Positions 1 to 64,000 of a DNA stretch of 64,000 nucleotides are shown here, in pieces. Source of the stretch: Comamonadaceae bacterium. GTDB lineage: Bacteria > Pseudomonadota > Gammaproteobacteria > Burkholderiales > Burkholderiaceae_C. The translations under genes were made by a program, and so were the position numbers. The stretch's first letter is position 1. The number at the start of each line of letters is the position of its first letter. A model generated the notes under the pieces. That model saw nothing but the letters and a program-made list of their open reading frames with translations. It had not been told where the DNA came from and ran no database searches. Location: contig CANJNC010000003.1 in assembly GCA_947475685.1 (NCBI GenBank), positions 47,975 to 111,974 of the forward strand, written 5' to 3'.

Positions 1-1462
1 TCCATTGGCCCCAGGTGCTGTTGGCCAAAATCATGGCCTCGGCCACGATCAAATCCAAGGCGCTGCCTCTTCGGCGCTCGGTGATGATGACCCGCTCGTT
101 GCCATGGGGCCCGCTATAGGGAGTATTGGCAGGCGATGGAGTGGTTTGCACAGGTGGCTCGAGTTCGCTGCTCTCAAGCCTGAACTGATAATCGGGACGG
201 TTGAAGTTTTCTGGTTTTCCGCGGACCACTTCCCGCCGAGCCTTCAAATGCTTGGCCAATCTGAATAAAAAGGCGAGTTGCTCTTGGCCTTCATCGATGT
301 CAAACATGGCGGATGGTGGAGAGGCTAAGCTCTTGGATCCATCACGGGCTTCAAGCCAAGCGTTGTTGATCCATGGCTCAAGCACATCATGGCGTAAATT
401 GGCCTGAATGTAGACCTCTTCGACAACGGTTTTGCTCGCCTTGATCTCCAAGGTGTCTTCGTTCAGTGTCAAGTACAAAGACAGGGCAGGCGCGTATTTG
501 CCTTGGCTTAAAGTGAACACATCCACCACCTCACTGGGCAGCATGGTGATTTTATGTCCAGGCATATAAACGGTAGAGAGCCTGTCTCTTGCAAGGCTGT
601 CCAGCGCTTCACTGGGTTGAAAGCACAAAGCAGGCGCAGCGATGTGAATGCCTAAGGTGACTTCTCCACTTTGAAGGCCACTCACGGACAGCGCATCATC
701 GATTTCTGTCGTCTGAGAGTCGTCGATGGAGAAAGCTTTGACGCTTGCTTTGGGCAAGGGTTTGTCAAAGGCCACAGGCGCCACCGCAGGAAACTGAACC
801 CCTTTGGGGAACTGATCAAAGACAAAGCGTTGCCAGTGAAACTCATAGGCCGATGTGATGGCGCCAGCGTCTTGGAGCAAATGCAGAGGTGCTTTTTGTG
901 CAAGCTTTGAGGCTTGAGCAACGGCTTTGTAGGCCGGCGCGTTCTTGTCGGGCTTGAAGAGGATTTTGTAGAGTTGGTCCCTCACCTCTTGCGGGCACTG
1001 GCCTTGGGCCAAAGATTGACTCCAGGCATCGGTTTGCTCTTGAAGGCGTTGTTTCTTTTCAATGGCGGCCAAAGCCAACTGAACCACTTCGGCGGCGGCC
1101 TTTTTAAAGCGACCTTTGCCAGAGCGGCGAAAATAGTGGGGGTTTTCAAATAAGAGGAGAAGGCACGCCAGTTGCTCGCCTAAGGCGGCTTGGTTTGAAA
1201 AATACTCTTTGGCCAAATCTTGAAAGCCAAACTCCTCGCTTGGTGCAATTTCATAGGTCATCTCCAAATCCATGTCAAGGGCCGTTTTTTTACCCAAGGA
1301 CATGAGCTCTGACGGGGCGGGTTTATCAAAGCGCAAAAGCACTTGCGCCAATTTGACTTTGACCCGTTTGCCCGAGTCCAATTCAATTTGAGCGTTGGAG
1401 TCGGTCTCAGATAAAATTTTGCCAGCATTGAATTTGCCAGCATCTTCAAAAATTGCATGCAT
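1..1462 (-). CDS. RNB-domain ribonuclease (RNase II/R family), 3' end outside window
   Basis: Translating the minus strand gives an open frame that runs off the left edge, so the track does not list it; about 487 residues are visible. The catalytic RNB signature IDDSQTTEIDDALS sits near residues 242-258 and is followed by HIAAPALCF, typical of the RNase II/VacB family of 3'-5' exoribonucleases, in which the acidic residues bind magnesium. The start MHAIFEDAGKFNAGKIL is preferred because related betaproteobacterial proteins begin with a similar short strand and a Lys-rich SGKRVKVK segment. The frame stays open a little upstream, so the start is not certain. It is divergent from rodA. A specific RNase R or RNase II assignment cannot be made from the visible part. 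Confidence 0.85.
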   Translation of the reverse strand, partial: MHAIFEDAGKFNAGKILSETDSNAQIELDSGKRVKVKLAQVLLRFDKPAPSELMSLGKKTALDMDLEMTYEIAPSEEFGFQDLAKEYFSNQAALGEQLACLLLLFENPHYFRRSGKGRFKKAAAEVVQLALAAIEKKQRLQEQTDAWSQSLAQGQCPQEVRDQLYKILFKPDKNAPAYKAVAQASKLAQKAPLHLLQDAGAITSAYEFHWQRFVFDQFPKGVQFPAVAPVAFDKPLPKASVKAFSIDDSQTTEIDDALSVSGLQSGEVTLGIHIAAPALCFQPSEALDSLARDRLSTVYMPGHKITMLPSEVVDVFTLSQGKYAPALSLYLTLNEDTLEIKASKTVVEEVYIQANLRHDVLEPWINNAWLEARDGSKSLASPPSAMFDIDEGQEQLAFLFRLAKHLKARREVVRGKPENFNRPDYQFRLESSELEPPVQTTPSPANTPYSGPHGNERVIITERRRGSALDLIVAEAMILANSTWGQW

Positions 1463-1551
1463 GCGTGCATTGTCCCATGGACTTTTGTGTGCGAATAAAA
1501 GAATCTTAAAAAAAGTGTTTTTTCAGCTTTTTCTCAACCGATAATATTGAA

Positions 1552-2703
1552 ATGTACATTGTCTTTCAAAAGCCCAATTATTTAAGAGCCTTCGGCCACT
1601 TGCTAAAGGGCTTGGATGGTCCGTTGGCCTTTGCGGTTTTTTTGCTCGCATGTGCGGGCATGTTGACCATGTACTCCTCTGGTGGCGGAGATTCGCGCTT
1701 TATCGATCATGGGCGAAACATGTTGTTGGCTGGATTCATCATGTTTGTGGTCGCTCAAATTCCACCGCACCGGTTGATGAGTTTTGCCCTTCCCCTGTAC
1801 ACCATTGGCGTGGCCTTGTTGATTGCGGTGGCGGTGTTTGGGATGACGAAAAAAGGGGCCAAAAGATGGTTGTATGTTGGCATTGTGATTCAACCCAGTG
1901 AAATTTTGAAGATCGCCATGCCGATGATGCTTTCATGGTGGTTTCAAAAAAGGGAGGGTCAACTGCGACCTCTTGATTTCTTGGTGGCCAGTATATTGCT
2001 TTTGATCCCAGTGGGCCTGATTGTGAAACAACCCGATTTGGGGACCGCCATCTTGGTTTTGTCTGCTGGGCTTTATGTCATTTTCTTTGCGGGCCTCAGA
2101 TGGCGATGGATCATCCCACCGGTGATCTTGTTTGTTGCGGCAATGATTGCTGTGGTTGTTTTGGAGCCGACGTTGTGTGATTCGGACTTTCATTGGCCTA
2201 TGCTTCGCGACTATCAGCAGCAGCGCATTTGTACCCTCTTGGATCCAGGCCGAGACCCTTTGGGCAAAGGTTTTCACATTCTTCAAGGCATGATTGCCAT
2301 TGGTTCTGGCGGTATTTTTGGCAAAGGCTTCATGCAAGGCACCCAAACTCATTTGGACTTCATCCCTGAGCACAGCACGGATTTTATTTTTGCGGCCTAT
2401 GCCGAAGAGTTTGGACTGCTGGGTGAAATCTTTTTGATCGCAGCGTTCATCTTCTTGATTATTCGCGGCTTGAACATCGCCTTGGATGGCCCTACTTTGT
2501 TCTCTCGCTTGCTGGCGGGCAGTGTGACCTTGATTTTCTTCACCTACGCATTTGTCAATATGGCCATGGTCAGTGGCATCTTGCCGGTGGTTGGCGTGCC
2601 CCTGCCCTTCATCAGTTACGGAGGAACCGCCATGGTCACCCTCGGGTTTGGCTTAGGGATACTGATGTCCATCTCAAAGGCCAAGCAGTTGGTGCAGTCT
2701 TGA
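1552..2703 (+). CDS. rodA: RodA, SEDS-family peptidoglycan glycosyltransferase
   Basis: The 383-residue product is a polytopic inner-membrane protein. The family polymerises lipid II glycan strands for lateral wall growth, working with PBP2 (MrdA) in the elongasome. The N-terminal block GLDGPLAFAVFLLACAGMLTMYSS and the C-terminal SEDS signature VPLPFISYGGTAMVTLGFG are both present. In the central region, LGKGFHILQGMIAIGSGGIFGKG and the FIPEHSTDFIFA motif are intact. Length is normal for RodA. No mrdA lies next to it in the window. The next gene, tldD, starts about 145 bp downstream and need not be cotranscribed. Confidence 0.95.
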   Translation: MYIVFQKPNYLRAFGHLLKGLDGPLAFAVFLLACAGMLTMYSSGGGDSRFIDHGRNMLLAGFIMFVVAQIPPHRLMSFALPLYTIGVALLIAVAVFGMTKKGAKRWLYVGIVIQPSEILKIAMPMMLSWWFQKREGQLRPLDFLVASILLLIPVGLIVKQPDLGTAILVLSAGLYVIFFAGLRWRWIIPPVILFVAAMIAVVVLEPTLCDSDFHWPMLRDYQQQRICTLLDPGRDPLGKGFHILQGMIAIGSGGIFGKGFMQGTQTHLDFIPEHSTDFIFAAYAEEFGLLGEIFLIAAFIFLIIRGLNIALDGPTLFSRLLAGSVTLIFFTYAFVNMAMVSGILPVVGVPLPFISYGGTAMVTLGFGLGILMSISKAKQLVQS

Positions 2704-2848
2704 GGTGGCCTCTTTTGTATTAAAAATGCTTTGATGCCGACTTGCTTTTTGCTTTGAACTTTTTGAGCTTTTGCCCCTGTTTGTCTGCCCCCATGGGGTC
2801 AAAAAAAGGCTCGACACATGCTCCAACGAGAAGATCTACAATGCACCG

Positions 2849-4393
2849 ATGAACCAAGACGCATTTAACTTTCATACGCCCTCTTTGATTGCTTTACCCA
2901 GTCAAGGCCAAGTCCCCAAGTCATTGAGCAACAAAGCCAACGCCTTGGATGCAAACTCTCGGCTTAAAGAGGCTCAAAGTCTCCTTCTTGCCCCTTTCGG
3001 GTTGACCGAGCAGCATCTGAGCCGAGCCCTGGCCTACATCTCGCAGCACCAAGTCGATGATGCAGACCTTTATTTTCAGACCACTCGCTCAGAAGGCTGG
3101 AGTTTGGAGGAGGGCATTGTCAAGACGGGCTCTTTCAGCATCGACCAAGGTGTTGGGGTGAGGGCTGTGAGTGGAGAAAAAACCGCATTTGCCTACTCCG
3201 ATGACATTTCTTGGGGCTCATTGCTGGATGCGGCCAAGACCGTTCGTTCCATTACAAGTGCGAGGAGTGCGGGTAAACAAAAAGTTCCCAAGCGACGTGT
3301 GCCTCATACGAGGGGGCTTTATGGCGTATCTGACCCCATTGCCAGCATGGACAGCACGGCCAAAGTCAAACTGTTAGAGAGGCTGGAGGGCAAGGCTCGC
3401 GCGCAAGACCCCAGAGTCGTGCAAGTCATGGCCTCCTTGTCCATGGAGCACGATGTGGTGATGGTGGCCAGAGCCAATGGCACATTGGCTGCGGACATCA
3501 GGCCTTTGGTCAGGCTCAGTTTGACGGTCATTGTGGAGCAAAAGGGCAGGCGAGAGACGGGTTCAAGTGGAGGCGGTGGGCGTTTTGGGCTTGCTTATTT
3601 TGACGATGTGCTTTTGTCCGCCTATGCGAAAGAGGCGGTTGAGGGTGCGCTGATCAATTTGGAGGCGCGCCCAGCACCTGCTGGCGAAATGGCAGTGGTC
3701 TTGGGCCCAGGTTGGCCAGGTATTTTGTTGCATGAAGCGATTGGCCATGGCCTAGAGGGCGATTTCAATCGAAAGGGCTCCAGTGCGTTTGCGGGTCGAA
3801 TTGGTAAACGTGTGGCCGCCAAAGGCGTGACGGTGCTCGACGACGGCACCTTGTCCCAGCGCAGAGGCTCACTCAATGTCGATGACGAGGGGCATGTCAG
3901 CCAGAAAAATGTGTTGATTGAAGATGGTATTTTGCAAGGCTACATCCAAGACAGCATGAATGCGCGTCTCATGGGTGTGAAGCCTACAGGCAACGGACGC
4001 CGCGAGAGTTATGCGCATTTACCGATGCCTAGAATGACCAACACCTACATGCTTGGGGGTGACAAAGACCCTGGGGAGATCATCGCCAGCCTTAAAAAGG
4101 GCATTTACGCCAGCAACTTTGGGGGTGGTCAAGTTGACATCACCTCTGGCAAATTTGTGTTCTCCACATCCCAAGCATGGTGGGTGGAGAACGGTAAACT
4201 GCTTTATCCCGTCAAAGGCGCCACCTTGGTGGGCAATGGGCCAGATGCATTGACACGCGTGAGCATGATTGGCTCAGATATGGCGCTTGACAGTGGAGTT
4301 GGGACCTGCGGCAAAGAAGGCCAAAGTGTACCAGTGGGTGTTGGACAACCCACGCTGCGCATTGAGGGCTTGACGGTGGGGGGAACGGCTTGA
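2849..4393 (+). CDS. tldD: TldD, metalloprotease subunit
   Basis: TldD forms a heterodimer with TldE (PmbA) that degrades unfolded peptides. The zinc-binding signature HEAIGHGLEGD (HExxxH type) lies in the centre and GRRESYAHLPMPRMTNT further on, both hallmarks of the TldD subunit. The track opens the frame at 2771, but the first 26 codons look non-coding; the ATG at 2849 (MNQDAFNFHTPSLIALPS) gives a 514-residue protein, slightly longer than the usual 480. No tldE gene is in the window. The tldD-aroG order is common in Burkholderiales. Confidence 0.93.
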   Translation: MNQDAFNFHTPSLIALPSQGQVPKSLSNKANALDANSRLKEAQSLLLAPFGLTEQHLSRALAYISQHQVDDADLYFQTTRSEGWSLEEGIVKTGSFSIDQGVGVRAVSGEKTAFAYSDDISWGSLLDAAKTVRSITSARSAGKQKVPKRRVPHTRGLYGVSDPIASMDSTAKVKLLERLEGKARAQDPRVVQVMASLSMEHDVVMVARANGTLAADIRPLVRLSLTVIVEQKGRRETGSSGGGGRFGLAYFDDVLLSAYAKEAVEGALINLEARPAPAGEMAVVLGPGWPGILLHEAIGHGLEGDFNRKGSSAFAGRIGKRVAAKGVTVLDDGTLSQRRGSLNVDDEGHVSQKNVLIEDGILQGYIQDSMNARLMGVKPTGNGRRESYAHLPMPRMTNTYMLGGDKDPGEIIASLKKGIYASNFGGGQVDITSGKFVFSTSQAWWVENGKLLYPVKGATLVGNGPDALTRVSMIGSDMALDSGVGTCGKEGQSVPVGVGQPTLRIEGLTVGGTA

Positions 4394-4506
4394 GATGCAA
4401 TTTCAAGCCATTCGGCCCAAAAAGCATGGCCCGTTAAAGACGCGATTGTTGCTTTGAAGAGAGGGATAAAGCGGTCCTTTTCATTTTTTGTGATATATTT
4501 CAAGCC

Positions 4507-4575
4507 ATGAACAGTACATTCTTTCGATTTGGATACTTTTTCTTCTCATGCCCATCCGGCGGTCGAGAGATTTAA
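4507..4575 (+). CDS. Phe-rich leader peptide of aroG
   Basis: This 22-codon ORF is too short for the track. It begins MNST and contains FFRFGYFFF, that is six Phe and one Tyr within nine codons, then ends at TAA. A terminator hairpin follows 31 bp later, and then the DAHP synthase gene. This is the architecture of leader peptides that control amino-acid operons by attenuation: scarcity of Phe-tRNA stalls the ribosome in the Phe run. No good Shine-Dalgarno is visible before it, which is a weakness. The call is an inference from composition and layout. Confidence 0.72.
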   Translation: MNSTFFRFGYFFFSCPSGGREI

Positions 4576-4613
4576 GCGTATTTCAAACGTTCGAAGCTTT
4601 CAAACAAACCGCC
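4558..4613 (+). promoter_or_regulatory. Candidate antiterminator pairing of the aroG attenuator
   Basis: GGCGGT at 4558-4563, inside the last leader codons, is an exact complement of ACCGCC at 4608-4613, which is the 5' arm of the terminator. A ribosome stalled on the Phe codons (up to 4545) would leave GGCGGT free to pair and block the terminator. A ribosome reaching the stop codon at 4573-4575 would cover it and let the terminator form. The pairing is only six base pairs, so it is plausible but unproven. Confidence 0.45.
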
Positions 4614-4632
4614 TTCAGGGGCGGTTTTTTTT
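4607..4632 (+). terminator. Rho-independent terminator (attenuator) before aroG
   Basis: The arms AACCGCC and GGCGGTT are perfectly complementary around a six-base loop and are followed by a run of eight T residues. It lies between the leader peptide and the aroG start, about 50 bp before the ATG, so it would end transcription prematurely rather than terminate tldD alone. Confidence 0.85.
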
Positions 4633-4682
4633 CGTTCCATGGGCACATTCGAAACGCTAAGTAAGCGATCAAGAGGCACAAG

Positions 4683-5810
4683 ATGAGCAAGCAACAACAC
4701 ATTGAGCACCAAGGCATTCAAAGCTTGGACCGAACCAGTGAAACCGACGATCAGCGGATCAAAGACATCACGGTCTTGCCGCCCCCTGAGCATTTGATAC
4801 GTTTCTTTCCCATTCAGTCCACGCCCGTCGAAGGCTTGATCTCCAAGACGCGTCGTGTCATTCAAGACATCATTCACAACCAAGATGATCGGCTTTTGGT
4901 GATCTTAGGGCCGTGCTCTATCCACGACCCCAGTGCGGCACTTGAGTACGCCAAACGCTTGGTCAAAGAGCGCCATCATTTCAAAGACACACTTGAAATT
5001 GTGATGCGGGTGTATTTTGAAAAGCCCCGGACCACGGTGGGCTGGAAGGGCCTGATCAACGATCCTTATTTAGATGAAAGCTACAAGATTGATGAAGGTC
5101 TGCGCATCGCAAGACAACTCCTCATTGAGATCAATCGCTTGGGGCTGCCTGCTGCAAGTGAGTTTCTCGATGTCATTTCTCCTCAGTACATTGGGGACTT
5201 GATTTCTTGGGGGGCGATTGGCGCCAGAACCACAGAGAGTCAGGTGCACCGGGAGTTGGCCTCGGGCATTTCTGCGCCCATAGGATTTAAAAACGGCACC
5301 GATGGCAACATCAAAATCGCAACCGACGCCATCCAAGCCGCAGCCCGAGGACACCACTTCTTGTCGGTTCATAAAAACGGTCAAGTTGCGATCGTTCAAA
5401 CCCAAGGCAACAAGGATTGCCATGTGATTTTGAGGGGGGGGAAAAAACCCAATTACGACAGCGCCAGTGTTCTAGAGGCGTGTGCGGAGCTCTCCAAAGC
5501 CAAGTTGCCTTCAAGGCTCATGGTGGACTGTAGCCACGCCAATGCCAACAAGCAACACATGCTTCAATTGCAGGTGTGCAAAGACATTGCCCAGCAATTG
5601 GTTTCAGGCTCAGAGCATATTTTTGGCGTGATGATTGAAAGTCACTTGGTCGATGGTGCGCAAAAATTCACTCCTGGAAAGGACCGTGTGGAGGATTTGA
5701 GTTACGGCCAAAGCATCACCGATGCTTGTTTGGGTTGGGAGGACTCTTTGTCTTGCTTGCACACCCTGTCTGATGCCGTCAAACAAAAGCGAAAAATAAA
5801 AGGGTCTTGA
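4683..5810 (+). CDS. aroG: Class I DAHP synthase (3-deoxy-7-phosphoheptulonate synthase)
   Basis: This cytoplasmic enzyme condenses phosphoenolpyruvate with erythrose 4-phosphate in the first step of the shikimate pathway. The 375-residue length fits the AroF/AroG/AroH class. Conserved blocks include LLVILGPCSIHDP with the metal-binding Cys, MRVYFEKPRTTVGWKGL, GARTTESQVHRELASG, GFKNGTDGN, LMVDCSHANANK and GVMIESHLVDGAQ. An AAGAGG Shine-Dalgarno lies 7 bp before the ATG. The Phe-rich leader and terminator upstream suggest control by phenylalanine supply. Which amino acid inhibits the enzyme itself cannot be told from the sequence. It converges tail to tail with mpl. Confidence 0.95.
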   Translation: MSKQQHIEHQGIQSLDRTSETDDQRIKDITVLPPPEHLIRFFPIQSTPVEGLISKTRRVIQDIIHNQDDRLLVILGPCSIHDPSAALEYAKRLVKERHHFKDTLEIVMRVYFEKPRTTVGWKGLINDPYLDESYKIDEGLRIARQLLIEINRLGLPAASEFLDVISPQYIGDLISWGAIGARTTESQVHRELASGISAPIGFKNGTDGNIKIATDAIQAAARGHHFLSVHKNGQVAIVQTQGNKDCHVILRGGKKPNYDSASVLEACAELSKAKLPSRLMVDCSHANANKQHMLQLQVCKDIAQQLVSGSEHIFGVMIESHLVDGAQKFTPGKDRVEDLSYGQSITDACLGWEDSLSCLHTLSDAVKQKRKIKGS

Positions 5811-5815
5811 AAAAC

Positions 5816-7279
5816 TCAGGCCTTGGCCTTGAGCGCGTGCGTGAGTTTTTGATGGATGCCGCCAAAGCCGCCATTGCTCATGCAGATGATGTGATCACTG
5901 GGTCGCGCATGGGAGACCACTTTCGCAACGAGTTCATTGAGCTCGGCGCTGCAAAAGGCCTTTTCACCCAAAGCAGACAGGGCTTCTTGTGCATCCCAAT
6001 CCAGCCCTGAGGTGTAGCAAAAGCTCAAGTCTGCGCTTGAGAGGCTTTGAGGCAACAAGGCCTTCATGCTGCCTAGCTTCATGGTGTTGCTTCTTGGCTC
6101 AAACACACAAAGCACCCTGCTCTTGTCTCCCACTTGTCTTTTGAGTCCTTCAAGTGTGGTTTTGATGGCGGTGGGGTGGTGCGCAAAATCGTCGTACACC
6201 ATGACAGGCGTTTGCAAGTCAAAGCCTTTAAGCACCACCTGGGCTTTGAGTTCCATGCGACGACGCACATTTTGAAATTCAGTCAGCGCTTTGATGCTGA
6301 GGTCTGCAGCAACGCCCACGTGGTGAGCAGCGGCAATGCAAGCGAGCGCGTTCATTTGATTGTGCACACCTTGCACACTCCAATCGAGGTGGCCAACTGG
6401 CGAGCCTTTGTGGATCACATCAAACGATTCAGGGGGTCCGCTCAATGTCCAGTCGGGCACAGGCGTCGCGGTGTTGAGGGCAAAGCTTACGCTCTCGCTC
6501 CAAAGCCCCATGCTTAAAACGCGTTTCAAGCTTTCTTCGTGAGCATTGAAGATGACTTGCCCGCTTTGAGGGACGGTCCTGATCAAGTGATGGAACTGTT
6601 TTTCGATGGCTTGGAGATTTTCAAAAATATCTGCATGATCAAACTCCAAGTTATTGAGCACACAAGTCTTGGGTCGGTAGTGAACAAATTTGCTGCGTTT
6701 ATCGAAAAACGCGGTGTCATATTCATCGGCCTCGATCACAAAGAGAGGTCTTTGTGGGTTTTCAGGTTTTGAGGCGTTGGGTGGATTGGCTTTTGGCAGT
6801 CTGGCCGACGCTTCAAAATTCATGGGCACCCCCCCAATCAAATAGCCTGGAGCGCGGTTGGCGAACTCCAAAATCCAAGCCAGCATGGAGGAGGTCGTGG
6901 TTTTTCCATGTGTGCCTGCAATGGCCAGCACATGAAAAGGGTTCTCTGCGGTGTGCAAGATGTGCTCGGACAACCACTGTGGGCCGCTTGTGTAGGGCAG
7001 CCCTAAATCCAGGATGGCTTCCATCAAGGGGTATTGGGCTTGACCCGCGGGGTTCTTTTGTCTCGAGACCACATTGCCAACGACAAAAAGGTCGGGTTTC
7101 AAGCGAAGTTGCTCAAGGCCAAAGCCTTCGATCAGCTCAATGCCCAGTGCGCTCAATTGGTCGCTCATGGGTGGGTATACGCCGGCATCGCATCCGGTGA
7201 CGGTATGTCCGCTTTCTCTCGCCAAGGCGGCCAAGCCGCCCATGAAGGTGCCACAAATGCCTAAGATATGTATGTGCAT
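5816..7279 (-). CDS. mpl: Mpl, UDP-N-acetylmuramate:L-alanyl-gamma-D-glutamyl-meso-diaminopimelate ligase
   Basis: Mpl recycles murein tripeptide by ligating it to UDP-MurNAc. The Mur-ligase ATP-binding loop AGTHGKTTTSSMLAW is present, with the Mpl-type N-terminus MHIHILGICGTFMGGLA and the central EADEYDTAFFDKRSKFVHY block. YDDFAHHPTAIKTTLEGL and FEPRSNTMKLG are C-terminal ligase motifs. The track starts at 7309; the internal Met at 7279 matches the family start and gives 487 residues. AmpD, encoded 12 kb away, supplies the tripeptide in the same recycling pathway. Confidence 0.95.
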   Translation of the reverse strand: MHIHILGICGTFMGGLAALARESGHTVTGCDAGVYPPMSDQLSALGIELIEGFGLEQLRLKPDLFVVGNVVSRQKNPAGQAQYPLMEAILDLGLPYTSGPQWLSEHILHTAENPFHVLAIAGTHGKTTTSSMLAWILEFANRAPGYLIGGVPMNFEASARLPKANPPNASKPENPQRPLFVIEADEYDTAFFDKRSKFVHYRPKTCVLNNLEFDHADIFENLQAIEKQFHHLIRTVPQSGQVIFNAHEESLKRVLSMGLWSESVSFALNTATPVPDWTLSGPPESFDVIHKGSPVGHLDWSVQGVHNQMNALACIAAAHHVGVAADLSIKALTEFQNVRRRMELKAQVVLKGFDLQTPVMVYDDFAHHPTAIKTTLEGLKRQVGDKSRVLCVFEPRSNTMKLGSMKALLPQSLSSADLSFCYTSGLDWDAQEALSALGEKAFCSAELNELVAKVVSHARPSDHIICMSNGGFGGIHQKLTHALKAKA

Positions 7280-7360
7280 GCGTGCTATTTTATGGGCAAG
7301 ACAGAGCATCTTGGACTTTTAAGCCTTAGAGGGCCTTGTCATTTTTAAAAAGAGTGCACA

Positions 7361-7966
7361 ATGCGATCCATGAGTCGTATTCAAGAAGAAATTGCTGCCG
7401 TTGCTGCCAGATTTATCGTCGATGATGGCTTGGAGTTTGGTCCCGCCAAGCACCAAGCGCTCAAGACTTTGGGCTTGGGCGGGAGAGTTTCACTGCCACC
7501 CAATGAGATCATTGAGGACGCGGTCTTTGAGCATCTGAGCTTGTATGGCAATGAGACGCAAACTCAAGAGCTCCAGGCGTTGAGAGCGTTGGCCTTGATT
7601 TGGATGAAGCGAATGCAGGCCTTTCGGCCCCATTTGACGGGCGCTGTTTGGAGAGGCTTTGCAACAGCCAAGTCGGACATTTATTTGCAACTTTTTTGCG
7701 ATGACTCTAAGAGCGCAGAAATTGAGCTGATCAACCAAGGCCTGGACTACCAAGTCAGTGCCGTTAAAGGCTTCAGGGGCGAGGTCGTGGACGCTTTGAG
7801 CCTGAACATCAAACACCCGCAGTGGGGTGTCTATGTGGGGCTGCATTTGATGGTCTATGATTTTGATGATTTAAGAGGTGCGCTCAAGCCAGACGCCAAG
7901 GGTAAAATTCAAAGAGGCGACGCTTTGGCCCTACAAAGGATGTTGGACGCCTCAGCCCCGCAGTAG
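7361..7966 (+). CDS. Conserved protein of unknown function
   Basis: This 201-residue soluble protein has no signal peptide or membrane segment. It resembles, from memory, a family found beside mpl in Burkholderiales. Notable blocks are EFRPHLTGAVWRGFATAKSD-like text (here AFRPHLTGAVWRGFATAKSD), IYLQLFCDDSKSAEIELI and VYVGLHLMVYDFDDLRGAL. The SDIYLQLF stretch recalls the acidic strand of minimal nucleotidyltransferases, but no GS motif precedes it, so I do not assign that function. An alternative ATG lies three codons in (7370). It is divergent from mpl and 86 bp before the thioredoxin gene. Confidence 0.75.
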   Translation: MRSMSRIQEEIAAVAARFIVDDGLEFGPAKHQALKTLGLGGRVSLPPNEIIEDAVFEHLSLYGNETQTQELQALRALALIWMKRMQAFRPHLTGAVWRGFATAKSDIYLQLFCDDSKSAEIELINQGLDYQVSAVKGFRGEVVDALSLNIKHPQWGVYVGLHLMVYDFDDLRGALKPDAKGKIQRGDALALQRMLDASAPQ

Positions 7967-8052
7967 CAAGACGCCCTCAGACTGTTCAAGCCGCTTTGGG
8001 CTCCCCTGCCTTTTTCCATTTATCGCCTCCTCAAAGAAAGTAAATCACGCCC

Positions 8053-8601
8053 ATGAGCTCAAACCCACTCTTTGCCAAAAGAAGCCTGCTGACTGCCACT
8101 GGACTGGGGTTTGCCCTGGTGGGTTTGGGCATTTCTTGGTGGCAAGACAAGTCACAAGAGGATCTTGCTTTGAGTTTGGAGGCCAGTACAGCTTTGTGGC
8201 AAGCAAAGTTGGAGACGCCCAATTCTGAATGGGTGTCATTGTCCGACTTCAAGGGGCAAAAGTTGGTGATCAACTTTTGGGCCACCTGGTGTGTGCCTTG
8301 TGTTGAGGAAATGCCTTTATTGGACGCTTTCTTTCAGCAAAATGCAGCAAAAGATTGGAAAGTGTTGGGCTTGGCGATTGACCAACCCAGTTTGGTCAAG
8401 AAATTTCTGACGCAAAGACCGGTCTCTTATCCCATTTTACTGGCGGGTTTGCGGGGCACGGAGTTGTCTCGACTGTTGGGAGATCAAGAGGGCGGTTTGC
8501 CGTTTACCATCGTCTTGAATGAGTCGGGTCAGGTCGCTTTTAGAAAAATGGGCAAATTGCACCCTGAGGATGTCAAGACTTGGTTGGCATCTAAATCTTA
8601 A
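8053..8601 (+). CDS. TlpA/ResA-like membrane-anchored thioredoxin
   Basis: The 182-residue product has an N-terminal hydrophobic segment (about residues 13-30, LTATGLGFALVGLGISWW), which probably anchors or exports it to the periplasm. The thioredoxin active site WATWCVPCVEEMP (CxxC) follows, preceded by KLVINF. Family members reduce disulfides, often in cytochrome c or cell-envelope proteins. The final part carries GGLPFTIVLNESGQV, with the cis-Pro expected of the fold. The substrate is unknown. It lies upstream of accB, but the 257-bp gap argues against a tight operon. Confidence 0.85.
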   Translation: MSSNPLFAKRSLLTATGLGFALVGLGISWWQDKSQEDLALSLEASTALWQAKLETPNSEWVSLSDFKGQKLVINFWATWCVPCVEEMPLLDAFFQQNAAKDWKVLGLAIDQPSLVKKFLTQRPVSYPILLAGLRGTELSRLLGDQEGGLPFTIVLNESGQVAFRKMGKLHPEDVKTWLASKS

Positions 8602-8798
8602 TTGTTCTTAAAAATAGATTAAATTCGGCTAAAATTAAATAAAATCGCATAAAAACTACTTTTCTCGAAGAGCCCTCTTCATTTACCCATGCCGCTCGAC
8701 TGTTTGCTGGGACGAGCCGACCTGGGTGTGGACTTGGAAAGAGTAGGCCTTGAGTTGGATTCAGTGGGAAGGCGTAGGACTCAAAAATCGCTTAAAAC

Positions 8799-8827
8799 TT
8801 GAAATATCGCGGCAATTGGTGTAAATT
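8799..8827 (+). promoter_or_regulatory. Candidate sigma-70 promoter for accBC
   Basis: TTGAAA and TAAATT are spaced by 17 bp, about 30 bp before the accB start. The -10 lies within a perfect 13-base inverted repeat, GTGTAAATTACAC (8819-8831), which could be a regulator site. The rest of the 8602-8858 gap is AT-rich near the 5' end and holds no gene that I can recognise. Confidence 0.5.
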
Positions 8828-8858
8828 ACACTCTTTTAATGCGAGATAGTGAAAATTT

Positions 8859-9356
8859 ATGGATTTGAGAAAGCTTAAAACTTTGATTGACTTGGTCTCA
8901 GAGTCCAATGTGGCCGAGTTGGAAATCACGGAACCTGAAGGAAAGGTTCGCATTGTCAAGAGCCAAGGAGCTCAGTATACCCCAGGCGCAAACAGTTCGG
9001 GGCTCACGCCCATGCCAATCGCGTCCATCGATTTGAATGCCACTCAGCCTGCACCGGCAGTCTTGCCTGCAACGCAAGACGCATCCAATGCCCCATCCCA
9101 AGCCAGTCCAGTCTCTAGTGCAGCCCACGTGGTCAAGTCCCCCATGGTGGGGACCTTTTATCGCTCCGCCAGTCCCGAGTCCGCTGCCTTTGTTGAAGTC
9201 GGTTCTGTGGTCAAGGAGGGTCAGACGATTTGTATCATTGAGGCGATGAAGATTTTGAATGAAATCGAAGCCGACAAGAGCGGCACCATTGCTAAAATTC
9301 ACCCCCAAAATGCCCAAGCCGTTGAGTACGGCAGTGCTCTATTTGATATAGAGTGA
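8859..9356 (+). CDS. accB: AccB, biotin carboxyl carrier protein of acetyl-CoA carboxylase
   Basis: AccB carries the biotin that shuttles carboxyl groups between AccC and the carboxyltransferase in the first step of fatty-acid synthesis. The 165-residue protein has an N-terminal dimerisation part ([23 protein letters not shown]), a Pro/Ala-rich linker, and a C-terminal biotinyl domain. The biotin-accepting lysine is Lys131 in [15 protein letters not shown]; the residue after it is Ile rather than the commoner Met or Leu. The gene is followed after 10 bp by accC, so the two are cotranscribed. Confidence 0.96.
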
Positions 9357-9366
9357 TGGGGCGCAG

Positions 9367-10737
9367 ATGTTTAAGAAAATTTTAATTGCCAACCGCGGCG
9401 AGATCGCGCTTCGCATTCAACGCGCGTGCAAAGAGCTAGGTGTCAAGGCGGTGATGGTCTATTCAGAGGCAGACCGAGAGGCCAAGTATGTCAAACTGGC
9501 GGAAGAGGCCGTATGCATTGGGCCTGCAGCGTCAGCGCAAAGCTATTTGAGCATGCCCTCCATCATTTCTGCAGCCGAAGTGACGGATTGTGAGGCGATA
9601 CATCCGGGCTATGGTTTTTTGAGTGAAAACGCCGACTTTGCCGAGAGGGTTGAGAAAAGCGGTTTTCAGTTCATCGGGCCTACGCCAGAGTCCATCCGCA
9701 TCATGGGCGACAAGGTGGCGGCCAAACAGGCCATGATCAAGGCAGGTGTGCCTTGCGTGCCGGGCTCAGAAGGGGAGTTGTCCATCGACCCCATGCAGCT
9801 GAAAAAAATAGCAAAATCCATTGGCTACCCTGTGATCATCAAGGCCGCAGGAGGCGGCGGTGGGCGAGGTATGCGCGTGGTCACCGATGAGGAGCACCTG
9901 GTCAGCGCCGTACAGACCACCAAAGCCGAGGCACAGTCGGCCTTTGGCAATCCCGCGGTCTACATGGAGAAGTATCTCCAAAATCCCAGACACATTGAGA
10001 TTCAAATATTGGCCGATCAACACAAGAATGCGGTCTATTTGGGCGAGCGCGATTGCTCCATGCAAAGGCGCCATCAAAAAGTCATCGAAGAGGCACCTGC
10101 GCCGCACATTCCTAGAAAGCTGATTGAAAAAATCGGTGAACGCTGCGTAGCCGCTTGCAAGCGGATCAATTACAGAGGGGCTGGGACGTTTGAGTTTTTA
10201 TATGAAAACGGTGAGTTTTACTTCATTGAGATGAACACCCGTGTGCAAGTGGAGCATCCCGTGACCGAGTACATCACGCACGTGGATATTGTGAAGGAAC
10301 AAATTCGAGTGGCTGCTGGCATGAAGCTGTCTTTCAATCAAAAGCAAGTGACCTTCACGGGCCACTCCATTGAATGCAGAATCAACGCTGAGGATCCTTT
10401 TAAATTCACACCTTCGCCTGGTCGCATCACCACGTGGCACGCACCAGGTGGGCCGGGTGTGAGGGTGGATTCGCACGCCTATACCAATTATTATGTGCCG
10501 CCCTACTACGATTCAATGATTGGTAAAATCATCGTTCACGGCGACAGCCGTGAACATGCGTTGGCTAGAATGAGAACGGCTTTGGCCGAGATGGTGGTTG
10601 AAGGCATTCAAACCAATGTGGCCTTGCACCGAGAGATCATGCAAGACCCCAAATTCATTCAAGGTGGGACCAATATTCACTATCTTGAACTCTGGTTGAC
10701 CACCAGACCCAAGCCCAACAAGACAGATCCATCCTAG
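9367..10737 (+). CDS. accC: AccC, biotin carboxylase
   Basis: AccC uses ATP and bicarbonate to carboxylate the biotin on AccB. The N-terminus [20 protein letters not shown] is the family signature; the ATP-grasp Gly-rich loop [14 protein letters not shown] and the [20 protein letters not shown] segment are present, as is [13 protein letters not shown] with catalytic residues. At 456 residues, length is normal. It forms an operon with accB, and prmA follows after about 50 bp. Confidence 0.97.
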
Positions 10738-10788
10738 GGGGCTGTCAAGTCCCTTTGATGTATTCAACTTTTTTTCGATTGAACCTTC

Positions 10789-11691
10789 ATGATTGAACTG
10801 CACATCCTCGCCCCACAAGACCAGGTGGAGAGTTTGAGCGATGTGCTCTTGGAGTTGTCTGCGCTCAGTGTCAGTGTAGAAGATGCAGATGCGCACACGG
10901 AGCACGAGCAAGCGCTCTTTGGCGAGCCAGGCATGCCACCACCTGCCAGTTCTTGGACTCGCTCCAAAGTCATGGCCTTGTTTGATGAGGCCCCTGCGCT
11001 TGAAGAGGCCAAAGTCTGCTTGTTGGGTTTACAAGCGTTTGAGACTTGTCAAATTCTCACAGAAATTGAAGTCCCGCAAGAAGATTGGGTGCGTCTCACA
11101 CAGTCACAGTTTCAGCCTGTCGCCATCACAGAGGACTTTTGGATTGTGCCCTCTTGGCACGAAGTGCCAACGGGTGCGAACAAGGTCATTCGGCTCGATC
11201 CTGGCTTGGCTTTTGGGACTGGCACTCATCCAACGACACGCATGTGTTTGGCCTGGGCCGCGCAGCACGGCTTTGTGTCCGAGCGAGTCATGGACTATGG
11301 TTGTGGTTCCGGTATTTTGGCCATAGCCGCGGTGCTCCATGGCGCCAAGCACGCAGATGCGGTGGACATCGACCCATCTGCAGTTCAAGCGGCTGAACAA
11401 AATGCATTGGACAACCACGTCGCGGCTCAAATGCGTGTGGGCCTGCCTGATATTTCAAAAGGCCCCTACGACACGGTGTTTGCCAACATCTTGGCCACAC
11501 CATTGAAAGTGTTGGCACCATTGTTGTGTGGCTTGGTCAAGCCTGGGGGGCACTTGGTGTTGGCAGGTATTTTGGAGCGCCAAGAAGCTGAACTTAAAGA
11601 GGCCTATGCGCCCTTTTGTGATTTAGAGATCAGCAACGCGTGTGAAGGTTGGATCTTGATGACGAGTGGCATCAAGACTGTTCGTTCATAA
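10789..11691 (+). CDS. prmA: PrmA, ribosomal protein L11 methyltransferase
   Basis: PrmA trimethylates ribosomal protein L11 with S-adenosylmethionine. The 300-residue protein has the N-terminal substrate-recognition domain and the SAM-binding motif VMDYGCGSGILAIAA in the C-terminal half, followed by DIDPSAVQAAEQNA and the catalytic-region motif FANILATPL. RLDPGLAFGTGTHPTT is also typical. The gene sits directly after accC, the usual arrangement in Burkholderiales. Confidence 0.95.
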   Translation: MIELHILAPQDQVESLSDVLLELSALSVSVEDADAHTEHEQALFGEPGMPPPASSWTRSKVMALFDEAPALEEAKVCLLGLQAFETCQILTEIEVPQEDWVRLTQSQFQPVAITEDFWIVPSWHEVPTGANKVIRLDPGLAFGTGTHPTTRMCLAWAAQHGFVSERVMDYGCGSGILAIAAVLHGAKHADAVDIDPSAVQAAEQNALDNHVAAQMRVGLPDISKGPYDTVFANILATPLKVLAPLLCGLVKPGGHLVLAGILERQEAELKEAYAPFCDLEISNACEGWILMTSGIKTVRS

Positions 11692-11706
11692 AGAGAAAAG
11701 GCTTTT

Positions 11707-12612
11707 ATGAACCCACCCTATACCGACGAACAGGCTAAGCCAAGTCTTTGCAAGTGTCCTCAATGTGCACAACACCTTGTTCTTTTGGATGAGTTGTTGG
11801 ACCAAGCCGATGGTTGGGTGCGTTGCTCAAATTGCGAGCAAGTTTTTTTGGGTCTAGCGTGCTTGCTTGACATGCCCTCTTTAAGAGATGATCAAGTCCT
11901 CAGGCAAAGCATCCCCAAGACCGAGCGCCCTCAACCCATCGAGACGCATCAACAACCGATCAGCATTGATGAATTTTTGTATCAAAAGACCATTCAAAAT
12001 CAAACTCAAGCAGTGAGTTCTGGCGCCTATGGAGAAAGAAATCAAGGCCATTTGGGTGCCAGCGCGTTGGAGCAGTCGCGAGAGAAGGCTCCAACGCATG
12101 GTCGAAAGCGCGGGTTGGGTTCAGTTTGGTGGGTGGCCTTGTTCTTGGTGATGGTCCTGCCATTGGGCTTTACCTACAGATTCAGAAATGAGTTGGCTGC
12201 ACTGCACGAGGGTTTAAAAGAGCCCTTGGTGAAGATGTGTGAAATCCTCAATTGTCAAATTGAGTGGCCAAGGGATCTTTCGGCCTTGAGTATCGAGAGC
12301 AGCTCTTTAGAGAAAGAGGAACTCTCAGACAAGGAGGTCAAATCGAATGCCACGGGTTCACTCAAACGCTACAGATATCATTTGAGTCTTAGAATCAGGA
12401 ACAGTTTTAGCTACGCCTTGGCCTTGCCAAGCGTCAAGCTCATCTTTTTGGATGAAAAAGATCAAGTGATTGATCAACGTACATTGGAACTCACTTTGAT
12501 GCAAGGTCCCCCAGTGATCAAACCCGGAGGCTTGAATCAGTTCCTTGTGCCCATTCCCATGGAGGACCTGCCAGCTCTTGTGCCCAACGGTTACCGAATC
12601 GAGTTGGAATAA
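11707..12612 (+). CDS. Zinc-ribbon and DUF3426-type membrane protein
   Basis: The 301-residue protein begins with a zinc-ribbon (CPQCAQHL and, 28 residues on, RCSNCEQVF), then a polar linker, a single membrane helix near residues 140-158 (VWWVALFLVMVLPLGF) and a C-terminal beta-rich domain. This order matches the MJ0042-type finger plus DUF3426 proteins commonly placed after prmA in betaproteobacteria. Function is unknown. It starts 15 bp after prmA and is likely cotranscribed with it. Confidence 0.8.
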   Translation: MNPPYTDEQAKPSLCKCPQCAQHLVLLDELLDQADGWVRCSNCEQVFLGLACLLDMPSLRDDQVLRQSIPKTERPQPIETHQQPISIDEFLYQKTIQNQTQAVSSGAYGERNQGHLGASALEQSREKAPTHGRKRGLGSVWWVALFLVMVLPLGFTYRFRNELAALHEGLKEPLVKMCEILNCQIEWPRDLSALSIESSSLEKEELSDKEVKSNATGSLKRYRYHLSLRIRNSFSYALALPSVKLIFLDEKDQVIDQRTLELTLMQGPPVIKPGGLNQFLVPIPMEDLPALVPNGYRIELE

Positions 12613-12705
12613 GGGATGTGGCCAGTCATTTCGATCCTTTTCTTGTTGCGGCATTTTCTTTGCCTTGTAATATTTTTTTACTTTTCAATGGATGATTAAC
12701 TAACC

Positions 12706-13587
12706 ATGGCTTCTTTAATTTGTGGCTCTTTTGCTTTTGATACGATCATGAATTTTGAGGGTCGATTTGCCGAGCAGATCTTGCCCGATCAACTGCATAT
12801 TTTGAATGTGTCTTTTTTGGTTCCGGCTTTGAGGCGGGATTTTGGTGGTTGCGCTGGAAATATTGCGTACAGTTTAAAACTCTTGGGTGGAGAGCCTTTG
12901 CCCATGGGCACATTGGGCCAAGACGGACAGTCTTATTTGGATCGGTTAAAGGATTTAAAGATATCCACACAGTTCATCAAAGAGGTGCCTGATTCCTACA
13001 CCGCTCAAGCGATGATCATGACCGACAAAGACAACAATCAAATCACCGCCTTTCACCCCGGCGCCATGAACCAAGCGCATTTGAATGAGATCAATGCGTC
13101 ACACAACATCAAAGTGGCCATCATTGCACCAGATGGCAAAGAAGCCATGGTCAACCATGCGCAGCAACTGTTTGATTTGAAAATTCCATTTGTCTTTGAT
13201 CCGGGGCAAGGACTTCCGATGTTCAATGCACAAGAGTTAAAGAAATTCATCTCCCAGGCCACATGGGTCACGGTCAATGATTACGAGGCCAAGTTGCTTG
13301 AAGAGCGTGTCGGACAAAGCGTTGCAGACATTTCCAAGTCGCTTAAAGGTTTGATTGTGACCTTGGGTGCAGAAGGATGCCAAGTTTGGGAGGGAGGACA
13401 AAGCACACACGTGGCACCTGTGAAAGCTGAGCGAGTGTTGGATCCAACAGGGTGTGGAGATGCTTGGAGAGGTGCGTTGCTGTTTGGATTAGAGCAAGCT
13501 TGGTCGCTGGTCAAGTGTGCAGAGTTGGGCAATAAAATTGGGGCGCTCAAAATTGCGCAAAAAGGTCCTCAAAACTATCTGCTCTAG
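12706..13587 (+). CDS. PfkB-family carbohydrate or nucleoside kinase
   Basis: The 293-residue protein has the two PfkB signatures: GGCAGNIAYSLKLLGG near the N-terminus and DPTGCGDAWRGALLFG near residue 250, where the Asp of GCGDA is the catalytic base (most relatives have Phe where this one has Trp). Annotated relatives are often called adenosine kinase, but the substrate cannot be read from the sequence. It lies in the conserved run downstream of prmA. A sigma-70-like signal was not obvious in the 93-bp gap before it. Confidence 0.88.
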   Translation: MASLICGSFAFDTIMNFEGRFAEQILPDQLHILNVSFLVPALRRDFGGCAGNIAYSLKLLGGEPLPMGTLGQDGQSYLDRLKDLKISTQFIKEVPDSYTAQAMIMTDKDNNQITAFHPGAMNQAHLNEINASHNIKVAIIAPDGKEAMVNHAQQLFDLKIPFVFDPGQGLPMFNAQELKKFISQATWVTVNDYEAKLLEERVGQSVADISKSLKGLIVTLGAEGCQVWEGGQSTHVAPVKAERVLDPTGCGDAWRGALLFGLEQAWSLVKCAELGNKIGALKIAQKGPQNYLL

Positions 13588-13689
13588 CCCACCTAGTAAA
13601 AAGTGGCAAAGTGTTCACATGCGCACACTTTAAAAAACGGGTGCCAGGGCTTTTGGGCGTGTGTTTGTCAAAAAAAGCCCAGATGTCAT

Positions 13690-13721
13690 AAAAAAAGCCC
13701 GGTACATGTGCACCGGGCTTT
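13690..13721 (-). terminator. Rho-independent terminator of the H1-like gene
   Basis: On the minus strand, AAAGCCCGGT and ACCGGGCTTT form a ten-base-pair stem with an eight-base loop, followed by a run of seven T residues. It lies 24 bp beyond the stop of the H1-like gene. On the plus strand it could also serve the PfkB gene, but fewer T residues follow there. Confidence 0.88.
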
Positions 13722-13744
13722 CAGATCGAACGCTGAATCAACCT

Positions 13745-14161
13745 TTAGGGCTTGATGGCTGTAGGAAACGGCCATGCAGCTTGAGGATTGAGCGTCGTTT
13801 GCGCAGCAGGAGTTACTTGCGCGCGAGCAGCGGGTTTTTTCGCGGCTTTTTTAGCGGGCTTTTTTTTTACAGCCGCTTTTTTAGCGGCTGGTTTCTTAGC
13901 CGCTGGTTTTTTAGCGACGGCCTTCTTTGCAACTTTTTTAGCTGCAGGCTTTTTGGCCGCTACTTTCTTGGCTGCGGGCTTTTTAGCAGCGGCTTTTTTA
14001 GCCGCTGGCTTTTTGGCCGCTACTTTTTTAGCCGCTGGTTTTTTAGCTGCTACTTTCTTTGCTGCGGGCTTTTTAGCCGCTACTTTCTTTGCTGCGGGCT
14101 TTTTAGCCGCAACTTTTTTTGCCGCGGGCTTTTTAGCCGCTGGTTTTTTTGCAGTTGCCAT
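13745..14161 (-). CDS. Ala/Lys/Pro-rich histone H1-like protein
   Basis: The 138-residue product is built almost entirely of repeats of the type [10 protein letters not shown], making it strongly basic. This resembles the C-terminal tail of eukaryotic H1 and bacterial H1-like proteins such as AlgP or HctB/BpH1, which bind DNA nonspecifically. The last 30 residues ([22 protein letters not shown]) are different. An AGGAG Shine-Dalgarno precedes the ATG. No DNA-binding fold can be claimed from sequence alone. Repeat number probably varies between strains. Long plus-strand ORFs over this region are shadows of the repeats. Confidence 0.9.
13805..14155 (-). repeat. Tandem coding repeats in the H1-like gene
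   Basis: The sequence consists of imperfect 15-bp and 30-bp direct repeats coding for AAKKP and AAKKV. Synonymous third positions vary between copies, so the repeats are of some age or under selection on the protein, but the high identity would still allow slippage or recombination. Confidence 0.85.
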
Positions 14162-14240
14162 AACTTATCTCCTAGATCAAGTTTAAAGATCGTTGAGTAA
14201 AAAAACACTCCGTGCTGCTGTTGAGCATAGAGCGATTCAG

Positions 14241-14264
14241 GGTGTTGGACCCGGGTCCAGCACC
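14241..14264. other. Near-perfect 24-base inverted repeat between nrdB and the H1-like gene
   Basis: GGTGTTGGACCC is followed directly by GGGTCCAGCACC, which pairs along twelve positions with one G-T. A smaller hairpin, CTCTG-7 bases-CAGAG, lies at 14295-14311 nearer nrdB. Neither has a good T tract, so they are possible terminators of nrdB or operator sites; I cannot choose. Confidence 0.4.
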
Positions 14265-14362
14265 TTGAACAGGGTGTGTACCACAAAAGCAACGCTCTGT
14301 TTGAATCAGAGAGGTGTGAGAGTGGTACAAATTCGAATGCATCTGGTTTGAGTTTATTCGCT

Positions 14363-15571
14363 TCAGTCCCAAGACAAAGTACCACCAGTTTGGTACTCAA
14401 TCACACGGGTTTCAAAGAAGTTTCTTTCCTTTTTGAGATCGATCATCTCACTCATCCAAGGAAATGGATTCTCTTCATTGGGGAACAAGGTATCCAAACC
14501 AATTTGTTGAGCGCGTCGGTTGGCGATATAGCGCAGATAGCCCTTGAACATGGATGCATTCATACCAAGAACGCCTCTTGGCATGGTGTCCTCGGCATAT
14601 CGGTATTCGAGCTCCACGGCTTTGGTAAACAACTCCGTGATCTCGGCTTTGAATTGATTGGTCCAAAGATGAGGGTTTTCAAGTTTGATTTGATTGATCA
14701 AATCAATGCCGAAATTGCAGTGCATGGATTCATCGCGCAAGATGTATTGGTACTGCTCAGCGGCACCGGTCATTTTATTTTGACGACCCAGGGCCAAAAT
14801 CTGAGTAAAGCCAACATAAAAGAATAGGCCCTCCATCAAGCATGCAAAGACGATCAATGACTTGAGCAAGATTTGATCGGTCTCAGGCGTGCCGGTATGA
14901 AAATGCGGATCCATGATCGCCTGAATGTAGGGGATCAAAAACTCATCTTTGTCACGAATCGATGAGACTTCGTTGTAGGCGTTGAAGATTTCGCTCTCAT
15001 CCAAGCCCAATGATTCAACAATGTATTGGTAGGCGTGTGTATGGATGGCTTCTTCAAAAGCTTGACGCAACAAGAATTGACGGCACTCAGGTGCGGTGAT
15101 GTGGCGATAGGTGCCCAGCACAATGTTGTTGGCTGCCAAGGAGTCGGCTGTGACGAAAAACCCAAGGTTTCGCTTGACGATGCGTCTTTCGTCCTCGGTC
15201 AGGCCGTTGGGGTCCTTCCAAAGCGCAATATCGCGCGTCATGTTGATCTCTTGAGGCATCCAATGGTTTGCACAGGTCGAGAGGTATTTCTCCCAGGCCC
15301 ATTTGTACTTGAAGGGCACGAGTTGATTGACGTCGGTTTGGCCGTTGATGATGCGTTTGTCAGCTGCATTGATTCGCTTGCCGGAGAGGACTGGTTTGGT
15401 CATTTCTACAGGAGCAATTGGAGCAACAGAGGAGGGCACAACAGCGCCATCGTTGAGCGTTCGAATGCTTGGGGCATTCAGGCTTGAAGGTGGGAATTCC
15501 TGATGACTCATGGAGTCACTCAAGTTGGGTGTTGGCGATGTAGGTGTAACTTCTTCGTCCCAGGTCAGCAT
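14363..15571 (-). CDS. nrdB: NrdB, class Ia ribonucleotide reductase beta subunit
   Basis: NrdB holds the diiron centre and tyrosyl radical that NrdA needs to reduce ribonucleotides. The 402-residue form starts at [10 protein letters not shown], typical for betaproteobacteria, with the extra 13 track residues rejected. Iron ligands appear in the [16 protein letters not shown] (Glu and His) and [10 protein letters not shown] segments, and the radical Tyr follows in AYQYI-type context. It lies 293 bp downstream of nrdA on the same strand, so the two may be transcribed together or separately. Confidence 0.95.
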
Positions 15572-15791
15572 AACGTTTTTTCCAATGTTCAAATTATCGG
15601 TGCAACACATTGATTTGAAAAGAGTTCAAACCCGATGAGGTGCAAAAGTGTTGTTCAATAGCATCGACTCGCATTTAGAAAGTCGGTGATAAAGAACGCA
15701 TTGCATTCGCAAAATTTATCAAATTAAATCGAATCAAAAGTAAAAGAATCTAATTGCAATTTGCATTTAAATTTTTTTACCTTTGATTCAC

Positions 15792-15830
15792 GCTCGCATT
15801 TTTCAAGACTGATCTTGGAAAAAGGCGAGC
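15792..15830 (-). other. Long imperfect hairpin between nrdA and nrdB
   Basis: GCTCGC and GCGAGC form the base, then T5/A5, then CAAGA/TCTTG around a four-base loop, with single mismatches between blocks. No T run follows on the minus strand, so it is not a simple terminator. It could stabilise or process an nrdAB message. The remainder of 15572-15864 is AT-rich and may hold an nrdB promoter, but no clear -35/-10 pair was found. Confidence 0.4.
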
Positions 15831-15864
15831 ATGGACCTGAGGTGCTCAGCTCACACGCTGAACT

Positions 15865-18825
15865 TTATTGGCACGACTCACAGGTGGGATCATCAACTCC
15901 GCAGAAACGAATATCAGTTGCCGCAGTGTCCGACAGTTGAATGTGTTGGGCCCTGGCTTGTGCTGCCGCAATTTCGAGTGCAGACAAAGTGGCCTGAGCC
16001 GCGATTGGCGTGTTGCCGCTCGCACTCAAGCCCCCCGTTTGAGCACCAGAAGAGACGGAGTTGAGTTGTCCGGAGGTCACCGTTGACTTCTCAACATGGG
16101 TTGCACTCATGGTTCTCAAGTAGTAGGTCGTTTTAAGGCCACGCACCCAAGCGAGTTTGTAGGTGTCATCTAGTTTTTTACCAGACGCGCCTGCCATGTA
16201 AATGTTCAGTGACTGTGCTTGGTCGATCCACTTTTGTCGACGCGACCCTGCCTCGACAATCCACTCTGGCTCCACCTCAAATGCGGTTGCGTACAAAGAC
16301 TTCAACTCTGGGGGCACGCGGTCAATGGGTCTTAAAGAGCCATCAAAGTGTTTGAGATCCATGACCATGACCTCGTCCCACAGACCCAAGCGTTTCAAAT
16401 CTCTGACCAAGTAGCTGTTGATGATGGTGAATTCGCCTGACAAATTTGACTTGACTGACAAGTTGCCAAAACACGGTTCAATGCAAGCATCCACGCCAAT
16501 GATGTTGGAGATGGTGGCCGTTGGAGCGATGGCAATGCAGTTGGAGTTGCGCATGCCGTCTTTGGATATTTTCTTTCTGAGCGCATCCCAGTCCATGCTG
16601 ATGGAGCGGTCCACCTCAACATACCCACCTCTTTCTTTGGCCAAGAGGTCAATGCTGTCGTAGGGCAGAATACCGCGGTCCCACAGGGAGCCTTTGTAGC
16701 TTGAGTACTTGCCGCGTTCTTTGGACAGATCGGACGACGCCATGTAGGCGTAGTAACAAACGGCTTCCATGGAGCGGTCGGCGAACTCCACGGCCTCTTG
16801 TGATCCGTAAGGAATGCGCAAGGTGTACAAGCAGTCTTGAAACGCCATGATGCCAAGCCCAACAGGGCGGTGACGCATGTTGGAGTCACGCGCTTTCTTG
16901 ACCGCGTAGTAATTGATGTCGATCACGTTGTCCAACATGCGCATGGCGATGGAGATGGTTTTTTTGAGTTTGTCGTGATCGATTTGACCATCTTTCAAGT
17001 GGCGCAGTAAATTGACCGAGCCCAAATTGCAAACGGCTGTTTCTGTGTCGCTCGTGTTCAGTGTGATCTCGGTGCACAAGTTGGAGGAATGAACAACGCC
17101 TGTGTGTTGCTGGGGCGAGCGTACGTTGCAAGCGTCTTTAAAGGTGATCCATGGGTGACCTGTCTCAAACAACATGGTGAGCATCTTTCTCCAAAGATCC
17201 GCTGCTTGAATGGTTTTACTCGGTGAGATCTCACCTTTTTTGGCTCTTTGCTCGTAGACGAGGTAAGCTTTTTCAAAGGGTTGGCCAAAAAGCTCATGCA
17301 AATCAGGCACTTGGTCTGGGGTGAACAGTGTCCATTCACCTTTTTCCATGACGCGTTTCATGAAGAGGTCAGGAATCCAGTTGGAGGTGTTCATGTCATG
17401 TGTGCGTCGACGGTCATCCCCGGTGTTTTTCCTGAGTTCCAAAAACTCTTCAATGTCCAGGTGCCAAGTCTCTAGGTAGGTACACACCGCACCTTTTCTT
17501 TTGCCACCTTGGTTGACAGCAACAGCGGTGTCATTGACCACTTTCAAAAAAGGCACCACGCCTTGTGACTCTCCATTGGTGCCTTTGATATGGCTGCCTA
17601 AAGCGCGCACGCGTGTCCAGTCATTGCCCAAGCCGCCAGCGAATTTAGAGAGCAATGCATTTTCTTTGATGGACTCGTAAATGCCATCCAAGTCATCGGG
17701 AACGGTGGTCAGGTAGCAGCTCGAGAGCTGTGAGCGAAGTGAGCCGCTGTTAAAGAGGGTGGGCGTGCTGGACATGAAATCAAACGAGGACAAGATCTCG
17801 TAGAACTCAATGGCTCGGGCATCGCGATCGATTTCATTGAGCGACAGGCCCATGGCCACACGCATGAAGAAGGCCTGTGGCAGCTCAATGCGTTGCTTTT
17901 TGACGTGCAAGAAGTAGCGGTCATAAAGGGTTTGAAGGCCCAAGTAATCAAACTGCAAATCACGCTCGGCTTTAAGAGATTGACCCAAGCGGGCCAAATC
18001 AAATTGCCCCAAACGTTCATCGAGCAAGTCATTTTCAATGCCTTTTTTGATGAATTTAGGGAAATAATCAATATAGTGCTGCGCCATTTCTTTGGGTTGA
18101 GCTTCAAAGCCCAAGACTTCCTTGGCAATGGTATGCATGAGCAACCTTGCCGTTGCAAAGGTGTAGTCGGGATCCTTCTCAATCAAAGTGCGGGTGGCCA
18201 AAATGGCCGCCTTGAAGACTTCTTCCAAGGGAACACCGTCGTACAAATTGCGCAAGGTCTCATTCAAAATGGGCTCGGGCTTGACATCTGTGCTCAAGCC
18301 TTCACAACAGGTCTCGATCAAAGCGCGCAAATGGTTCAAATTCAAGGGTATTTTCTCGCCTCGATCGCTCACCATGATGATGGCGTTGTCTTCGCTCTTG
18401 TGCTCAACGGTCGTGGCAGAGCGTTCTTGGGCCCGACGTTCACGGTACAAGACATAAGAGCGGGCAACTTCATGGTGTGAGCCGCGCATGAGGCTCAGTT
18501 CGACTTGATCTTGAACGTCCTCTATGTGAAAGGTGCCGCCACCGGGACGTGAGCGCACCAAGGCTTTGACCACACTTTGCGTGAGTGCGTCGACCGTTTC
18601 GCGAACACTGGCTGATGCTGCACCATGCGTGCCGTGAACCGCTAAAAAGGCTTTCATGGTGGCCACTGTGATTTTGGCGGGCTCAAACGGAACAACTGCG
18701 CCGTTTCTTCGAATGATTTGATAGTTGGCCAGTGCGGAATGCTGAAGGGGTGCGCTTCGGTCTTGAGGACTTTGACCCAATTGGCCAATGGGGGCAAGTG
18801 GGCTCGAAGTGGCGACAGTATGCAT
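15865..18825 (-). CDS. nrdA: NrdA, class Ia ribonucleoside-diphosphate reductase alpha subunit
   Basis: NrdA is the catalytic subunit that makes deoxyribonucleotides. The 986-residue protein carries an N-terminal ATP-cone (YQIIRRNGAVVPFEPAKITVA) and a second cone-like region with MVSDRGEKIPLNLNHL; these domains sense ATP and dATP. The catalytic core has SSCYLTTVPDDLDGI and the TAVCNLGSVNL Cys, and the C-terminus ends in the redox pair CESCQ. The start MHTVATSS, preceded by an AGGAAA site, replaces the track start 26 codons upstream. Two NrdR boxes overlap its promoter. Confidence 0.96.
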   Translation of the reverse strand: MHTVATSSPLAPIGQLGQSPQDRSAPLQHSALANYQIIRRNGAVVPFEPAKITVATMKAFLAVHGTHGAASASVRETVDALTQSVVKALVRSRPGGGTFHIEDVQDQVELSLMRGSHHEVARSYVLYRERRAQERSATTVEHKSEDNAIIMVSDRGEKIPLNLNHLRALIETCCEGLSTDVKPEPILNETLRNLYDGVPLEEVFKAAILATRTLIEKDPDYTFATARLLMHTIAKEVLGFEAQPKEMAQHYIDYFPKFIKKGIENDLLDERLGQFDLARLGQSLKAERDLQFDYLGLQTLYDRYFLHVKKQRIELPQAFFMRVAMGLSLNEIDRDARAIEFYEILSSFDFMSSTPTLFNSGSLRSQLSSCYLTTVPDDLDGIYESIKENALLSKFAGGLGNDWTRVRALGSHIKGTNGESQGVVPFLKVVNDTAVAVNQGGKRKGAVCTYLETWHLDIEEFLELRKNTGDDRRRTHDMNTSNWIPDLFMKRVMEKGEWTLFTPDQVPDLHELFGQPFEKAYLVYEQRAKKGEISPSKTIQAADLWRKMLTMLFETGHPWITFKDACNVRSPQQHTGVVHSSNLCTEITLNTSDTETAVCNLGSVNLLRHLKDGQIDHDKLKKTISIAMRMLDNVIDINYYAVKKARDSNMRHRPVGLGIMAFQDCLYTLRIPYGSQEAVEFADRSMEAVCYYAYMASSDLSKERGKYSSYKGSLWDRGILPYDSIDLLAKERGGYVEVDRSISMDWDALRKKISKDGMRNSNCIAIAPTATISNIIGVDACIEPCFGNLSVKSNLSGEFTIINSYLVRDLKRLGLWDEVMVMDLKHFDGSLRPIDRVPPELKSLYATAFEVEPEWIVEAGSRRQKWIDQAQSLNIYMAGASGKKLDDTYKLAWVRGLKTTYYLRTMSATHVEKSTVTSGQLNSVSSGAQTGGLSASGNTPIAAQATLSALEIAAAQARAQHIQLSDTAATDIRFCGVDDPTCESCQ

Positions 18826-18939
18826 AAGGGATCGTTTCCTGTGAAGACAATATAAAAAAAGAGGTGTTTGGGCGGCTTGCGCGAGGGGTCCAATGGCCAA
18901 CAAATAAATGAAAAACCGCCATAAATGGATACCAAGCCC

Positions 18940-18955
18940 ACACTATATATGGTGT
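18940..18955. promoter_or_regulatory. NrdR box 1
   Basis: ACACTATATATGGTGT matches the known NrdR consensus ACAcwAtATaTwGTGT closely. It overlaps the -10 element of the nrdA promoter. NrdR is the ATP-cone repressor of ribonucleotide reductase genes; its gene is not in the window. Confidence 0.88.
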
Positions 18956-18970
18956 TTGAAATGTTTTCAA
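18942..18970 (-). promoter_or_regulatory. Sigma-70 promoter of nrdA
   Basis: On the minus strand TTGAAA and TATAGT are spaced exactly 17 bp apart, both near consensus. The predicted transcript starts about 110 bp before the nrdA ATG. Both NrdR boxes abut or overlap it, so NrdR binding would block RNA polymerase. Confidence 0.8.
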
Positions 18971-18971
18971 T

Positions 18972-18987
18972 ACACTAGCCATAGTGT
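18972..18987. promoter_or_regulatory. NrdR box 2
   Basis: ACACTAGCCATAGTGT is the second box, just upstream of the -35. The two box starts are 32 bp apart, close to three helical turns, which is the usual arrangement for cooperative NrdR binding. Confidence 0.85.
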
Positions 18988-19222
18988 TTTCACTCGATTT
19001 TGTTGGATTTATGCCGATTCATAAAGTTCAGTAAAAACCGATACTTACGTCCGTTACTTTGAAACTCGCATGAATCCTTTGGGTTTGCAAGAAAAGCCAT
19101 AAAATATGCGGTTTTTAAAGGATTTTTCTCTTGATCATGGCTTGTCCATTGAATTTCTTGACCCGTGAGCTTTTGTGGGTGAAGTGGTTTGGGCACAAAG
19201 AGGCCATTTAAAAATAAATTTT

Positions 19223-19828
19223 TTATTTGTCAGATATTGGGAAAAAATTCTGGGTGAGTCCCAAAGATTTACGAAAATCTTCCCATGAAAAGCCCGCTCC
19301 AGGGTCTTTTTTGCGTGCCGGCGCGATGTGCTCATGGCCAGCGAGGTGCTCAATGGGGTAGTGCTGCAAAAGACTTGAGCACAGGCCACTGAGCGTTTCA
19401 TATTGTTCAGCTTCAAACGTGTCGCCCTCTAGGCCTTCAAGCTCAATGCCAATCGAGTCGTCATTGCAGCGATCGCGCCCCCTATAGTGGGAGACACCTG
19501 CATGCCAGGCCATGTCGTCGCAACTCACCATTTGGATCAATTCGCCTTGACGGCGAATGAAGAAGTGGGCCGAGACTTTGAGATCCTTGATGCTCTCAAG
19601 GTAAGGGTGCTCAATGGTTTGGGCTTGCCCAGTTAAGAAATGGGTGACCGCATCTCCACTATAAACACCCGGGGGCAAGCTGATGGAGTGCACGACCACC
19701 AAGTCGATCTTGGCATCTGGCGGCCTGGCGCTGAAGTGGGGTGAGTCGAGGCGTTTGGCGAATTGGTACCATCCTTTGGCCCATAAGCTGCTTTTTGCCA
19801 AAGCGGTGGTGGGGTGTGTCGTATTCAA
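19223..19828 (-). CDS. ampD: AmpD, 1,6-anhydro-N-acetylmuramyl-L-alanine amidase
   Basis: AmpD cleaves anhydromuropeptides in the cytoplasm during murein recycling, freeing tripeptide for Mpl. The 201-residue protein has the amidase_2 fold markers VVVHSISLPPG (first zinc His), SAHFFIRRQGELIQMV, AWHAGVSHYRGRDRCNDDSIGIELEG and the GHEHIAPARKKDPGAGFSW block containing the other zinc ligands. No signal peptide is seen, consistent with the cytoplasmic enzyme. It is followed upstream by the small PP0621-type gene. Confidence 0.94.
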   Translation of the reverse strand: MNTTHPTTALAKSSLWAKGWYQFAKRLDSPHFSARPPDAKIDLVVVHSISLPPGVYSGDAVTHFLTGQAQTIEHPYLESIKDLKVSAHFFIRRQGELIQMVSCDDMAWHAGVSHYRGRDRCNDDSIGIELEGLEGDTFEAEQYETLSGLCSSLLQHYPIEHLAGHEHIAPARKKDPGAGFSWEDFRKSLGLTQNFFPISDK

Positions 19829-19852
19829 TGGGGCGTGGACTTTGCAGTCAAA

Positions 19853-20104
19853 TTAACGGTGTTTGGCGCATTGGTATTGCTCATGGGCGACCAGCTCCAA
19901 TTGACTCTTAGGCACGTGCACGCCACAAACGCAGCAGGCGATCAGTTCGTCCACTTGGCCTTGGAACCTTTCAGACGAAGGCTGCGGTTTTTTCATATCA
20001 GGGCCAGGGTTGAACAACCGGTCCTTCAGGGCTTCTTTTTTGTTTTTATTCTTTTTCCAAAGAATAAAAAGCACAATGACCAAGAGCAAGACAAAGACTT
20101 TCAT
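19853..20104 (-). CDS. Small membrane protein of the PP0621 type
   Basis: The 83-residue protein has an N-terminal membrane helix (about residues 2-16, KVFVLLLVIVLFILW), a Lys-rich stretch, and a C-terminal Cys cluster (CCVCGVHVPKSQ and QCAKHR) that could bind zinc. This architecture matches the small proteins found between ampD and the CcsA-like gene in many beta- and gammaproteobacteria. Function is unknown. Confidence 0.8.
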   Translation of the reverse strand: MKVFVLLLVIVLFILWKKNKNKKEALKDRLFNPGPDMKKPQPSSERFQGQVDELIACCVCGVHVPKSQLELVAHEQYQCAKHR

Positions 20105-20154
20105 TCGCGCTTTAGCTTGTCAAAGGTGGGTTGCATGCGGCTTTCATGATTTGC

Positions 20155-20973
20155 TCAGCGGCGCAAGATCACTTCGCGCACAAAATGCGAGCCCGCATAA
20201 GCCAAGAACAGCAAGCCCGCTCCTAAATAAAGCACTCGAATGGCTTTTTGACCTCTCCAGCCATATCGGTACCTGGCCAAGAGCAAAAGCGCAAAGGTGA
20301 TCCAGGCCAAGACCGACAAAACGCTTTTGTGATCCCAACGCCATGCGTGTCCCGCGCCAAAAAGAGACTCACCAAACAAATAACCTGCCAACAAGGTGGA
20401 GGTGAGCAAGACAAAGCCTGAAATGACAAATCGATAGGTGAGTCTCTCAAGGGTCAACAAGGGCAAACCAGCGCTGGCCTGTGCGGCTTGACGCATGAGT
20501 TTCTCCGAGTGCGACAAGATCAATGCATGAACCACCGCTGCACCAAAGAGCCCATACGACGCCATGCCAAGTGCCCAGTGCAGCGGCAGCCAAGCTGAGG
20601 CATTGAGCTTGAGTGTTTGACCAGGAAAGTACAAAGACAATAAAACCGTCAGCAACCCAACACTGGCCACACCCAAGCGCAAGCGACTTTGAGGAAACCA
20701 GTGTCTCTCAAGCGCGTAGCAGGTGAAAATCAGCCAAGCGGTTGCAGACAACGCTGGCGCAAAACCAAAGCGCGGCCCGTTTTCATCCAGGCCAATCAAG
20801 GTGGACAACACATTCAAACCATGCAAGCCCCACACCAAGCCAATGAGCCCCAGGACCCATGAGCCTTTGAGCTTGCCTCCCAAAAAGGCATAGATGAGGT
20901 ACAGTGGAACCAAACAAGCTGCACTGTAAAAGCCAAAGTTGGAAATAAGAGTGAAGTCACTGGTTAAAATCAT
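20155..20973 (-). CDS. CcsA/YpjD-like inner-membrane protein
   Basis: The 272-residue protein has about eight hydrophobic segments and the cytochrome c assembly (CcsA/CcmC) type core, with LFGESLFGAGHAWRWDHKSVLSVLAW near the C-terminal part and LHWALGMASYGLFGAAVVHALIL in the centre; His residues there are candidate haem ligands. The location just before ffh matches the YpjD group, whose role in E. coli and relatives is not haem delivery to cytochromes with any certainty. Divergent from ffh. Confidence 0.8.
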   Translation of the reverse strand: MILTSDFTLISNFGFYSAACLVPLYLIYAFLGGKLKGSWVLGLIGLVWGLHGLNVLSTLIGLDENGPRFGFAPALSATAWLIFTCYALERHWFPQSRLRLGVASVGLLTVLLSLYFPGQTLKLNASAWLPLHWALGMASYGLFGAAVVHALILSHSEKLMRQAAQASAGLPLLTLERLTYRFVISGFVLLTSTLLAGYLFGESLFGAGHAWRWDHKSVLSVLAWITFALLLLARYRYGWRGQKAIRVLYLGAGLLFLAYAGSHFVREVILRR

Positions 20974-21058
20974 GTACTCAAGTTTAGCGTTTTGTGCGCA
21001 CTTTGACCATTCATTGAATCAAAAAAAAAGAGGTGCCGCTTTGAGCGGTGAGTAAAGC

Positions 21059-22438
21059 ATGGCGTCCGTTCTAACAGAAAAACTATCCTCTTTGGTCAAA
21101 ACCATCAGTGGGCAAGCTCGAATCACTGAGAGCAATGTGGCCGACATGTTGCGAGAAATTCGTCTGGCTTTGTTGGAGGCCGATGTTGCCTTGCCCGTGG
21201 TGAGGGATTTTTTGGCACGCGTCAAAGACAAGGCCTTGGGCCAAGAGGTGTTGGGATCTTTAAAGCCGGGTCAAACCTTGGTTGCCATTGTTCAAGAGGA
21301 ACTTGCCAAAACCATGGGCGAGGGCGTGGAGGATCTGAACTTGGCGGCCCAACCGCCGGCCGTGATTTTGATGGCAGGCCTTCAAGGGGCGGGCAAGACG
21401 ACCAGCACGGCAAAGTTGGCCAAGTACTTGGTCACCAAGCGAAAGAAAAAAGTGCTGACCGTTTCTGCCGACGTGTACCGCCCAGCGGCGATTGAGCAAC
21501 TGAAAGCGGTGACGGCGCAAGCCGGCGCCGAATGGTTCGCGTCCGATGCGGGGCAAAAGCCCTTGGACATCGTCACGGCCGCCTTGGATTATGCCAAGCG
21601 ACACTTCATGGATGTGCTGCTCGTGGACACGGCGGGACGCTTGGCCATTGATGAGGTGCTCATGCAAGAGATTCGCTCCTTGCATGCGTTTCTCAAACCG
21701 ATTGAGACCTTGTTTGTGGTCGATGCGATGCAGGGGCAAGACGCCATCAACACCGCCAAGGCGTTCAAGGACGCCTTGCCCCTCACGGGCATTGTGCTCA
21801 CCAAAATAGATGGGGACTCACGTGGAGGGGCTGCTTTGTCCGTGCGAATGGTCACTGGAGCGCCGATTAAATTTGCTGGAACGAGCGAAAAGATTGATGG
21901 CTTGGAGCTCTTTGATGCGCAAAGGCATGCTTCACGCGTGCTGGGCATGGGAGACATCGTGGCACTCGTTGAGCAAGTCACGGCTGGCGTGGATATCAAA
22001 GCGGCTGAGAAATTGGCCAACAAAATCAAAAGTGGCGAGGGTTTTGATCTGAATGATTTTTTGGCTCAAATTCAGCAAATGAAGCAAATGGGGGGCTTGG
22101 GCAGTTTGATGGAGAAGCTGCCCAGTCAAATGACCGACAAAGCCAAACATTTGGATTTGGACAAGGTGGAGAAAGACTTGGCCAAAAAACAAGGCATCGT
22201 TCACAGCATGACGCCAAGAGAGCGATTAAAGCCCGAGATCATCAAGGCCACGAGAAAGAGAAGAATTGCTGCAGGCGCTGGCGTTCAAGTGCAAGAGGTC
22301 AATCGGCTGCTCAATGAGTTCACACAAATGCAAGAGATGATGAAGAAAATGAGAGGGGGTGGGCTCATGAAAATGATGAAGCGCCTAGGGGGCATGAAAG
22401 GCATGGGTGGAGGGGGATTCCCAGGCATGATGAGATAA
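21059..22438 (+). CDS. ffh: Ffh, signal recognition particle GTPase
   Basis: Ffh binds 4.5S RNA and signal peptides and delivers ribosomes to FtsY for insertion of membrane proteins. The 459-residue protein has the N domain, the GTP-binding G domain (GLQGAGKTTSTAKLA, VDTAGRLAID, TKIDGDSRGGAALS) and the Met-rich M domain (MQEMMKKMRGGGLMKMMKRLGGMKGMGGG). All expected motifs are intact and length is normal. It is divergent from the CcsA-like gene. Confidence 0.97.
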   Translation: MASVLTEKLSSLVKTISGQARITESNVADMLREIRLALLEADVALPVVRDFLARVKDKALGQEVLGSLKPGQTLVAIVQEELAKTMGEGVEDLNLAAQPPAVILMAGLQGAGKTTSTAKLAKYLVTKRKKKVLTVSADVYRPAAIEQLKAVTAQAGAEWFASDAGQKPLDIVTAALDYAKRHFMDVLLVDTAGRLAIDEVLMQEIRSLHAFLKPIETLFVVDAMQGQDAINTAKAFKDALPLTGIVLTKIDGDSRGGAALSVRMVTGAPIKFAGTSEKIDGLELFDAQRHASRVLGMGDIVALVEQVTAGVDIKAAEKLANKIKSGEGFDLNDFLAQIQQMKQMGGLGSLMEKLPSQMTDKAKHLDLDKVEKDLAKKQGIVHSMTPRERLKPEIIKATRKRRIAAGAGVQVQEVNRLLNEFTQMQEMMKKMRGGGLMKMMKRLGGMKGMGGGGFPGMMR

Positions 22439-22524
22439 ATACAGCGACAGCCTCTATTTCAGTCCTGGCCCAAAGCCAACGTGTTCAATCGGCCACCCCG
22501 TGGCCCATTTTGATGCATTCAGAC

Positions 22525-23871
22525 TTATTCAGCCAAGAGCAACTCGCCTCTGAGAGAGTGCGCAAAAGCTTGGGTGATTTTCAGATCAACGATCTCGCCC
22601 ATCAAACGAGCACCTTGTGCACCCACTGCAAAATTCACAACTCGGTTGCAGGGTGTGCGCGCCATCAGTTCATTGGCGTCTTTTTTAGAGGGGCCTTCCA
22701 CCAAGACCTTTTGAGTCGTACCAACTCTAGACAGTCCAATGGCTTTGACGTGAACATCAAGTTGAGCTTGCAGCGTTTGAAGACGGCGAAGTTTGACTTC
22801 ATGGGGCGTGTCGTCCCTTAAATTGGCTGCAGGTGTGCCCGGTCGAGGACTGAAGATAAAGCTAAAGGACGCATCAAAGTAGAGCTCTTTGATCAACCCC
22901 ATCATTTTCTCAAAATCTTGCTCGCTTTCTCCTGGAAAGCCCACAATAAAGTCTGAGCTGAGGGACAAATCAGGACGAACCGCACGCAACTTTTTGATCG
23001 TGCTCTTGTACTCAAGTGAGGTGTAACCGCGCTTCATGGCCATTAAAATTTTGTCGCTGCCGTGTTGAACGGGCAAATGCAAGTGGCTCACGAGTTGCGG
23101 AATTTTGCCGTACGCTTGAATGAGCCGAGGCGTGAACTCGTTGGGGTGAGACGTGGTAAAGCGCAGCCGTTGTATGTTGGGAAACTCAGAGATCAGCTCT
23201 AACAGGAGCGCCAAATCACAGATCTGTGCCGTACCCCCCATTCGTCCGCGGTAGGCATTGACGTTTTGTCCAAGCAGCGTGATTTCTTTGACCCCTTGAG
23301 TGGACAAATTCGCAACCTCGGCCAAGACGTCATCCAAGGGCCTAGAGATTTCTTCTCCGCGTGTATAGGGCACGACACAATAGCTGCAGTATTTGGAGCA
23401 CCCCTCCATGATGCTCACAAAAGCACTGGCACCTTGGCGCCGAGCAGGGGGCAAGTGATCGAACTTCTCAATTTCTGGAAAGCTGATGTCGATCTGCGGT
23501 TTTTTCAAGCTCGCGCGTTGGTTCAACAATTCAGGCAAGCGGTGCAAGGTTTGAGGCCCAAAGACCACGTCGACATAAGGTGCGCGCTCAATGATGGTTG
23601 AACCCTCCTGGGAGGCGACACATCCGCCCACGGCAATCTTCACGCCTTTGGCTTTCAAGTGGCGCACGCGCCCCAGGTCCGAGAAGACTTTTTCCTGCGC
23701 TTTCTCGCGCACAGAGCAGGTGTTAAAGACGATCAGATCGGCTTCATCCATGTTGTGTGTTTGTTCATAGCCTTGCGTGCTGCTCAGCACGTCCACCATT
23801 TTGTCCGAGTCGTACTCGTTCATTTGGCAACCAAAGGTTTTGATAAAGACTTTAGGGGAGATGACGCTCAT
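22525..23871 (-). CDS. miaB: MiaB, tRNA-2-methylthio-N6-dimethylallyladenosine synthase
   Basis: MiaB is a radical-SAM enzyme that methylthiolates A37 of tRNAs reading UNN codons. It has the UPF0004 N-terminus ([17 protein letters not shown]), the radical-SAM cluster Cys motif [16 protein letters not shown] and a C-terminal TRAM domain ([26 protein letters not shown]). The Met at 23871 ([11 protein letters not shown]) is a better start than the track start and has AGGATC just upstream; that gives 448 residues. It converges on ffh. Confidence 0.95.
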
Positions 23872-23989
23872 GGTGTTGAAAGATCCTGAAATATGTCCAT
23901 TCAAAGCAAAGCGTCTGTCAAGCGTTGGGCAATGAGTCAAGACTTGCGCAGGTGCCTGGGGTCATTGATTTTGAGTCAATGTCAAACGA

Positions 23990-24005
23990 CAAGGCGCGCG
24001 CCTTG
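23990..24005. other. Sixteen-base perfect palindrome
   Basis: CAAGGCGCGCGCCTTG reads the same on both strands. It lies about 120 bp upstream of the miaB start and could be a protein-binding site or a hairpin; no T run follows. Confidence 0.4.
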
Positions 24006-24124
24006 TATTTCAAGGTCCAGCGGTTCGTGGGGTAGAGCCAGAGGCTGAGCGTAAGAGCTTATTTTAGCCGATCTTTGAACCCCTGGCTTCTAGTCGCGAT
24101 GTGGGCGGGTGTTCAAGGCCCATC

Positions 24125-24160
24125 AAAAAACCCTTCTGCATCCAAGGACACAGAAGGGTT
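24125..24160 (-). terminator. Rho-independent terminator of the carbonic anhydrase gene
   Basis: On the minus strand AACCCTTCTG and CAGAAGGGTT form a ten-base-pair stem with a twelve-base loop and are followed by a T run. It lies about 60 bp beyond the stop codon. Confidence 0.88.
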
Positions 24161-24217
24161 GATCAAAGGGAGTTGTATGCGAGGAATGAGCGCATCCTAA
24201 CGCCTCAGATCAGTGGA

Positions 24218-25420
24218 TCAATTGGCGTAAATCTTTCTGTCATTCAAGGCTTGAACGGGTCTGGCGTTTAACTTGAAGGGGAACTTGGCCACTTGGGCTT
24301 TGGAGAGGTCAACATTGTTTTTGAGAATAAAGAAACTCACACCTTCTGTACATGGAGGCGTTGTCAATGAGCCTTCATAAGAGAAGAAGGACATGTCGCT
24401 TGGCAACAAGCTAGAGGGGTTGATGATCATCTTTGCGGGCAAATACTCTTCGCCTTCTTTGGGCGGTAAATTGGCCCACAAGGATTTGATGGTTGCATTT
24501 TCTTTGCCTTCGTTCATCAAAACACCCAAGACAGCCAACTTGCCTTCTTTGCTCTTGTGCACAAAGTGAACGGTCATGGCCAAATTCTTGCCGTCAACTT
24601 GTTCTTCAGAGGGGCGATGAAAGTGAAATTGAAGAAGTTCGTACTGCTCTTTGTTGACCGTCAAGGTGCTTGTGCCAGGTTCGATATTGACTTGGATGGT
24701 GTGGCCATTGTTGAGGATCTTCATGGGACTTTCTTTGTAGTCGGCCTTGACCACTTCCTTTGATTTCTCAAAAGGTCCAACGATGTTCAAGGGAGACTGC
24801 TTTTTACCAGCCGCGCAGGTGGCGAAGTTCGCACCCCAGTGCTCTGGCCCATGGTCACCTTCGTAGCCCCAATGGACGTTTTGAGCAGATTTGCCGTGAT
24901 CAATGGGTTTTTCCAGTTTGCCGGTGCATTCAGCCAAGACTTTAACTTTTTTGCCGGCAGACACAAGCGAGTTTTGTGCAGCACAAACTGCTTGCATGCG
25001 AGCGCCTAGCTCAGCAATGTCAAGAGACTTTTGAAAGGCCTCGACAGCGGAGGCGTCTTCAAAGCCTTTGGAGAGTTGTCTGACCGTGCCCAGTCCCACC
25101 AAGCGCTCGGCGTTGAGGACTTTTTGAGCCTTGTACAAAGCTTCAATGTCTTGGAGTAAAACGCCATTGGCAAAGGCCTGTTTGACAACGTCAAACTGCT
25201 TGACAGTTTCTTCAAGCGCCTCTGTTTTCTTTTGCGCGTCTTCGAGTTGCTCTTTGGTTTTGTCTAGGGTGTCTTTGGTTTCATCAAGTTCGGCGGCAAC
25301 TTCTTCCATGTCGATGGAGAGGTGTTTTTTGCCGGAGAAGTTCAAGTACGCAAAGGTGCTGGACGCCACCAACAAGATGACCAACAAGACCTCTAGGCCT
25401 ATTCGTAGATACTTTTTCAT
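24218..25420 (-). CDS. Membrane-anchored coiled-coil alpha-carbonic anhydrase
   Basis: The C-terminal half is an alpha-carbonic anhydrase, which interconverts CO2 and bicarbonate outside the cytoplasm. Zinc ligands are seen in LLQFHFHRPSEE and MTVHFVHK, and the family motif QSPLNI and the SLTTPPCTEGV block are intact. The N-terminal half is unusual for the family: a membrane helix (YLRIGLEVLLVILLVASS), then a coiled coil rich in Glu and Lys (residues 40-80), then a helical region with paired Cys residues. The Met at 25420 is chosen because it directly precedes the anchor, giving 400 residues. It lies 162 bp downstream of fliN on the same strand and has its own terminator. The role of the extra domain is unknown. 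Confidence 0.9.
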   Translation of the reverse strand: MKKYLRIGLEVLLVILLVASSTFAYLNFSGKKHLSIDMEEVAAELDETKDTLDKTKEQLEDAQKKTEALEETVKQFDVVKQAFANGVLLQDIEALYKAQKVLNAERLVGLGTVRQLSKGFEDASAVEAFQKSLDIAELGARMQAVCAAQNSLVSAGKKVKVLAECTGKLEKPIDHGKSAQNVHWGYEGDHGPEHWGANFATCAAGKKQSPLNIVGPFEKSKEVVKADYKESPMKILNNGHTIQVNIEPGTSTLTVNKEQYELLQFHFHRPSEEQVDGKNLAMTVHFVHKSKEGKLAVLGVLMNEGKENATIKSLWANLPPKEGEEYLPAKMIINPSSLLPSDMSFFSYEGSLTTPPCTEGVSFFILKNNVDLSKAQVAKFPFKLNARPVQALNDRKIYAN

Positions 25421-25582
25421 TGCCAAACTCACAAAAGTTATAGGGTTGATTCGAACAAATAAAGGGCAATTATGACAAATTAAGCCCAAGAATACGCAAA
25501 AACGTCATGACAAATCGCAACCGGTGACCAAAATCCTCGATAAAGAAGAATTTGGGGGGCCGTTTTTTTCAATGTGCGGCAT

Positions 25583-25972
25583 TTAAAGGGTCTTTAAGCG
25601 GTCTGTGGATGGAACCACACGCGTTAAGCGGATACCGTAACGGTCATTGACCAGAACCACTTCACCTTGCGCCACCACAGTGTCGTTGACCAAGAGATCC
25701 AGGGGCTCGCCAGCGATTCGGTCAAGTTCGACCACGCTGCCTTGGGTCAAGCGCATCAAATCTTTGATTTTGATGTGCGCGCGGCCCACCTCAATGGCCA
25801 GGGTCACGGAGATGTTTTGCAGCACATCCGGGTTGATGTTATTGGGGTTGGAGAGCTGAAAGTCTTTGGCGTTGGGCAAGGGGTCGGCATGATCGAAATC
25901 ATGGTCCGTGTCTTTGCCCGATTGCAATTCGCCTTCAGGCGTTTTGTCTTCTGTGTTCTCTGTCTCTGACAT
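25583..25972 (-). CDS. fliN: FliN, flagellar motor switch protein
   Basis: FliN forms the lower C-ring with FliM and binds FliH of the export apparatus. The 129-residue protein has an acidic, variable N-terminus and the C-terminal SpoA domain with ISVTLAIEVGRAHIKIKDLM and GSVVELDRIAGEPLDLLVNDTVVAQGEVVLV. Length is normal. It is the last of fliK-fliL-fliM-fliN; fliOPQR, which usually follow, are not here and a carbonic anhydrase gene is in their place. Confidence 0.95.
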   Translation of the reverse strand: MSETENTEDKTPEGELQSGKDTDHDFDHADPLPNAKDFQLSNPNNINPDVLQNISVTLAIEVGRAHIKIKDLMRLTQGSVVELDRIAGEPLDLLVNDTVVAQGEVVLVNDRYGIRLTRVVPSTDRLKTL

Positions 25973-25990
25973 GATGTGTCTTCCTATTGA

Positions 25991-26989
25991 TCAAAGTTGG
26001 CCTGGAATGATTTGTCGCTCGATGCGAACCGCAACTTGGGAGCCTTGGGCGCCTACATTGACGCCAAAGGAGGGAACCCCTTGGGCAATAAATTGTGCCA
26101 ATTCTGGTTTTTTGAAATAAAGCAAATCGCCCTCTTTCATGTTTTGCAAATGGTGCAGGGTTGTTCTCAATTGACCCATGACCACGCGCACGTCCAGGTG
26201 AGCATCCCCAACTGCAATGGCCATCTCTTCACGCCATTCGCGGTCAGACTCTTCGTTGCCATCTCCAGTTTGAACCCGGTTTCTGAGCAACTCTCTGAGG
26301 GGTTTCAAGGTGGCGTAGGGGTAGACCAAGTCCATGAAACCGCGAGCGCTGTTGCTCGTTGCATCGGATTCAAAGCGGCTGAGCACAATCAAATCATTTT
26401 CATCTGCAATTTGTGCAAACTGTGGGTTGATCTCTGAAGCCACTCGCTCGCAGTCAATCTCCATCACAGGCGCCCAAGCATCCTTCAAGGATTTAAAGAA
26501 GACTTCCAAAATGATGTTGATGATTCGCGTTTCGGTGGCCGTGAACAAACGACCGGGCGGCAAGTCGCCCACCCCTTTTCCAAAGCCACCAAAAAAACTG
26601 TCCAAGGAGCTGAATATCACATTGGGGTCAATGATCACCACAGAAAACCCCCTCAAGGGATTGATTCGAATGGTATTGACGGCCAATGGGGGTTTGATGG
26701 ATTTTAAATAATCCCCAAACTTCAAGATCTGGACCTTGGAGGGGTTGACGCGAGGAGTGGTTCTTAAAACCTCCAAAAGCCCCAGGCGAAACATGCGAAT
26801 GAAGCGCTCGTTGATCATGTCAACGGACGAGACGTTCACGCCAAGGCTGCTGTCCTCGCTGGCCAAGTCGTGTTTGTGCACACGAACTTCCGTGTTAAAG
26901 CCCGTATCTACCTCAATAGAGCCATCCTCAACGCCTTCAGTAAGGGCCGAGAGTTCTTCGGGGGACAGGAGGTTGGATCGGTCTGACAT
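25991..26989 (-). CDS. fliM: FliM, flagellar motor switch protein
   Basis: FliM joins FliG and FliN in the C-ring and receives CheY-P. The 332-residue protein has the middle CheC-like domain and a C-terminal SpoA domain (RVVMGQLRTTLHHLQNMKEGDLLYF). The N-terminal CheY-binding peptide reads LLSPEELSAL, close to the usual LSQxEIDALL but with substitutions. It sits 18 bp from fliN and about 40 bp from fliL. Confidence 0.95.
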   Translation of the reverse strand: MSDRSNLLSPEELSALTEGVEDGSIEVDTGFNTEVRVHKHDLASEDSSLGVNVSSVDMINERFIRMFRLGLLEVLRTTPRVNPSKVQILKFGDYLKSIKPPLAVNTIRINPLRGFSVVIIDPNVIFSSLDSFFGGFGKGVGDLPPGRLFTATETRIINIILEVFFKSLKDAWAPVMEIDCERVASEINPQFAQIADENDLIVLSRFESDATSNSARGFMDLVYPYATLKPLRELLRNRVQTGDGNEESDREWREEMAIAVGDAHLDVRVVMGQLRTTLHHLQNMKEGDLLYFKKPELAQFIAQGVPSFGVNVGAQGSQVAVRIERQIIPGQL

Positions 26990-27028
26990 CGCTTGGTGCT
27001 TGGTATTTTAAGGGAAGGGTTGGAGCTT

Positions 27029-27610
27029 TTATTGCATCACAAAAGAGGTGAAGAAAACGTCTTCAATGCCGCCAAAGTCCTCATAATTCTCTAAAAGCTC
27101 GTTCATCACATCTTTGAGCTTGGCGGCCAAGTTTTTTCTAAACTCTGGCTTGGCCACATCGGCTTCGGTGGATTGGCGCATGACATCCAACATGGCTGAG
27201 CGAAGTGCGAACTCATGCTTTTTGACATTGTCAAAGACCCTTGAATCATAATGCGTCATGAGGGCGATTTGCACGACCATCACTTTCTTGGAGCCCGTGA
27301 TGTTGGTCATCAGCTCTTTTTCCATTTGCAAGTAGTTTTTCTCAAAACGTGTGGCCTCAGGCGCCTCTTTCTTGATTTTTGAGGGCGCTTCGACTTTCGC
27401 CTTGCTGGCAGCGGCTTCCAACTCTTCGAGTTTGTCCTCAGCCTCTAATTCAGCCTTCTTTTCGTAAAAACCTGAGAAAAAGAGAGTGACAAAGACGACG
27501 CCCACCAACAAGGCAATCGCCAAGACCGCAATGATGATGATTTTGACAATCGGCTTTTTGGGTTTGGGCTCTTCTGTGCTTGCTTCGGCTTCTGGGGCTG
27601 CTGTTGCCAT
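27029..27610 (-). CDS. fliL: FliL, flagellar basal-body-associated protein
   Basis: FliL stabilises the stator around the motor. The 193-residue protein has an N-terminal membrane helix (IVKIIIIAVLAIALLVGVVFVTLFF, about residues 21-45), a Glu/Lys-rich coiled segment, and a C-terminal stomatin-like FliL domain ending GIEDVFFTSFVMQ, a typical FliL ending. It lies between fliK and fliM. Confidence 0.92.
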   Translation of the reverse strand: MATAAPEAEASTEEPKPKKPIVKIIIIAVLAIALLVGVVFVTLFFSGFYEKKAELEAEDKLEELEAAASKAKVEAPSKIKKEAPEATRFEKNYLQMEKELMTNITGSKKVMVVQIALMTHYDSRVFDNVKKHEFALRSAMLDVMRQSTEADVAKPEFRKNLAAKLKDVMNELLENYEDFGGIEDVFFTSFVMQ

Positions 27611-27665
27611 GGTTAACTCCTAATAAATATGCTGGGTTGGGTCTTCAAAACTGGAATGGGGCTGC

Positions 27666-29807
27666 TTATGCCATCAAATCAAGCAAAGAATCATTGTTTT
27701 TGACCTTCATCGAGGCATCGACAAGGGTGCTGGAATCTTGAGCATTTGCGCTCACCTCAGACGAGGGGTCTGGCTCAAACGGATTGCGAGCGTTGCTTTC
27801 TTGTCCTTGGTGTTGGGCCTGTCCGCCATTTTGTTGGTCGACTTGAACATAGGTTTGGTGTAGACCGATGTCTTTCAAATTATCCTTTAGTTCTTGGCTG
27901 GCGTGTTGCAGAAGATTTTGAGTCAAGGCATTGTCGGCTTGGAAGATGGCCGCCAATTTGCCGTCCTTCATCTCCAACTGCACGTCAACAACGCCAAGTG
28001 TAGACGGTTTAAGTGCGAATTTCATTTTCCATTGGCCTTGGCTGATTTGTTCGTGCATTCTTTTTGAAAGTTCAGCGGTCAATTGTTCGCTCAGTTTTTC
28101 ATAAGTTTCGGCCATGTTGACAGGCGTTGACGTTGCTTGGGTGTTTTGTGTGCCGCTGTCGCCCGTCAAGGATCCGTTGCCCGATTTGCCAGATGATGTG
28201 CCTTGGTCTTGTGCATTGAGTTGCGCACTTGAAGCCAAACCCGAGTCACTGGGTGAGAACACCGCAAAGGCACTTGATTCAGAGCCTTTTTCACCGGGGC
28301 CTTTGAGCTTGTTGAATTCTTTTTGCAATGCGTCAATGGCTTGACCAGACAGTTTGGAGCCGGTCATGTTCAAAATGGCCAAGGTACTGGTGGGCGCAGC
28401 CGAGATCGCCGATGCACTGAAAGAGGCGCTTGCTGCTTTACCCATGGTGTTGAGGCTGACTTGAACGCCTTGTGCCTCAATGCCCTCACTTAATAAGAGC
28501 TGGGCGAGGTCCCTGGTGGTCGAGGGCGCACTTTCATGTTGGGTGTTGGCCGCGAGACCAGCCAAGGCCACTTGAGAAGGGACCATCGTGTTCGTGACAG
28601 ATACTGGGTTGCTGTTGAATTGAACCGACAAGGCATTCAAATCAACTTTGGCGTTGTCAGTATGAGGCATTTGTGTAGTCGTTGCCAAATCTGTGGGTGT
28701 GCTTGGCAGTTTTGACAAGGGATTCAAGGAGGTGCTTCCAGATTGATCGGCTGTGGTGCTGAGCGAAAACAAAGAGGCATTGCCCAGTGTAGAAGTCAGG
28801 GTTGAGGTCGCTTGGCTCAAGGTTCCAGAGGCCTTTAAGTTTGACGCATTGATGGGTGCAGACACAACACTGGCAGGGACTTGCACCGTCGATATCATGG
28901 TCTGCGCCGCTTGGGGCCCAAAGAGGGTTGCGAGTTGAGTTTCATCAAAGCCCATGGCTCTGGCGAAGTCGGCAAGACTTTTCTCATTGGGCGCATCTTG
29001 TGGGGTGATGAGTTGAGTTTGCTCACTCAAGGACACGGTTTTAAGAATATTGGTGTCCCCAGTTGCTGAAGGTTCTGGGTTGGCATTGGCCAGCGTGTCC
29101 AAACTTGAGGTACCGTTGATTTTGAGGTCTTGCATGGAGGGTAGGCGTTGCCCGTTGAGGGCCAGAGTTGCGAGATCCAATTTCTGTTGTGGGTCTGCGT
29201 CAGACGGGGAGCTTTGAACCTGTGAGTTTGAGCCCGTGTCTTTTCCCCCCTTGGCCTGCGCATCTTCATTCGAATCGTCTTGGGTTGCTGAGTTGGCGTC
29301 GCTGCGGTTTCGCAGGCGAGAAAGTGTGCTGTGCGCTGGCTGGCTGTCTTGAGCGGCAGAATTCGTCGAGGCCTTCGCTGCGGTTGAACTTGTGCGATCT
29401 TTGATTGAGCGCGGGTTGGAGGAGTCATGCGTTCTAGCGGATACATTCGCGCTTGAATTTGGGATCTTGAGCTTTAGCTCAGCCACACCCACTTTTGCTT
29501 TTAAATAGTCATGGCTAAAAGCCAAGGTGCTGGATTTGGGGTCTAAAAGACTTGAAGAAAGTGCATTGGGACTTGGGGAAGAGGCCAAGACATTAAGGGG
29601 GGCGGGGTTTGCTGGCCCAGCGCTTGCAGCTTTGGGGCTCGAAGCTGCTGAGAATGCCGGATGCATCATCCGCTCAAAGTAAACAGAGAAGTTGTCGCCA
29701 CTGGGTGTCGCCGTCGTGCTCGATGTTGCCGCTTTTGAGCCGCCTAGGGGCTCTGCCGAGCCATTGGGCTTGATGGATGGAAGCGGATTGAAAGAGTTCA
29801 TGCTCAT
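27666..29807 (-). CDS. fliK: FliK, flagellar hook-length control protein
   Basis: FliK measures the hook and switches export to filament substrates. The 713-residue protein is largely a Ser/Thr/Ala/Pro-rich, low-complexity N-terminal part, with the folded FliK-C domain near residues 570-670 (KFALKPSTLGVVDVQLEMKDG and LKDIGLHQTYVQVDQQNGG). It is longer than the 400-450 residues of enteric FliK, which fits the long hook protein here only loosely. It is first in the fliKLMN run. Confidence 0.92.
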   Translation of the reverse strand: MSMNSFNPLPSIKPNGSAEPLGGSKAATSSTTATPSGDNFSVYFERMMHPAFSAASSPKAASAGPANPAPLNVLASSPSPNALSSSLLDPKSSTLAFSHDYLKAKVGVAELKLKIPNSSANVSARTHDSSNPRSIKDRTSSTAAKASTNSAAQDSQPAHSTLSRLRNRSDANSATQDDSNEDAQAKGGKDTGSNSQVQSSPSDADPQQKLDLATLALNGQRLPSMQDLKINGTSSLDTLANANPEPSATGDTNILKTVSLSEQTQLITPQDAPNEKSLADFARAMGFDETQLATLFGPQAAQTMISTVQVPASVVSAPINASNLKASGTLSQATSTLTSTLGNASLFSLSTTADQSGSTSLNPLSKLPSTPTDLATTTQMPHTDNAKVDLNALSVQFNSNPVSVTNTMVPSQVALAGLAANTQHESAPSTTRDLAQLLLSEGIEAQGVQVSLNTMGKAASASFSASAISAAPTSTLAILNMTGSKLSGQAIDALQKEFNKLKGPGEKGSESSAFAVFSPSDSGLASSAQLNAQDQGTSSGKSGNGSLTGDSGTQNTQATSTPVNMAETYEKLSEQLTAELSKRMHEQISQGQWKMKFALKPSTLGVVDVQLEMKDGKLAAIFQADNALTQNLLQHASQELKDNLKDIGLHQTYVQVDQQNGGQAQHQGQESNARNPFEPDPSSEVSANAQDSSTLVDASMKVKNNDSLLDLMA

Positions 29808-29884
29808 TTTGTGTACTTTGGTAGTCTTTTGTAAGGATTTGTACCGGCAAAACCTTGTAATACATTTGCCAGGTATTCAGGTAA

Positions 29885-29900
29885 AGCAAAAATCGTGACT
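29885..29900 (-). promoter_or_regulatory. Weak sigma-54-like site upstream of fliK
   Basis: On the minus strand AGTCACGATTTTTGCT matches the consensus TGGCACGNNNNTTGCW except at the first position and the second G of -24. It lies about 80 bp before fliK. The lost -24 G weakens the case. Confidence 0.3.
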
Positions 29901-30024
29901 GGTTAAAGTTTGCCAGTCGGTGCATCAATCCATGCTCGATAAAGCCCTATCTAAAAGCATGCCAATACCGCAACTTAAGATCGCCGCTTGCAAATCGCTT
30001 GGGTCTGGTTTGAACGTATTTTTA

Positions 30025-30036
30025 TTCATATATGAA
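30025..30036. promoter_or_regulatory. AT-rich palindrome, possible operator
   Basis: TTCATATATGAA is a perfect palindrome, flanked by near-symmetric T- and A-rich bases. It lies about 135 bp upstream of the flhA sigma-54 promoter, a distance at which enhancer-binding activators act. No regulator is assigned. Confidence 0.3.
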
Positions 30037-30170
30037 AAATAAACTTGATTTGAACTTGGCCCACAGTTTGCTCATCCAAATCAAGCGATGTCACAAAAGC
30101 ATGCAGTCATTGGGTTTAATCCAGGCCCTCTATGTATGCAACCTTGGTCTAGTGAGGGGAGCGCACTAAT

Positions 30171-30186
30171 TGGCACATCGATTGCT
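30171..30186 (+). promoter_or_regulatory. Sigma-54 promoter of flhA operon
   Basis: TGGCACATCGATTGCT has the invariant GG (-24) and GC (-12) with 10 bp between, as required for sigma-54. It lies about 75 bp before the flhA ATG. A sigma-54 activator gene is encoded 9 kb downstream in the same cluster. Confidence 0.88.
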
Positions 30187-30259
30187 TAGATAAATGGACG
30201 GTCGAATAAAAGACCTTGAAAAGAGAACTTAAACATTAAAAAATGATTTAAAAATCACC

Positions 30260-32362
30260 ATGAGCACCTTAACACTGTCAACCATTCGACAGAATTTGAT
30301 GAAATTTGACTATTCCGGTCTGGGTATCCCTGTGCTGGTGTTGATGATCATGGGCATGTTGGTTGTGCCTTTGCCGCCTTTGTTGTTGGATTTCTTGTTC
30401 ACATTCAATATTGTGGCAAGCCTGGTGATCATCATGATTGCCATTGGGACGCGCTCACCTTTGGATTTTTCAGCCTTTCCTTCGGTCTTGCTTTTTGCAA
30501 CGATGCTTCGTTTGGCTTTGAACGTGGCATCCACCCGTGTGATTTTGGTTCACGGCCATGAGGGGCATGACTCAGCTGGCAAAGTGATTTCGGCCTTCGG
30601 CGAGTTCGTGATCAGTGGCAACTATGTGGTGGGATTCATCATCTTCTCGATTTTGATGATCATCAACTTTATTGTGGTGACCAAAGGTGCAGGACGTGTT
30701 TCAGAAGTCAATGCTCGCTTTACCTTGGATGCCATGCCAGGCAAACAAATGTCCATCGACGCAGATTTGAATGCGGGCGTGATTGATCAACAAACTGCGA
30801 AGAAACGACGCGAGGAGTTGTCTCAAGAGTCTGACTTCTTTGGATCCATGGACGGTGCGTCTAAATTTGTGAGTGGAGACGCCATTGCGGGTTTGTTGAT
30901 TTTGCTCATCGCCCTCATTGGTGGTTTGGTCATTGGTGTGGCCCAGCACAATATGTCTGTGGGAGACGCCGGTAAGTTATATGTGCTCTTGACCATTGGG
31001 GATGGTTTGGTTGCTCAAATTCCTTCTCTCTTGTTGTCTTTGTCAACGGCCATCATTGTGACCCGTGTGACAACGTCAGAGTCGATGACCGAGCAGGCCA
31101 AGAGCCAGCTCTCCAATCCGTCTGCTTTGTTCATTGCTTCAGGTATTTTGATCGTTTTGGGCTTGGTGCCTGGAATGCCACATATGATTTTTGTGGCTTT
31201 GGCATCTGCCACGGCTGGACTTGGGCTCATGGTCATTCGCCAAGAGGTTCAGGTCGAGGCTGAAGTTCAAGCTGCGCAAGATGCGCCTAAAGTACAAGCC
31301 CCCAAAGAATTGGACTGGGATGACATCGATCAAGTGGACTTGATCGGCCTAGATATTGGTTATGGTTTGATTCCCTTGGTCAACCCTGAAATGGGTGGAG
31401 AGCTCATGACGCGTGTCAAGGGTGTGAGAAAGAAATTGTCTGCAGAGCTGGGCTTTTTGGTGCAGCCTGTCAGAATCCGAGATGACTTGAACATTGACCC
31501 CGATTCCTACCGCATCGTGCTTAAAGGCGTTGTGCGTGGCAAGGGTGAAATCAAAGTGGGTCGTGAGCTGGCGATCAACCCAGGGCAAGTCTTTGGAGAG
31601 CTCAAAGGCATTGAAACTTTGGAGCCCGCATTTGGATTGAAAGCAATTTGGATTGAACCGTCTGACCGTGATCAAGCCCGTGCGCTTGGTTACACCGTGG
31701 TGGATGCAAGTACAGCGATCTCGACACATTTGAATAAAGTGCTCAGAGAAAACGCCTCTGACTTGATCAGCCACGACGAGACGCAACAACTTTTAGAAAA
31801 ATTAGCCGCTAGATCTCCTAAATTGGCCGAGGACTTGGTGCCTGGCAAGATTACTTTAGGCGTCTTGACGCGAGTTCTGCAGTACTTGTTGATTGAATCG
31901 GTTTCAATCAGGGACATGAGAAGCATTGCAGAAACGCTCACAGAGGTCGCCGGCAAGACCAACGACCCAGAGCAATTGGCCGCCTTGGTGAGACCCAAAT
32001 TGGGCCGCATGATCATGCAAAGCTTGGTGGACGAGAAGAACACCCTGTCTGTCATGACCTTGGAGCCAAGCTTTGAGCAGCTGTTGCACAATGTGCTGCA
32101 ACAAACCCAACCTGGGCAACCCGTTGTGATGGAGCCAGGTTTATCAGAAAACTTATTTGCGGCATTAAGAGAGGGCGCAAGAACCATGGAAGATGACGGA
32201 AATCCTGCCGTGCTCGTGGTCTCTCCCTTGATTCGGACTTGGCTTTCAAAGGCCGTCAGACACCGTGTCAATGATTTGACTGTGCTGTCCTACAGTGAGA
32301 TTCCAGATGACCAAGCGGTCAAAGTGATTCACACGGTGGATGCGAAAATCAAAGACCAGTGA
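30260..32362 (+). CDS. flhA: FlhA, flagellar type III export gate protein
   Basis: FlhA forms the nonameric export gate of the flagellar type III apparatus. The 700-residue protein has eight membrane helices in the N-terminal half, the FHIPEP-family cytoplasmic motifs (GRVSEVNARFTLDAMPGKQMSIDADLNAG), and a C-terminal cytoplasmic domain that binds chaperone-substrate complexes. Length is normal. The adjacent flhB gene usually found upstream is absent. It is the first gene of flhA-flhF-flhG-fliA. Confidence 0.97.
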   Translation: MSTLTLSTIRQNLMKFDYSGLGIPVLVLMIMGMLVVPLPPLLLDFLFTFNIVASLVIIMIAIGTRSPLDFSAFPSVLLFATMLRLALNVASTRVILVHGHEGHDSAGKVISAFGEFVISGNYVVGFIIFSILMIINFIVVTKGAGRVSEVNARFTLDAMPGKQMSIDADLNAGVIDQQTAKKRREELSQESDFFGSMDGASKFVSGDAIAGLLILLIALIGGLVIGVAQHNMSVGDAGKLYVLLTIGDGLVAQIPSLLLSLSTAIIVTRVTTSESMTEQAKSQLSNPSALFIASGILIVLGLVPGMPHMIFVALASATAGLGLMVIRQEVQVEAEVQAAQDAPKVQAPKELDWDDIDQVDLIGLDIGYGLIPLVNPEMGGELMTRVKGVRKKLSAELGFLVQPVRIRDDLNIDPDSYRIVLKGVVRGKGEIKVGRELAINPGQVFGELKGIETLEPAFGLKAIWIEPSDRDQARALGYTVVDASTAISTHLNKVLRENASDLISHDETQQLLEKLAARSPKLAEDLVPGKITLGVLTRVLQYLLIESVSIRDMRSIAETLTEVAGKTNDPEQLAALVRPKLGRMIMQSLVDEKNTLSVMTLEPSFEQLLHNVLQQTQPGQPVVMEPGLSENLFAALREGARTMEDDGNPAVLVVSPLIRTWLSKAVRHRVNDLTVLSYSEIPDDQAVKVIHTVDAKIKDQ

Positions 32363-32417
32363 TCAATAGCCCACAAGATAAACCCAGATTCAATTGACTT
32401 AAAACACGAGATCAGCC

Positions 32418-33998
32418 ATGGAACTCAAAAGAATATTAGCCAAAGATGCACGTCAAGCCAACGAGAAAGCCGTTGCACTTTATGGTCAAGATGTGTTGGT
32501 GATATCCAGCTGCCAAGTCAGAGGACAGACCGAGCTGATCGTGGCGGTGGACATGGCGCCATTGGGGTCAGAGGAAGCTGTTCACGACGCATCAGGCACA
32601 AGTCATTTGCCCGTGGTGCAATTGGGCGCCGTCAAAGAAGAGACAAACTCAAAAAAGCAGAGCTTACCCACCAATGGCAAAGATTTCAAAGACAATTCCT
32701 TGCGCTTTGAAGATGTGTTGAGCGAAGAGTTGAATCAAAACGCAAGCTCAAAGGCCGAGGTTGTCAAACACAGCAACATCACCCCAGTCAAATCCATCAA
32801 AAAGAACAAACTGCTCACCCAGAGTGCGAGCACCATGGACGATGTTCAAGCCTTTGAAGAAAAGATGTTGGGCCATCGGGGTAAAAAAGCCCAAGCTGCA
32901 CTTGAGAGCAAGACAGCACAAGACGAACACCTTGAAGAGCTTGCAAAAAACTCCGACCAGTCAGAGCGCCAAGCCCACATCGAAGAGCACGAACTCATGC
33001 GTGGACGTGACATCGTGGAATTGGTTCGAGGAGAGCTTGCTCAACTCAGAAAAGAATTCAGAATGACGCAACAAATGAATTTGTGGCAAATGGGCACACA
33101 AATTCATCCCTCTTTGGTGCCTTTAAGGCAAGCCTTGCAAGAGGCGCCCATCCCGGCGGCTTTGAAGGCCTTGCTCGTCGACAGCATTCACCAAAAGGAC
33201 ACGCCAGAAAGTGCTTTGCAAGAGATTCGAACACACTTGCTCCACTCCATTGGAGACGCGCAAAGAGCGCTGCCAGACAGTGGTGTGCATGTGTTCTCAG
33301 GTTTTTCGGGTTCAGGCAAATCCATGGCAGTGGCCCGTTTGGCGCAGCATGCAAGCTCCAAGTACGGTGCCGAGCAAGTGGCGGTGATCAGCTACCAAGA
33401 CATCAAGCCGGGTGCTTGGAACCAGACGCAACTCTTGTGCGCCCAGTCGGGTGCCGACTGCTTTAGAGCCACGAACGCAGCAGCTTTGCAACTGTTGCTG
33501 GAAGAATTACAAGCCAGAAGATTGATTTTGATAGACACCTCGGGCGTTCAAATTGGCGAGCGACTGCAAGAAATTCAAGCGGTCGCACAGCAACTTGACA
33601 TGGAGATGAGCATGCATGCGGTCTTGCCTGCGGACGCCTCACAAGCTACCATTGCAAAATTAAATCAAATGACGCAAATCTCTTGGACCTCCATGGTGGT
33701 GAGTAAGCTTGACGAGTCTACGCAGCCCTGGGCGCTTTTACAGTTCTTCATCGAGCAGCCTTTGGGTGTCAGCATGATCAGCCGCGGCGAGCGCATGGCC
33801 GATTGGAGTGCCAAGATGGATGCCAGTGAATTTGTCGATGTGGGCCTGTCTCAATTGAGCCTGGCCACCGTTCCACCAGGAGCCTCGCAACTGCATTCAG
33901 CCGTTGCCAGGGCAACAGCAAAAATTGCACAATTGGCCAATGACGGCTCTATTCAGGGTGCCATGGGCGCCAGACAACCAGTAGGTATCCATTCATGA
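32418..33998 (+). CDS. flhF: FlhF, SRP-like GTPase with divergent G-domain motifs
   Basis: FlhF sets the position of polar flagella. The N-terminal basic B domain begins MELKRILAKDARQANEKAVALYGQDVLVIS, clearly FlhF. The C-terminal NG domain is unusual: the P-loop reads GFSGSGKSMAVARLA (family: GxTGVGKTTT), the DTAG/DTVG motif reads LIDTSGVQIG, and TKLD reads VSKLDES. The G1 Lys is retained, so nucleotide binding is possible but hydrolysis may be changed. Length, 526 residues, exceeds the usual 430-500 because of a Lys/Glu-rich linker. It overlaps flhG by 4 bp. Confidence 0.92.
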   Translation: MELKRILAKDARQANEKAVALYGQDVLVISSCQVRGQTELIVAVDMAPLGSEEAVHDASGTSHLPVVQLGAVKEETNSKKQSLPTNGKDFKDNSLRFEDVLSEELNQNASSKAEVVKHSNITPVKSIKKNKLLTQSASTMDDVQAFEEKMLGHRGKKAQAALESKTAQDEHLEELAKNSDQSERQAHIEEHELMRGRDIVELVRGELAQLRKEFRMTQQMNLWQMGTQIHPSLVPLRQALQEAPIPAALKALLVDSIHQKDTPESALQEIRTHLLHSIGDAQRALPDSGVHVFSGFSGSGKSMAVARLAQHASSKYGAEQVAVISYQDIKPGAWNQTQLLCAQSGADCFRATNAAALQLLLEELQARRLILIDTSGVQIGERLQEIQAVAQQLDMEMSMHAVLPADASQATIAKLNQMTQISWTSMVVSKLDESTQPWALLQFFIEQPLGVSMISRGERMADWSAKMDASEFVDVGLSQLSLATVPPGASQLHSAVARATAKIAQLANDGSIQGAMGARQPVGIHS

Positions 33999-34819
33999 GC
34001 ACCAAACAAACACAAATCATTGGGATCGCAAGTGGCAAAGGGGGTGTGGGCAAAACGACATGCTCCATCAATTTGGCAGCAGCTTTGGTGATGCAAGGTC
34101 ACCAGGTGATGCTTTTTGATGCAGACTTGGGCCTGGCCAATGCGCAAATTGCCTTGGGTGCTCGTTCAACCTACAACTTGAGCCATGTTTTATCGGGCGA
34201 AAAGACGCTGGCGGAAATTGTCATGACCACCAAGCAAGGCATCAAACTCATTCCGGGCGCGTCTGGCGTGCAAGAATTGGCTGGCTTGAATCAAATCCAA
34301 GCAGCCAGCATCGTGCAGTCCTTTAGCAGCTTGTCTGGGGAAATAGATTATTTGATTGTGGACGTGGCCGCAGGGATTTCCCCGTCCGTCTTGGCATTTC
34401 TAAGTGCTTGCCAAAGGCGCTTTATTGTCGTGAAGGACGATCCGTCCTCCATTGCCGACGCTTACGGCACGATCAAAGTGCTCACCAAGGAGATGAATTT
34501 GGACGAAATTTATTTGTTGCCCAATATGGTTCACTCCCAAGCTGAGGGCTGGAAGTTGTACCAAAGGCTCAACGATGTCTGTGTGAAGTTCTTGGGACTG
34601 AACCTTCATTATTTGACCGCCATTGAAAACGATGAGCATGTTTTGAGTGCACTTCGCAAGTACCAGAGCGTTCTTGATTTTGCCCCGGGTGCGGCGGCGA
34701 CAAGAGACTTCAGACGTTTGGCACAAATATGCCATGATTTAAGAGCCATTGATCACGCCTCGGGCGGATTGCAGTTTTTTATGGAGAGGCTGATTAATCC
34801 CAGCCATGCAACACTATGA
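33995..34819 (+). CDS. flhG: FlhG (FleN/YlxH), MinD-like flagellar number regulator
   Basis: The 274-residue protein has the deviant Walker A loop GIASGKGGVGKTTCSINLA, DADLGLANAQIALG and the switch region IVDVAAGISPSVLAFL (where relatives have DTAAG or DTGAG). FlhG limits flagellar number, partly by restraining the FleQ-type activator and FlhF. Its start overlaps flhF and its stop overlaps fliA (ATGA type), so translation is coupled. Confidence 0.95.
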   Translation: MSTKQTQIIGIASGKGGVGKTTCSINLAAALVMQGHQVMLFDADLGLANAQIALGARSTYNLSHVLSGEKTLAEIVMTTKQGIKLIPGASGVQELAGLNQIQAASIVQSFSSLSGEIDYLIVDVAAGISPSVLAFLSACQRRFIVVKDDPSSIADAYGTIKVLTKEMNLDEIYLLPNMVHSQAEGWKLYQRLNDVCVKFLGLNLHYLTAIENDEHVLSALRKYQSVLDFAPGAAATRDFRRLAQICHDLRAIDHASGGLQFFMERLINPSHATL

Positions 34820-35562
34820 GAGCACTATCCCCTGTCAAACAATACCAGCAGCAAAGCTCGCCTGGAGAAGAACTTGTCATGGCCCATTTGGGGCTGGTCA
34901 AGCGAGTGGCCATTCATTTGCGAGCGAGGGTCCCAGCCTTCATGGAGCTTGATGAATTGATTCAAGTGGGGATGATTGGCCTCTTAGAGGCCGCGAGATC
35001 CTTTGACCTGAGCAAAGGTGTGGAGTTTGAGAATTACGCGCATAGCCGTGTACGAGGCGCCATGCTCGACGAAGTCAGGCGCTTGTCATTTTTACCCCGT
35101 TCAGCCGTGGCTTTTAACAAGTCACACAATGAAACGGTGCATGCCTTGGCCTCAGAATTGGGTCGCGCGCCCACCCAGGTTGAAGTGGCCGAGTTCATGG
35201 GCAAAGACATCGAAGAGTTTCACAAAGACAGAGGCAAAGCCTGGCAGTTTGAAACGTATTCGATGGAAGTTGTGACCGAAGAGGTGATGAACATTGCTGA
35301 CACGCGAGATCAGCAGCCAGAAGCCATTGTGGAGCACGCTCAACTGATGGATGCGGTGACCACAGCGATCGAGGAGTTGCCTGAGCGTGAGCAATTGGTC
35401 ATGCAACTCTACTATGTCGAAGAACTCAATTTAAAGGAAATTGGTGAAGTGCTGGGTGTGAGCGAATCCCGCGTGAGCCAAATCTTGTCGGTGGTGGTCA
35501 AAAAACTCAGAGTCAATTTAAAAGGGGCCATTGAGCCTGTGGCCCTTGAAGAGCGAGGTTGA
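34816..35562 (+). CDS. fliA: FliA, sigma-28 factor for late flagellar genes
   Basis: FliA directs RNA polymerase to late flagellar promoters and is held by FlgM until the hook is complete. The 248-residue protein has region 2 (LDELIQVGMIGLLEAARSFDLSKGVEFENYAHSRVRGAMLDEVR), the region 3 segment, and region 4 (LPEREQLVMQLYYVEELNLKEIGEVLGVSESRVSQI). It overlaps flhG. FlgM is encoded about 10 kb away. Candidate FliA promoters are listed separately. Confidence 0.96.
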   Translation: MRALSPVKQYQQQSSPGEELVMAHLGLVKRVAIHLRARVPAFMELDELIQVGMIGLLEAARSFDLSKGVEFENYAHSRVRGAMLDEVRRLSFLPRSAVAFNKSHNETVHALASELGRAPTQVEVAEFMGKDIEEFHKDRGKAWQFETYSMEVVTEEVMNIADTRDQQPEAIVEHAQLMDAVTTAIEELPEREQLVMQLYYVEELNLKEIGEVLGVSESRVSQILSVVVKKLRVNLKGAIEPVALEERG

Positions 35563-35564
35563 TC

Positions 35565-36416
35565 ATGAGTAACTTTTACCAATTGTTCTTGGCCTGGGGC
35601 ATTTTGCTCGTTGTGGTCTTGAGCTTTTATTTGATTGATAAAGTCAACACCATGTATCGCTTCTCTGTGCCGGCTGAAATTCCAAAGACCTATTCCGATG
35701 GTTTGTTTGGCGAGTTGGTGGGTAAAAATTTATGGGATGCAATGAGCGGCTTGCCCGTTCAAGGGATTGATCCAAAATTGGTTGAAAACTTAAAACCCCA
35801 TTACGAACCCATTTTGCGCCAACACATTGAGCACACCTTCATGGAAGGTTTTAGAGACGGACAAGCTCAAAGAGCGGGCGTGCCTCCCAATAACCGGCAA
35901 ATCCCAACGCCCAGAGGGTCGGTGGAGTCTTGGCTTCCCCTTCACCACTTGGCCAGTATTTATCAAGCGGGTTCTGAATTTGCCATCGGCAACCCAGAGG
36001 AGCATTTGAGACTCCAACAAAGCTTGGACCAAGTCACGGCCATGCTTTATGCAAGAACCAATTTTGAACTCAAAGACCCTTATTCAGAGACGCTTTTAAA
36101 GTTACCGATCCAAGAAGGCTTGATGCCAGACCCTGAGTTGGTGTCACAAACGGTGCCAGAACAATTGACGCTGGAGCAAAACTCGAAGGCCCAAGAGGCC
36201 ACGCTGACAGACATGGCCCAAGACGGACAACAAGCCAAAATGCAAGAGCTTTCAAACTCTTTGTCAGATTTTGGCTCTTTGGGCGACACAGAGCCCGCAC
36301 CAGCAGCTGTGGCTTCTTCCTCCAGCGAGGGGGAGGTCCAAGAGGCAGTTTTGGCTGAAAGCAGCAACGCCGCACCTGTAACGAATTTGAATTTACCCCA
36401 AGCACAGCCTGTTTAA
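35565..36416 (+). CDS. Unknown membrane protein following fliA
   Basis: I do not recognise this 283-residue protein. It has one N-terminal membrane helix (about residues 6-24, FLAWGILLVVVLSFYLI), a middle region with the block LVGKNLWDAMSGLPVQGIDP and a helical segment EPILRQHIEHTFMEGFRDGQAQ, and a disordered acidic Ser/Ala/Glu tail. The ATG at 35565 has a GAGG Shine-Dalgarno six bases upstream; the track start (TTG, 35559) overlaps fliA. Its tight spacing after flhA-flhF-flhG-fliA suggests a flagellar role, perhaps in placement, but this is inference. Confidence 0.75.
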   Translation: MSNFYQLFLAWGILLVVVLSFYLIDKVNTMYRFSVPAEIPKTYSDGLFGELVGKNLWDAMSGLPVQGIDPKLVENLKPHYEPILRQHIEHTFMEGFRDGQAQRAGVPPNNRQIPTPRGSVESWLPLHHLASIYQAGSEFAIGNPEEHLRLQQSLDQVTAMLYARTNFELKDPYSETLLKLPIQEGLMPDPELVSQTVPEQLTLEQNSKAQEATLTDMAQDGQQAKMQELSNSLSDFGSLGDTEPAPAAVASSSSEGEVQEAVLAESSNAAPVTNLNLPQAQPV

Positions 36417-36469
36417 AGCTCATAAGCGTTTGATTTTGATGGAGATTTTGTTTTTTTGGGATTGATTAC

Positions 36470-36496
36470 TCAAGTTACGGCAGATAGGGACGATTC
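36470..36496 (+). promoter_or_regulatory. FliA (sigma-28) promoter of fliS
   Basis: TCAAGTTA, 11 bp, then GACGATTC. The -35 keeps most of TAAAGTTT and the -10 shares CGAWTC with the sites at flgP and fliD. It lies 37 bp before the fliS start, the right position for its own promoter. Confidence 0.65.
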
Positions 36497-36532
36497 CTAG
36501 AGAGTCAGATCAACACTCAGGAATTAAACATC

Positions 36533-36955
36533 ATGCGAGCAAATTTAAAAGGCATTGAGAGTTATGGAGATGTAAAGCACTCCACAGGCGTAGCAACGGC
36601 GAACAACGTGGAGTTGATTCAAATGTTGTTTGATGGTTTGATTGAGAGCTTGAGTACGGCCAAGGGCCATATTCAACGGGGTTCGATTTCTGAGAAATCC
36701 AAAGCAATTGCTCGTGCCAGTCGCATTGTTTTAGGTCTTCAGGGCGCTTTGGATTTTGAAAAGGGAGGCGATTTGGCCTCCAATTTGAATGAGTTGTATT
36801 CTTATGTGACGCGTCGTTTGATTCATGTGAATTTGCACAATGATTTGAAAGCGTTGGAAGAAATTTTTGGTTTGATGAGCGAAATCAGAGAGGCATGGGA
36901 CACCGTGCCATCTTTGGTGCCACCTGCAAATACAGGTGTCATGAGAATGAATTGA
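36533..36955 (+). CDS. fliS: FliS, flagellin-specific chaperone
   Basis: FliS binds flagellin in the cytoplasm and prevents early polymerisation. The 140-residue protein begins RANLKGIESYGDVKHSTGVATANNVELIQMLFDGLIESLSTAKGHI, a close match to the FliS family, and has an all-helical profile. It is usually next to fliD or fliC; here fliD lies 25 kb away. A FliA promoter precedes it. Confidence 0.92.
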   Translation: MRANLKGIESYGDVKHSTGVATANNVELIQMLFDGLIESLSTAKGHIQRGSISEKSKAIARASRIVLGLQGALDFEKGGDLASNLNELYSYVTRRLIHVNLHNDLKALEEIFGLMSEIREAWDTVPSLVPPANTGVMRMN

Positions 36956-36989
36956 GAACGGCTTCAAAAACCCACTGGTTTGCATAGGG

Positions 36990-37006
36990 TTTGAGAACTT
37001 CTCAAA
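36990..37006. other. Inverted repeat upstream of motA
   Basis: TTTGAGA-ACT-TCTCAAA lies between fliS and motA. It overlaps TTGAGA, which with TACAGT 16 bp downstream could be a weak promoter. It may be the fliS terminator or an operator; the T run is short. Confidence 0.35.
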
Positions 37007-37066
37007 ATTTGATACAGTGGGATGGATGGAGCCGAGTGCTCCTCATATCTTTGATTGGAGCACGAA

Positions 37067-37927
37067 ATGGGATTTGTCGGCATTGGATTGTTATTCTTCT
37101 TCATCTTTGGGGTGTTTGTCATTCACGGTGGAGATTTAGAGCCAGTTATTCACGCGGCGCCGTCTGAGTTTGCCACCATTGCGGGTGCTGCCGTGTCTGC
37201 CATGTTGATTGGTCAAAGCATGGATACCGTGAAGGGCGCCTTTGCTGGCATGGGCAAAGCCTTGAAGGGTCCCAAATATAAAAAAGAAGATTTCATGGGT
37301 GTGATTTTTGTGGTCTCTAAGATCATGAAGACGTTGAAGTCTGAAGGTGCTGTGGCACTTGAGGCGCACATTGAGAACCCAGAGTCTTCCGCCATTTTTG
37401 CCGAACATCCTCCACTTTTGGCCGACCATGGCGTCTTGGACTTGATTTGCAACACCATGCGCTTGTTGGTGGTGTCTTCGGGCAATTTAAGTCCCTATGC
37501 GGTGGAAGACGTGATGACCGCATCGATCAAATTGCATCACCACAACGAATTAAAGCCAGCCGCCGCCTTGGCTGGAATGTCCGGTGCGCTTCCCGCTTTG
37601 GGCATTGTGGCGTGCGTGTTGGGTGTGGTCAAAACCATGGGTGCGATCGATCAACCTCCACCTGTTTTGGGTGCCTTGATTGGTTCTGCCTTGGTGGGTA
37701 CGTTCATGGGCGTGTTCTTGGCTTACGGTTTGATTGAACCTTTGGGCGTGCGTTTGCAACAAATCGTGGACGAAGAGGGTGAGATGTACAAAGTGGTCCA
37801 GCAAATCTTGATTGGCACCATGCACGGTCACCCGGTGCCTTTGGTGATTGAGGCTGCAAGGGTCTGTATCAGTCACCACAACCAACCCTCCTTTGGTGAA
37901 ATCTTTGACGGATTAAGAGGCAAGTAA
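37067..37927 (+). CDS. motA: MotA, flagellar stator protein
   Basis: MotA is the multi-pass subunit of the stator that couples ion flow to torque. The ATG at 37067 (MGFVGIGLLFFF) has a GGAG site seven bases upstream; the track start (TTG) is rejected. The 286-residue protein has two N-terminal membrane helices, a cytoplasmic loop, and two more (AAALAGMSGALPALGIVACVLGVVKTMGAI and GTFMGVFLAYGLIEPLG). The ALPALGIV block contains the conserved Pro expected of the family. motB follows after two bases. Confidence 0.93.
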   Translation: MGFVGIGLLFFFIFGVFVIHGGDLEPVIHAAPSEFATIAGAAVSAMLIGQSMDTVKGAFAGMGKALKGPKYKKEDFMGVIFVVSKIMKTLKSEGAVALEAHIENPESSAIFAEHPPLLADHGVLDLICNTMRLLVVSSGNLSPYAVEDVMTASIKLHHHNELKPAAALAGMSGALPALGIVACVLGVVKTMGAIDQPPPVLGALIGSALVGTFMGVFLAYGLIEPLGVRLQQIVDEEGEMYKVVQQILIGTMHGHPVPLVIEAARVCISHHNQPSFGEIFDGLRGK

Positions 37928-37929
37928 AG

Positions 37930-38982
37930 ATGCCTGACGATCAAGCCCCACAATCAGGAGCGGTCGAGGCCCCTCCTGAGCCGCCAGCAAGCGACACGCC
38001 TGCTGCACCTGCGGAAGGTGAGGCGTTAGCACCGGTCATAGTCATCAAGAAAATCATTGATGAGGGGCACGGCGGTGCTCACGGTGGTGCTTGGAAGATT
38101 GCTTTGGCTGACATGATGACGGCCATGATGGCCTTCTTTTTGTTGATGTGGCTTCTTGGGGCGTCAAACTCCGATCAACGCAAAAGCATTGCCGACTATT
38201 TCAAGCCCAGCTCTCACAGCATGGTGCCCTTTGGCTCCTTGGCGGGCTCCAATGGTGTTCTGGGTGGACGCTCGATCATTGACCCCGACGGGTTTCCCTT
38301 TACGGCCAAGCAAACCGGTCTTCTTGAAAGACTGACACCCAAATCTGAAGGGGGTCCCAATCCAGACACCGAACCCGGCCCAGAAAACGAAAGAGATCCC
38401 TCAAACCCAGGCAAAGAAGGCCAGGGCAGCGAAGGCACGGGTAAAAACGGCAAAGGCACGGCCGATGAGTTGACGGACGAGGAGAAGAAGGAAATTGCTG
38501 CTCAACAAGATGAGAAAAATTTCAAAAAACTTGAGTCTGAAATCAAACAAAAATTGTCTGAGAACAAGAAAATTGGTGGCTTGAAAGATCAAGTCTCCAT
38601 CACCAGAGACAAGCAAGGCTTGAGGATCGAGATCATCGACAAGGCAGACTTTGCGATGTTTCCATCGGGGACGGTGAGTATGCAAGGCAAAGCGCAGGCC
38701 TTGATCGCAGAGGTTGCAGCCTCTTTGGCGAGCATGCCCAATAAGATTGCCATTCGAGGTCATACCGACAGCGTGCCCTTTCAAAACTCAGATATTTCAA
38801 ACAACTGGGAGTTGTCTGCCCAAAGGGCTGAGGCGACGCGCAAAATGTTAGAAAAGCAAGGCATTCCCGAGTCTCGCTTTAACCGAATTGAGGGTGTGGC
38901 CGATACCGATCCATTCAATACGAACGACAAAAAAGATCCCAGAAATCGACGCATGAGCATCACGGTGCTGAACAACGATTGA
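37930..38982 (+). CDS. motB: MotB, flagellar stator protein with peptidoglycan-binding domain
   Basis: MotB anchors the stator to the wall. The 350-residue protein has one membrane helix; the ion-binding Asp is Asp61 in KIALADMMTAMMAFFLLMWLL. A Pro/Gly/Glu-rich linker (residues 125-185) leads to an OmpA-type domain (IAIRGHTDSVPF and NRRMSITVLNND). The first 45 residues are Pro/Ala-rich and unusual for MotB. Proton versus sodium use cannot be told with confidence. Confidence 0.94.
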   Translation: MPDDQAPQSGAVEAPPEPPASDTPAAPAEGEALAPVIVIKKIIDEGHGGAHGGAWKIALADMMTAMMAFFLLMWLLGASNSDQRKSIADYFKPSSHSMVPFGSLAGSNGVLGGRSIIDPDGFPFTAKQTGLLERLTPKSEGGPNPDTEPGPENERDPSNPGKEGQGSEGTGKNGKGTADELTDEEKKEIAAQQDEKNFKKLESEIKQKLSENKKIGGLKDQVSITRDKQGLRIEIIDKADFAMFPSGTVSMQGKAQALIAEVAASLASMPNKIAIRGHTDSVPFQNSDISNNWELSAQRAEATRKMLEKQGIPESRFNRIEGVADTDPFNTNDKKDPRNRRMSITVLNND

Positions 38983-38984
38983 TC

Positions 38985-39014
38985 AAAAGGCGTCGAATTG
39001 GGCGCCTTTTTTTT
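38985..39014 (+). terminator. Rho-independent terminator of motAB
   Basis: AAAAGGCG and CGCCTTTT pair around a ten-base loop and run into a T tract, three bases after the motB stop. Confidence 0.88.
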
Positions 39015-39067
39015 GGGAGTGCTTGGGCGCAGCGCTGGGGCGCTGGTGAGTTTGGCTTTGAAGCGCT

Positions 39068-40165
39068 CTATGCAGAGCGCAGATCGTATTTGTTGATCTT
39101 TTCAATCAAGGTTGTTCTTTGCAAATTCAAGAGCTTGGCGGTTCTTGAGACATTGCCCTGAGAGCGAGTGAGTGCTTGCTCGATGATGTTTTTCTCGATT
39201 TCGGCCAACCGGTCCTTCAAAGACAGGCCCTCAGGTGGGAGTTGAGGCATGCCTTGAGCGAGCATGATGATGTCTTCGACATCCGTATCCAGATCAAGTT
39301 CCTCTTGGTTCATCTCCGCCAACACCTCGGGTGGGGGGGTCGTGGCGGTGGGTACAAGTGGCGTTGTTGCGGCCACCATGGTGGACTGCAATTGCACCAA
39401 GCCTCTGGGCAAAAGGGTGGGAGGGATTTTCTTCAAATCCAAGACTTGACCCGCATACAGTGTGCTGAAGCGATCGACCAAATTGGAGAGTTCACGCACA
39501 TTGCCTGGCCAAGCATAGCTTCGCATGGCGCTTAGGAAATCTGCACTGAATTTGACGCTGCCGTGTTGAACGTTGGCAAACTTTTGCGCAAAATGAATCA
39601 GCAAAGGCTCAATGTCCTCTACACGCTCTCTCAAAGGTGGGGTGCTCACCGGCAAGACATTCAGGCGGTAGTACAAGTCTTCTCTAAAGCGCCCCTCGCT
39701 GATCTCTGTTTCAAGATCTCTATGGGTCGCTGCAATCACGCGGACATCGATCGGGATTTGGCGGGTAGACCCAATGGGGTCAATGGTTCTTTCTTGAAGC
39801 ACACGCAGCAATTTGACTTGCATGTCCATGGGCATGTCGCCAATTTCGTCCAAAAAGAGCGTGCCACCATGGGCCAACTCAAAGCGGCCAAGTCGGTCAG
39901 CAACTGCGCCTGTGAAAGAGCCTTTTCGGTGACCAAAAAGTTCGCTCTCTAAAAGCTCTTTTGGGATTGCACCACAGTTGATGGGGACAAAATTGGAGCC
40001 CGCGCGAACGGATTGATCGTGAAGGGAGTGCGCCAACAACTCCTTGCCAGTCCCACTCTCACCGGTGATCAAAATGGTGGAGTTGGAGTTGGCAATGGTG
40101 GTCAGTAAACTTCTTAGCGTCTGGGCCGATGGGCTTTGACCGATGTATTGAGCGCTTGATTTCAT
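39068..40165 (-). CDS. Sigma-54-dependent transcriptional activator, FleQ/FlrA-like, no sensor domain
   Basis: The 365-residue protein begins almost at the AAA+ core: Walker [15 protein letters not shown], the sigma-54 contact loop GSFTGAV (consensus GAFTGA), Walker [14 protein letters not shown] and the WPGNVREL block. A linker of about 70 residues leads to a Fis-type helix-turn-helix ([28 protein letters not shown]), a form typical of FleQ and FlrA. The N-terminal regulatory domain of FleQ is missing. It is the likely activator of the sigma-54 flagellar promoters here, perhaps held in check by FlhG. Confidence 0.9.
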
Positions 40166-40671
40166 AAAGACGAAGTATTACTCAATTGTTCTGGCCGTGA
40201 GTTTGCCATGCAAGAGACCCAAAGTACGCTTTGATGCATCGCTCAATGGCCTTTTTGTCATCGATCTTGATCCCCAAAATGTATTCAAAGTTTGAAAATA
40301 CCATGGTTTCTGGGTATTTTAAGATTTAAGTTCGATATTTTAATGACGATCTCCATATCAAGAGCTTTGGAAGTGGTTTTTTAGTTCCATTTCAGGTGTT
40401 TAAGCTTGGATTGAAGGAACTGGGATCAAAGCTTGAGACAGAACAAGCGAAAAAAGGTTCTAAGCATTTGGATCGATCTTGAGTTTTTTGACAGACAAAT
40501 GTTTGACAAATCACTTTTTATCATTTGGACTATAAAGATTACGCTGTTACGGTCGAATCAATCATTGTAGGGAATAAAGAGATGAAATGCTTATTCCACG
40601 ATCTGCGAGTTATCCGTCGGTGGCAAAGATTGGCCACCTGTCTTGTTTGTTTGATTTTGAAGGACATTGCC
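40166..40671. other. Divergent region between the sigma-54 activator and the flgP-like gene
   Basis: About 500 bp hold no convincing gene. A FliA-like promoter (40533-40559) faces the flgP-like gene. The track extends that ORF to 40525, but the first 49 codons lack typical composition. A TTGACA-containing direct repeat lies near 40495-40510; no paired -10 was found. Confidence 0.55.
40533..40559 (+). promoter_or_regulatory. FliA (sigma-28) promoter of the flgP-like gene
   Basis: TAAAGATT, 11 bp, then GTCGAATC. The -35 matches seven of eight bases of the E. coli consensus; the -10 shares the variant CGAWTC with fliS and fliD. It is about 110 bp before the gene start. Confidence 0.62.
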
Positions 40672-41163
40672 ATGAAACATTTATCCATCGTCAGCGCAGC
40701 AGCAGCCCTCACACTTTTGAGCGCTTGCTCAAGCATGCAGCTCTTTAAGACTGCACAGGTTCAAGCACCCGCACCCAATCCAAATGTCTCTCTACTTGCT
40801 CCCATGGTGGAAAAGCGTGAGAATTTTGTAGCGACTGGGTATGCCGTGATCAGCATTCAAAACCACAAAAACCCTGCCCAACAGCGTCTTTTGGCCATTC
40901 GTGCCTCAAAATTAGATGCCTATCGCGCTTTGACCGAGCAGGTCTATGGTCAACATTTGGATGCCAACACCACGGTCTCCGACATGACGGTGGTCAATGA
41001 CACGTTTCGCACCAAAGTTGAAGGTGTGATTTATGGCGCTCAATTGGTCAGCATCGCGCCCGTGAGCGACGACACCTACGAGACCACGTTGTCTTTGGAC
41101 AGAGCGGTGGTACAAGATTTGCGTAATCTTTATCTCCAACAACTCGCGATGAGAACGCGTTAA
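40672..41163 (+). CDS. flgP: LPP20-family lipoprotein, FlgP-like
   Basis: The 163-residue protein has a lipoprotein signal (MKHLSIVSAAAALTLLSAC, Cys19 as lipid anchor) and the LPP20 core FVATGYAVISIQ, LLAIRASKLDAYRALTEQVYG and FRTKVEGVIYGAQLVS. FlgP of Vibrio and Campylobacter forms outer-membrane disks around the flagellum. The ATG at 40672 has an AAGGA site seven bases upstream and replaces the longer track start. The FlgT-like gene follows after 65 bp, as in the flgOP-flgT set of Vibrio. Confidence 0.82.
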   Translation: MKHLSIVSAAAALTLLSACSSMQLFKTAQVQAPAPNPNVSLLAPMVEKRENFVATGYAVISIQNHKNPAQQRLLAIRASKLDAYRALTEQVYGQHLDANTTVSDMTVVNDTFRTKVEGVIYGAQLVSIAPVSDDTYETTLSLDRAVVQDLRNLYLQQLAMRTR

Positions 41164-41228
41164 GAAAATCAACGACCTAGGGCCTGTGAGGACAAGTGTC
41201 GTTCACATAGCCCAAGGGATGCTCCATC

Positions 41229-42545
41229 ATGTTCAATGCTCTTAACAGACACCCTCTAGGACCGATTCGACACGCCGTGTCTCGCTTTCGTGGCTTGCAG
41301 CTTAGAGATTTGTGCAGTTTTGTGCTCTGGGTGGATGTGTTGAGCTTCATAGGCCTGCTTTTTGTAGTGTGCATGATGGCCATGGTGGTGATGCTGTCGA
41401 TCACCACCTCTTGGGCTCAAGAAAGACACGCAAGCGCCCTTGGGAGCGTTGAACTCAATGCCGATCAGCGCTTGCAGGCTGTGAGAGAGTCCTTGGTGCA
41501 ATTGGCCTTGGAGGGTCCCACACAAGTCAGCAGCACCTCTTTTATTGATGAGACGGGTGCTCTGAGGGACAGCGCCTCCTTCACCCATGACATGGTGGTG
41601 CGTGGCGTCAAGGTATTGGCTTACGGACAAGATTATGGACACTCCAGTGCCAAGATCAGCGCTGATTATCAAGCCAAAGTTTCCCAGGGTGCGTGCACAG
41701 CGCAGACAGCTTTGCAGGCGTCTAGAACTTCAAAGGTCCAGCATTTGGCGGTTTTGGATGTGGCGATTGCGCCTGGCATCAAGAACGCCGATCTTTACCA
41801 AGCGAGACTCATTTCAAGGGCTTTGCAAGAAAGCTTGCTTAAACAGTCTGACGTGTCCAATGTGTTTCGTTTGAACTTAAGAACGATGCCAGTCAGTGCC
41901 CAGTCTGCCTATGGACTTTCGCAATCATCGGTGAGTGCAGGGTCGTCTTTGCAAGCCAATCAGAGCTTTTCTTCGGGGCTCAATACCTATCAACAAGCCT
42001 TGCTTGGTCGCGGAGATCAGCGCGTCACGTGGTCGCTCAGTCTCAAGTTGGAGCCTGCGAGGGATGAAATTTCTTTGGCACCTGGCTTCAAAGTGAGTGC
42101 CTTGCTACTCAATAAGTTGGATCGCAAATTTAGTTTTGAAGATCATCAATACATTGGCTTAGAGAGTAAAAATCCCAATCAAATGAGCTCTGTTTTATCA
42201 AACGTGATGAACGAGCAGGTTCAAGCCTTGGGTCGTTTGATTCAAAGGGCTCTTGAGGAGCAACTGGCATGCATTCCAGCGCAGTTTGAGGTGACGAAGT
42301 GGCGTGGTCAAGACTTGAGCATTGCAGCGGGTCAAATCAATGGACTGCGTGTGGGAGACCACATGTTGGTGGGCGATCCCGAGGTCATCCCACTTCGTGT
42401 CTTGGAGCCTGGTTCCTTGAATAAATTGGTGTTGGCTGAAATCAAGTCGGTGACCCCTTATTCTGCACAATTGAAACAAATCGCCGGGCCCCAATTGTCG
42501 GGTCCAGAGCATTGGGTGGCAGTTGCACACCGCCCGTTGAACTGA
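41229..42545 (+). CDS. flgT: FlgT-like flagellar ring protein
   Basis: FlgT of Vibrio forms the H-ring around the LP-ring. This 438-residue protein has a long N-terminus with a hydrophobic segment that ends in TSWAQE, read as a signal peptide. A domain near residues 80-140 (ADQRLQAVRESLVQLALEG, VRGVKVLAYG) resembles FlgT-N, the middle (HLAVLDVAIAPGIKNADLYQARLISRALQESLL) resembles the FlgT middle domain, and GDHMLVGDPEVIPLRVLEPG resembles its C-terminal barrel. I rate the match as moderate, since it rests on recognition and context with flgP. Confidence 0.75.
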   Translation: MFNALNRHPLGPIRHAVSRFRGLQLRDLCSFVLWVDVLSFIGLLFVVCMMAMVVMLSITTSWAQERHASALGSVELNADQRLQAVRESLVQLALEGPTQVSSTSFIDETGALRDSASFTHDMVVRGVKVLAYGQDYGHSSAKISADYQAKVSQGACTAQTALQASRTSKVQHLAVLDVAIAPGIKNADLYQARLISRALQESLLKQSDVSNVFRLNLRTMPVSAQSAYGLSQSSVSAGSSLQANQSFSSGLNTYQQALLGRGDQRVTWSLSLKLEPARDEISLAPGFKVSALLLNKLDRKFSFEDHQYIGLESKNPNQMSSVLSNVMNEQVQALGRLIQRALEEQLACIPAQFEVTKWRGQDLSIAAGQINGLRVGDHMLVGDPEVIPLRVLEPGSLNKLVLAEIKSVTPYSAQLKQIAGPQLSGPEHWVAVAHRPLN

Positions 42546-42571
42546 TCCATTAAGAAATTTATTTGGAGTGA

Positions 42572-43141
42572 ATGATGAATGTAAAAATCAAATTAATTTA
42601 TAAAGTCCTCTTTTTGAGCCTTCTTGCGCACCAAGGGCTTGGCGTTGCTCAACCCTTGGAGTTGGTGGCCTTGAACGACAAGAGCGGTTTGTTGCCCCCA
42701 GAAGAAAAAAACGTCAAAGAAGACGCTTTCAAAAACGCATCAGCCAAAGGCTTGACGCCCTCGCAAAAACCCACTGTGCCAAGCGGTGCTGCCAAGGGCA
42801 GTTCAAAGTCAAGCTACGTGGTCAAGGCGGGAGACACCTTGGAGAAGATCATTGCACAAAATTTCGCAGACAGTCCCATCAAACCAGACATTTTGAGAAA
42901 GGAGTTGATGACACTCAACCCAACGGCTTTTAGCAAAGGAAGCCCCAAAATGCTGTTGACGGGCTCCACGTTGAAGCTCCCGCAGTCCGAGTCCGTCTCG
43001 AGCAAGAAAGCAGGAAACGCCAGCAGCACCTGGTCTGGTGAAAAAACCAACCTGGTTTTATCGGGTTACACGACTTATCCGCCTGCCTATGCCAGTGCAG
43101 AGTCCAGTGAAAAGCGCCGTCATTGGGTTCAATATCCATAA
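42572..43141 (+). CDS. Exported LysM-domain protein
   Basis: The 189-residue protein has a signal peptide (KLIYKVLFLSLLAHQGLGVAQ), a disordered middle, and one LysM-like peptidoglycan-binding domain (SYVVKAGDTLEKIIAQNFADSP to TGSTLKLP) near residues 80-135, of the FimV type. It follows the flgP- and flgT-like genes, so it may hold the basal-body ring to the wall. A GGAG site lies seven bases before the ATG. The function itself is unknown. Confidence 0.8.
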   Translation: MMNVKIKLIYKVLFLSLLAHQGLGVAQPLELVALNDKSGLLPPEEKNVKEDAFKNASAKGLTPSQKPTVPSGAAKGSSKSSYVVKAGDTLEKIIAQNFADSPIKPDILRKELMTLNPTAFSKGSPKMLLTGSTLKLPQSESVSSKKAGNASSTWSGEKTNLVLSGYTTYPPAYASAESSEKRRHWVQYP

Positions 43142-43177
43142 GAAGTGTGTTTTTCTGGTGGGCGTTGCTTTGTAAGC

Positions 43178-43194
43178 GACCCCCCCTGGGGGTC
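43178..43194. other. GC-rich hairpin after the LysM gene
   Basis: GACCCCC and GGGGGTC pair around three bases, 37 bp beyond the LysM stop. No T run follows, so it is at best a weak terminator. Confidence 0.35.
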
Positions 43195-43348
43195 ATTGAG
43201 ATGGGTGTATGTGATGCGCCATCGGTCCTCAAAAAGTCAACAATCGCCTTAAAATGATTTTTTCGCAAAGGCTATTCAGCGTGACTCCTTGAGCACGATC
43301 CAAAGAACTCCAAAGCCAAGCAACTCTTTATTATTAGGTTGATTCAAC

Positions 43349-44512
43349 TTGTTACAAGGCCCCGATCTCGTCTTAGGTGTTCCAAGGGTACCGCTGGTGC
43401 AAATGGAGAGCAAACCCATTTGGGTTGAGAACAGCGTGGCTCAGCAACTGGGCTTGACAGATCACCAAATCATTCAAGCCACCGTGTCTCTCAATGCGGG
43501 GAGTGTGAGGCTGTGGTTAAAGAATTTTTCTTTTGAAATTCCGAACACGTGGAGCTTAAAGTCTGGTGACATGCCCTTTGTTCGGGCCACGCAAAATGCT
43601 CAAGGGTGGAATGTTCAACTCACGGGCAAATCAAGTGTCACGGCTTTAGACCCCTCCAGTGTCAACCCCTCGGGTTTGGTCACTTCCCAAAAGCTCAATG
43701 CGCAACTGGGACTGATGGGTTTGCCAGGGTCTGGCCCAATCGAGCAAAACTTGGGCTCAAAGCTTGGGATGCTGCTGCAGCAACAGGTCGATTTTTCTCA
43801 AAGCGCCATGCTCATGCGGCCCGATCAATTGGCCCTGTTGGGGAACAACCCCGCGTTGGGGCCTTGGTTGTCGATGTTTAAGAAGATGAGCCTGAACATG
43901 TCGCATGTGACTGGGCAAAGTTTAAAGAAAATGGTCCTCTCGCAAGCCGTCAGTGCAGAGCATTTGCTCGCCAACGCTGAGGAGGTTGAGGACTCACCCC
44001 GAGGTCTTTTGCATCGTTTGCTGGGGTCCTTGGATGCTTCAAGCTCTGAGGACAACGCATTGGACAAGTCACAGATCAAGCGGGCAATGGATGAGATGGA
44101 GTCGGCCCAGGCCCAATGCGCACAAGACTGGACCCGAGGTGCTTTGTCTCTTAAAGTGGTGATTCCCTTTATCGATGCCGATCCTGTGGACTTGCATTTT
44201 AGAAAGCCTGCCCGTCAATCCGGAGAGAGTGATACGCCACTGAGTGTGGACATTCATTCTAAGAGCCGTTTGCTTGGCGAAGTGTGGCTCAACACCACCA
44301 TCACCCAAGGCCAACAAGTGGACTTGGTCATGTGGGCGGCGAGGACAGAGGTGGCCGATTTGGCCAAATTGAACGCCAAAGAGTTGGGGTTTGAGTTGCA
44401 AGACTCAGGCTTGAAGTTAAGCAGTTTTCAGATCTTCAATGTCCCTAAGCCCCAAGAGTTGCTCTTAGAGACCTTGCCCAAGCTGGGCTCTGTCGTGGAT
44501 GCCAAAGCTTAA
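43349..44512 (+). CDS. FliK-like hook-length-control-related protein
   Basis: The 387-residue protein starts at TTG (43349) or ATG (43403); an in-frame stop lies just before the TTG. The C-terminal third (LSLKVVIPFIDADPVDLHF, LLGEVWLNTTITQGQQVDLVMWAA, LQDSGLKLSSFQIFNVPKP) resembles the FliK-C fold. It is followed after 12 bp by an FlhB-C-like gene, as with ylqG-ylqH in Bacillus. The role of such pairs is not established. Confidence 0.62.
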   Translation: MLQGPDLVLGVPRVPLVQMESKPIWVENSVAQQLGLTDHQIIQATVSLNAGSVRLWLKNFSFEIPNTWSLKSGDMPFVRATQNAQGWNVQLTGKSSVTALDPSSVNPSGLVTSQKLNAQLGLMGLPGSGPIEQNLGSKLGMLLQQQVDFSQSAMLMRPDQLALLGNNPALGPWLSMFKKMSLNMSHVTGQSLKKMVLSQAVSAEHLLANAEEVEDSPRGLLHRLLGSLDASSSEDNALDKSQIKRAMDEMESAQAQCAQDWTRGALSLKVVIPFIDADPVDLHFRKPARQSGESDTPLSVDIHSKSRLLGEVWLNTTITQGQQVDLVMWAARTEVADLAKLNAKELGFELQDSGLKLSSFQIFNVPKPQELLLETLPKLGSVVDAKA

Positions 44513-44524
44513 GGCTGCAGGCAA

Positions 44525-44812
44525 ATGGCAATGAACAAACCCCTTGAAGCTCTGGCCCTTGAATATGGCAAATTTAAAACGCCTAAAGTCACCGCCAAGG
44601 GACAAAATGAATTGGCCCGGCGAATCATTGATGAGGCGAAAAAGCAAGGTGTGTATGTGGCCGAGGATCCTCAACTCTTGGCCTTGCTCAGTAAATTGGA
44701 TGTGGGCGAAGAGATTCCACAAGACATGTTCACCGCGGTCGCGGTGATTTTGTCCTGGGTCTATTGGTTAAAGGGCATGAAGCCAGGTGACGAAAAAAAT
44801 AAAAGCCCATGA
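44525..44812 (+). CDS. FlhB C-terminal-domain-like protein (FlhX type)
   Basis: The 95-residue protein lacks membrane helices and equals the soluble cytoplasmic domain of FlhB (ALALEYGKFKTPKVTAKGQNELARRIIDEAKKQGVYVAEDPQLLALLSKLDVGEEIPQDMFTAVAVILSWVY). The NPTH autocleavage motif is missing, which is usual for FlhX. FlhX can replace cleaved FlhB-C in some species. It is directly after the FliK-like gene. Confidence 0.88.
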   Translation: MAMNKPLEALALEYGKFKTPKVTAKGQNELARRIIDEAKKQGVYVAEDPQLLALLSKLDVGEEIPQDMFTAVAVILSWVYWLKGMKPGDEKNKSP

Positions 44813-44829
44813 AATTCATCATGAGCTTT
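44802..44829. terminator. Possible bidirectional terminator between the FlhX and flgN genes
   Basis: AAAGC/GCTTT and ATGA/TCAT form a two-part stem with a small internal loop, overlapping the FlhX stop and 30 bp from the flgN stop. A run of A residues upstream would give a U tract to minus-strand transcripts from flgN. Confidence 0.4.
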
Positions 44830-44858
44830 CAATATGGAGAGAAGAGATTACAGCTTCT

Positions 44859-45296
44859 TTAAGTCGCCATGTAGTTTCTTGACCGTTTGATGCGGTTGAG
44901 TTTACCCAAGCGGTCGTACACTTCCACTGAACTGCTGGGGTCCATGATTTGAAGACTTTTGAGTGCTCCTCGTATCGCGTCTAGTTTACGCAAGATCAAT
45001 ATTTCATTTCTTCGGTGTAAATTTCTGCAGTAAAGCATCTTGGATCGAAAGTTCTGCCATGAATCATCCAATTCGTCTGCATCTTGTGGGTTTTTGACGC
45101 CCGTCATCACGCCTATTTCTTCTAAAAGCGTATTTTTTGCGTTCAATAGGCGATCCAAGTGATCGAGATCTTGTATTTTCAAGGCCTCAAACTCTTGCTC
45201 GAGCACAGTCTCGAGCGAATCCACGCGCTGCATCACTTCAAAGAGCACTGCGGGATTGGGCTTGAAAGACGGTTCAATTGAATCAGTGGTGTCCAT
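44859..45296 (-). CDS. flgN: FlgN, flagellar export chaperone
   Basis: FlgN escorts FlgK and FlgL to the export gate. The 145-residue protein is helical, with the family-like segment LETVLEQEFEALKIQDLDHLDRLLNAKNTLLEEI. It is divergent in sequence, so identification relies partly on position: it follows flgM as in many flgAMN runs. Spacing to flgM is about 25 bp. Confidence 0.82.
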   Translation of the reverse strand: MDTTDSIEPSFKPNPAVLFEVMQRVDSLETVLEQEFEALKIQDLDHLDRLLNAKNTLLEEIGVMTGVKNPQDADELDDSWQNFRSKMLYCRNLHRRNEILILRKLDAIRGALKSLQIMDPSSSVEVYDRLGKLNRIKRSRNYMAT

Positions 45297-45320
45297 CTTG
45301 ATTCTTTATAAAGCGTTCCA

Positions 45321-45644
45321 TCAACCTTGAATCATTTGCTCAAGAGACACAAAGTTCTCAGCAATTTTCCTGGGGTTGATGGGGTAAGTGCCTTCTTTGA
45401 GCGCCTTTTTGATGGAGTCTACTTTTGCGCGGTCAAAGGACGGCTGAGCCATCACCTTTTGTGCAACGTTGCTTAAAGTGACCGATGCGGCTTGCGTGGG
45501 CATATTGTTCTTCCCAGCCGCGTCCAAAGTGGTACTCGCTGCCAAAGCTTGTTTGTTTGTGGCTTGGTTTTGGTCCAAAGCCGTTTTATTGGGCATGCTT
45601 GCCTGGGCAAAGCGTGCGACGTTGTTTGAAATAGAGTCTGTCAT
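45321..45644 (-). CDS. flgM: FlgM, anti-sigma-28 factor
   Basis: FlgM binds FliA until it is secreted through the finished hook. The 107-residue protein has a disordered N-terminal part and the conserved C-terminal FliA-binding region (FDRAKVDSIKKALKEGTYPINPRKIAENFVSLEQMI). Length is normal. A FliA-like promoter lies about 65 bp upstream, so it is also likely under its own partner sigma factor. Confidence 0.94.
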   Translation of the reverse strand: MTDSISNNVARFAQASMPNKTALDQNQATNKQALAASTTLDAAGKNNMPTQAASVTLSNVAQKVMAQPSFDRAKVDSIKKALKEGTYPINPRKIAENFVSLEQMIQG

Positions 45645-45708
45645 ACTGTTTTCACTTTCTCTGTTGGTGGGATATGAATAGCTTCAATCCCTTTTCATGG
45701 CATCTATA

Positions 45709-45736
45709 TATTCGGTCTCTACCATATAAAACTTGA
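45709..45736 (-). promoter_or_regulatory. FliA-like promoter of flgM
   Basis: On the minus strand TCAAGTTT is followed after 12 bp by ACCGAATA. The -35 equals the fliD one; the -10 shares CGAAT but the spacer is one base longer than the other three sites. Confidence 0.5.
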
Positions 45737-45809
45737 GTCGAAATTGAAAAATATTTGAAAATAGTTTCAAAATTAAACTTTAGTTCTAATTTATTCATCC
45801 AAATGCCCC

Positions 45810-46880
45810 TCATAGAGCCCGGGCCTCGTTCAGTCCAGTGATCACACCAGATATTAATCGACCCGACTCGACATTTTTTAACTTGATTTGATCTCCTAAA
45901 GAGCCATCTTGTTGCGCTTCGGTTTTGATGGTGATCAAAAACCCGCGTCCTTCTCCCACAGAGAAGTTCACTTGCTGGCCTCTTTTGACCAACAAGGTGG
46001 GTTTGAGATCGTAATTTCGAATGGCTTGGTCAACGCCCATGTCATGCAAGAGTTCGGTGTTTTCAATTTCTTTGAATTGAGTCAAGACCATGGTGTCGGT
46101 GGACGCGATGGGCAAGTCGACTTGTTTAAAGAAAGAAGCTTGCAAGACGGTGCCACGCCTAAGGGGCTGGTTGGCCACCAAGACGGTTTTGATTTTGCTC
46201 CCGCTTAAAACTTGAGAAGCTGGGACACCTGGGATTGAAAGCGGCTGGACTTTGGGAGAGAGGTCTGTGGTACTTGCCAAGGGCTTGGTTGTGGCAAGCA
46301 CAGGGCTTACCTTGCCCGCGCGCAAGGCGGCCTCTTGATCGGTAAAAGAGGCTTTCAAAAAGTATTGCCAAGAAGGGTTCTCACAGCGGGCCCGAATGAC
46401 TTGACGGTTGGCAAAGGGATGATCAAACACAGTGCCAGAGGGACAAGCTTGAACCTTCAGCCTTGCGTCCATGTCGGCAATTTGTACTTGGTCGGCACTT
46501 AAAGAGATTTGCTTGGCCAACCAATGGCGAGCTTCATTTTGCAGCTGCAGTTGCGGCTCCATGGGCTTGGTGCTGGCACTCGTATCTTGAGCCCTGCCCA
46601 AAGAGGCCAATTGCACGGCATTCAATGTTTGAGCGCTCAAGGGGTTCAAGCTAAAGGAGACTAGGCATGCAAGTTGTCCGATGCGATGCGTGGCCTTAAG
46701 GAGCTTGTTTTCACCCAAATGCTTGGCGCTCACTGAAGTGGCTTCGAGAGATCTTTCAAGAGGCCTGTTGTTTAGAAAATCAAACACAGCCAACTCCCCG
46801 CCTGCGCTGAGCTTGAGCTCGTGGGCTTGGACTTTCGACGGTTTGAAATAACGGCACAGCATTTGCAAATAGGTAGTCAT
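45810..46880 (-). CDS. flgA: FlgA, P-ring assembly chaperone
   Basis: FlgA helps FlgI assemble the P ring in the periplasm. The C-terminal SAF-like and FlgA domains show VLVANQPLRRGTVLQASFFKQVDLP and LLVKRGQQVNFSVGEGRGFLITIKTEAQQDGSLGDQIKLKN, typical of the family. The 356-residue ORF has about 70 extra residues before a signal-like hydrophobic stretch (ACLVSFSLNPLSAQT), so either it has a long cytoplasmic lead or the start lies inside (no good Met there). A sigma-54 promoter precedes it. Confidence 0.92.
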   Translation of the reverse strand: MTTYLQMLCRYFKPSKVQAHELKLSAGGELAVFDFLNNRPLERSLEATSVSAKHLGENKLLKATHRIGQLACLVSFSLNPLSAQTLNAVQLASLGRAQDTSASTKPMEPQLQLQNEARHWLAKQISLSADQVQIADMDARLKVQACPSGTVFDHPFANRQVIRARCENPSWQYFLKASFTDQEAALRAGKVSPVLATTKPLASTTDLSPKVQPLSIPGVPASQVLSGSKIKTVLVANQPLRRGTVLQASFFKQVDLPIASTDTMVLTQFKEIENTELLHDMGVDQAIRNYDLKPTLLVKRGQQVNFSVGEGRGFLITIKTEAQQDGSLGDQIKLKNVESGRLISGVITGLNEARAL

Positions 46881-46925
46881 GGTGTTGAAGTTTTGACGTA
46901 ATTTTTACGCTCACGAGTCTAGATA

Positions 46926-46941
46926 AGCAAACTTAATGCCA
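46926..46941 (-). promoter_or_regulatory. Sigma-54 promoter of flgA
   Basis: On the minus strand TGGCATTAAGTTTGCT has GG and GC at the required spacing; only the sixth base departs from TGGCAC. It would start transcription about 35 bp before the flgA ATG. Confidence 0.75.
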
Positions 46942-46957
46942 GTTTTTTTAGCTTCAA

Positions 46958-48850
46958 ATGGAACATATTATGTCCTTGAATATTGATACAAAAGGTTTCT
47001 TAAATTATTCGCCTGTAGAGGTGAATAATTCTTTTTTGCTTGATCAAAAGACAGATGCATCTGAGACGGTCAGGGCAGCTTTTGCGCAGGCTTTGGCACA
47101 AACTCAGCAAGCCAATCGTGTCGGAACTCCGTCAATCTTAAGTCCAGAGGTGCCACAAGTGCTGGTCAAGCCTGGCGACAATATGACGACTTTGGTTAAA
47201 AATCACTTGTTGTCCAAAGGATTTGTGCCCAATCCAAGCGATTTGAAGAAAATGGTTTTCGATCTGGCTCGTCAAAACGGCATCGCAAACCCCAATTTGA
47301 TATTTCCTGGACAAAGACTTCAGTTGGCCTCCTTGGAGGCGAGTTTGCTGGAGGGCTCTTACCAGGCGGACAATAAAAAACCGTCAACGCCAATGCAAAA
47401 AGAGTTGACGGCTTCGGTCTCAGACCCTGCAAGTTTTGCAGCAAGCTCTTCAGCCATGCCAAGCGTTGACAAGTCAAGCAACGATTTGGGCTTGTCCGAT
47501 GGTGAGCAAGTGCTTGGGGCACATGAAACTCAAGTTGCAAGCAGTCATTTGGTCAAAGAAAACTTAAAAAGCTCAGACGCGCAAACAAGCATATCCTCGA
47601 ACTTGATGCCTAGGGACGTTTTGAACGAGCCAAGCAGTGCACCAAGAACGAGCCCCTCTCTTATTACTACACAGCAACTCTTGGAGCAAAGAGCGGCCAT
47701 CAGCAAAATGGCGGCAAGTGTGATGAGCTCTGCTTTGAACCCCAATGCGGCCAGTGCGTCTTCAAAGTCGCTGTTGGGGCTCGGCGGGTTGGAAGAGAGC
47801 AATTCGATCACGCCAGGGATGAACAATCTGCCGCTCAACCTTCAAACCAAGCTCAATCAAATGAATGGCATGAATGCCTTAAAGGCAACGCCAAACGCAG
47901 GCTTGACGACTTCGATGAGCTCCATGCCAACGCTCTTGGCCAGTAATCCGATGGATCCCAACAGTGCTTTGACCGCAGCCTCGCAAATTCAATTGATGAC
48001 CAGGCTCAATGGCTCAGCATATCCAATTTTGCAAAAGACATTGGACCGTGCCGTTGACAAGGGATTCATACCCCCACAAGAAAAGCAAGCCGTGCACGAC
48101 AGGATTTTGAATTTGGCCAGGCAGTTTAAATTTGCACCCGATGATTTTGCCAAAGTGACCTTGATGGAAAGCGATGGAATGAACCCCAAGTCCACCAACA
48201 ATCGATGTCACGGGATTATTCAGTTTTGTGATGGGCCCGATCGGGGAGCTGCTAGCGCAGGATTTGCGACCAATCCTAAAGCGATTTTGGGACAAAGTGT
48301 TTTACAGCAATTGGATTTGGTGGGCAAGTACTTTGATCAAACCGGCTTAAAAAATGCGGGTCCTACGCATTTGGATGATTTGTATTTGACGGTTTTAACG
48401 CCAGCGGCAAAAAGTGAGACTCGAGCCGATGTGGGTTTGAACATTGCGGGACCTCAAGCGGCTCACTTGCATGTCAACAAAGACAACCGTGCACCGATCA
48501 CCAGGGATTCTTTGATCAAAGGATTGCATCAAAATGCATTGGATAAATTGGGCTTGGATGAAAGGGCTGTGAAAGACGCCATGAAAAGGGGCGTTCCTAC
48601 GTTGGTCTCAGCTGCGTCTACAAGCTCTCCCTCTGTGGTTTCTTCGGCGATGGCTTCGGCCATTGATGGCCGTGGGAATTTAATCAAACCCAATTTTCAA
48701 ACCCATGCCGCGCTCAATCCCTCAGGAGCTGCACAAGTGGCTTCTTTGGAGAGCCAAATGCAAAACAATTTAAGAAAAAGCCAAGCACTGAGGGTCAATG
48801 CGTATTTGAGCAGTTCGCTGACCGGTGTGAACAATGGAATGGGCAAATGA
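46958..48850 (+). CDS. LysM and lytic-transglycosylase-like protein beside flgB
   Basis: The 630-residue protein (Met at 46958 or 46970) has no signal peptide. A LysM-like domain (VLVKPGDNMTTLVKNHLLSKGFVPNP to FPGQRLQLASLE) lies at residues 65-130, a long Ser/Asn-rich low-complexity region follows, and residues 355-530 resemble a transglycosylase fold with candidate catalytic Glu in VTLMESDGMNPKS, then CHGIIQFCDGPDRG and DDLYLTVLTPAA. The neighbouring FlgJ has no muramidase domain, so this protein may open the wall for the rod. Export without a signal peptide might use the flagellar apparatus. Function is inferred. Confidence 0.7.
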   Translation: MEHIMSLNIDTKGFLNYSPVEVNNSFLLDQKTDASETVRAAFAQALAQTQQANRVGTPSILSPEVPQVLVKPGDNMTTLVKNHLLSKGFVPNPSDLKKMVFDLARQNGIANPNLIFPGQRLQLASLEASLLEGSYQADNKKPSTPMQKELTASVSDPASFAASSSAMPSVDKSSNDLGLSDGEQVLGAHETQVASSHLVKENLKSSDAQTSISSNLMPRDVLNEPSSAPRTSPSLITTQQLLEQRAAISKMAASVMSSALNPNAASASSKSLLGLGGLEESNSITPGMNNLPLNLQTKLNQMNGMNALKATPNAGLTTSMSSMPTLLASNPMDPNSALTAASQIQLMTRLNGSAYPILQKTLDRAVDKGFIPPQEKQAVHDRILNLARQFKFAPDDFAKVTLMESDGMNPKSTNNRCHGIIQFCDGPDRGAASAGFATNPKAILGQSVLQQLDLVGKYFDQTGLKNAGPTHLDDLYLTVLTPAAKSETRADVGLNIAGPQAAHLHVNKDNRAPITRDSLIKGLHQNALDKLGLDERAVKDAMKRGVPTLVSAASTSSPSVVSSAMASAIDGRGNLIKPNFQTHAALNPSGAAQVASLESQMQNNLRKSQALRVNAYLSSSLTGVNNGMGK

Positions 48851-48964
48851 GTGGCAACAATTTGCCACTTCTTAAAGAGACACCTACACGATTTGCGACA
48901 AAGAAGGATGAAGTTTGCCGAAGCGCTCAAAAACACCATGACCTATATGAATAAAAAAAGTCCG

Positions 48965-48980
48965 TGGCACAGCTTTTGCA
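48965..48980 (+). promoter_or_regulatory. Sigma-54 promoter of the flgB operon
   Basis: TGGCACAGCTTTTGCA matches the -24/-12 consensus at all key positions with the required spacing. It lies about 90 bp before the flgB start and after the stop of the LysM protein gene, so it would drive flgBCDEF. Confidence 0.85.
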
Positions 48981-49070
48981 TGATCGGCTTGAGACCTTCT
49001 AACTTGAGGGTTGGGTGTCGGGAAATACAAAGATGTATTCCGATGTTTGGCAAAAAAGGAGCATGAGAAG

Positions 49071-49454
49071 ATGAACTTACTATCAGACGCTTTTGGGATT
49101 CACGAGAGAGCCTTGTCTGTGCGCAGTCAGCGCATGGAAGTCTTGGCTCGCAACATTGCGAACGCCGACACCCCCAACTACAAAGCACAGGACATTGACT
49201 TCAAAGCCATGCTTCAAGATGTCAAGACCGAGTATTTGAACGCAACCAATGACAAGCATTATGCGGGCATTCAAGATGCGCCAGACGATGGCATGCGTTA
49301 TCGAATTCCATACAACAGCTCTTTTGATGGCAACACCGTTGAAATCAGTTTAGAGCAAGCGCAGTTTGGTAAAGCCGCAGGTGACTATCAAGCAACTCTA
49401 CAGTTTTTAGAAAACCGCATTGGCGGAATTCGCAAAGCATTGAAGGGGGAATAA
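49071..49454 (+). CDS. flgB: FlgB, proximal rod protein
   Basis: The 127-residue rod subunit has the N-terminal SQRMEVLARNIANADTPNYKAQDIDFKAML block shared by flagellar rod proteins and the C-terminal helix YQATLQFLENRIGGIRKALKGE. The Met at 49071 replaces the track start 20 codons upstream; GGAG lies close by. flgC follows after six bases. Confidence 0.95.
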   Translation: MNLLSDAFGIHERALSVRSQRMEVLARNIANADTPNYKAQDIDFKAMLQDVKTEYLNATNDKHYAGIQDAPDDGMRYRIPYNSSFDGNTVEISLEQAQFGKAAGDYQATLQFLENRIGGIRKALKGE

Positions 49455-49460
49455 TCGATC

Positions 49461-49889
49461 ATGAGAACCATTGACAGTGTATTTGGGATTGCAGGGACGG
49501 CCCTCAATTCACAGTTGGTCCGATTGAATACGACGGCCTCCAATTTGGCCAATGCGACCACGGTTGCGGCCTCTGAAAAGGATGCCTTTAGAGCCAAACG
49601 CCCTGTGTTTAAAGCCTTGATGCAAGACGAGATGACCAATTCAGCCTTCCCAACCTTGGGTGGCGTGAAAGTCGATCACATCGCAGATGACCCCACGCCC
49701 ATCAGAAGCTTGTACGAGCCCAACAATCCAGCCGCGAACAAAGACGGCATGGTGTTTTTGTCCAACGTCAATGAAATGCAAGAGATGGTCGAGATGATGG
49801 CTGCATCACGGTCTTATCAAAACAACGTCGAAGTGGTCAATACAGCCAAACAACTCATGTCTAGAACCTTAGACCTTACCAAATCCTAA
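49461..49889 (+). CDS. flgC: FlgC, proximal rod protein
   Basis: The 142-residue subunit begins RTIDSVFGIAGTALNSQLVRLNTTASNLANATTVAASE and ends EMVEMMAASRSYQNNVEVVNTAKQLMSRTLDLTKS, both FlgC signatures. Normal length and in the expected flgB-flgC order. Confidence 0.96.
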   Translation: MRTIDSVFGIAGTALNSQLVRLNTTASNLANATTVAASEKDAFRAKRPVFKALMQDEMTNSAFPTLGGVKVDHIADDPTPIRSLYEPNNPAANKDGMVFLSNVNEMQEMVEMMAASRSYQNNVEVVNTAKQLMSRTLDLTKS

Positions 49890-49902
49890 AGAGAGATAAA
49901 TC

Positions 49903-50610
49903 ATGTCTACCGTCTCAACCGCCACCCAAACATCCGCACCTTTGCCCAATGGCATTCTTCGCTACGAAGATCACGTGTCCGCTGAAAAGAACAAGCCCCA
50001 AGGTGGAAGCGCCATGGGGCAGGGTGCTTTTCTAACACTCTTTACGACACAGTTGAAAAATCAAGATCCAACCGATCCAGTCAAAAACGAAGCCTTTGTT
50101 GCGCAATTGGCTCAGTTCTCACAGTTGGAAGCCACAACTGCGATGCGAACGAGTTTGGACAAGATGGCACAAAACCAGGCGAATGATCGAATGCTCACGG
50201 GTGCGTCGATGGTGGGCAGAAAAGTGGGCGTTCCCAATGGACCTGCGGTGCTTGCGCTTTCTCAACCGGTGAACGCCGTGACCAATTTGCCAACAGGCGC
50301 TGACAGTGTGACGCTTTCAGTAACGGACAGTAAAGGCAAAGTGATTCGCACTCAGACTTATGACAAACAGTTGTCAGGGGATATGAAACTCACTTGGGAC
50401 GGCGCAGACGATCAAGGCGCTCAAGCGCCAGACGGCACCTACACCTTTGCAATCAATGCGATTGTTGCGGGTGCAAACACGACACCGTCCTTCAATACCA
50501 TGGCGACGGTCAGAAGTGCAGCCAGTGCTGGGACATCAGACAACACATGGCTACTGAATGTAGATGGCGGCAAGTCAGTGAGCTTGACGGATGTGAAGGT
50601 GATCAATTGA
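49903..50610 (+). CDS. flgD: FlgD, hook-cap protein
   Basis: FlgD caps the growing hook. The 235-residue protein has the N-terminal export segment with FLTLFTTQLKNQDPTDPVKNEAFVAQLAQFSQLEATTAM and a C-terminal FlgD/Ig-like fold (MKLTWDGADDQGAQAPDGTYTF). Normal length; flgE follows after about 90 bp. Confidence 0.96.
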   Translation: MSTVSTATQTSAPLPNGILRYEDHVSAEKNKPQGGSAMGQGAFLTLFTTQLKNQDPTDPVKNEAFVAQLAQFSQLEATTAMRTSLDKMAQNQANDRMLTGASMVGRKVGVPNGPAVLALSQPVNAVTNLPTGADSVTLSVTDSKGKVIRTQTYDKQLSGDMKLTWDGADDQGAQAPDGTYTFAINAIVAGANTTPSFNTMATVRSAASAGTSDNTWLLNVDGGKSVSLTDVKVIN

Positions 50611-50698
50611 ACATCGATTAAACAGAAATAAGATTATTTAAGCAGCGAAAGCTATTTTTTTAAGCTCGCATAGAACATCATTTAAACGGAGTTAGAAC

Positions 50699-53560
50699 AT
50701 GTCCTTTTTTACATCCCTCACCGGCATCAATGCCGCCACCGCTATGATGAGCGTGACGTCCAACAACATTGCCAACGCGGGCACGGTTGGATTTAAAAAG
50801 TCAAGAACCGACTTTGGTGATATTTTTGCCACCTCCCCTTTGCAAAAGGCATCCACCACCATCGGTCAGGGTGTATCACTCAAGCAGGTGTCTTTGGCTT
50901 TCTCTCAGGGTAACGTCAGTTTCTCATCAAACACCTTGGACATGGCGATTTCCGGTGACGGTTTTTTCCCATTGAAGTCTCCTGATGGATTCCAAGATAT
51001 TTACACCCGAAACGGAACCTTCATGATGAATGACCAAAACAACGTGGTCAACTCCTCAGGACAACGTTTGATGGCGGCCAAGGTCGATAGCTCGGGCAAG
51101 GCTGACGTGAGCAATATGAATGTATTGACCATCCCACAAAAGACCACAGGACAAGCCCTGCAAACCACACAAGTGACCTTGGGTTTGAATTTTCCTGCAG
51201 ATGCGCCTGTAATTTCTGCAACCTTTAATCGGAATGACTCAACGACTTACAACAAGAGCACGGCCTTGACGGTGTATGACAAGGGAGGTAACGGTTACTT
51301 GGCCACGGTTTATTATCAAAAAACTCAAAACGCCTCACAAGCTTCACCCAACAACAGATGGCAAACCTTCGTCTACGTTGGAGAAACATTGGTCAATGCC
51401 GCTTTGCAACAAGCAACAGATGTCACAACGGGCGAGCCTTTGTTTGTGAACAAATACGGGCAATTAAAGCCCTTGTCCGCGGTGTCTGATTTGTTGGTTA
51501 ACCAAAAGACACAAAAATTTGCCTTGACGGATTTGACCGATGTCAGAACCTCTGCACCCGCCACCGTTTCTGGTGGATTGGCGCCTAATTTAACAACGCT
51601 TTCAAGCGACGGGATTGATTTTGCTGGGTCATATTCTGGCGCTGCGACAGGTCAACTGCCCGTTACCGCCACTTCAATTGATAATTTAAAGAATATGTTC
51701 AGTATCAGTATCGATGGCAGTCCTTCAAAATCCATCAGCTTGGACTATTTGACCAAATTACCCGCTGGGACCAAATTATCGGGTGCGCAAATCGCGCAAG
51801 AATTGCAAAACAACATCAACCGCCAGTTTGGCAATGAAAGGTTGTTCAACTTCAACTCCAATGCAAATCGTAACCTGATAATCTCTACTCAAGGCCCCGC
51901 TGTGAACGGTGTGATTCCTCCTGCGGGCCTTGTCAATTTGGTTTTGGATGGAACGGCGGGCAATCCTGCTCCTTTGGCCGCTCCAGGACAAATGACGATT
52001 GAACAAACAGCTAAAAGTATCAATGATCAGTTGTTGACAGCCAATTCAGGCATCACCGCTGCTTACGATGCTGCTCTGCAAACTTTTACGTTTACACCAG
52101 CTGTGGGCACAACACTGTCCGTGAACACACCCAACGCATTGATGGGTGTGTCGACGACCATCAAACAAGATCCCAATGCAACATCGTTGACGTTGACGTC
52201 TTATCCTCAAGGAGACTTGATCACACCTGTCAAAGATCAACGCTACGGCGCAACAGTCACTTATGACAGTGTGAATCAAAAATTTGTGTTTTCATCAGGG
52301 ACAACCGGTGACAACTCAAGCATCAAAATATCGACCAAGAGCAGCGATTTGGGAAATAGTTTTGCAAGAAATAAATTGGGTTTGATTGAATCCGATCCCA
52401 ATGGCAATGCGATTGGTACGGTCGATGCTGCCGTTGCAGCCAACAACAATGTCAAAACGGTGACGTACACCATTGATAAATCCGATATTGCTGTTCGTGG
52501 AACGACTTCAACCGCTGCGATCATGACGGGTTCTTCCATTGGAATTAACTTGAATCAAAACTTTGAGGTGAATGCTTCAAACAACAAGTTTGTGGTTTCT
52601 GTGGACGATGTCAAAGGCACCGTGGTGATCCCGCCTTTGCCGAACTACACCTTGGACAGTTTTGTGCAAGCTTTGCAAGATGGTATCAATCGCTTAAAGG
52701 GTCCTCCAGTCTTGAATGGCTTGACGGGTTCCAGCGTCTCGGGTGTAAAGGTTTCCTACGATCCATTGAAAAATGCCTTGTCTTTTAAATCTGGAACGGC
52801 TTCAACCAACTCATTTATCAAAGTCAGTGGAGATTCGGTATGGGGTTTGTCCAACGTGACAGCTGCTCGCGGAGCGACCTCCTCTTGGATCAAACCCACG
52901 CAATCAACGGTCACATCCTCTGGAACGCCCGTGTCACAGTACATCGATGCGTTTGGCAAGGAGACCTCGAGTGCGACCGGATTCAGTACCTTGCCGGCTT
53001 GGTCACCGATTTACTTGAACAAGGGTGAGTTGACCTTTGATACGGGCGGAAACTTGGTTTCTCCAAAAGGGGGTGCGAAGCTCGATACGGTGTTTCTCCC
53101 CAACGGTAAAGGATCTTTGACCATCAATATTGACTACACGAAGTCCACACAGTTTTCGTCACCCTATGCGGTTTTGTCGCAATCACAGGATGGTGCACCT
53201 GAGGGTGATTTGGTGGGTGTGGCGGTGGGGACCGATGGACTGGTTCAATGTAGTTACTCCAACGGTTCGCAAAATTCACTGGGTAAAGTGGTGTTGGTGA
53301 ACTTTGCCAATCCAGCTGGCTTGAGACAGATTGGTGACGCATCCTTTTATGCCAGCTCCTCGTCTGGTACTGCCAAATTGGGCGAAGCCGGTTCTGCCGG
53401 ATTTGGAACGGTGAAGTCAGGTGCCACGGAGAATGCAAACGTGGACTTGACGCAAGAATTGGTGGATTTGATCACCGAGCAACGAAACTTCCAGGCCAAT
53501 GCGAAAGCCATTGAAACGGACACGACGCTCACACAAACCATCATTCAAATTCGCGCCTAA
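50699..53560 (+). CDS. flgE: FlgE, unusually large flagellar hook protein
   Basis: The ends are clearly FlgE: MSFFTSLTGINAATAMMSVTSNNIANAGTVGFKKSRTDFGDIF at the start and NVDLTQELVDLITEQRNFQANAKAIETDTTLTQTIIQIRA at the end. Between them is a central region far larger than normal, giving 953 residues against roughly 400-450 for enteric hooks. The extra part is Ser/Thr/Asn-rich with many beta-type segments and would be surface exposed. It follows flgD and precedes flgF. Confidence 0.95.
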   Translation: MSFFTSLTGINAATAMMSVTSNNIANAGTVGFKKSRTDFGDIFATSPLQKASTTIGQGVSLKQVSLAFSQGNVSFSSNTLDMAISGDGFFPLKSPDGFQDIYTRNGTFMMNDQNNVVNSSGQRLMAAKVDSSGKADVSNMNVLTIPQKTTGQALQTTQVTLGLNFPADAPVISATFNRNDSTTYNKSTALTVYDKGGNGYLATVYYQKTQNASQASPNNRWQTFVYVGETLVNAALQQATDVTTGEPLFVNKYGQLKPLSAVSDLLVNQKTQKFALTDLTDVRTSAPATVSGGLAPNLTTLSSDGIDFAGSYSGAATGQLPVTATSIDNLKNMFSISIDGSPSKSISLDYLTKLPAGTKLSGAQIAQELQNNINRQFGNERLFNFNSNANRNLIISTQGPAVNGVIPPAGLVNLVLDGTAGNPAPLAAPGQMTIEQTAKSINDQLLTANSGITAAYDAALQTFTFTPAVGTTLSVNTPNALMGVSTTIKQDPNATSLTLTSYPQGDLITPVKDQRYGATVTYDSVNQKFVFSSGTTGDNSSIKISTKSSDLGNSFARNKLGLIESDPNGNAIGTVDAAVAANNNVKTVTYTIDKSDIAVRGTTSTAAIMTGSSIGINLNQNFEVNASNNKFVVSVDDVKGTVVIPPLPNYTLDSFVQALQDGINRLKGPPVLNGLTGSSVSGVKVSYDPLKNALSFKSGTASTNSFIKVSGDSVWGLSNVTAARGATSSWIKPTQSTVTSSGTPVSQYIDAFGKETSSATGFSTLPAWSPIYLNKGELTFDTGGNLVSPKGGAKLDTVFLPNGKGSLTINIDYTKSTQFSSPYAVLSQSQDGAPEGDLVGVAVGTDGLVQCSYSNGSQNSLGKVVLVNFANPAGLRQIGDASFYASSSSGTAKLGEAGSAGFGTVKSGATENANVDLTQELVDLITEQRNFQANAKAIETDTTLTQTIIQIRA

Positions 53561-53614
53561 TAATTAAACAAATTTTTTAGGTTGCTCATCTCAAGCTTGA
53601 TATAAAGAACCATC

Positions 53615-54379
53615 ATGGAACGTCTTGTTTTTAACTCCACGGCTGCAATGAATGAGCAGCGATTGTCGCGTCAGGTCTTGGCCCATGAAATGTCCAATAT
53701 CAACACCACCGGTTTTAAGAGAACTTATGAAGTGGCCATGAAGGCATTTAAAGCAGATGGTCAGGGTTTTGACTCGCGCTTTCAGCCCCAGGCGATCCAT
53801 ACAGACTTGGTTCAATTGGCACCAGGCCCCATGGTGACCTCGGGCAGAGATTTGGACATCATGATGAACGACGCAACCGTCATGGGTGTGACGGCTCCCA
53901 ATGGAGAGCTTGCTTTTACCAGACGAGGTGACTTGCATTTGAATGTCAACGGTGTCTTGGAAACAGGCACAAACCATGTGATTCAAGCTGAAGGGGGTGG
54001 TGTGATCACCGTTCCAGCAGGCTTTAAGGTGACGATTGCCGATGACGGACAGGTGTATGCCACGGATCCGGCCCAGCCAGGCGTTCAGCAACCCGCAGTC
54101 GTTGGTCAAATCATGCTTAGAGATGCCAGCCAAACTCCTTTGGCCCGCCGGCAAGATGGTTTGTTTAAAGTCGACGGTCAACCGATTGGCTCGAATTTTG
54201 CTTCTGGTCCTAGTAGGGCCACTATTACGACAGGTGTCTTGGAGGGCAGCAATGTCAATCCGATGGAGACCATGGTCAAGTTGATTGAGCAAAGCCGAAC
54301 CTTTGAGAACCAAGTCAGGATGATCAAAGAGGCCAAGTCCAATGACGAGTCGGGTGCTTCAATGATGAAGCTGGGGTGA
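53615..54379 (+). CDS. flgF: FlgF, proximal rod protein
   Basis: The 254-residue protein has the MNEQRLSRQVLAHEMSNINTTGFKRTYEVAMKAF start block and the C-terminal LEGSNVNPMETMVKLIEQSRTFENQVRMIKEA helix. It matches FlgF in length and order. A terminator lies about 30 bp after the stop, so flgG is not simply read through. Confidence 0.95.
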   Translation: MERLVFNSTAAMNEQRLSRQVLAHEMSNINTTGFKRTYEVAMKAFKADGQGFDSRFQPQAIHTDLVQLAPGPMVTSGRDLDIMMNDATVMGVTAPNGELAFTRRGDLHLNVNGVLETGTNHVIQAEGGGVITVPAGFKVTIADDGQVYATDPAQPGVQQPAVVGQIMLRDASQTPLARRQDGLFKVDGQPIGSNFASGPSRATITTGVLEGSNVNPMETMVKLIEQSRTFENQVRMIKEAKSNDESGASMMKLG

Positions 54380-54410
54380 TGGTGGCAATGATTTTTAAGT
54401 TAGACGCGGG

Positions 54411-54445
54411 AAAAGAGGACTGATATCTAAAGAGGTCCTCTTTTT
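54411..54445 (+). terminator. Rho-independent terminator between flgF and flgG
   Basis: AAAGAGGAC and GTCCTCTTT pair perfectly over nine bases with a loop of 14 and run into further T residues. It implies that flgBCDEF and flgGHIJKL are partly separate transcripts, or that termination is incomplete. Confidence 0.8.
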
Positions 54446-54468
54446 CTGAAGGTTGGGGCTGGGACAGG

Positions 54469-54490
54469 AGATGACGAAAAAACGTCATCT
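54469..54490. other. Eight-base-pair hairpin with A6 loop upstream of flgG
   Basis: AGATGACG and CGTCATCT pair around six A residues, 47 bp before the flgG start. With no T run it is not a terminator. It could be part of an RNA leader or a protein-binding site. Confidence 0.4.
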
Positions 54491-54537
54491 TGAATGCCAA
54501 GTCAACCAAACAGATTAAAGAAAGAAAAGAGGGTCTG

Positions 54538-55323
54538 ATGGACGCAGCACTTTGGGTATCAAAAACGGGATTGGATGCGCAGCAAATGCGCATGAATGTG
54601 ATCTCCAATAACTTGGCCAACGTCAACACGACTGGTTTTAAGCGAGATCGCGCGGTCTTTGAAGACTTGCTTTACCAAAACGTTCGTCAAGCAGGTGGAC
54701 AAACCACGGCCAATACCCAGTCACCCACTGGTTTGATGTTGGGTACGGGTGTGAAAGTGGTTGCCACAGAGAAGATTGCTGCTCAAGGCAATATGATCAA
54801 CACACAAAATTCTCTTGATTTGGCCATCACCGGAGACGGCCATTTCCAGATCACCCAGCAAGATGGGACACTGGCCTATTCCAGAGACGGCAATTTTAAG
54901 ATTTCAAGCACGGGTCAAGTGGTCACGGCCAATGGCGCCTTGTTGCAGCCCCCCATCACCATTCCAAACAATGCATCTTCTGTCACTGTGGGTTTAGATG
55001 GAACGGTCTCGGCTGAGCTCAATGCAGGTGGGGGACAACAAAATTTGGGGGTGATTCAAATTGCACGATTTATCAATCCAAGTGGACTCACGCCCATTGG
55101 CAACAATTTAATGACAGCCTCTGCTGCCAGTGGACAGGCGCAGGTTTTGCAGCCAGGTGTCGCAGGTGCTGGAAAAATCAACCAAGGTTCATTAGAGGCC
55201 TCCAACGTCAATGTGGTCGAGGAGATGGTCAACATGATTGAGACGCAACGTGCCTACGAGATCAATTCCAAATCGATCTCGGCCGTTGACGGCATGCTCA
55301 AGTTCTTGAACCAGAACATGTAA
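54538..55323 (+). CDS. flgG: FlgG, distal rod protein
   Basis: The 261-residue protein begins MDAALWVSKTGLDAQQMRMNVISNNLANVNTTGFKRDRAVFEDLLYQ, a FlgG signature, and ends VEEMVNMIETQRAYEINSKSISAVDGMLKFLNQNM. The track start 16 codons upstream is rejected for this family start. flgH follows directly. Confidence 0.97.
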   Translation: MDAALWVSKTGLDAQQMRMNVISNNLANVNTTGFKRDRAVFEDLLYQNVRQAGGQTTANTQSPTGLMLGTGVKVVATEKIAAQGNMINTQNSLDLAITGDGHFQITQQDGTLAYSRDGNFKISSTGQVVTANGALLQPPITIPNNASSVTVGLDGTVSAELNAGGGQQNLGVIQIARFINPSGLTPIGNNLMTASAASGQAQVLQPGVAGAGKINQGSLEASNVNVVEEMVNMIETQRAYEINSKSISAVDGMLKFLNQNM

Positions 55324-55342
55324 ACGTGACTTGAAAAACCAA

Positions 55343-56110
55343 ATGAAACAAAACTCGGATTTTTTAATGAACACATTTAATGCTCTATCGTCTAAATCGG
55401 TCTCTTTCCAAAAAACTTTAGGTTTTGTGGGGGGAGTCTTTCTAAGTGCTTTATTGCTTTCAAACTTGGGCGGCTGTGCTACGCCAGTGCCAGAGGTCAA
55501 TTCATTGGCACCGTCTCCTGACTTTACGCCTGTCTTTCCATTGGCCAGTGATCGTCCCAAGATGGCGACAGGTGGTATTTATGGCAATTCACAAAATGAC
55601 GCTTGGTTTGGGAGAGGACGCAATTATCAGGTGGGTGACATCATCACGGTGCTGTTGAACGAATCCACTCAATCTGCGAGAACACAAAATAGCGATGTCA
55701 GTCGCGTGACGAAGAACACAGCCCTGCCTTCTGGGCTCAGTACGAAACTGGGCTCATTGAGTCCTGTCTTGAATGGTTTGGATTTGAGCCAAGGCACCGT
55801 CAACAGCACAGGAACAGGAAAAGCTGGGCAGCAAGCTTCCTTGCAAGGATCGATTGCGGTCACAGTGGTTGAAATACTGAGCAATGGCAACTTGATGGTT
55901 CGCGGCGAGAAAAAATTAGGCCTGGCCGAAGGCACCGAGGTGATTCAAGTCGCTGGTGTGATTCGACCCCAAGACATTGGTCCCAATGGCACAGTGAATT
56001 CACTGCGCTTGGCCAACGCACAAATTGCATACCGCGGCATTGGTGACTTGGCCAATGCCAGCAAGGTGGGTTGGGGAACCAATTTGATGCACAAGTTTTG
56101 GCCCTTTTGA
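55343..56110 (+). CDS. flgH: FlgH, L-ring lipoprotein
   Basis: FlgH forms the outer-membrane L ring. The lipobox LGGCATP follows a hydrophobic signal (FVGGVFLSALLLSNLGGC), and the mature part has AWFGRGRNYQVGDIITVLLNESTQSART and VRGEKKLGLAEGTEVIQVAGVIRPQDIGPNGTVNS. The start could be the TTG at 55331, the ATG at 55343 or the ATG at 55367; I chose the first ATG. Normal length. Confidence 0.95.
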   Translation: MKQNSDFLMNTFNALSSKSVSFQKTLGFVGGVFLSALLLSNLGGCATPVPEVNSLAPSPDFTPVFPLASDRPKMATGGIYGNSQNDAWFGRGRNYQVGDIITVLLNESTQSARTQNSDVSRVTKNTALPSGLSTKLGSLSPVLNGLDLSQGTVNSTGTGKAGQQASLQGSIAVTVVEILSNGNLMVRGEKKLGLAEGTEVIQVAGVIRPQDIGPNGTVNSLRLANAQIAYRGIGDLANASKVGWGTNLMHKFWPF

Positions 56111-56150
56111 TTGAAAACTTTCAAACCGATTTAAAGAATAGACAACGTTT

Positions 56151-57269
56151 ATGCGTAATTTAATACTTTCCTTGTTGCTTGCTTGTACAGGTTTGGCGCA
56201 AGCTGACCGGATCAAAGATTTGGCAACGCTTGCAGCACAAAGGCCCAATCAATTGATTGGATTTGGTTTGGTGGTGGGTTTGCAAGGGACTGGAGACGAC
56301 GCGTCTGTGCCATTCACCACCCAAAGCATGAAGGCCATGTTGGCCCAATTGGGTGTTCGCATCGACGGCCCCTTGTCGGATTTTGAGCAAGTGGCCACCA
56401 CGGCCCGAGTGGATATCAAGAACACGGCTGCCGTGTTGGTCACAGCCGAGTTGCCTGGATTTGCAAAGCCTGGTCAAAAAATTGATGTCAATGTGTCATC
56501 CATCGGTAAAGCATCCAATTTAAGGGGCGGCAATTTGGTGATGACCGCTTTGAGAGGTGTGGATGGAGAAATCTATGCCTTGGCCCAAGGTTCATTGACA
56601 GCCACGGGCATTGACGCGGCGGCTGCAGGATCCAAAGTCGCGATCGGAGTGCCTACTTCAGCGCGCATTCCATCTGGCGCCATTGTCGAGCGCATGGTGG
56701 ATACGCCCTTTGACAAGGCGGAGAATTTACTCTTGAATCTTCGTGACAACGACTTTTCGACCAACACATCGATCGTGAATGCCATCAACGGCAAATTTGG
56801 TGGTGATGTTGCACAGGCCTTGGATGGAACCAGTATTTCAGTGAGAGCGCCGGCCGATCTCAATCAGCGCGTGGCTTTCATGAGCATGCTTGAGAATTTA
56901 GAAGTTCAACCCAGTGAGCCCAACGCTCGCGTGGTTGTGAACTCGAGAACCGGCACAGTTGTGATCAACCGTGGTGTGAGATTGACTGCCGCTGCTGTGT
57001 CACATGGCACGATTTCGGTCTCTATATCAGCGACCAACGAAGTCTCTCAACCCAATGCCTTGTCCAACGGAACAACGCAAGCGGTTCAAAACGCTCAGGT
57101 CAATGTCAATGAGCCCAATAAGCCCATGTTTCTCTTTAAGCCGGGTGTAGAACTCAGAGATTTGGTGGACGCAGTCAACCAAGTCGGCGCTACGCCTTCG
57201 TCATTGATTGCGATCCTTGAGGCCCTCAAAAGTGCGGGCTCCTTGAGGGCGGAACTGGTCATCATTTAA
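56151..57269 (+). CDS. flgI: FlgI, P-ring protein
   Basis: The 372-residue protein has a clear signal peptide (MRNLILSLLLACTGLAQA) and then DRIKDLATLAAQRPNQLIGFGLVVGLQGTGDD, the FlgI signature. The end, LRDLVDAVNQVGATPSSLIAILEALKSAGSLRAELVII, is typical. FlgA chaperones it; FlgI forms the ring in the wall layer. Confidence 0.97.
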   Translation: MRNLILSLLLACTGLAQADRIKDLATLAAQRPNQLIGFGLVVGLQGTGDDASVPFTTQSMKAMLAQLGVRIDGPLSDFEQVATTARVDIKNTAAVLVTAELPGFAKPGQKIDVNVSSIGKASNLRGGNLVMTALRGVDGEIYALAQGSLTATGIDAAAAGSKVAIGVPTSARIPSGAIVERMVDTPFDKAENLLLNLRDNDFSTNTSIVNAINGKFGGDVAQALDGTSISVRAPADLNQRVAFMSMLENLEVQPSEPNARVVVNSRTGTVVINRGVRLTAAAVSHGTISVSISATNEVSQPNALSNGTTQAVQNAQVNVNEPNKPMFLFKPGVELRDLVDAVNQVGATPSSLIAILEALKSAGSLRAELVII

Positions 57270-57278
57270 AAGAACATC

Positions 57279-57839
57279 ATGAGCACATCTTTGGGTTTAT
57301 CGTCACCAGCAAGTACCGCGTCCAATTCGTATTTAGACTTTCAGGGCCTGGGCGAATTAAAAGGGCAAGCCCAACAAGATGAGCAAGGTGCGCTTAGGAA
57401 AACGGCTGAGCATTTTGAGGGGCTTTTTATTCAGATGATGATGAAGTCCATGAGAGATGCAAACAAGGAAATGAAGAGTGATTTGGTGCAGTCCGATGCA
57501 GCCGATCAATTTGAAAGCATGTTTGACAAAGAGCTGTCTGTTCAGATGGCCAAACGAAACAGCATGGGATTTGCCGATATGTTGGTGACCCAGTTGTCTA
57601 AAAGCGGTCCAGCAAAAGAGGCGGGCGTATTGTCCCTAGATGGCAGCAAACAGCTTGAACAAAAAGGCTTGCCCCTGGCCAAGAACGTCAAGCCCTTAGA
57701 AATAAAAAGCAATGAGCCCAAGGGCTTACCTGTCCTTCGCCCTTTTATTAAACCCTTGCCAGCAAGACCGGTTTCTTTGGGGGAGATGACAAGCATTGAT
57801 GTACCCATGACCACGACTCACTTGGGAGGTGGTTCATGA
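57279..57839 (+). CDS. flgJ: FlgJ, rod scaffold without muramidase domain
   Basis: The N-terminal rod-binding domain is present (LRKTAEHFEGLFIQMMMKSMRDANKEMKSDLVQSDAADQFESMFDKELSVQMAKR). FlgJ of enteric bacteria and many betaproteobacteria also has a C-terminal glucosaminidase; this 186-residue protein instead ends in a Pro/Lys-rich tail with no enzyme motif. The stop overlaps flgK (ATGA). A separate transglycosylase-like protein lies before flgB. Confidence 0.93.
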   Translation: MSTSLGLSSPASTASNSYLDFQGLGELKGQAQQDEQGALRKTAEHFEGLFIQMMMKSMRDANKEMKSDLVQSDAADQFESMFDKELSVQMAKRNSMGFADMLVTQLSKSGPAKEAGVLSLDGSKQLEQKGLPLAKNVKPLEIKSNEPKGLPVLRPFIKPLPARPVSLGEMTSIDVPMTTTHLGGGS

Positions 57840-60625
57840 GTGATTTACTAGGTATCAGCAGCTCAGCCGTTGCGGCCTATCAAAGGGCTTTGACAACGGT
57901 ATCAAACAACATTGCGAACGCAAGTACCGAGGGGTACTCCAGGCAAGTTGCAAGTTTAGAAGCCAACTCACCTGAAAAGTTGGCCACCAACTACATTGGT
58001 ACGGGTGTGGCCTATGGAGCAGTTGCTAGGCAGGTGGACGTTTTTGCTGAAAAGAACTTGCTCAACAGCAACAGCGACTTGGCCACCCAAACACCGATCG
58101 TTGATTATTCTCAACGTGTGATTGACATCATGGGCGATAAGACGGTGGGTTTGAGCTCTGCATTGGATCAATTCTTTAAAGATGCCAACGCGCTGTCATC
58201 AGATCCAGCTTCCAGTGTCGTTCGAAATCAGTTTGTGACGACCACAGGCGGTGTGACCTCCAGATTTTCTGAGGTGTCGACGCAATTGGACTCTGTGGCG
58301 AACGACACCAAGCAAGCTCTTGACAGTGCGATTTCCCAGGTCAATACGTTGACGGGGCAGTTGGCCTTGGTCAACGGGCAGTTGACATCCAATGCAAAAG
58401 TAATCAACCAGCCTTCAGAATTATTAGATAGAAGAGATTTGTTGTTAAGGCAGTTGTCCAAATTGACGCGCATCAATACCAGTTTCACAGCCAACGGAAC
58501 GGTCACGGTGAGTTTAGGTGGAACTATCGCACAAAGCGTGGTGGTTGATGAGCAGAAAAATATTCCAATTGGACGAAATGACAAGTCTGCAGATCCGTTT
58601 GGACTCTTATTGGATCCATATGGCAACACCAAGTCTTTGGCAGATGCAAGTGGTGGAACGATTGGGGGACTTAAAACCTTCTTGACTCAAATTTTAGATC
58701 CTGCACAAAAAGGTTTGAATTTATTGGCCACAACCTTCGTTGACCAAGTCAATGCTGTGCAAAGAAACGGTGTAGATGCATACGGTAATTCGGGCGTGGA
58801 TTTCTTAAAAATTGACCCAAGCGTCGTCAACGCTGCCGCGGCAATGCTAGTGACGTTCTCAGATGGGTTGAGACTTGCAACGGGTTCGAAATTTAGGGTT
58901 GCTGAGAATGTGAGCAACGCCAGCTCCGTTCAGGCCACTGTCAATTTCAATCCCGCTTCACCCATTCCCAGTATAAGCAATCCTTTTTTGGTGAACAATC
59001 CCAATCCTGCATCTGGTTTGAAAGTGGTCAATCAAGGATCAAAAGACTATACAGTTGTTGCAACAGTCGCGGCTGGATTGAACTCTCCTGCATTTTTTCT
59101 AGACAATGCACAGCCAGGACAACAGTTGCAGATGATCACCAAAGATGGCCGTCAGATTTTGGGCCAACCTTTGACCACGGACCAGCAATTCAAGATCTTG
59201 ACACCCGACAATGGATTCAATCAACCGGCAACTTACAGCACAAAGTATTTAAATACCGTCGGAGTCAATGGGTATTTGGGTGCAGATGTTTTTTATGGAA
59301 TCAAAGCTGATCCAATCAACTCTCAACAATTTGACGGCGTGGGCAATCCCTTGCCACCTGTGCCAATTGCAGCAGTTTTGACCAGCAACCGGATTGATTT
59401 GACTCAAACAGGAACGGTGGTACCAAAAGGTGCATTGGTGATCAATGACGTGCCCATGAGTGCTTTGGTAGCGACCTTCACCGGAAACCCCCCAAACCCT
59501 CAGGCAACGCCAACTTTATCGCTCAATGACATCAGCGCTTGGATCAATGCTGCAGGTTTGACGGATATCCACGTCACTCAAACCAATTTGGTGACGGCGC
59601 CCGGAAAGACCTTAAACTTTACAAAAGCTTTGAGCATCAATGGTGTCGACATTGGCGTCATTCCACCAGGAGGTCTTGAGCCAACGGCATACAACAACAG
59701 CAAAACTTTGGTTTCAGCGATCAATGCCAAATCAGCCCAAACCAATGTGGTGGCCAATTTATCGATCAATGGAGATTTGCAATTATTCAATGTACCTGGG
59801 CATGAGGGCGACACGCTCCAGATTGGACAAAGTGGTTCAACGGGCAGCAACAATGCCTTGAGTTTGGCTTCCCAGTCGTATACAGGTCAGATGGTATTGA
59901 CCCGAGATCTTTCAGATCCCAAAAATTCCAGTATCCGAATTTCATTTGGCAAGAACGGCACGCCTGCCGATTTGGCCAAAGCGGGCTTCAGAACGGGCGC
60001 TTATATCAACGGACCCGTTCCAGATGATTTGCAATTGATCATGACGGGAAATGGGACAGCCAGTGTGGCTGCTTCCTTTACCGGGGCTGGCAGTGACCCT
60101 CAAGAAAAATTGAGGTCTCAGTCTCTCAGTATTAAATTTACTGCAGCCAATCACTATACGATCTCAGATGTGAAAACAGGAACGGAGTTGGTCAGCCGAG
60201 ATTATGACAATTCCGTTTTGAATCCAGTTGTCAGTTACCAAGGCTTGAGCATTCAATTGAGCGCACCGCCAACCACTGGCGATGTGTTCCAAGTCGATGG
60301 CAATCAAGATGGATTGGGCAACAATCAAAATATCAAGGTCATGGCTGAATTGGCCAAGAAAAAGGTTCTGAATGGTTTGACGATTTCAGACAGTTACATT
60401 GACCAAGTCAACAAGGTGGGCAACACCTCTCAGCAAGCGACCATCACACAACAAGCCTTGACTGTCGTGAACAACCAAGCTGTTGCTGCCAGAGACAAAG
60501 TCTCAGGTGTAAATTTAGATGATGAAGCCGCGTCTCTTATTCGGTATCAGCAGGCTTATCAGGCCGCAGCGAAATCCATGCAAATATCGAGTCAATTGTT
60601 TGACTCAATCGTTCAAATTCATTGA
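57836..60625 (+). CDS. flgK: FlgK, enlarged hook-filament junction protein
   Basis: FlgK (HAP1) joins hook and filament. The N-terminus SDLLGISSSAVAAYQRALTTVSNNIANASTEGYSRQVA and C-terminus VNLDDEAASLIRYQQAYQAAAKSMQISSQLFDSIVQIH are conserved. The 929-residue length exceeds the usual 450-650, owing to a large central region of beta-rich, Asn/Thr/Pro-rich sequence. It overlaps flgJ by four bases, so translation is coupled. Confidence 0.95.
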   Translation: MSDLLGISSSAVAAYQRALTTVSNNIANASTEGYSRQVASLEANSPEKLATNYIGTGVAYGAVARQVDVFAEKNLLNSNSDLATQTPIVDYSQRVIDIMGDKTVGLSSALDQFFKDANALSSDPASSVVRNQFVTTTGGVTSRFSEVSTQLDSVANDTKQALDSAISQVNTLTGQLALVNGQLTSNAKVINQPSELLDRRDLLLRQLSKLTRINTSFTANGTVTVSLGGTIAQSVVVDEQKNIPIGRNDKSADPFGLLLDPYGNTKSLADASGGTIGGLKTFLTQILDPAQKGLNLLATTFVDQVNAVQRNGVDAYGNSGVDFLKIDPSVVNAAAAMLVTFSDGLRLATGSKFRVAENVSNASSVQATVNFNPASPIPSISNPFLVNNPNPASGLKVVNQGSKDYTVVATVAAGLNSPAFFLDNAQPGQQLQMITKDGRQILGQPLTTDQQFKILTPDNGFNQPATYSTKYLNTVGVNGYLGADVFYGIKADPINSQQFDGVGNPLPPVPIAAVLTSNRIDLTQTGTVVPKGALVINDVPMSALVATFTGNPPNPQATPTLSLNDISAWINAAGLTDIHVTQTNLVTAPGKTLNFTKALSINGVDIGVIPPGGLEPTAYNNSKTLVSAINAKSAQTNVVANLSINGDLQLFNVPGHEGDTLQIGQSGSTGSNNALSLASQSYTGQMVLTRDLSDPKNSSIRISFGKNGTPADLAKAGFRTGAYINGPVPDDLQLIMTGNGTASVAASFTGAGSDPQEKLRSQSLSIKFTAANHYTISDVKTGTELVSRDYDNSVLNPVVSYQGLSIQLSAPPTTGDVFQVDGNQDGLGNNQNIKVMAELAKKKVLNGLTISDSYIDQVNKVGNTSQQATITQQALTVVNNQAVAARDKVSGVNLDDEAASLIRYQQAYQAAAKSMQISSQLFDSIVQIH

Positions 60626-60643
60626 TCATAGGAGAATATTAAA

Positions 60644-61573
60644 ATGGTCATGAAAGTATCCACGGGACAGTATTTTGACAATGCGTCGTCGCAATTGGGC
60701 ACGCTTCAAAACAGCTTATCTCAAACGCAGACTCAACTCTCTACCTCTCTACAAATTGTCAAACCCAGTGACGCTCCAGACAAGGCCTCTTTGGTGACAA
60801 GATTGAATACGGAGATTGCCAAGCAAAATACCTATGTTGCCACCATCAAAACTTTGCAAAACAGTTTGACTGCGCAAGAGACGGCTTTGAGAAGTGCCGA
60901 TGATGTCATGGCTCGAATCAAAGAGCTGACTGTTCAGGCCAATAACGACACCATGGGGCCAAGCGACAGAAAAACCATTTCGCAAGAAATGACGCAGTTG
61001 AGAGATCAAATTCTGAGCATTGCCAATACACAAGACAGCAACGGGAACTACATTTTTGCAGGCAGTCGTGTCGGGCAACCGGCCTTTGGTCCGGATGCGA
61101 AAGGCATGATCAATTACCAAGGCGATCAAACACGTTTGACCGTCGCAGTGGGTGACAGTCGGGTGATTTCCATGAATACGCCTGGGTCTGACGCTTTTAC
61201 TCGCTTGGTCAGAGATGACGGCAAAGGCGGAAAAGTGGGCGTGGGATTTTTCCAAGCCATGGGAGACTTGATTACGTCCATACAAACTTCAGACAAGGTG
61301 GGCATGCAGCAAGGCTTGAAGGAAATTGACACGATGACTTTGGGTTTGAGTGACGCCAATGCCAAGGTCGGTACTGCACTCAATATTGCCGATATGCAAA
61401 GCAGCATTTTGGGTGAAGTGAACCTTCGCTTGCAGTCAACCTTATCTGATATTCAGGATCTGGATTACACCAAAGCCATCACCAAAATGAACAAGGATGA
61501 GTTGGCTTTGCAAGCGGCCCAAAGTGGATTTGCCAAGATCAGTAAACTGAGCCTTTTCAATTACATCAATTGA
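60644..61573 (+). CDS. flgL: FlgL, hook-filament junction protein
   Basis: FlgL (HAP3) sits between FlgK and the filament. The 309-residue protein has the flagellin-like N-terminus KVSTGQYFDNASSQLGTLQNSLSQTQTQLSTSLQIVKPSDAP and the C-terminal LQSTLSDIQDLDYTKAITKMNKDELALQAAQSGFAKISKLSLFNYI. A GGAG site lies nine bases before the ATG at 60644. Length is normal, in contrast to FlgE, FlgK and FliD. Confidence 0.96.
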   Translation: MVMKVSTGQYFDNASSQLGTLQNSLSQTQTQLSTSLQIVKPSDAPDKASLVTRLNTEIAKQNTYVATIKTLQNSLTAQETALRSADDVMARIKELTVQANNDTMGPSDRKTISQEMTQLRDQILSIANTQDSNGNYIFAGSRVGQPAFGPDAKGMINYQGDQTRLTVAVGDSRVISMNTPGSDAFTRLVRDDGKGGKVGVGFFQAMGDLITSIQTSDKVGMQQGLKEIDTMTLGLSDANAKVGTALNIADMQSSILGEVNLRLQSTLSDIQDLDYTKAITKMNKDELALQAAQSGFAKISKLSLFNYIN

Positions 61574-61606
61574 TGGGTTATTGAAATATATGGGCTCCAG
61601 AAACAA

Positions 61607-61633
61607 TCAAGTTTTTACAAAAGGTGTCGATTC
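61607..61633 (+). promoter_or_regulatory. FliA (sigma-28) promoter of fliD
   Basis: TCAAGTTT, 11 bp, then GTCGATTC. It is the best of the four FliA-like sites in the window and lies about 60 bp before the fliD ATG, separating fliD from the flgK-flgL transcript. Confidence 0.7.
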
Positions 61634-61694
61634 AGTAAGGTTAAAGATCTAATTTTAGATTAAACACTTGACGAAGAGTTTAGAGAACATTTAT

Positions 61695-64000
61695 ATGAGC
61701 ACAAGCGCAGTCAGTTCAAGTTCATCGACCTCAGCTACAAGCACGGCAGCGCAATCTGCAGCCAGTTTGCAGCAGGCCAACCAAGCGTCTGCGCAAAAGA
61801 TCATCAACTCTTTGAGTGCTGGTTCTGGCGTAGATACGGCTGCGCTTGCTCAAAATTTGGTGAATGCAGAGATGGCGCCAAAGCAAAACGAGATCAACTC
61901 CAAGATCACCAAAAACGATTCTAAAGTTTCAGGTTTATCAGGCGTGATGTACATCATGCAGGCTTTCTCGGACAGTTTGACGGCCTTGAAAGACAAGAGC
62001 AATTTCAACGTTTTGAGCGCCAACAACAGCAACACAGCGGCTTTTGGCGTGACAGCAGACAACACCGCCATTCCTGGTGCTCACAGCGTGAACGTGACGA
62101 GCATTGCTCAGGCCCAGCAAAGTTTGTCCAATGGTTTTGCCAGTTCAAGCTCATCGATCAACGCTGGCGCGGCGTTCAACTTAACGATTCAAGGCACCAA
62201 TGCAGGTGTTCTGGTTGGAACACCCAGTACGTCAGGCGCGGTAGGCTCCACGGCCACGATTTCCAACGTGAGTTTTGGAACCAATCCGTCTGCCAGTGAC
62301 TTTAAAACGTTTTCCCTCAATGTGGGCGGTGTTCAAAGGACCCTCACGCCTAGGCCTGCAACGGCCAGTTTGACGGACTTGGCAACAGATCTTCAAACCC
62401 AATTGCAAGGCCTAGAGGGTACGACAGACTTGACCGTTTCAGCCAATGGTTCCACTTTGAGGGTCAATTCAGCGGGTGGGCGACAAATCAGCAGTGTGGG
62501 CTTATCGAAAGATGCAGTGGTCACTATTGGTACGCCTGCTGGTGTGAATTTAGGTCAAACTCAAAGTGCCACTTTGGCTGGCGTGAGCTTTGGCTCTACC
62601 CCCACGTTGACTGACTTTGGGAATATGACGGTGACCGTGGGTGGGGTGACCAAGACGATTACGCCGACTTTGATTTCTACATCGATGACCGATTTGGCAA
62701 CCAGTTTACAAACCCAGTTGAACACCGCTTATGGTGGAACAGATATCCATGTGAGTGTGGTGACGGATGCGGTAGGGAGCAACTTACAAATCACCTCAGA
62801 TACGAGGACTGTTTCCTATGCCAAATTGATGACAGGGTCCTCCAATCCTGCGGGCGCTTCAGGCGGCGTGTTCAACAATGGCACCGTTTCAGGGGTGACT
62901 TTTACCAATACAAGCGATTTGCAAAGTTTTTCGGTGAGTGTCAACGGCAAACCTTTGACCATTTCTCCCTCGCCAGCGGCCGCAACCTTGGACAGTTTGG
63001 CGGCTGATTTGCAAATGCAATTGAATTCATTAGACAAATTGAACAATGGTGGTTCTGGCACAGACTTGGTGGTGACCAACAACGCAGGCGTTTTGTCGAT
63101 CACCTCCACAGCGGGTAAATCCATCACGAACCCCATGTTCAGTGAGTTTGAGGATACACCGCAAGGCATCGCATCGGCCATCAACTCCCGAAAACTGGGC
63201 ATTCAAGCACAAGTGGTAGATACAGGATCCACGGATCCTGCCGCTCCACCCATACAAATCATGTTGGCGGGTGGAATTGGGGCAGCGAATGCATTTACTT
63301 TGAGCTCCTCAGCAACGGGCTTGTCCTTTGGCGCCAATGTTCAAAATGCGACCGATGCCAAATTGACCGTGGACGGCGTGAGTTATACACGTCACACCAA
63401 TGCTGTGGGAGATATTGTCAAAGGGGTGACCTTTAATTTGAGCGCACCAACCGGCACCAAAGCAAGTGTCAATTTAACGAGAGACACCTCCAGTTTGGTA
63501 ACCAACATCAATTCGATGGTCGCGGCCTACAACGATGCAATGAATGTGCTGACTGCAGTCTCTGACCCTAAATCGACCTTGGAGACGTATGGAGGAACAT
63601 TGGTTGGAGACTCGACTGTTCGCATGCTCAAGCAAAAGATGCGAGACATGATGCTCGGTTCCTCTTCAACGCCAGGAAGCTCCGTGGGTGCATTATGGCA
63701 AATGGGTATTTCGGTCGATGAAAAGGGCGTGATGTCGGTATCAGATACCTCGTTGCTCAACACAACACTCAACAACAACTTTGACGATGTCGTCAAAACT
63801 TTCACGGGCAACCAGAACAAATTGACGTCTCTGAGCGCTGTACCAGGCGGTTTGGCTGGAGACGCGGTGAAGCAATTGACATCTCTTTTGTCAAACACTG
63901 GCCCTATTGCGACAAAGTCTGCGACTGCCACGACTCAAAACTCCAAGCACCAAGACGAATTAACGGCCTTGCAAACCAGAATGGATGCATTGCTCAAACG
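61695..64000 (+). CDS. fliD: FliD, enlarged filament cap protein, 3' end outside window
   Basis: The open frame starts at the ATG at 61695 and runs off the edge, giving at least 768 residues. The N-terminus has INSLSAGSGVDTAALAQNLVNAEMAPKQNEINSKITKN, and the far part has SMVAAYNDAMNVLTAVSDPKST and DSTVRMLKQKMRDMMLGSS, both FliD markers. FliD caps the filament and folds flagellin. Typical length is 450-480; the excess lies mainly in three internal repeats (see below). A FliA promoter precedes it. Confidence 0.94.
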   Translation, partial: MSTSAVSSSSSTSATSTAAQSAASLQQANQASAQKIINSLSAGSGVDTAALAQNLVNAEMAPKQNEINSKITKNDSKVSGLSGVMYIMQAFSDSLTALKDKSNFNVLSANNSNTAAFGVTADNTAIPGAHSVNVTSIAQAQQSLSNGFASSSSSINAGAAFNLTIQGTNAGVLVGTPSTSGAVGSTATISNVSFGTNPSASDFKTFSLNVGGVQRTLTPRPATASLTDLATDLQTQLQGLEGTTDLTVSANGSTLRVNSAGGRQISSVGLSKDAVVTIGTPAGVNLGQTQSATLAGVSFGSTPTLTDFGNMTVTVGGVTKTITPTLISTSMTDLATSLQTQLNTAYGGTDIHVSVVTDAVGSNLQITSDTRTVSYAKLMTGSSNPAGASGGVFNNGTVSGVTFTNTSDLQSFSVSVNGKPLTISPSPAAATLDSLAADLQMQLNSLDKLNNGGSGTDLVVTNNAGVLSITSTAGKSITNPMFSEFEDTPQGIASAINSRKLGIQAQVVDTGSTDPAAPPIQIMLAGGIGAANAFTLSSSATGLSFGANVQNATDAKLTVDGVSYTRHTNAVGDIVKGVTFNLSAPTGTKASVNLTRDTSSLVTNINSMVAAYNDAMNVLTAVSDPKSTLETYGGTLVGDSTVRMLKQKMRDMMLGSSSTPGSSVGALWQMGISVDEKGVMSVSDTSLLNTTLNNNFDDVVKTFTGNQNKLTSLSAVPGGLAGDAVKQLTSLLSNTGPIATKSATATTQNSKHQDELTALQTRMDALLK
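62247..63140 (+). repeat. Three diverged tandem domain repeats in fliD
   Basis: Three units of about 85-100 codons share the frame V-S-F-G-N-F-x-x-V-x-x-V-N-G-x-x-T-I-T-x-S-x-x-D-L-A-x-x-L-Q-x-Q-L. Unit 1 (about 62247-62510) has SNVSFGTNPSASDFKTFS, unit 2 (about 62565-62825) has AGVSFGSTPTLTDFGNMT, unit 3 (about 62878-63140) has SGVTFTNTSDLQSFSVSV. DNA identity is low, so the duplications are old or the copies are under selection on the protein. Boundaries are by eye. Confidence 0.75.

Follow-up and report, generated by a model that had tools for sequence, protein, structure and literature searches.

A Predicted Leaderless Leader Peptide and Transcription Attenuator of the DAHP Synthase Gene aroG in a Comamonadaceae Bacterium and Its Relatives

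The only DAHP synthase gene found in the genome of a Comamonadaceae bacterium, aroG, is preceded in the window (the whole analysed stretch of 64,000 nucleotides) by what is, with high confidence, a ribosome-mediated transcription attenuator adjusting this gene to the supply of charged aromatic tRNA. Judged from sequence, the switch very probably turns the pathway down when the aromatic amino acids are plentiful. A sequence-only reading had proposed such an attenuator for DAHP synthase; its finding is right and bigger than was stated, as the element is family-wide, and the conserved open reading frame (ORF) and helices support it, with a response to Phe predicted from them. A broader formulation, which could equally well hold or fail, is that of an undescribed RNA element, near-universal in the family and present in other orders, in which the supply of two aromatic amino acids, Phe and Tyr, and often of a third, Trp, is read jointly by one leaderless leader peptide that thereby controls, by attenuation, the enzyme at the entry to the shikimate pathway.

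Leader Region of aroG

The arrangement described in the sequence-only reading, namely a 22-codon ORF with six Phe and one Tyr in nine codons, a terminator about 31 bp downstream and the aroG start about 50 bp farther, was recovered in all its parts (Table 1): the stop codon of the leader and the terminator stem are separated by a spacer of 30 nt, and the ATG of aroG lies 50 nt past the T tract. The hexamer GGCGGT in the last leader codons, for which an exact complement in the 5' arm of the terminator had been claimed, indeed matches ACCGCC at 4608-4613 base by base. The AroG protein matched the profiles TIGR00034 (aroFGH) at 525 bits and PF00793 at 308 bits; neither a second class I DAHP synthase nor a class II enzyme (PF01474) was found in the genome of 3.77 Mb, and the aroG of the window is the only DAHP synthase found there. 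Just 3' of the upstream tldD-like gene, at 4459-4482, there is a weaker hairpin followed by ATTTTTTG, which is possibly the terminator of that gene.

Table 1. Features of the aroG leader region (positions of the window)
Feature	Start	End	Strand	Basis
Extended -10 promoter element TGTGATATATT, hexamer TATATT at 4494-4499	4489	4499	+	
Leader peptide ORF, 22 codons, MNSTFFRFGYFFFSCPSGGREI and stop	4507	4575	+	Translation; aromatic-rich ORF kept in relatives
Control codons 5-13, F F R F G Y F F F (six Phe, one Tyr)	4519	4545	+	
1:2 protector hairpin, overlapping the last Phe codon	4543	4569	+	Folding; swap test
Region 2, 5' strand of the antiterminator, GGCGGT, in the last leader codons	4558	4563	+	
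2:3 antiterminator	4558	4613	+	Folding; swap test
3:4 intrinsic terminator, stem 4606-4614/4619-4627, T tract 4625-4632	4606	4632	+	Folding; swap test
aroG, class I DAHP synthase, 375 aa	4683	5810	+	Protein profiles; homologues

Competing Helices and Their Conservation

Mutually exclusive 1:2, 2:3 and 3:4 helices make up the classical design of the trp and phe attenuators. In the aroG leader, the sequence-only reading contained the 2:3 and 3:4 helices, and the third, 1:2, was added here; the 1:2 and 2:3 helices exclude each other, as do 2:3 and 3:4. The protector pairs UUCUC (4543-4547) with GAGAG (4565-4569) and UGCC (4549-4552) with GGCG (4558-4561), and its predicted energy of -8.5 kcal/mol in the fold of 4540-4575 is not unusual, being equalled in 31 of 200 shuffles. 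The antiterminator is closed by GGCGGU/ACCGCC and contains inner stems, for example GAGAG (4565-4569) with CUUUC (4597-4601); its energy of -17.9 kcal/mol, computed on 4546-4616 with the 5' arm of the 1:2 hairpin largely excluded, was reached by 3 of 200 shuffles. The terminator, AAACCGCCT-TCAG-GGGCGGTTT with eight T, has eight Watson-Crick pairs and one U.G pair and a predicted energy of -12.6 kcal/mol, and none of 200 shuffles was as stable. The region combines a short leader ORF in which codons for an amino acid made by the controlled pathway abound, an intrinsic terminator between this ORF and the structural gene, an antiterminator competing with the terminator through the strand that a ribosome at the stop codon would cover, and a protector hairpin overlapping the control codons. 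A median of 7 nt (12 nt in the window) separates the last aromatic codon from the antiterminator strand, whose end lies a median of 12.5 nt before the stop codon, so that a ribosome on the aromatic codons would leave this strand free and a ribosome at the stop codon would cover at least a part of it.

In the relatives from Burkholderiales, the Phe codons, the terminator and the pairing between 4558-4563 and 4608-4613 are kept, with the compensating changes by which the attenuator was to be judged. Malikia and Macromonas carry GAC in region 2 and GTC in region 3, versus GGC/GCC in the others; two loci (L074 and L076) combine GGGGCGGCU in region 2 with AGCCGCCCC in region 3, by which the antiterminator is perfect and the terminator has a G.U pair; and GCU/AGC forms the inner protector pair in L083, L093 and L100. 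Conservation was assessed by a register-free swap test, where each strand was paired with its own partner versus partners from other sequences. Taking the loci as independent, with relatedness uncorrected, the permuted partners were as good as the own ones in 3 of 2000 permutations for 1:2 and in none of 2000 for 2:3 and 3:4. With 144 loci, the own partners of 2:3 and 3:4 beat all 5000 permutations, and the result holds separately in the 90 family-type loci and the 54 loci of other families. Run on the family alignment, RNAalifold returned the terminator only, with no double changes, and missed 1:2 and 2:3, since the core bases are nearly invariant. In an alignment of 50 sequences, there is no change in the leader ATG or at most positions of the terminator core. 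The column-by-column pair counts gave modest to weak covariation because the helices slip in register. The argument for 1:2 and 2:3 therefore depends on the swap tests, uncorrected for kinship.

A variant of the protector was seen in the leaders of Aquabacterium type (L044-L046, L050, L052, L053 and L057-L061), which carry a Shine-Dalgarno-like AGGAG in the last codons (GGCGCAGGAGTGG) where the others have CGAGAG. The AGGAG is explained by pairing with CUCC in region 1; a role in pausing is possible.

Distribution among Genomes

By a protein search, 70 named relatives were collected, including Limnohabitans, Curvibacter, Hylemonella, Malikia, Ramlibacter, Aquabacterium and Rhizobacter, and nearly all their aroG upstream regions have a leader and a terminator at a similar place, with such leaders as MSSRIAFYFFYFWFSVPGGREASA, MKATRFYFAYFWFSSVTDGRES and MKSVRFYFSFFHFQHPTGAGVADA. 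No leader was found in two far outliers among them (L068 and L069), and one sequence (L067) ends before the leader position. A covariance model built from the 50 aligned sequences (R1) was then searched, without gene reference, in 399 genomes of the order and matched 95 of them (E<=0.01, the E-values of both models being rough); 68 of the 70 matches examined lie directly before an AroG homologue of 56 to 100% identity, and the two exceptions (L166 and L167), being weak, partial and terminator-only, were discarded.

With a second model built from 72 order-wide loci (R2), the element was detected in 195 of 201 genomes of the family, or in 177 of the 180 good genomes and 137 of the 141 genera. 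At E<=0.001, the same model matched 111 of the 392 good genomes of the order and gave no match in the other 281, where the leader is absent or diverged; in the class, 8 of 369 genomes were matched. Four of the five matches outside the order, in other orders of the same class (L171-L174), stand before aroG, e.g., MNAARASFYFWYYFPKPLAEEGLRSP, with a leaderless-type start as well. The weak class-level match L175 and a weak second match, L185, are not before aroG and were discarded.

Promoter and Start of the Leader mRNA

The hexamer TANNNT ends 5-9 nt upstream of the leader ATG, most often 7 nt, in 96% of the 90 family-type loci and in 53% of the 55 others, against 0-6% at control offsets, although the value for the other families may be inflated, since the models by which these loci were found, R1 and R2, both include the -10 element. 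In the whole genome under study, the motif TGTGNTANATT-N5-8-ATG occurs once, at this leader. A consensus scan for sigma-70 promoters, which requires a -35 box, for this reason returned none, and the extended -10 element came from the alignment instead. As the -10 box lies about 7 bases before the ATG, the leader mRNA is expected to start at the ATG, with the transcription start predicted at about 4506-4507, and is probably leaderless by this spacing.

Leu-rich leaders with the same spacing also occur. On contig C11 of the same genome, before leuA (L187:1312-1437), a Leu-rich leader MNKLLSLLLLRFNGRS with its stop codon (1327-1377) is preceded by TAAACT seven bases before the ATG and followed by a terminator (GCCCGT...ACGGGC and a T tract) and then by leuA, and it represents a probable second leaderless attenuator of this genome. 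Second R2 matches in three genomes of the family (L182, L183 and L184, at about 1501-1650, L182 and L184 on the minus strand) also stand before leuA; the leaders there are rich in Leu, an example being MNISLTSSLLLLLPQQRAAVFAHL, and have TGTGCTATATT at seven bases from the ATG, so that the aroG model cross-detects leuA leaders.

Proposed Mechanism and Alternative Explanations

From the ORF, helices and spacing documented above in the sequences, together with their conservation and association with aroG, we infer that the leader is translated, that the ribosome stalls in it and that aromatic amino acids govern the outcome. Transcription would begin at or next to the leader ATG, and the leaderless 5' end would be the loading site for the ribosome. 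With Phe- and Tyr-tRNA in ample supply, the ribosome would reach the stop codon and cover region 2, leaving regions 3 and 4 to pair; the terminator so formed would release a leader RNA of about 125 nt. Under a shortage of charged aromatic tRNA, the ribosome would stall in codons 5-13 and cover region 1, the 1:2 hairpin would be blocked, GGCGGT and ACCGCC would pair, and the RNA polymerase would continue into aroG. If no translation takes place, 1:2 and 3:4 would form and lead to termination.

The released leader RNA or peptide might act in trans besides its action in cis, similarly to rnTrpL/peTrpL of S. meliloti, whose trpL layout is matched by the probably leaderless ORF and the predicted terminated short RNA (PMC7298713), but with a peptide tail varying across families such an additional role is unlikely.

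The amino acids to which the attenuator would respond can be judged from the codons. In 145 leaders, which were chosen by aromatic content at a fixed place before aroG and mostly at a fixed distance from the -10 box, at least two Phe are present in all, Tyr in 132, Trp in 67 and all three in 64, with residue shares of 20.5% for Phe, 8% for Tyr and 2.3% for Trp. The window leader has Phe and Tyr without Trp, but across the relatives the leaders are not confined to Phe, and the best description is an aromatic sensor, Phe first. At five aligned aromatic columns of 82 distinct leaders, an aromatic residue is kept in 80 to 100%, with TTT/TTC and TAC/TAT interchanging. The tail behaves differently: in most relatives the stretch GGCGGTCGAGAG encodes GGRE, in L031 and L054 it encodes AVER, and the counterparts of this stretch give AAQR (L074 and L078), DGRE (Malikia) and TGAGV (Aquabacterium type). 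This reading in different frames implies that the RNA, not the peptide, is kept there. Synonymous exchange in front and frame changes behind point to selection on the aromatic codons in front and on pairing behind. The high conservation of GGRE among close relatives would suit a leader working through its peptide, by nascent-chain arrest or as a small protein with this ending, instead of through control codons; yet the same RNA is translated in so many ways, frame included, and the N-terminal sequence varies where the aromatic codons and RNA pairing are kept, that this explanation is very improbable, and a peptide function of the GGRE tail was rejected because its reading frame changes between relatives.

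Hardly more can be said for a metabolite- or tRNA-binding riboswitch, a T-box or a protein-binding terminator switch with an incidental ORF, which has a comparably slight probability: terminator/antiterminator switches of this size are known in riboswitches too, but neither the window nor 20 relatives yielded an Rfam 15 match at the respective cut-off (RF01859, Phe_leader, scored 19.3 bits against a gathering cut-off of 55), no conserved aptamer-like core was seen outside the ORF, helices and promoter, and the stretch between the leader stop codon and the terminator is weakly conserved. Finally, that the hairpin is a mere terminator of the tldD-like gene, 3' of whose stop codon it sits, and the Phe-rich ORF a chance frame is scarcely credible: although about 1.1 short aromatic-rich ORFs are expected by chance per 64 kb strand (Markov simulation) and the leader is the only one on the plus strand of the window, the locus is raised above chance by the ORF, promoter spacing and all three helices, which are kept upstream of aroG through most of the family and a large part of the order and in genomes of other orders, with aromatic codons varying synonymously.

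Significance and Comparison with Known Systems

The ribosome-mediated attenuator proposed here offers a specific and testable control of carbon entry into aromatic amino acid synthesis for a large bacterial group, in the form of a conserved RNA element without an entry in Rfam 15. Its leaders show how the control codons around one enzyme (Phe and Tyr, or Phe, Tyr and Trp) differ between lineages. The constant distance between the -10 box and the ATG suggests that leaderless translation is used here for attenuation, a layout documented for an alphaproteobacterium and Streptomyces (PMC7298713, PMC8079986). Short leader ORFs like that of aroG may easily be missed in annotation, and work on aroG expression for aromatic products should, we suggest, allow for the leader element.

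This leader is apparently an undescribed instance of ribosome-mediated attenuation, itself well known. No report of it in betaproteobacteria was met in the open-licence literature of PubMed Central, though two older comparative studies cited in PMC1262725, Panina 2001 and Vitreschak 2004, may hold an earlier mention. The novelty supposed in the sequence-only reading accordingly stands for this group in the searched literature and does not extend to other bacteria, since attenuation before DAHP synthase genes has been proposed in Acholeplasma, Vibrio, Shewanella and E. coli. In Acholeplasma, the leader uORFC-13-1 before aroF, reported for 24 sequences carrying one or more Phe codons, is likewise predicted to sense Phe and has a terminator ahead of a DAHP synthase gene, but it belongs to another phylum and has an RBS, and the likeness is one of description, implying no sequence relation (PMC8632094). 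Putative attenuators are indicated upstream of aroAI-tyrA in Vibrio (PMC1173090) and proposed upstream of aroF in Shewanella and E. coli (PMC2659441), where a DAHP synthase gene is also under suspected attenuation; these are Tyr-related aroF-tyrA operons of gammaproteobacteria, and the available excerpts of both papers describe no leader peptide of the present type.

In the start of the mRNA, the closest counterparts are trpL (rnTrpL) of S. meliloti, whose transcript begins at the leader start codon (PMC7298713), and the leaderless trpL, leuL and ilvL of Streptomyces (PMC8079986). They share with the aroG leader the control codons and the terminator, and the mRNA start at the leader start codon, mapped in them, is predicted for aroG; they serve other amino acids and genes in other classes or phyla. 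In architecture, the aroG leader resembles pheL-pheA and pheM-pheST of Enterobacteria (RF01859), with a Phe-rich leader ORF, the 1:2, 2:3 and 3:4 helices and a terminator before the structural gene; unlike them, it has DAHP synthase as its target instead of prephenate dehydratase or PheRS, carries Tyr and often Trp codons too, and probably has a leaderless start.
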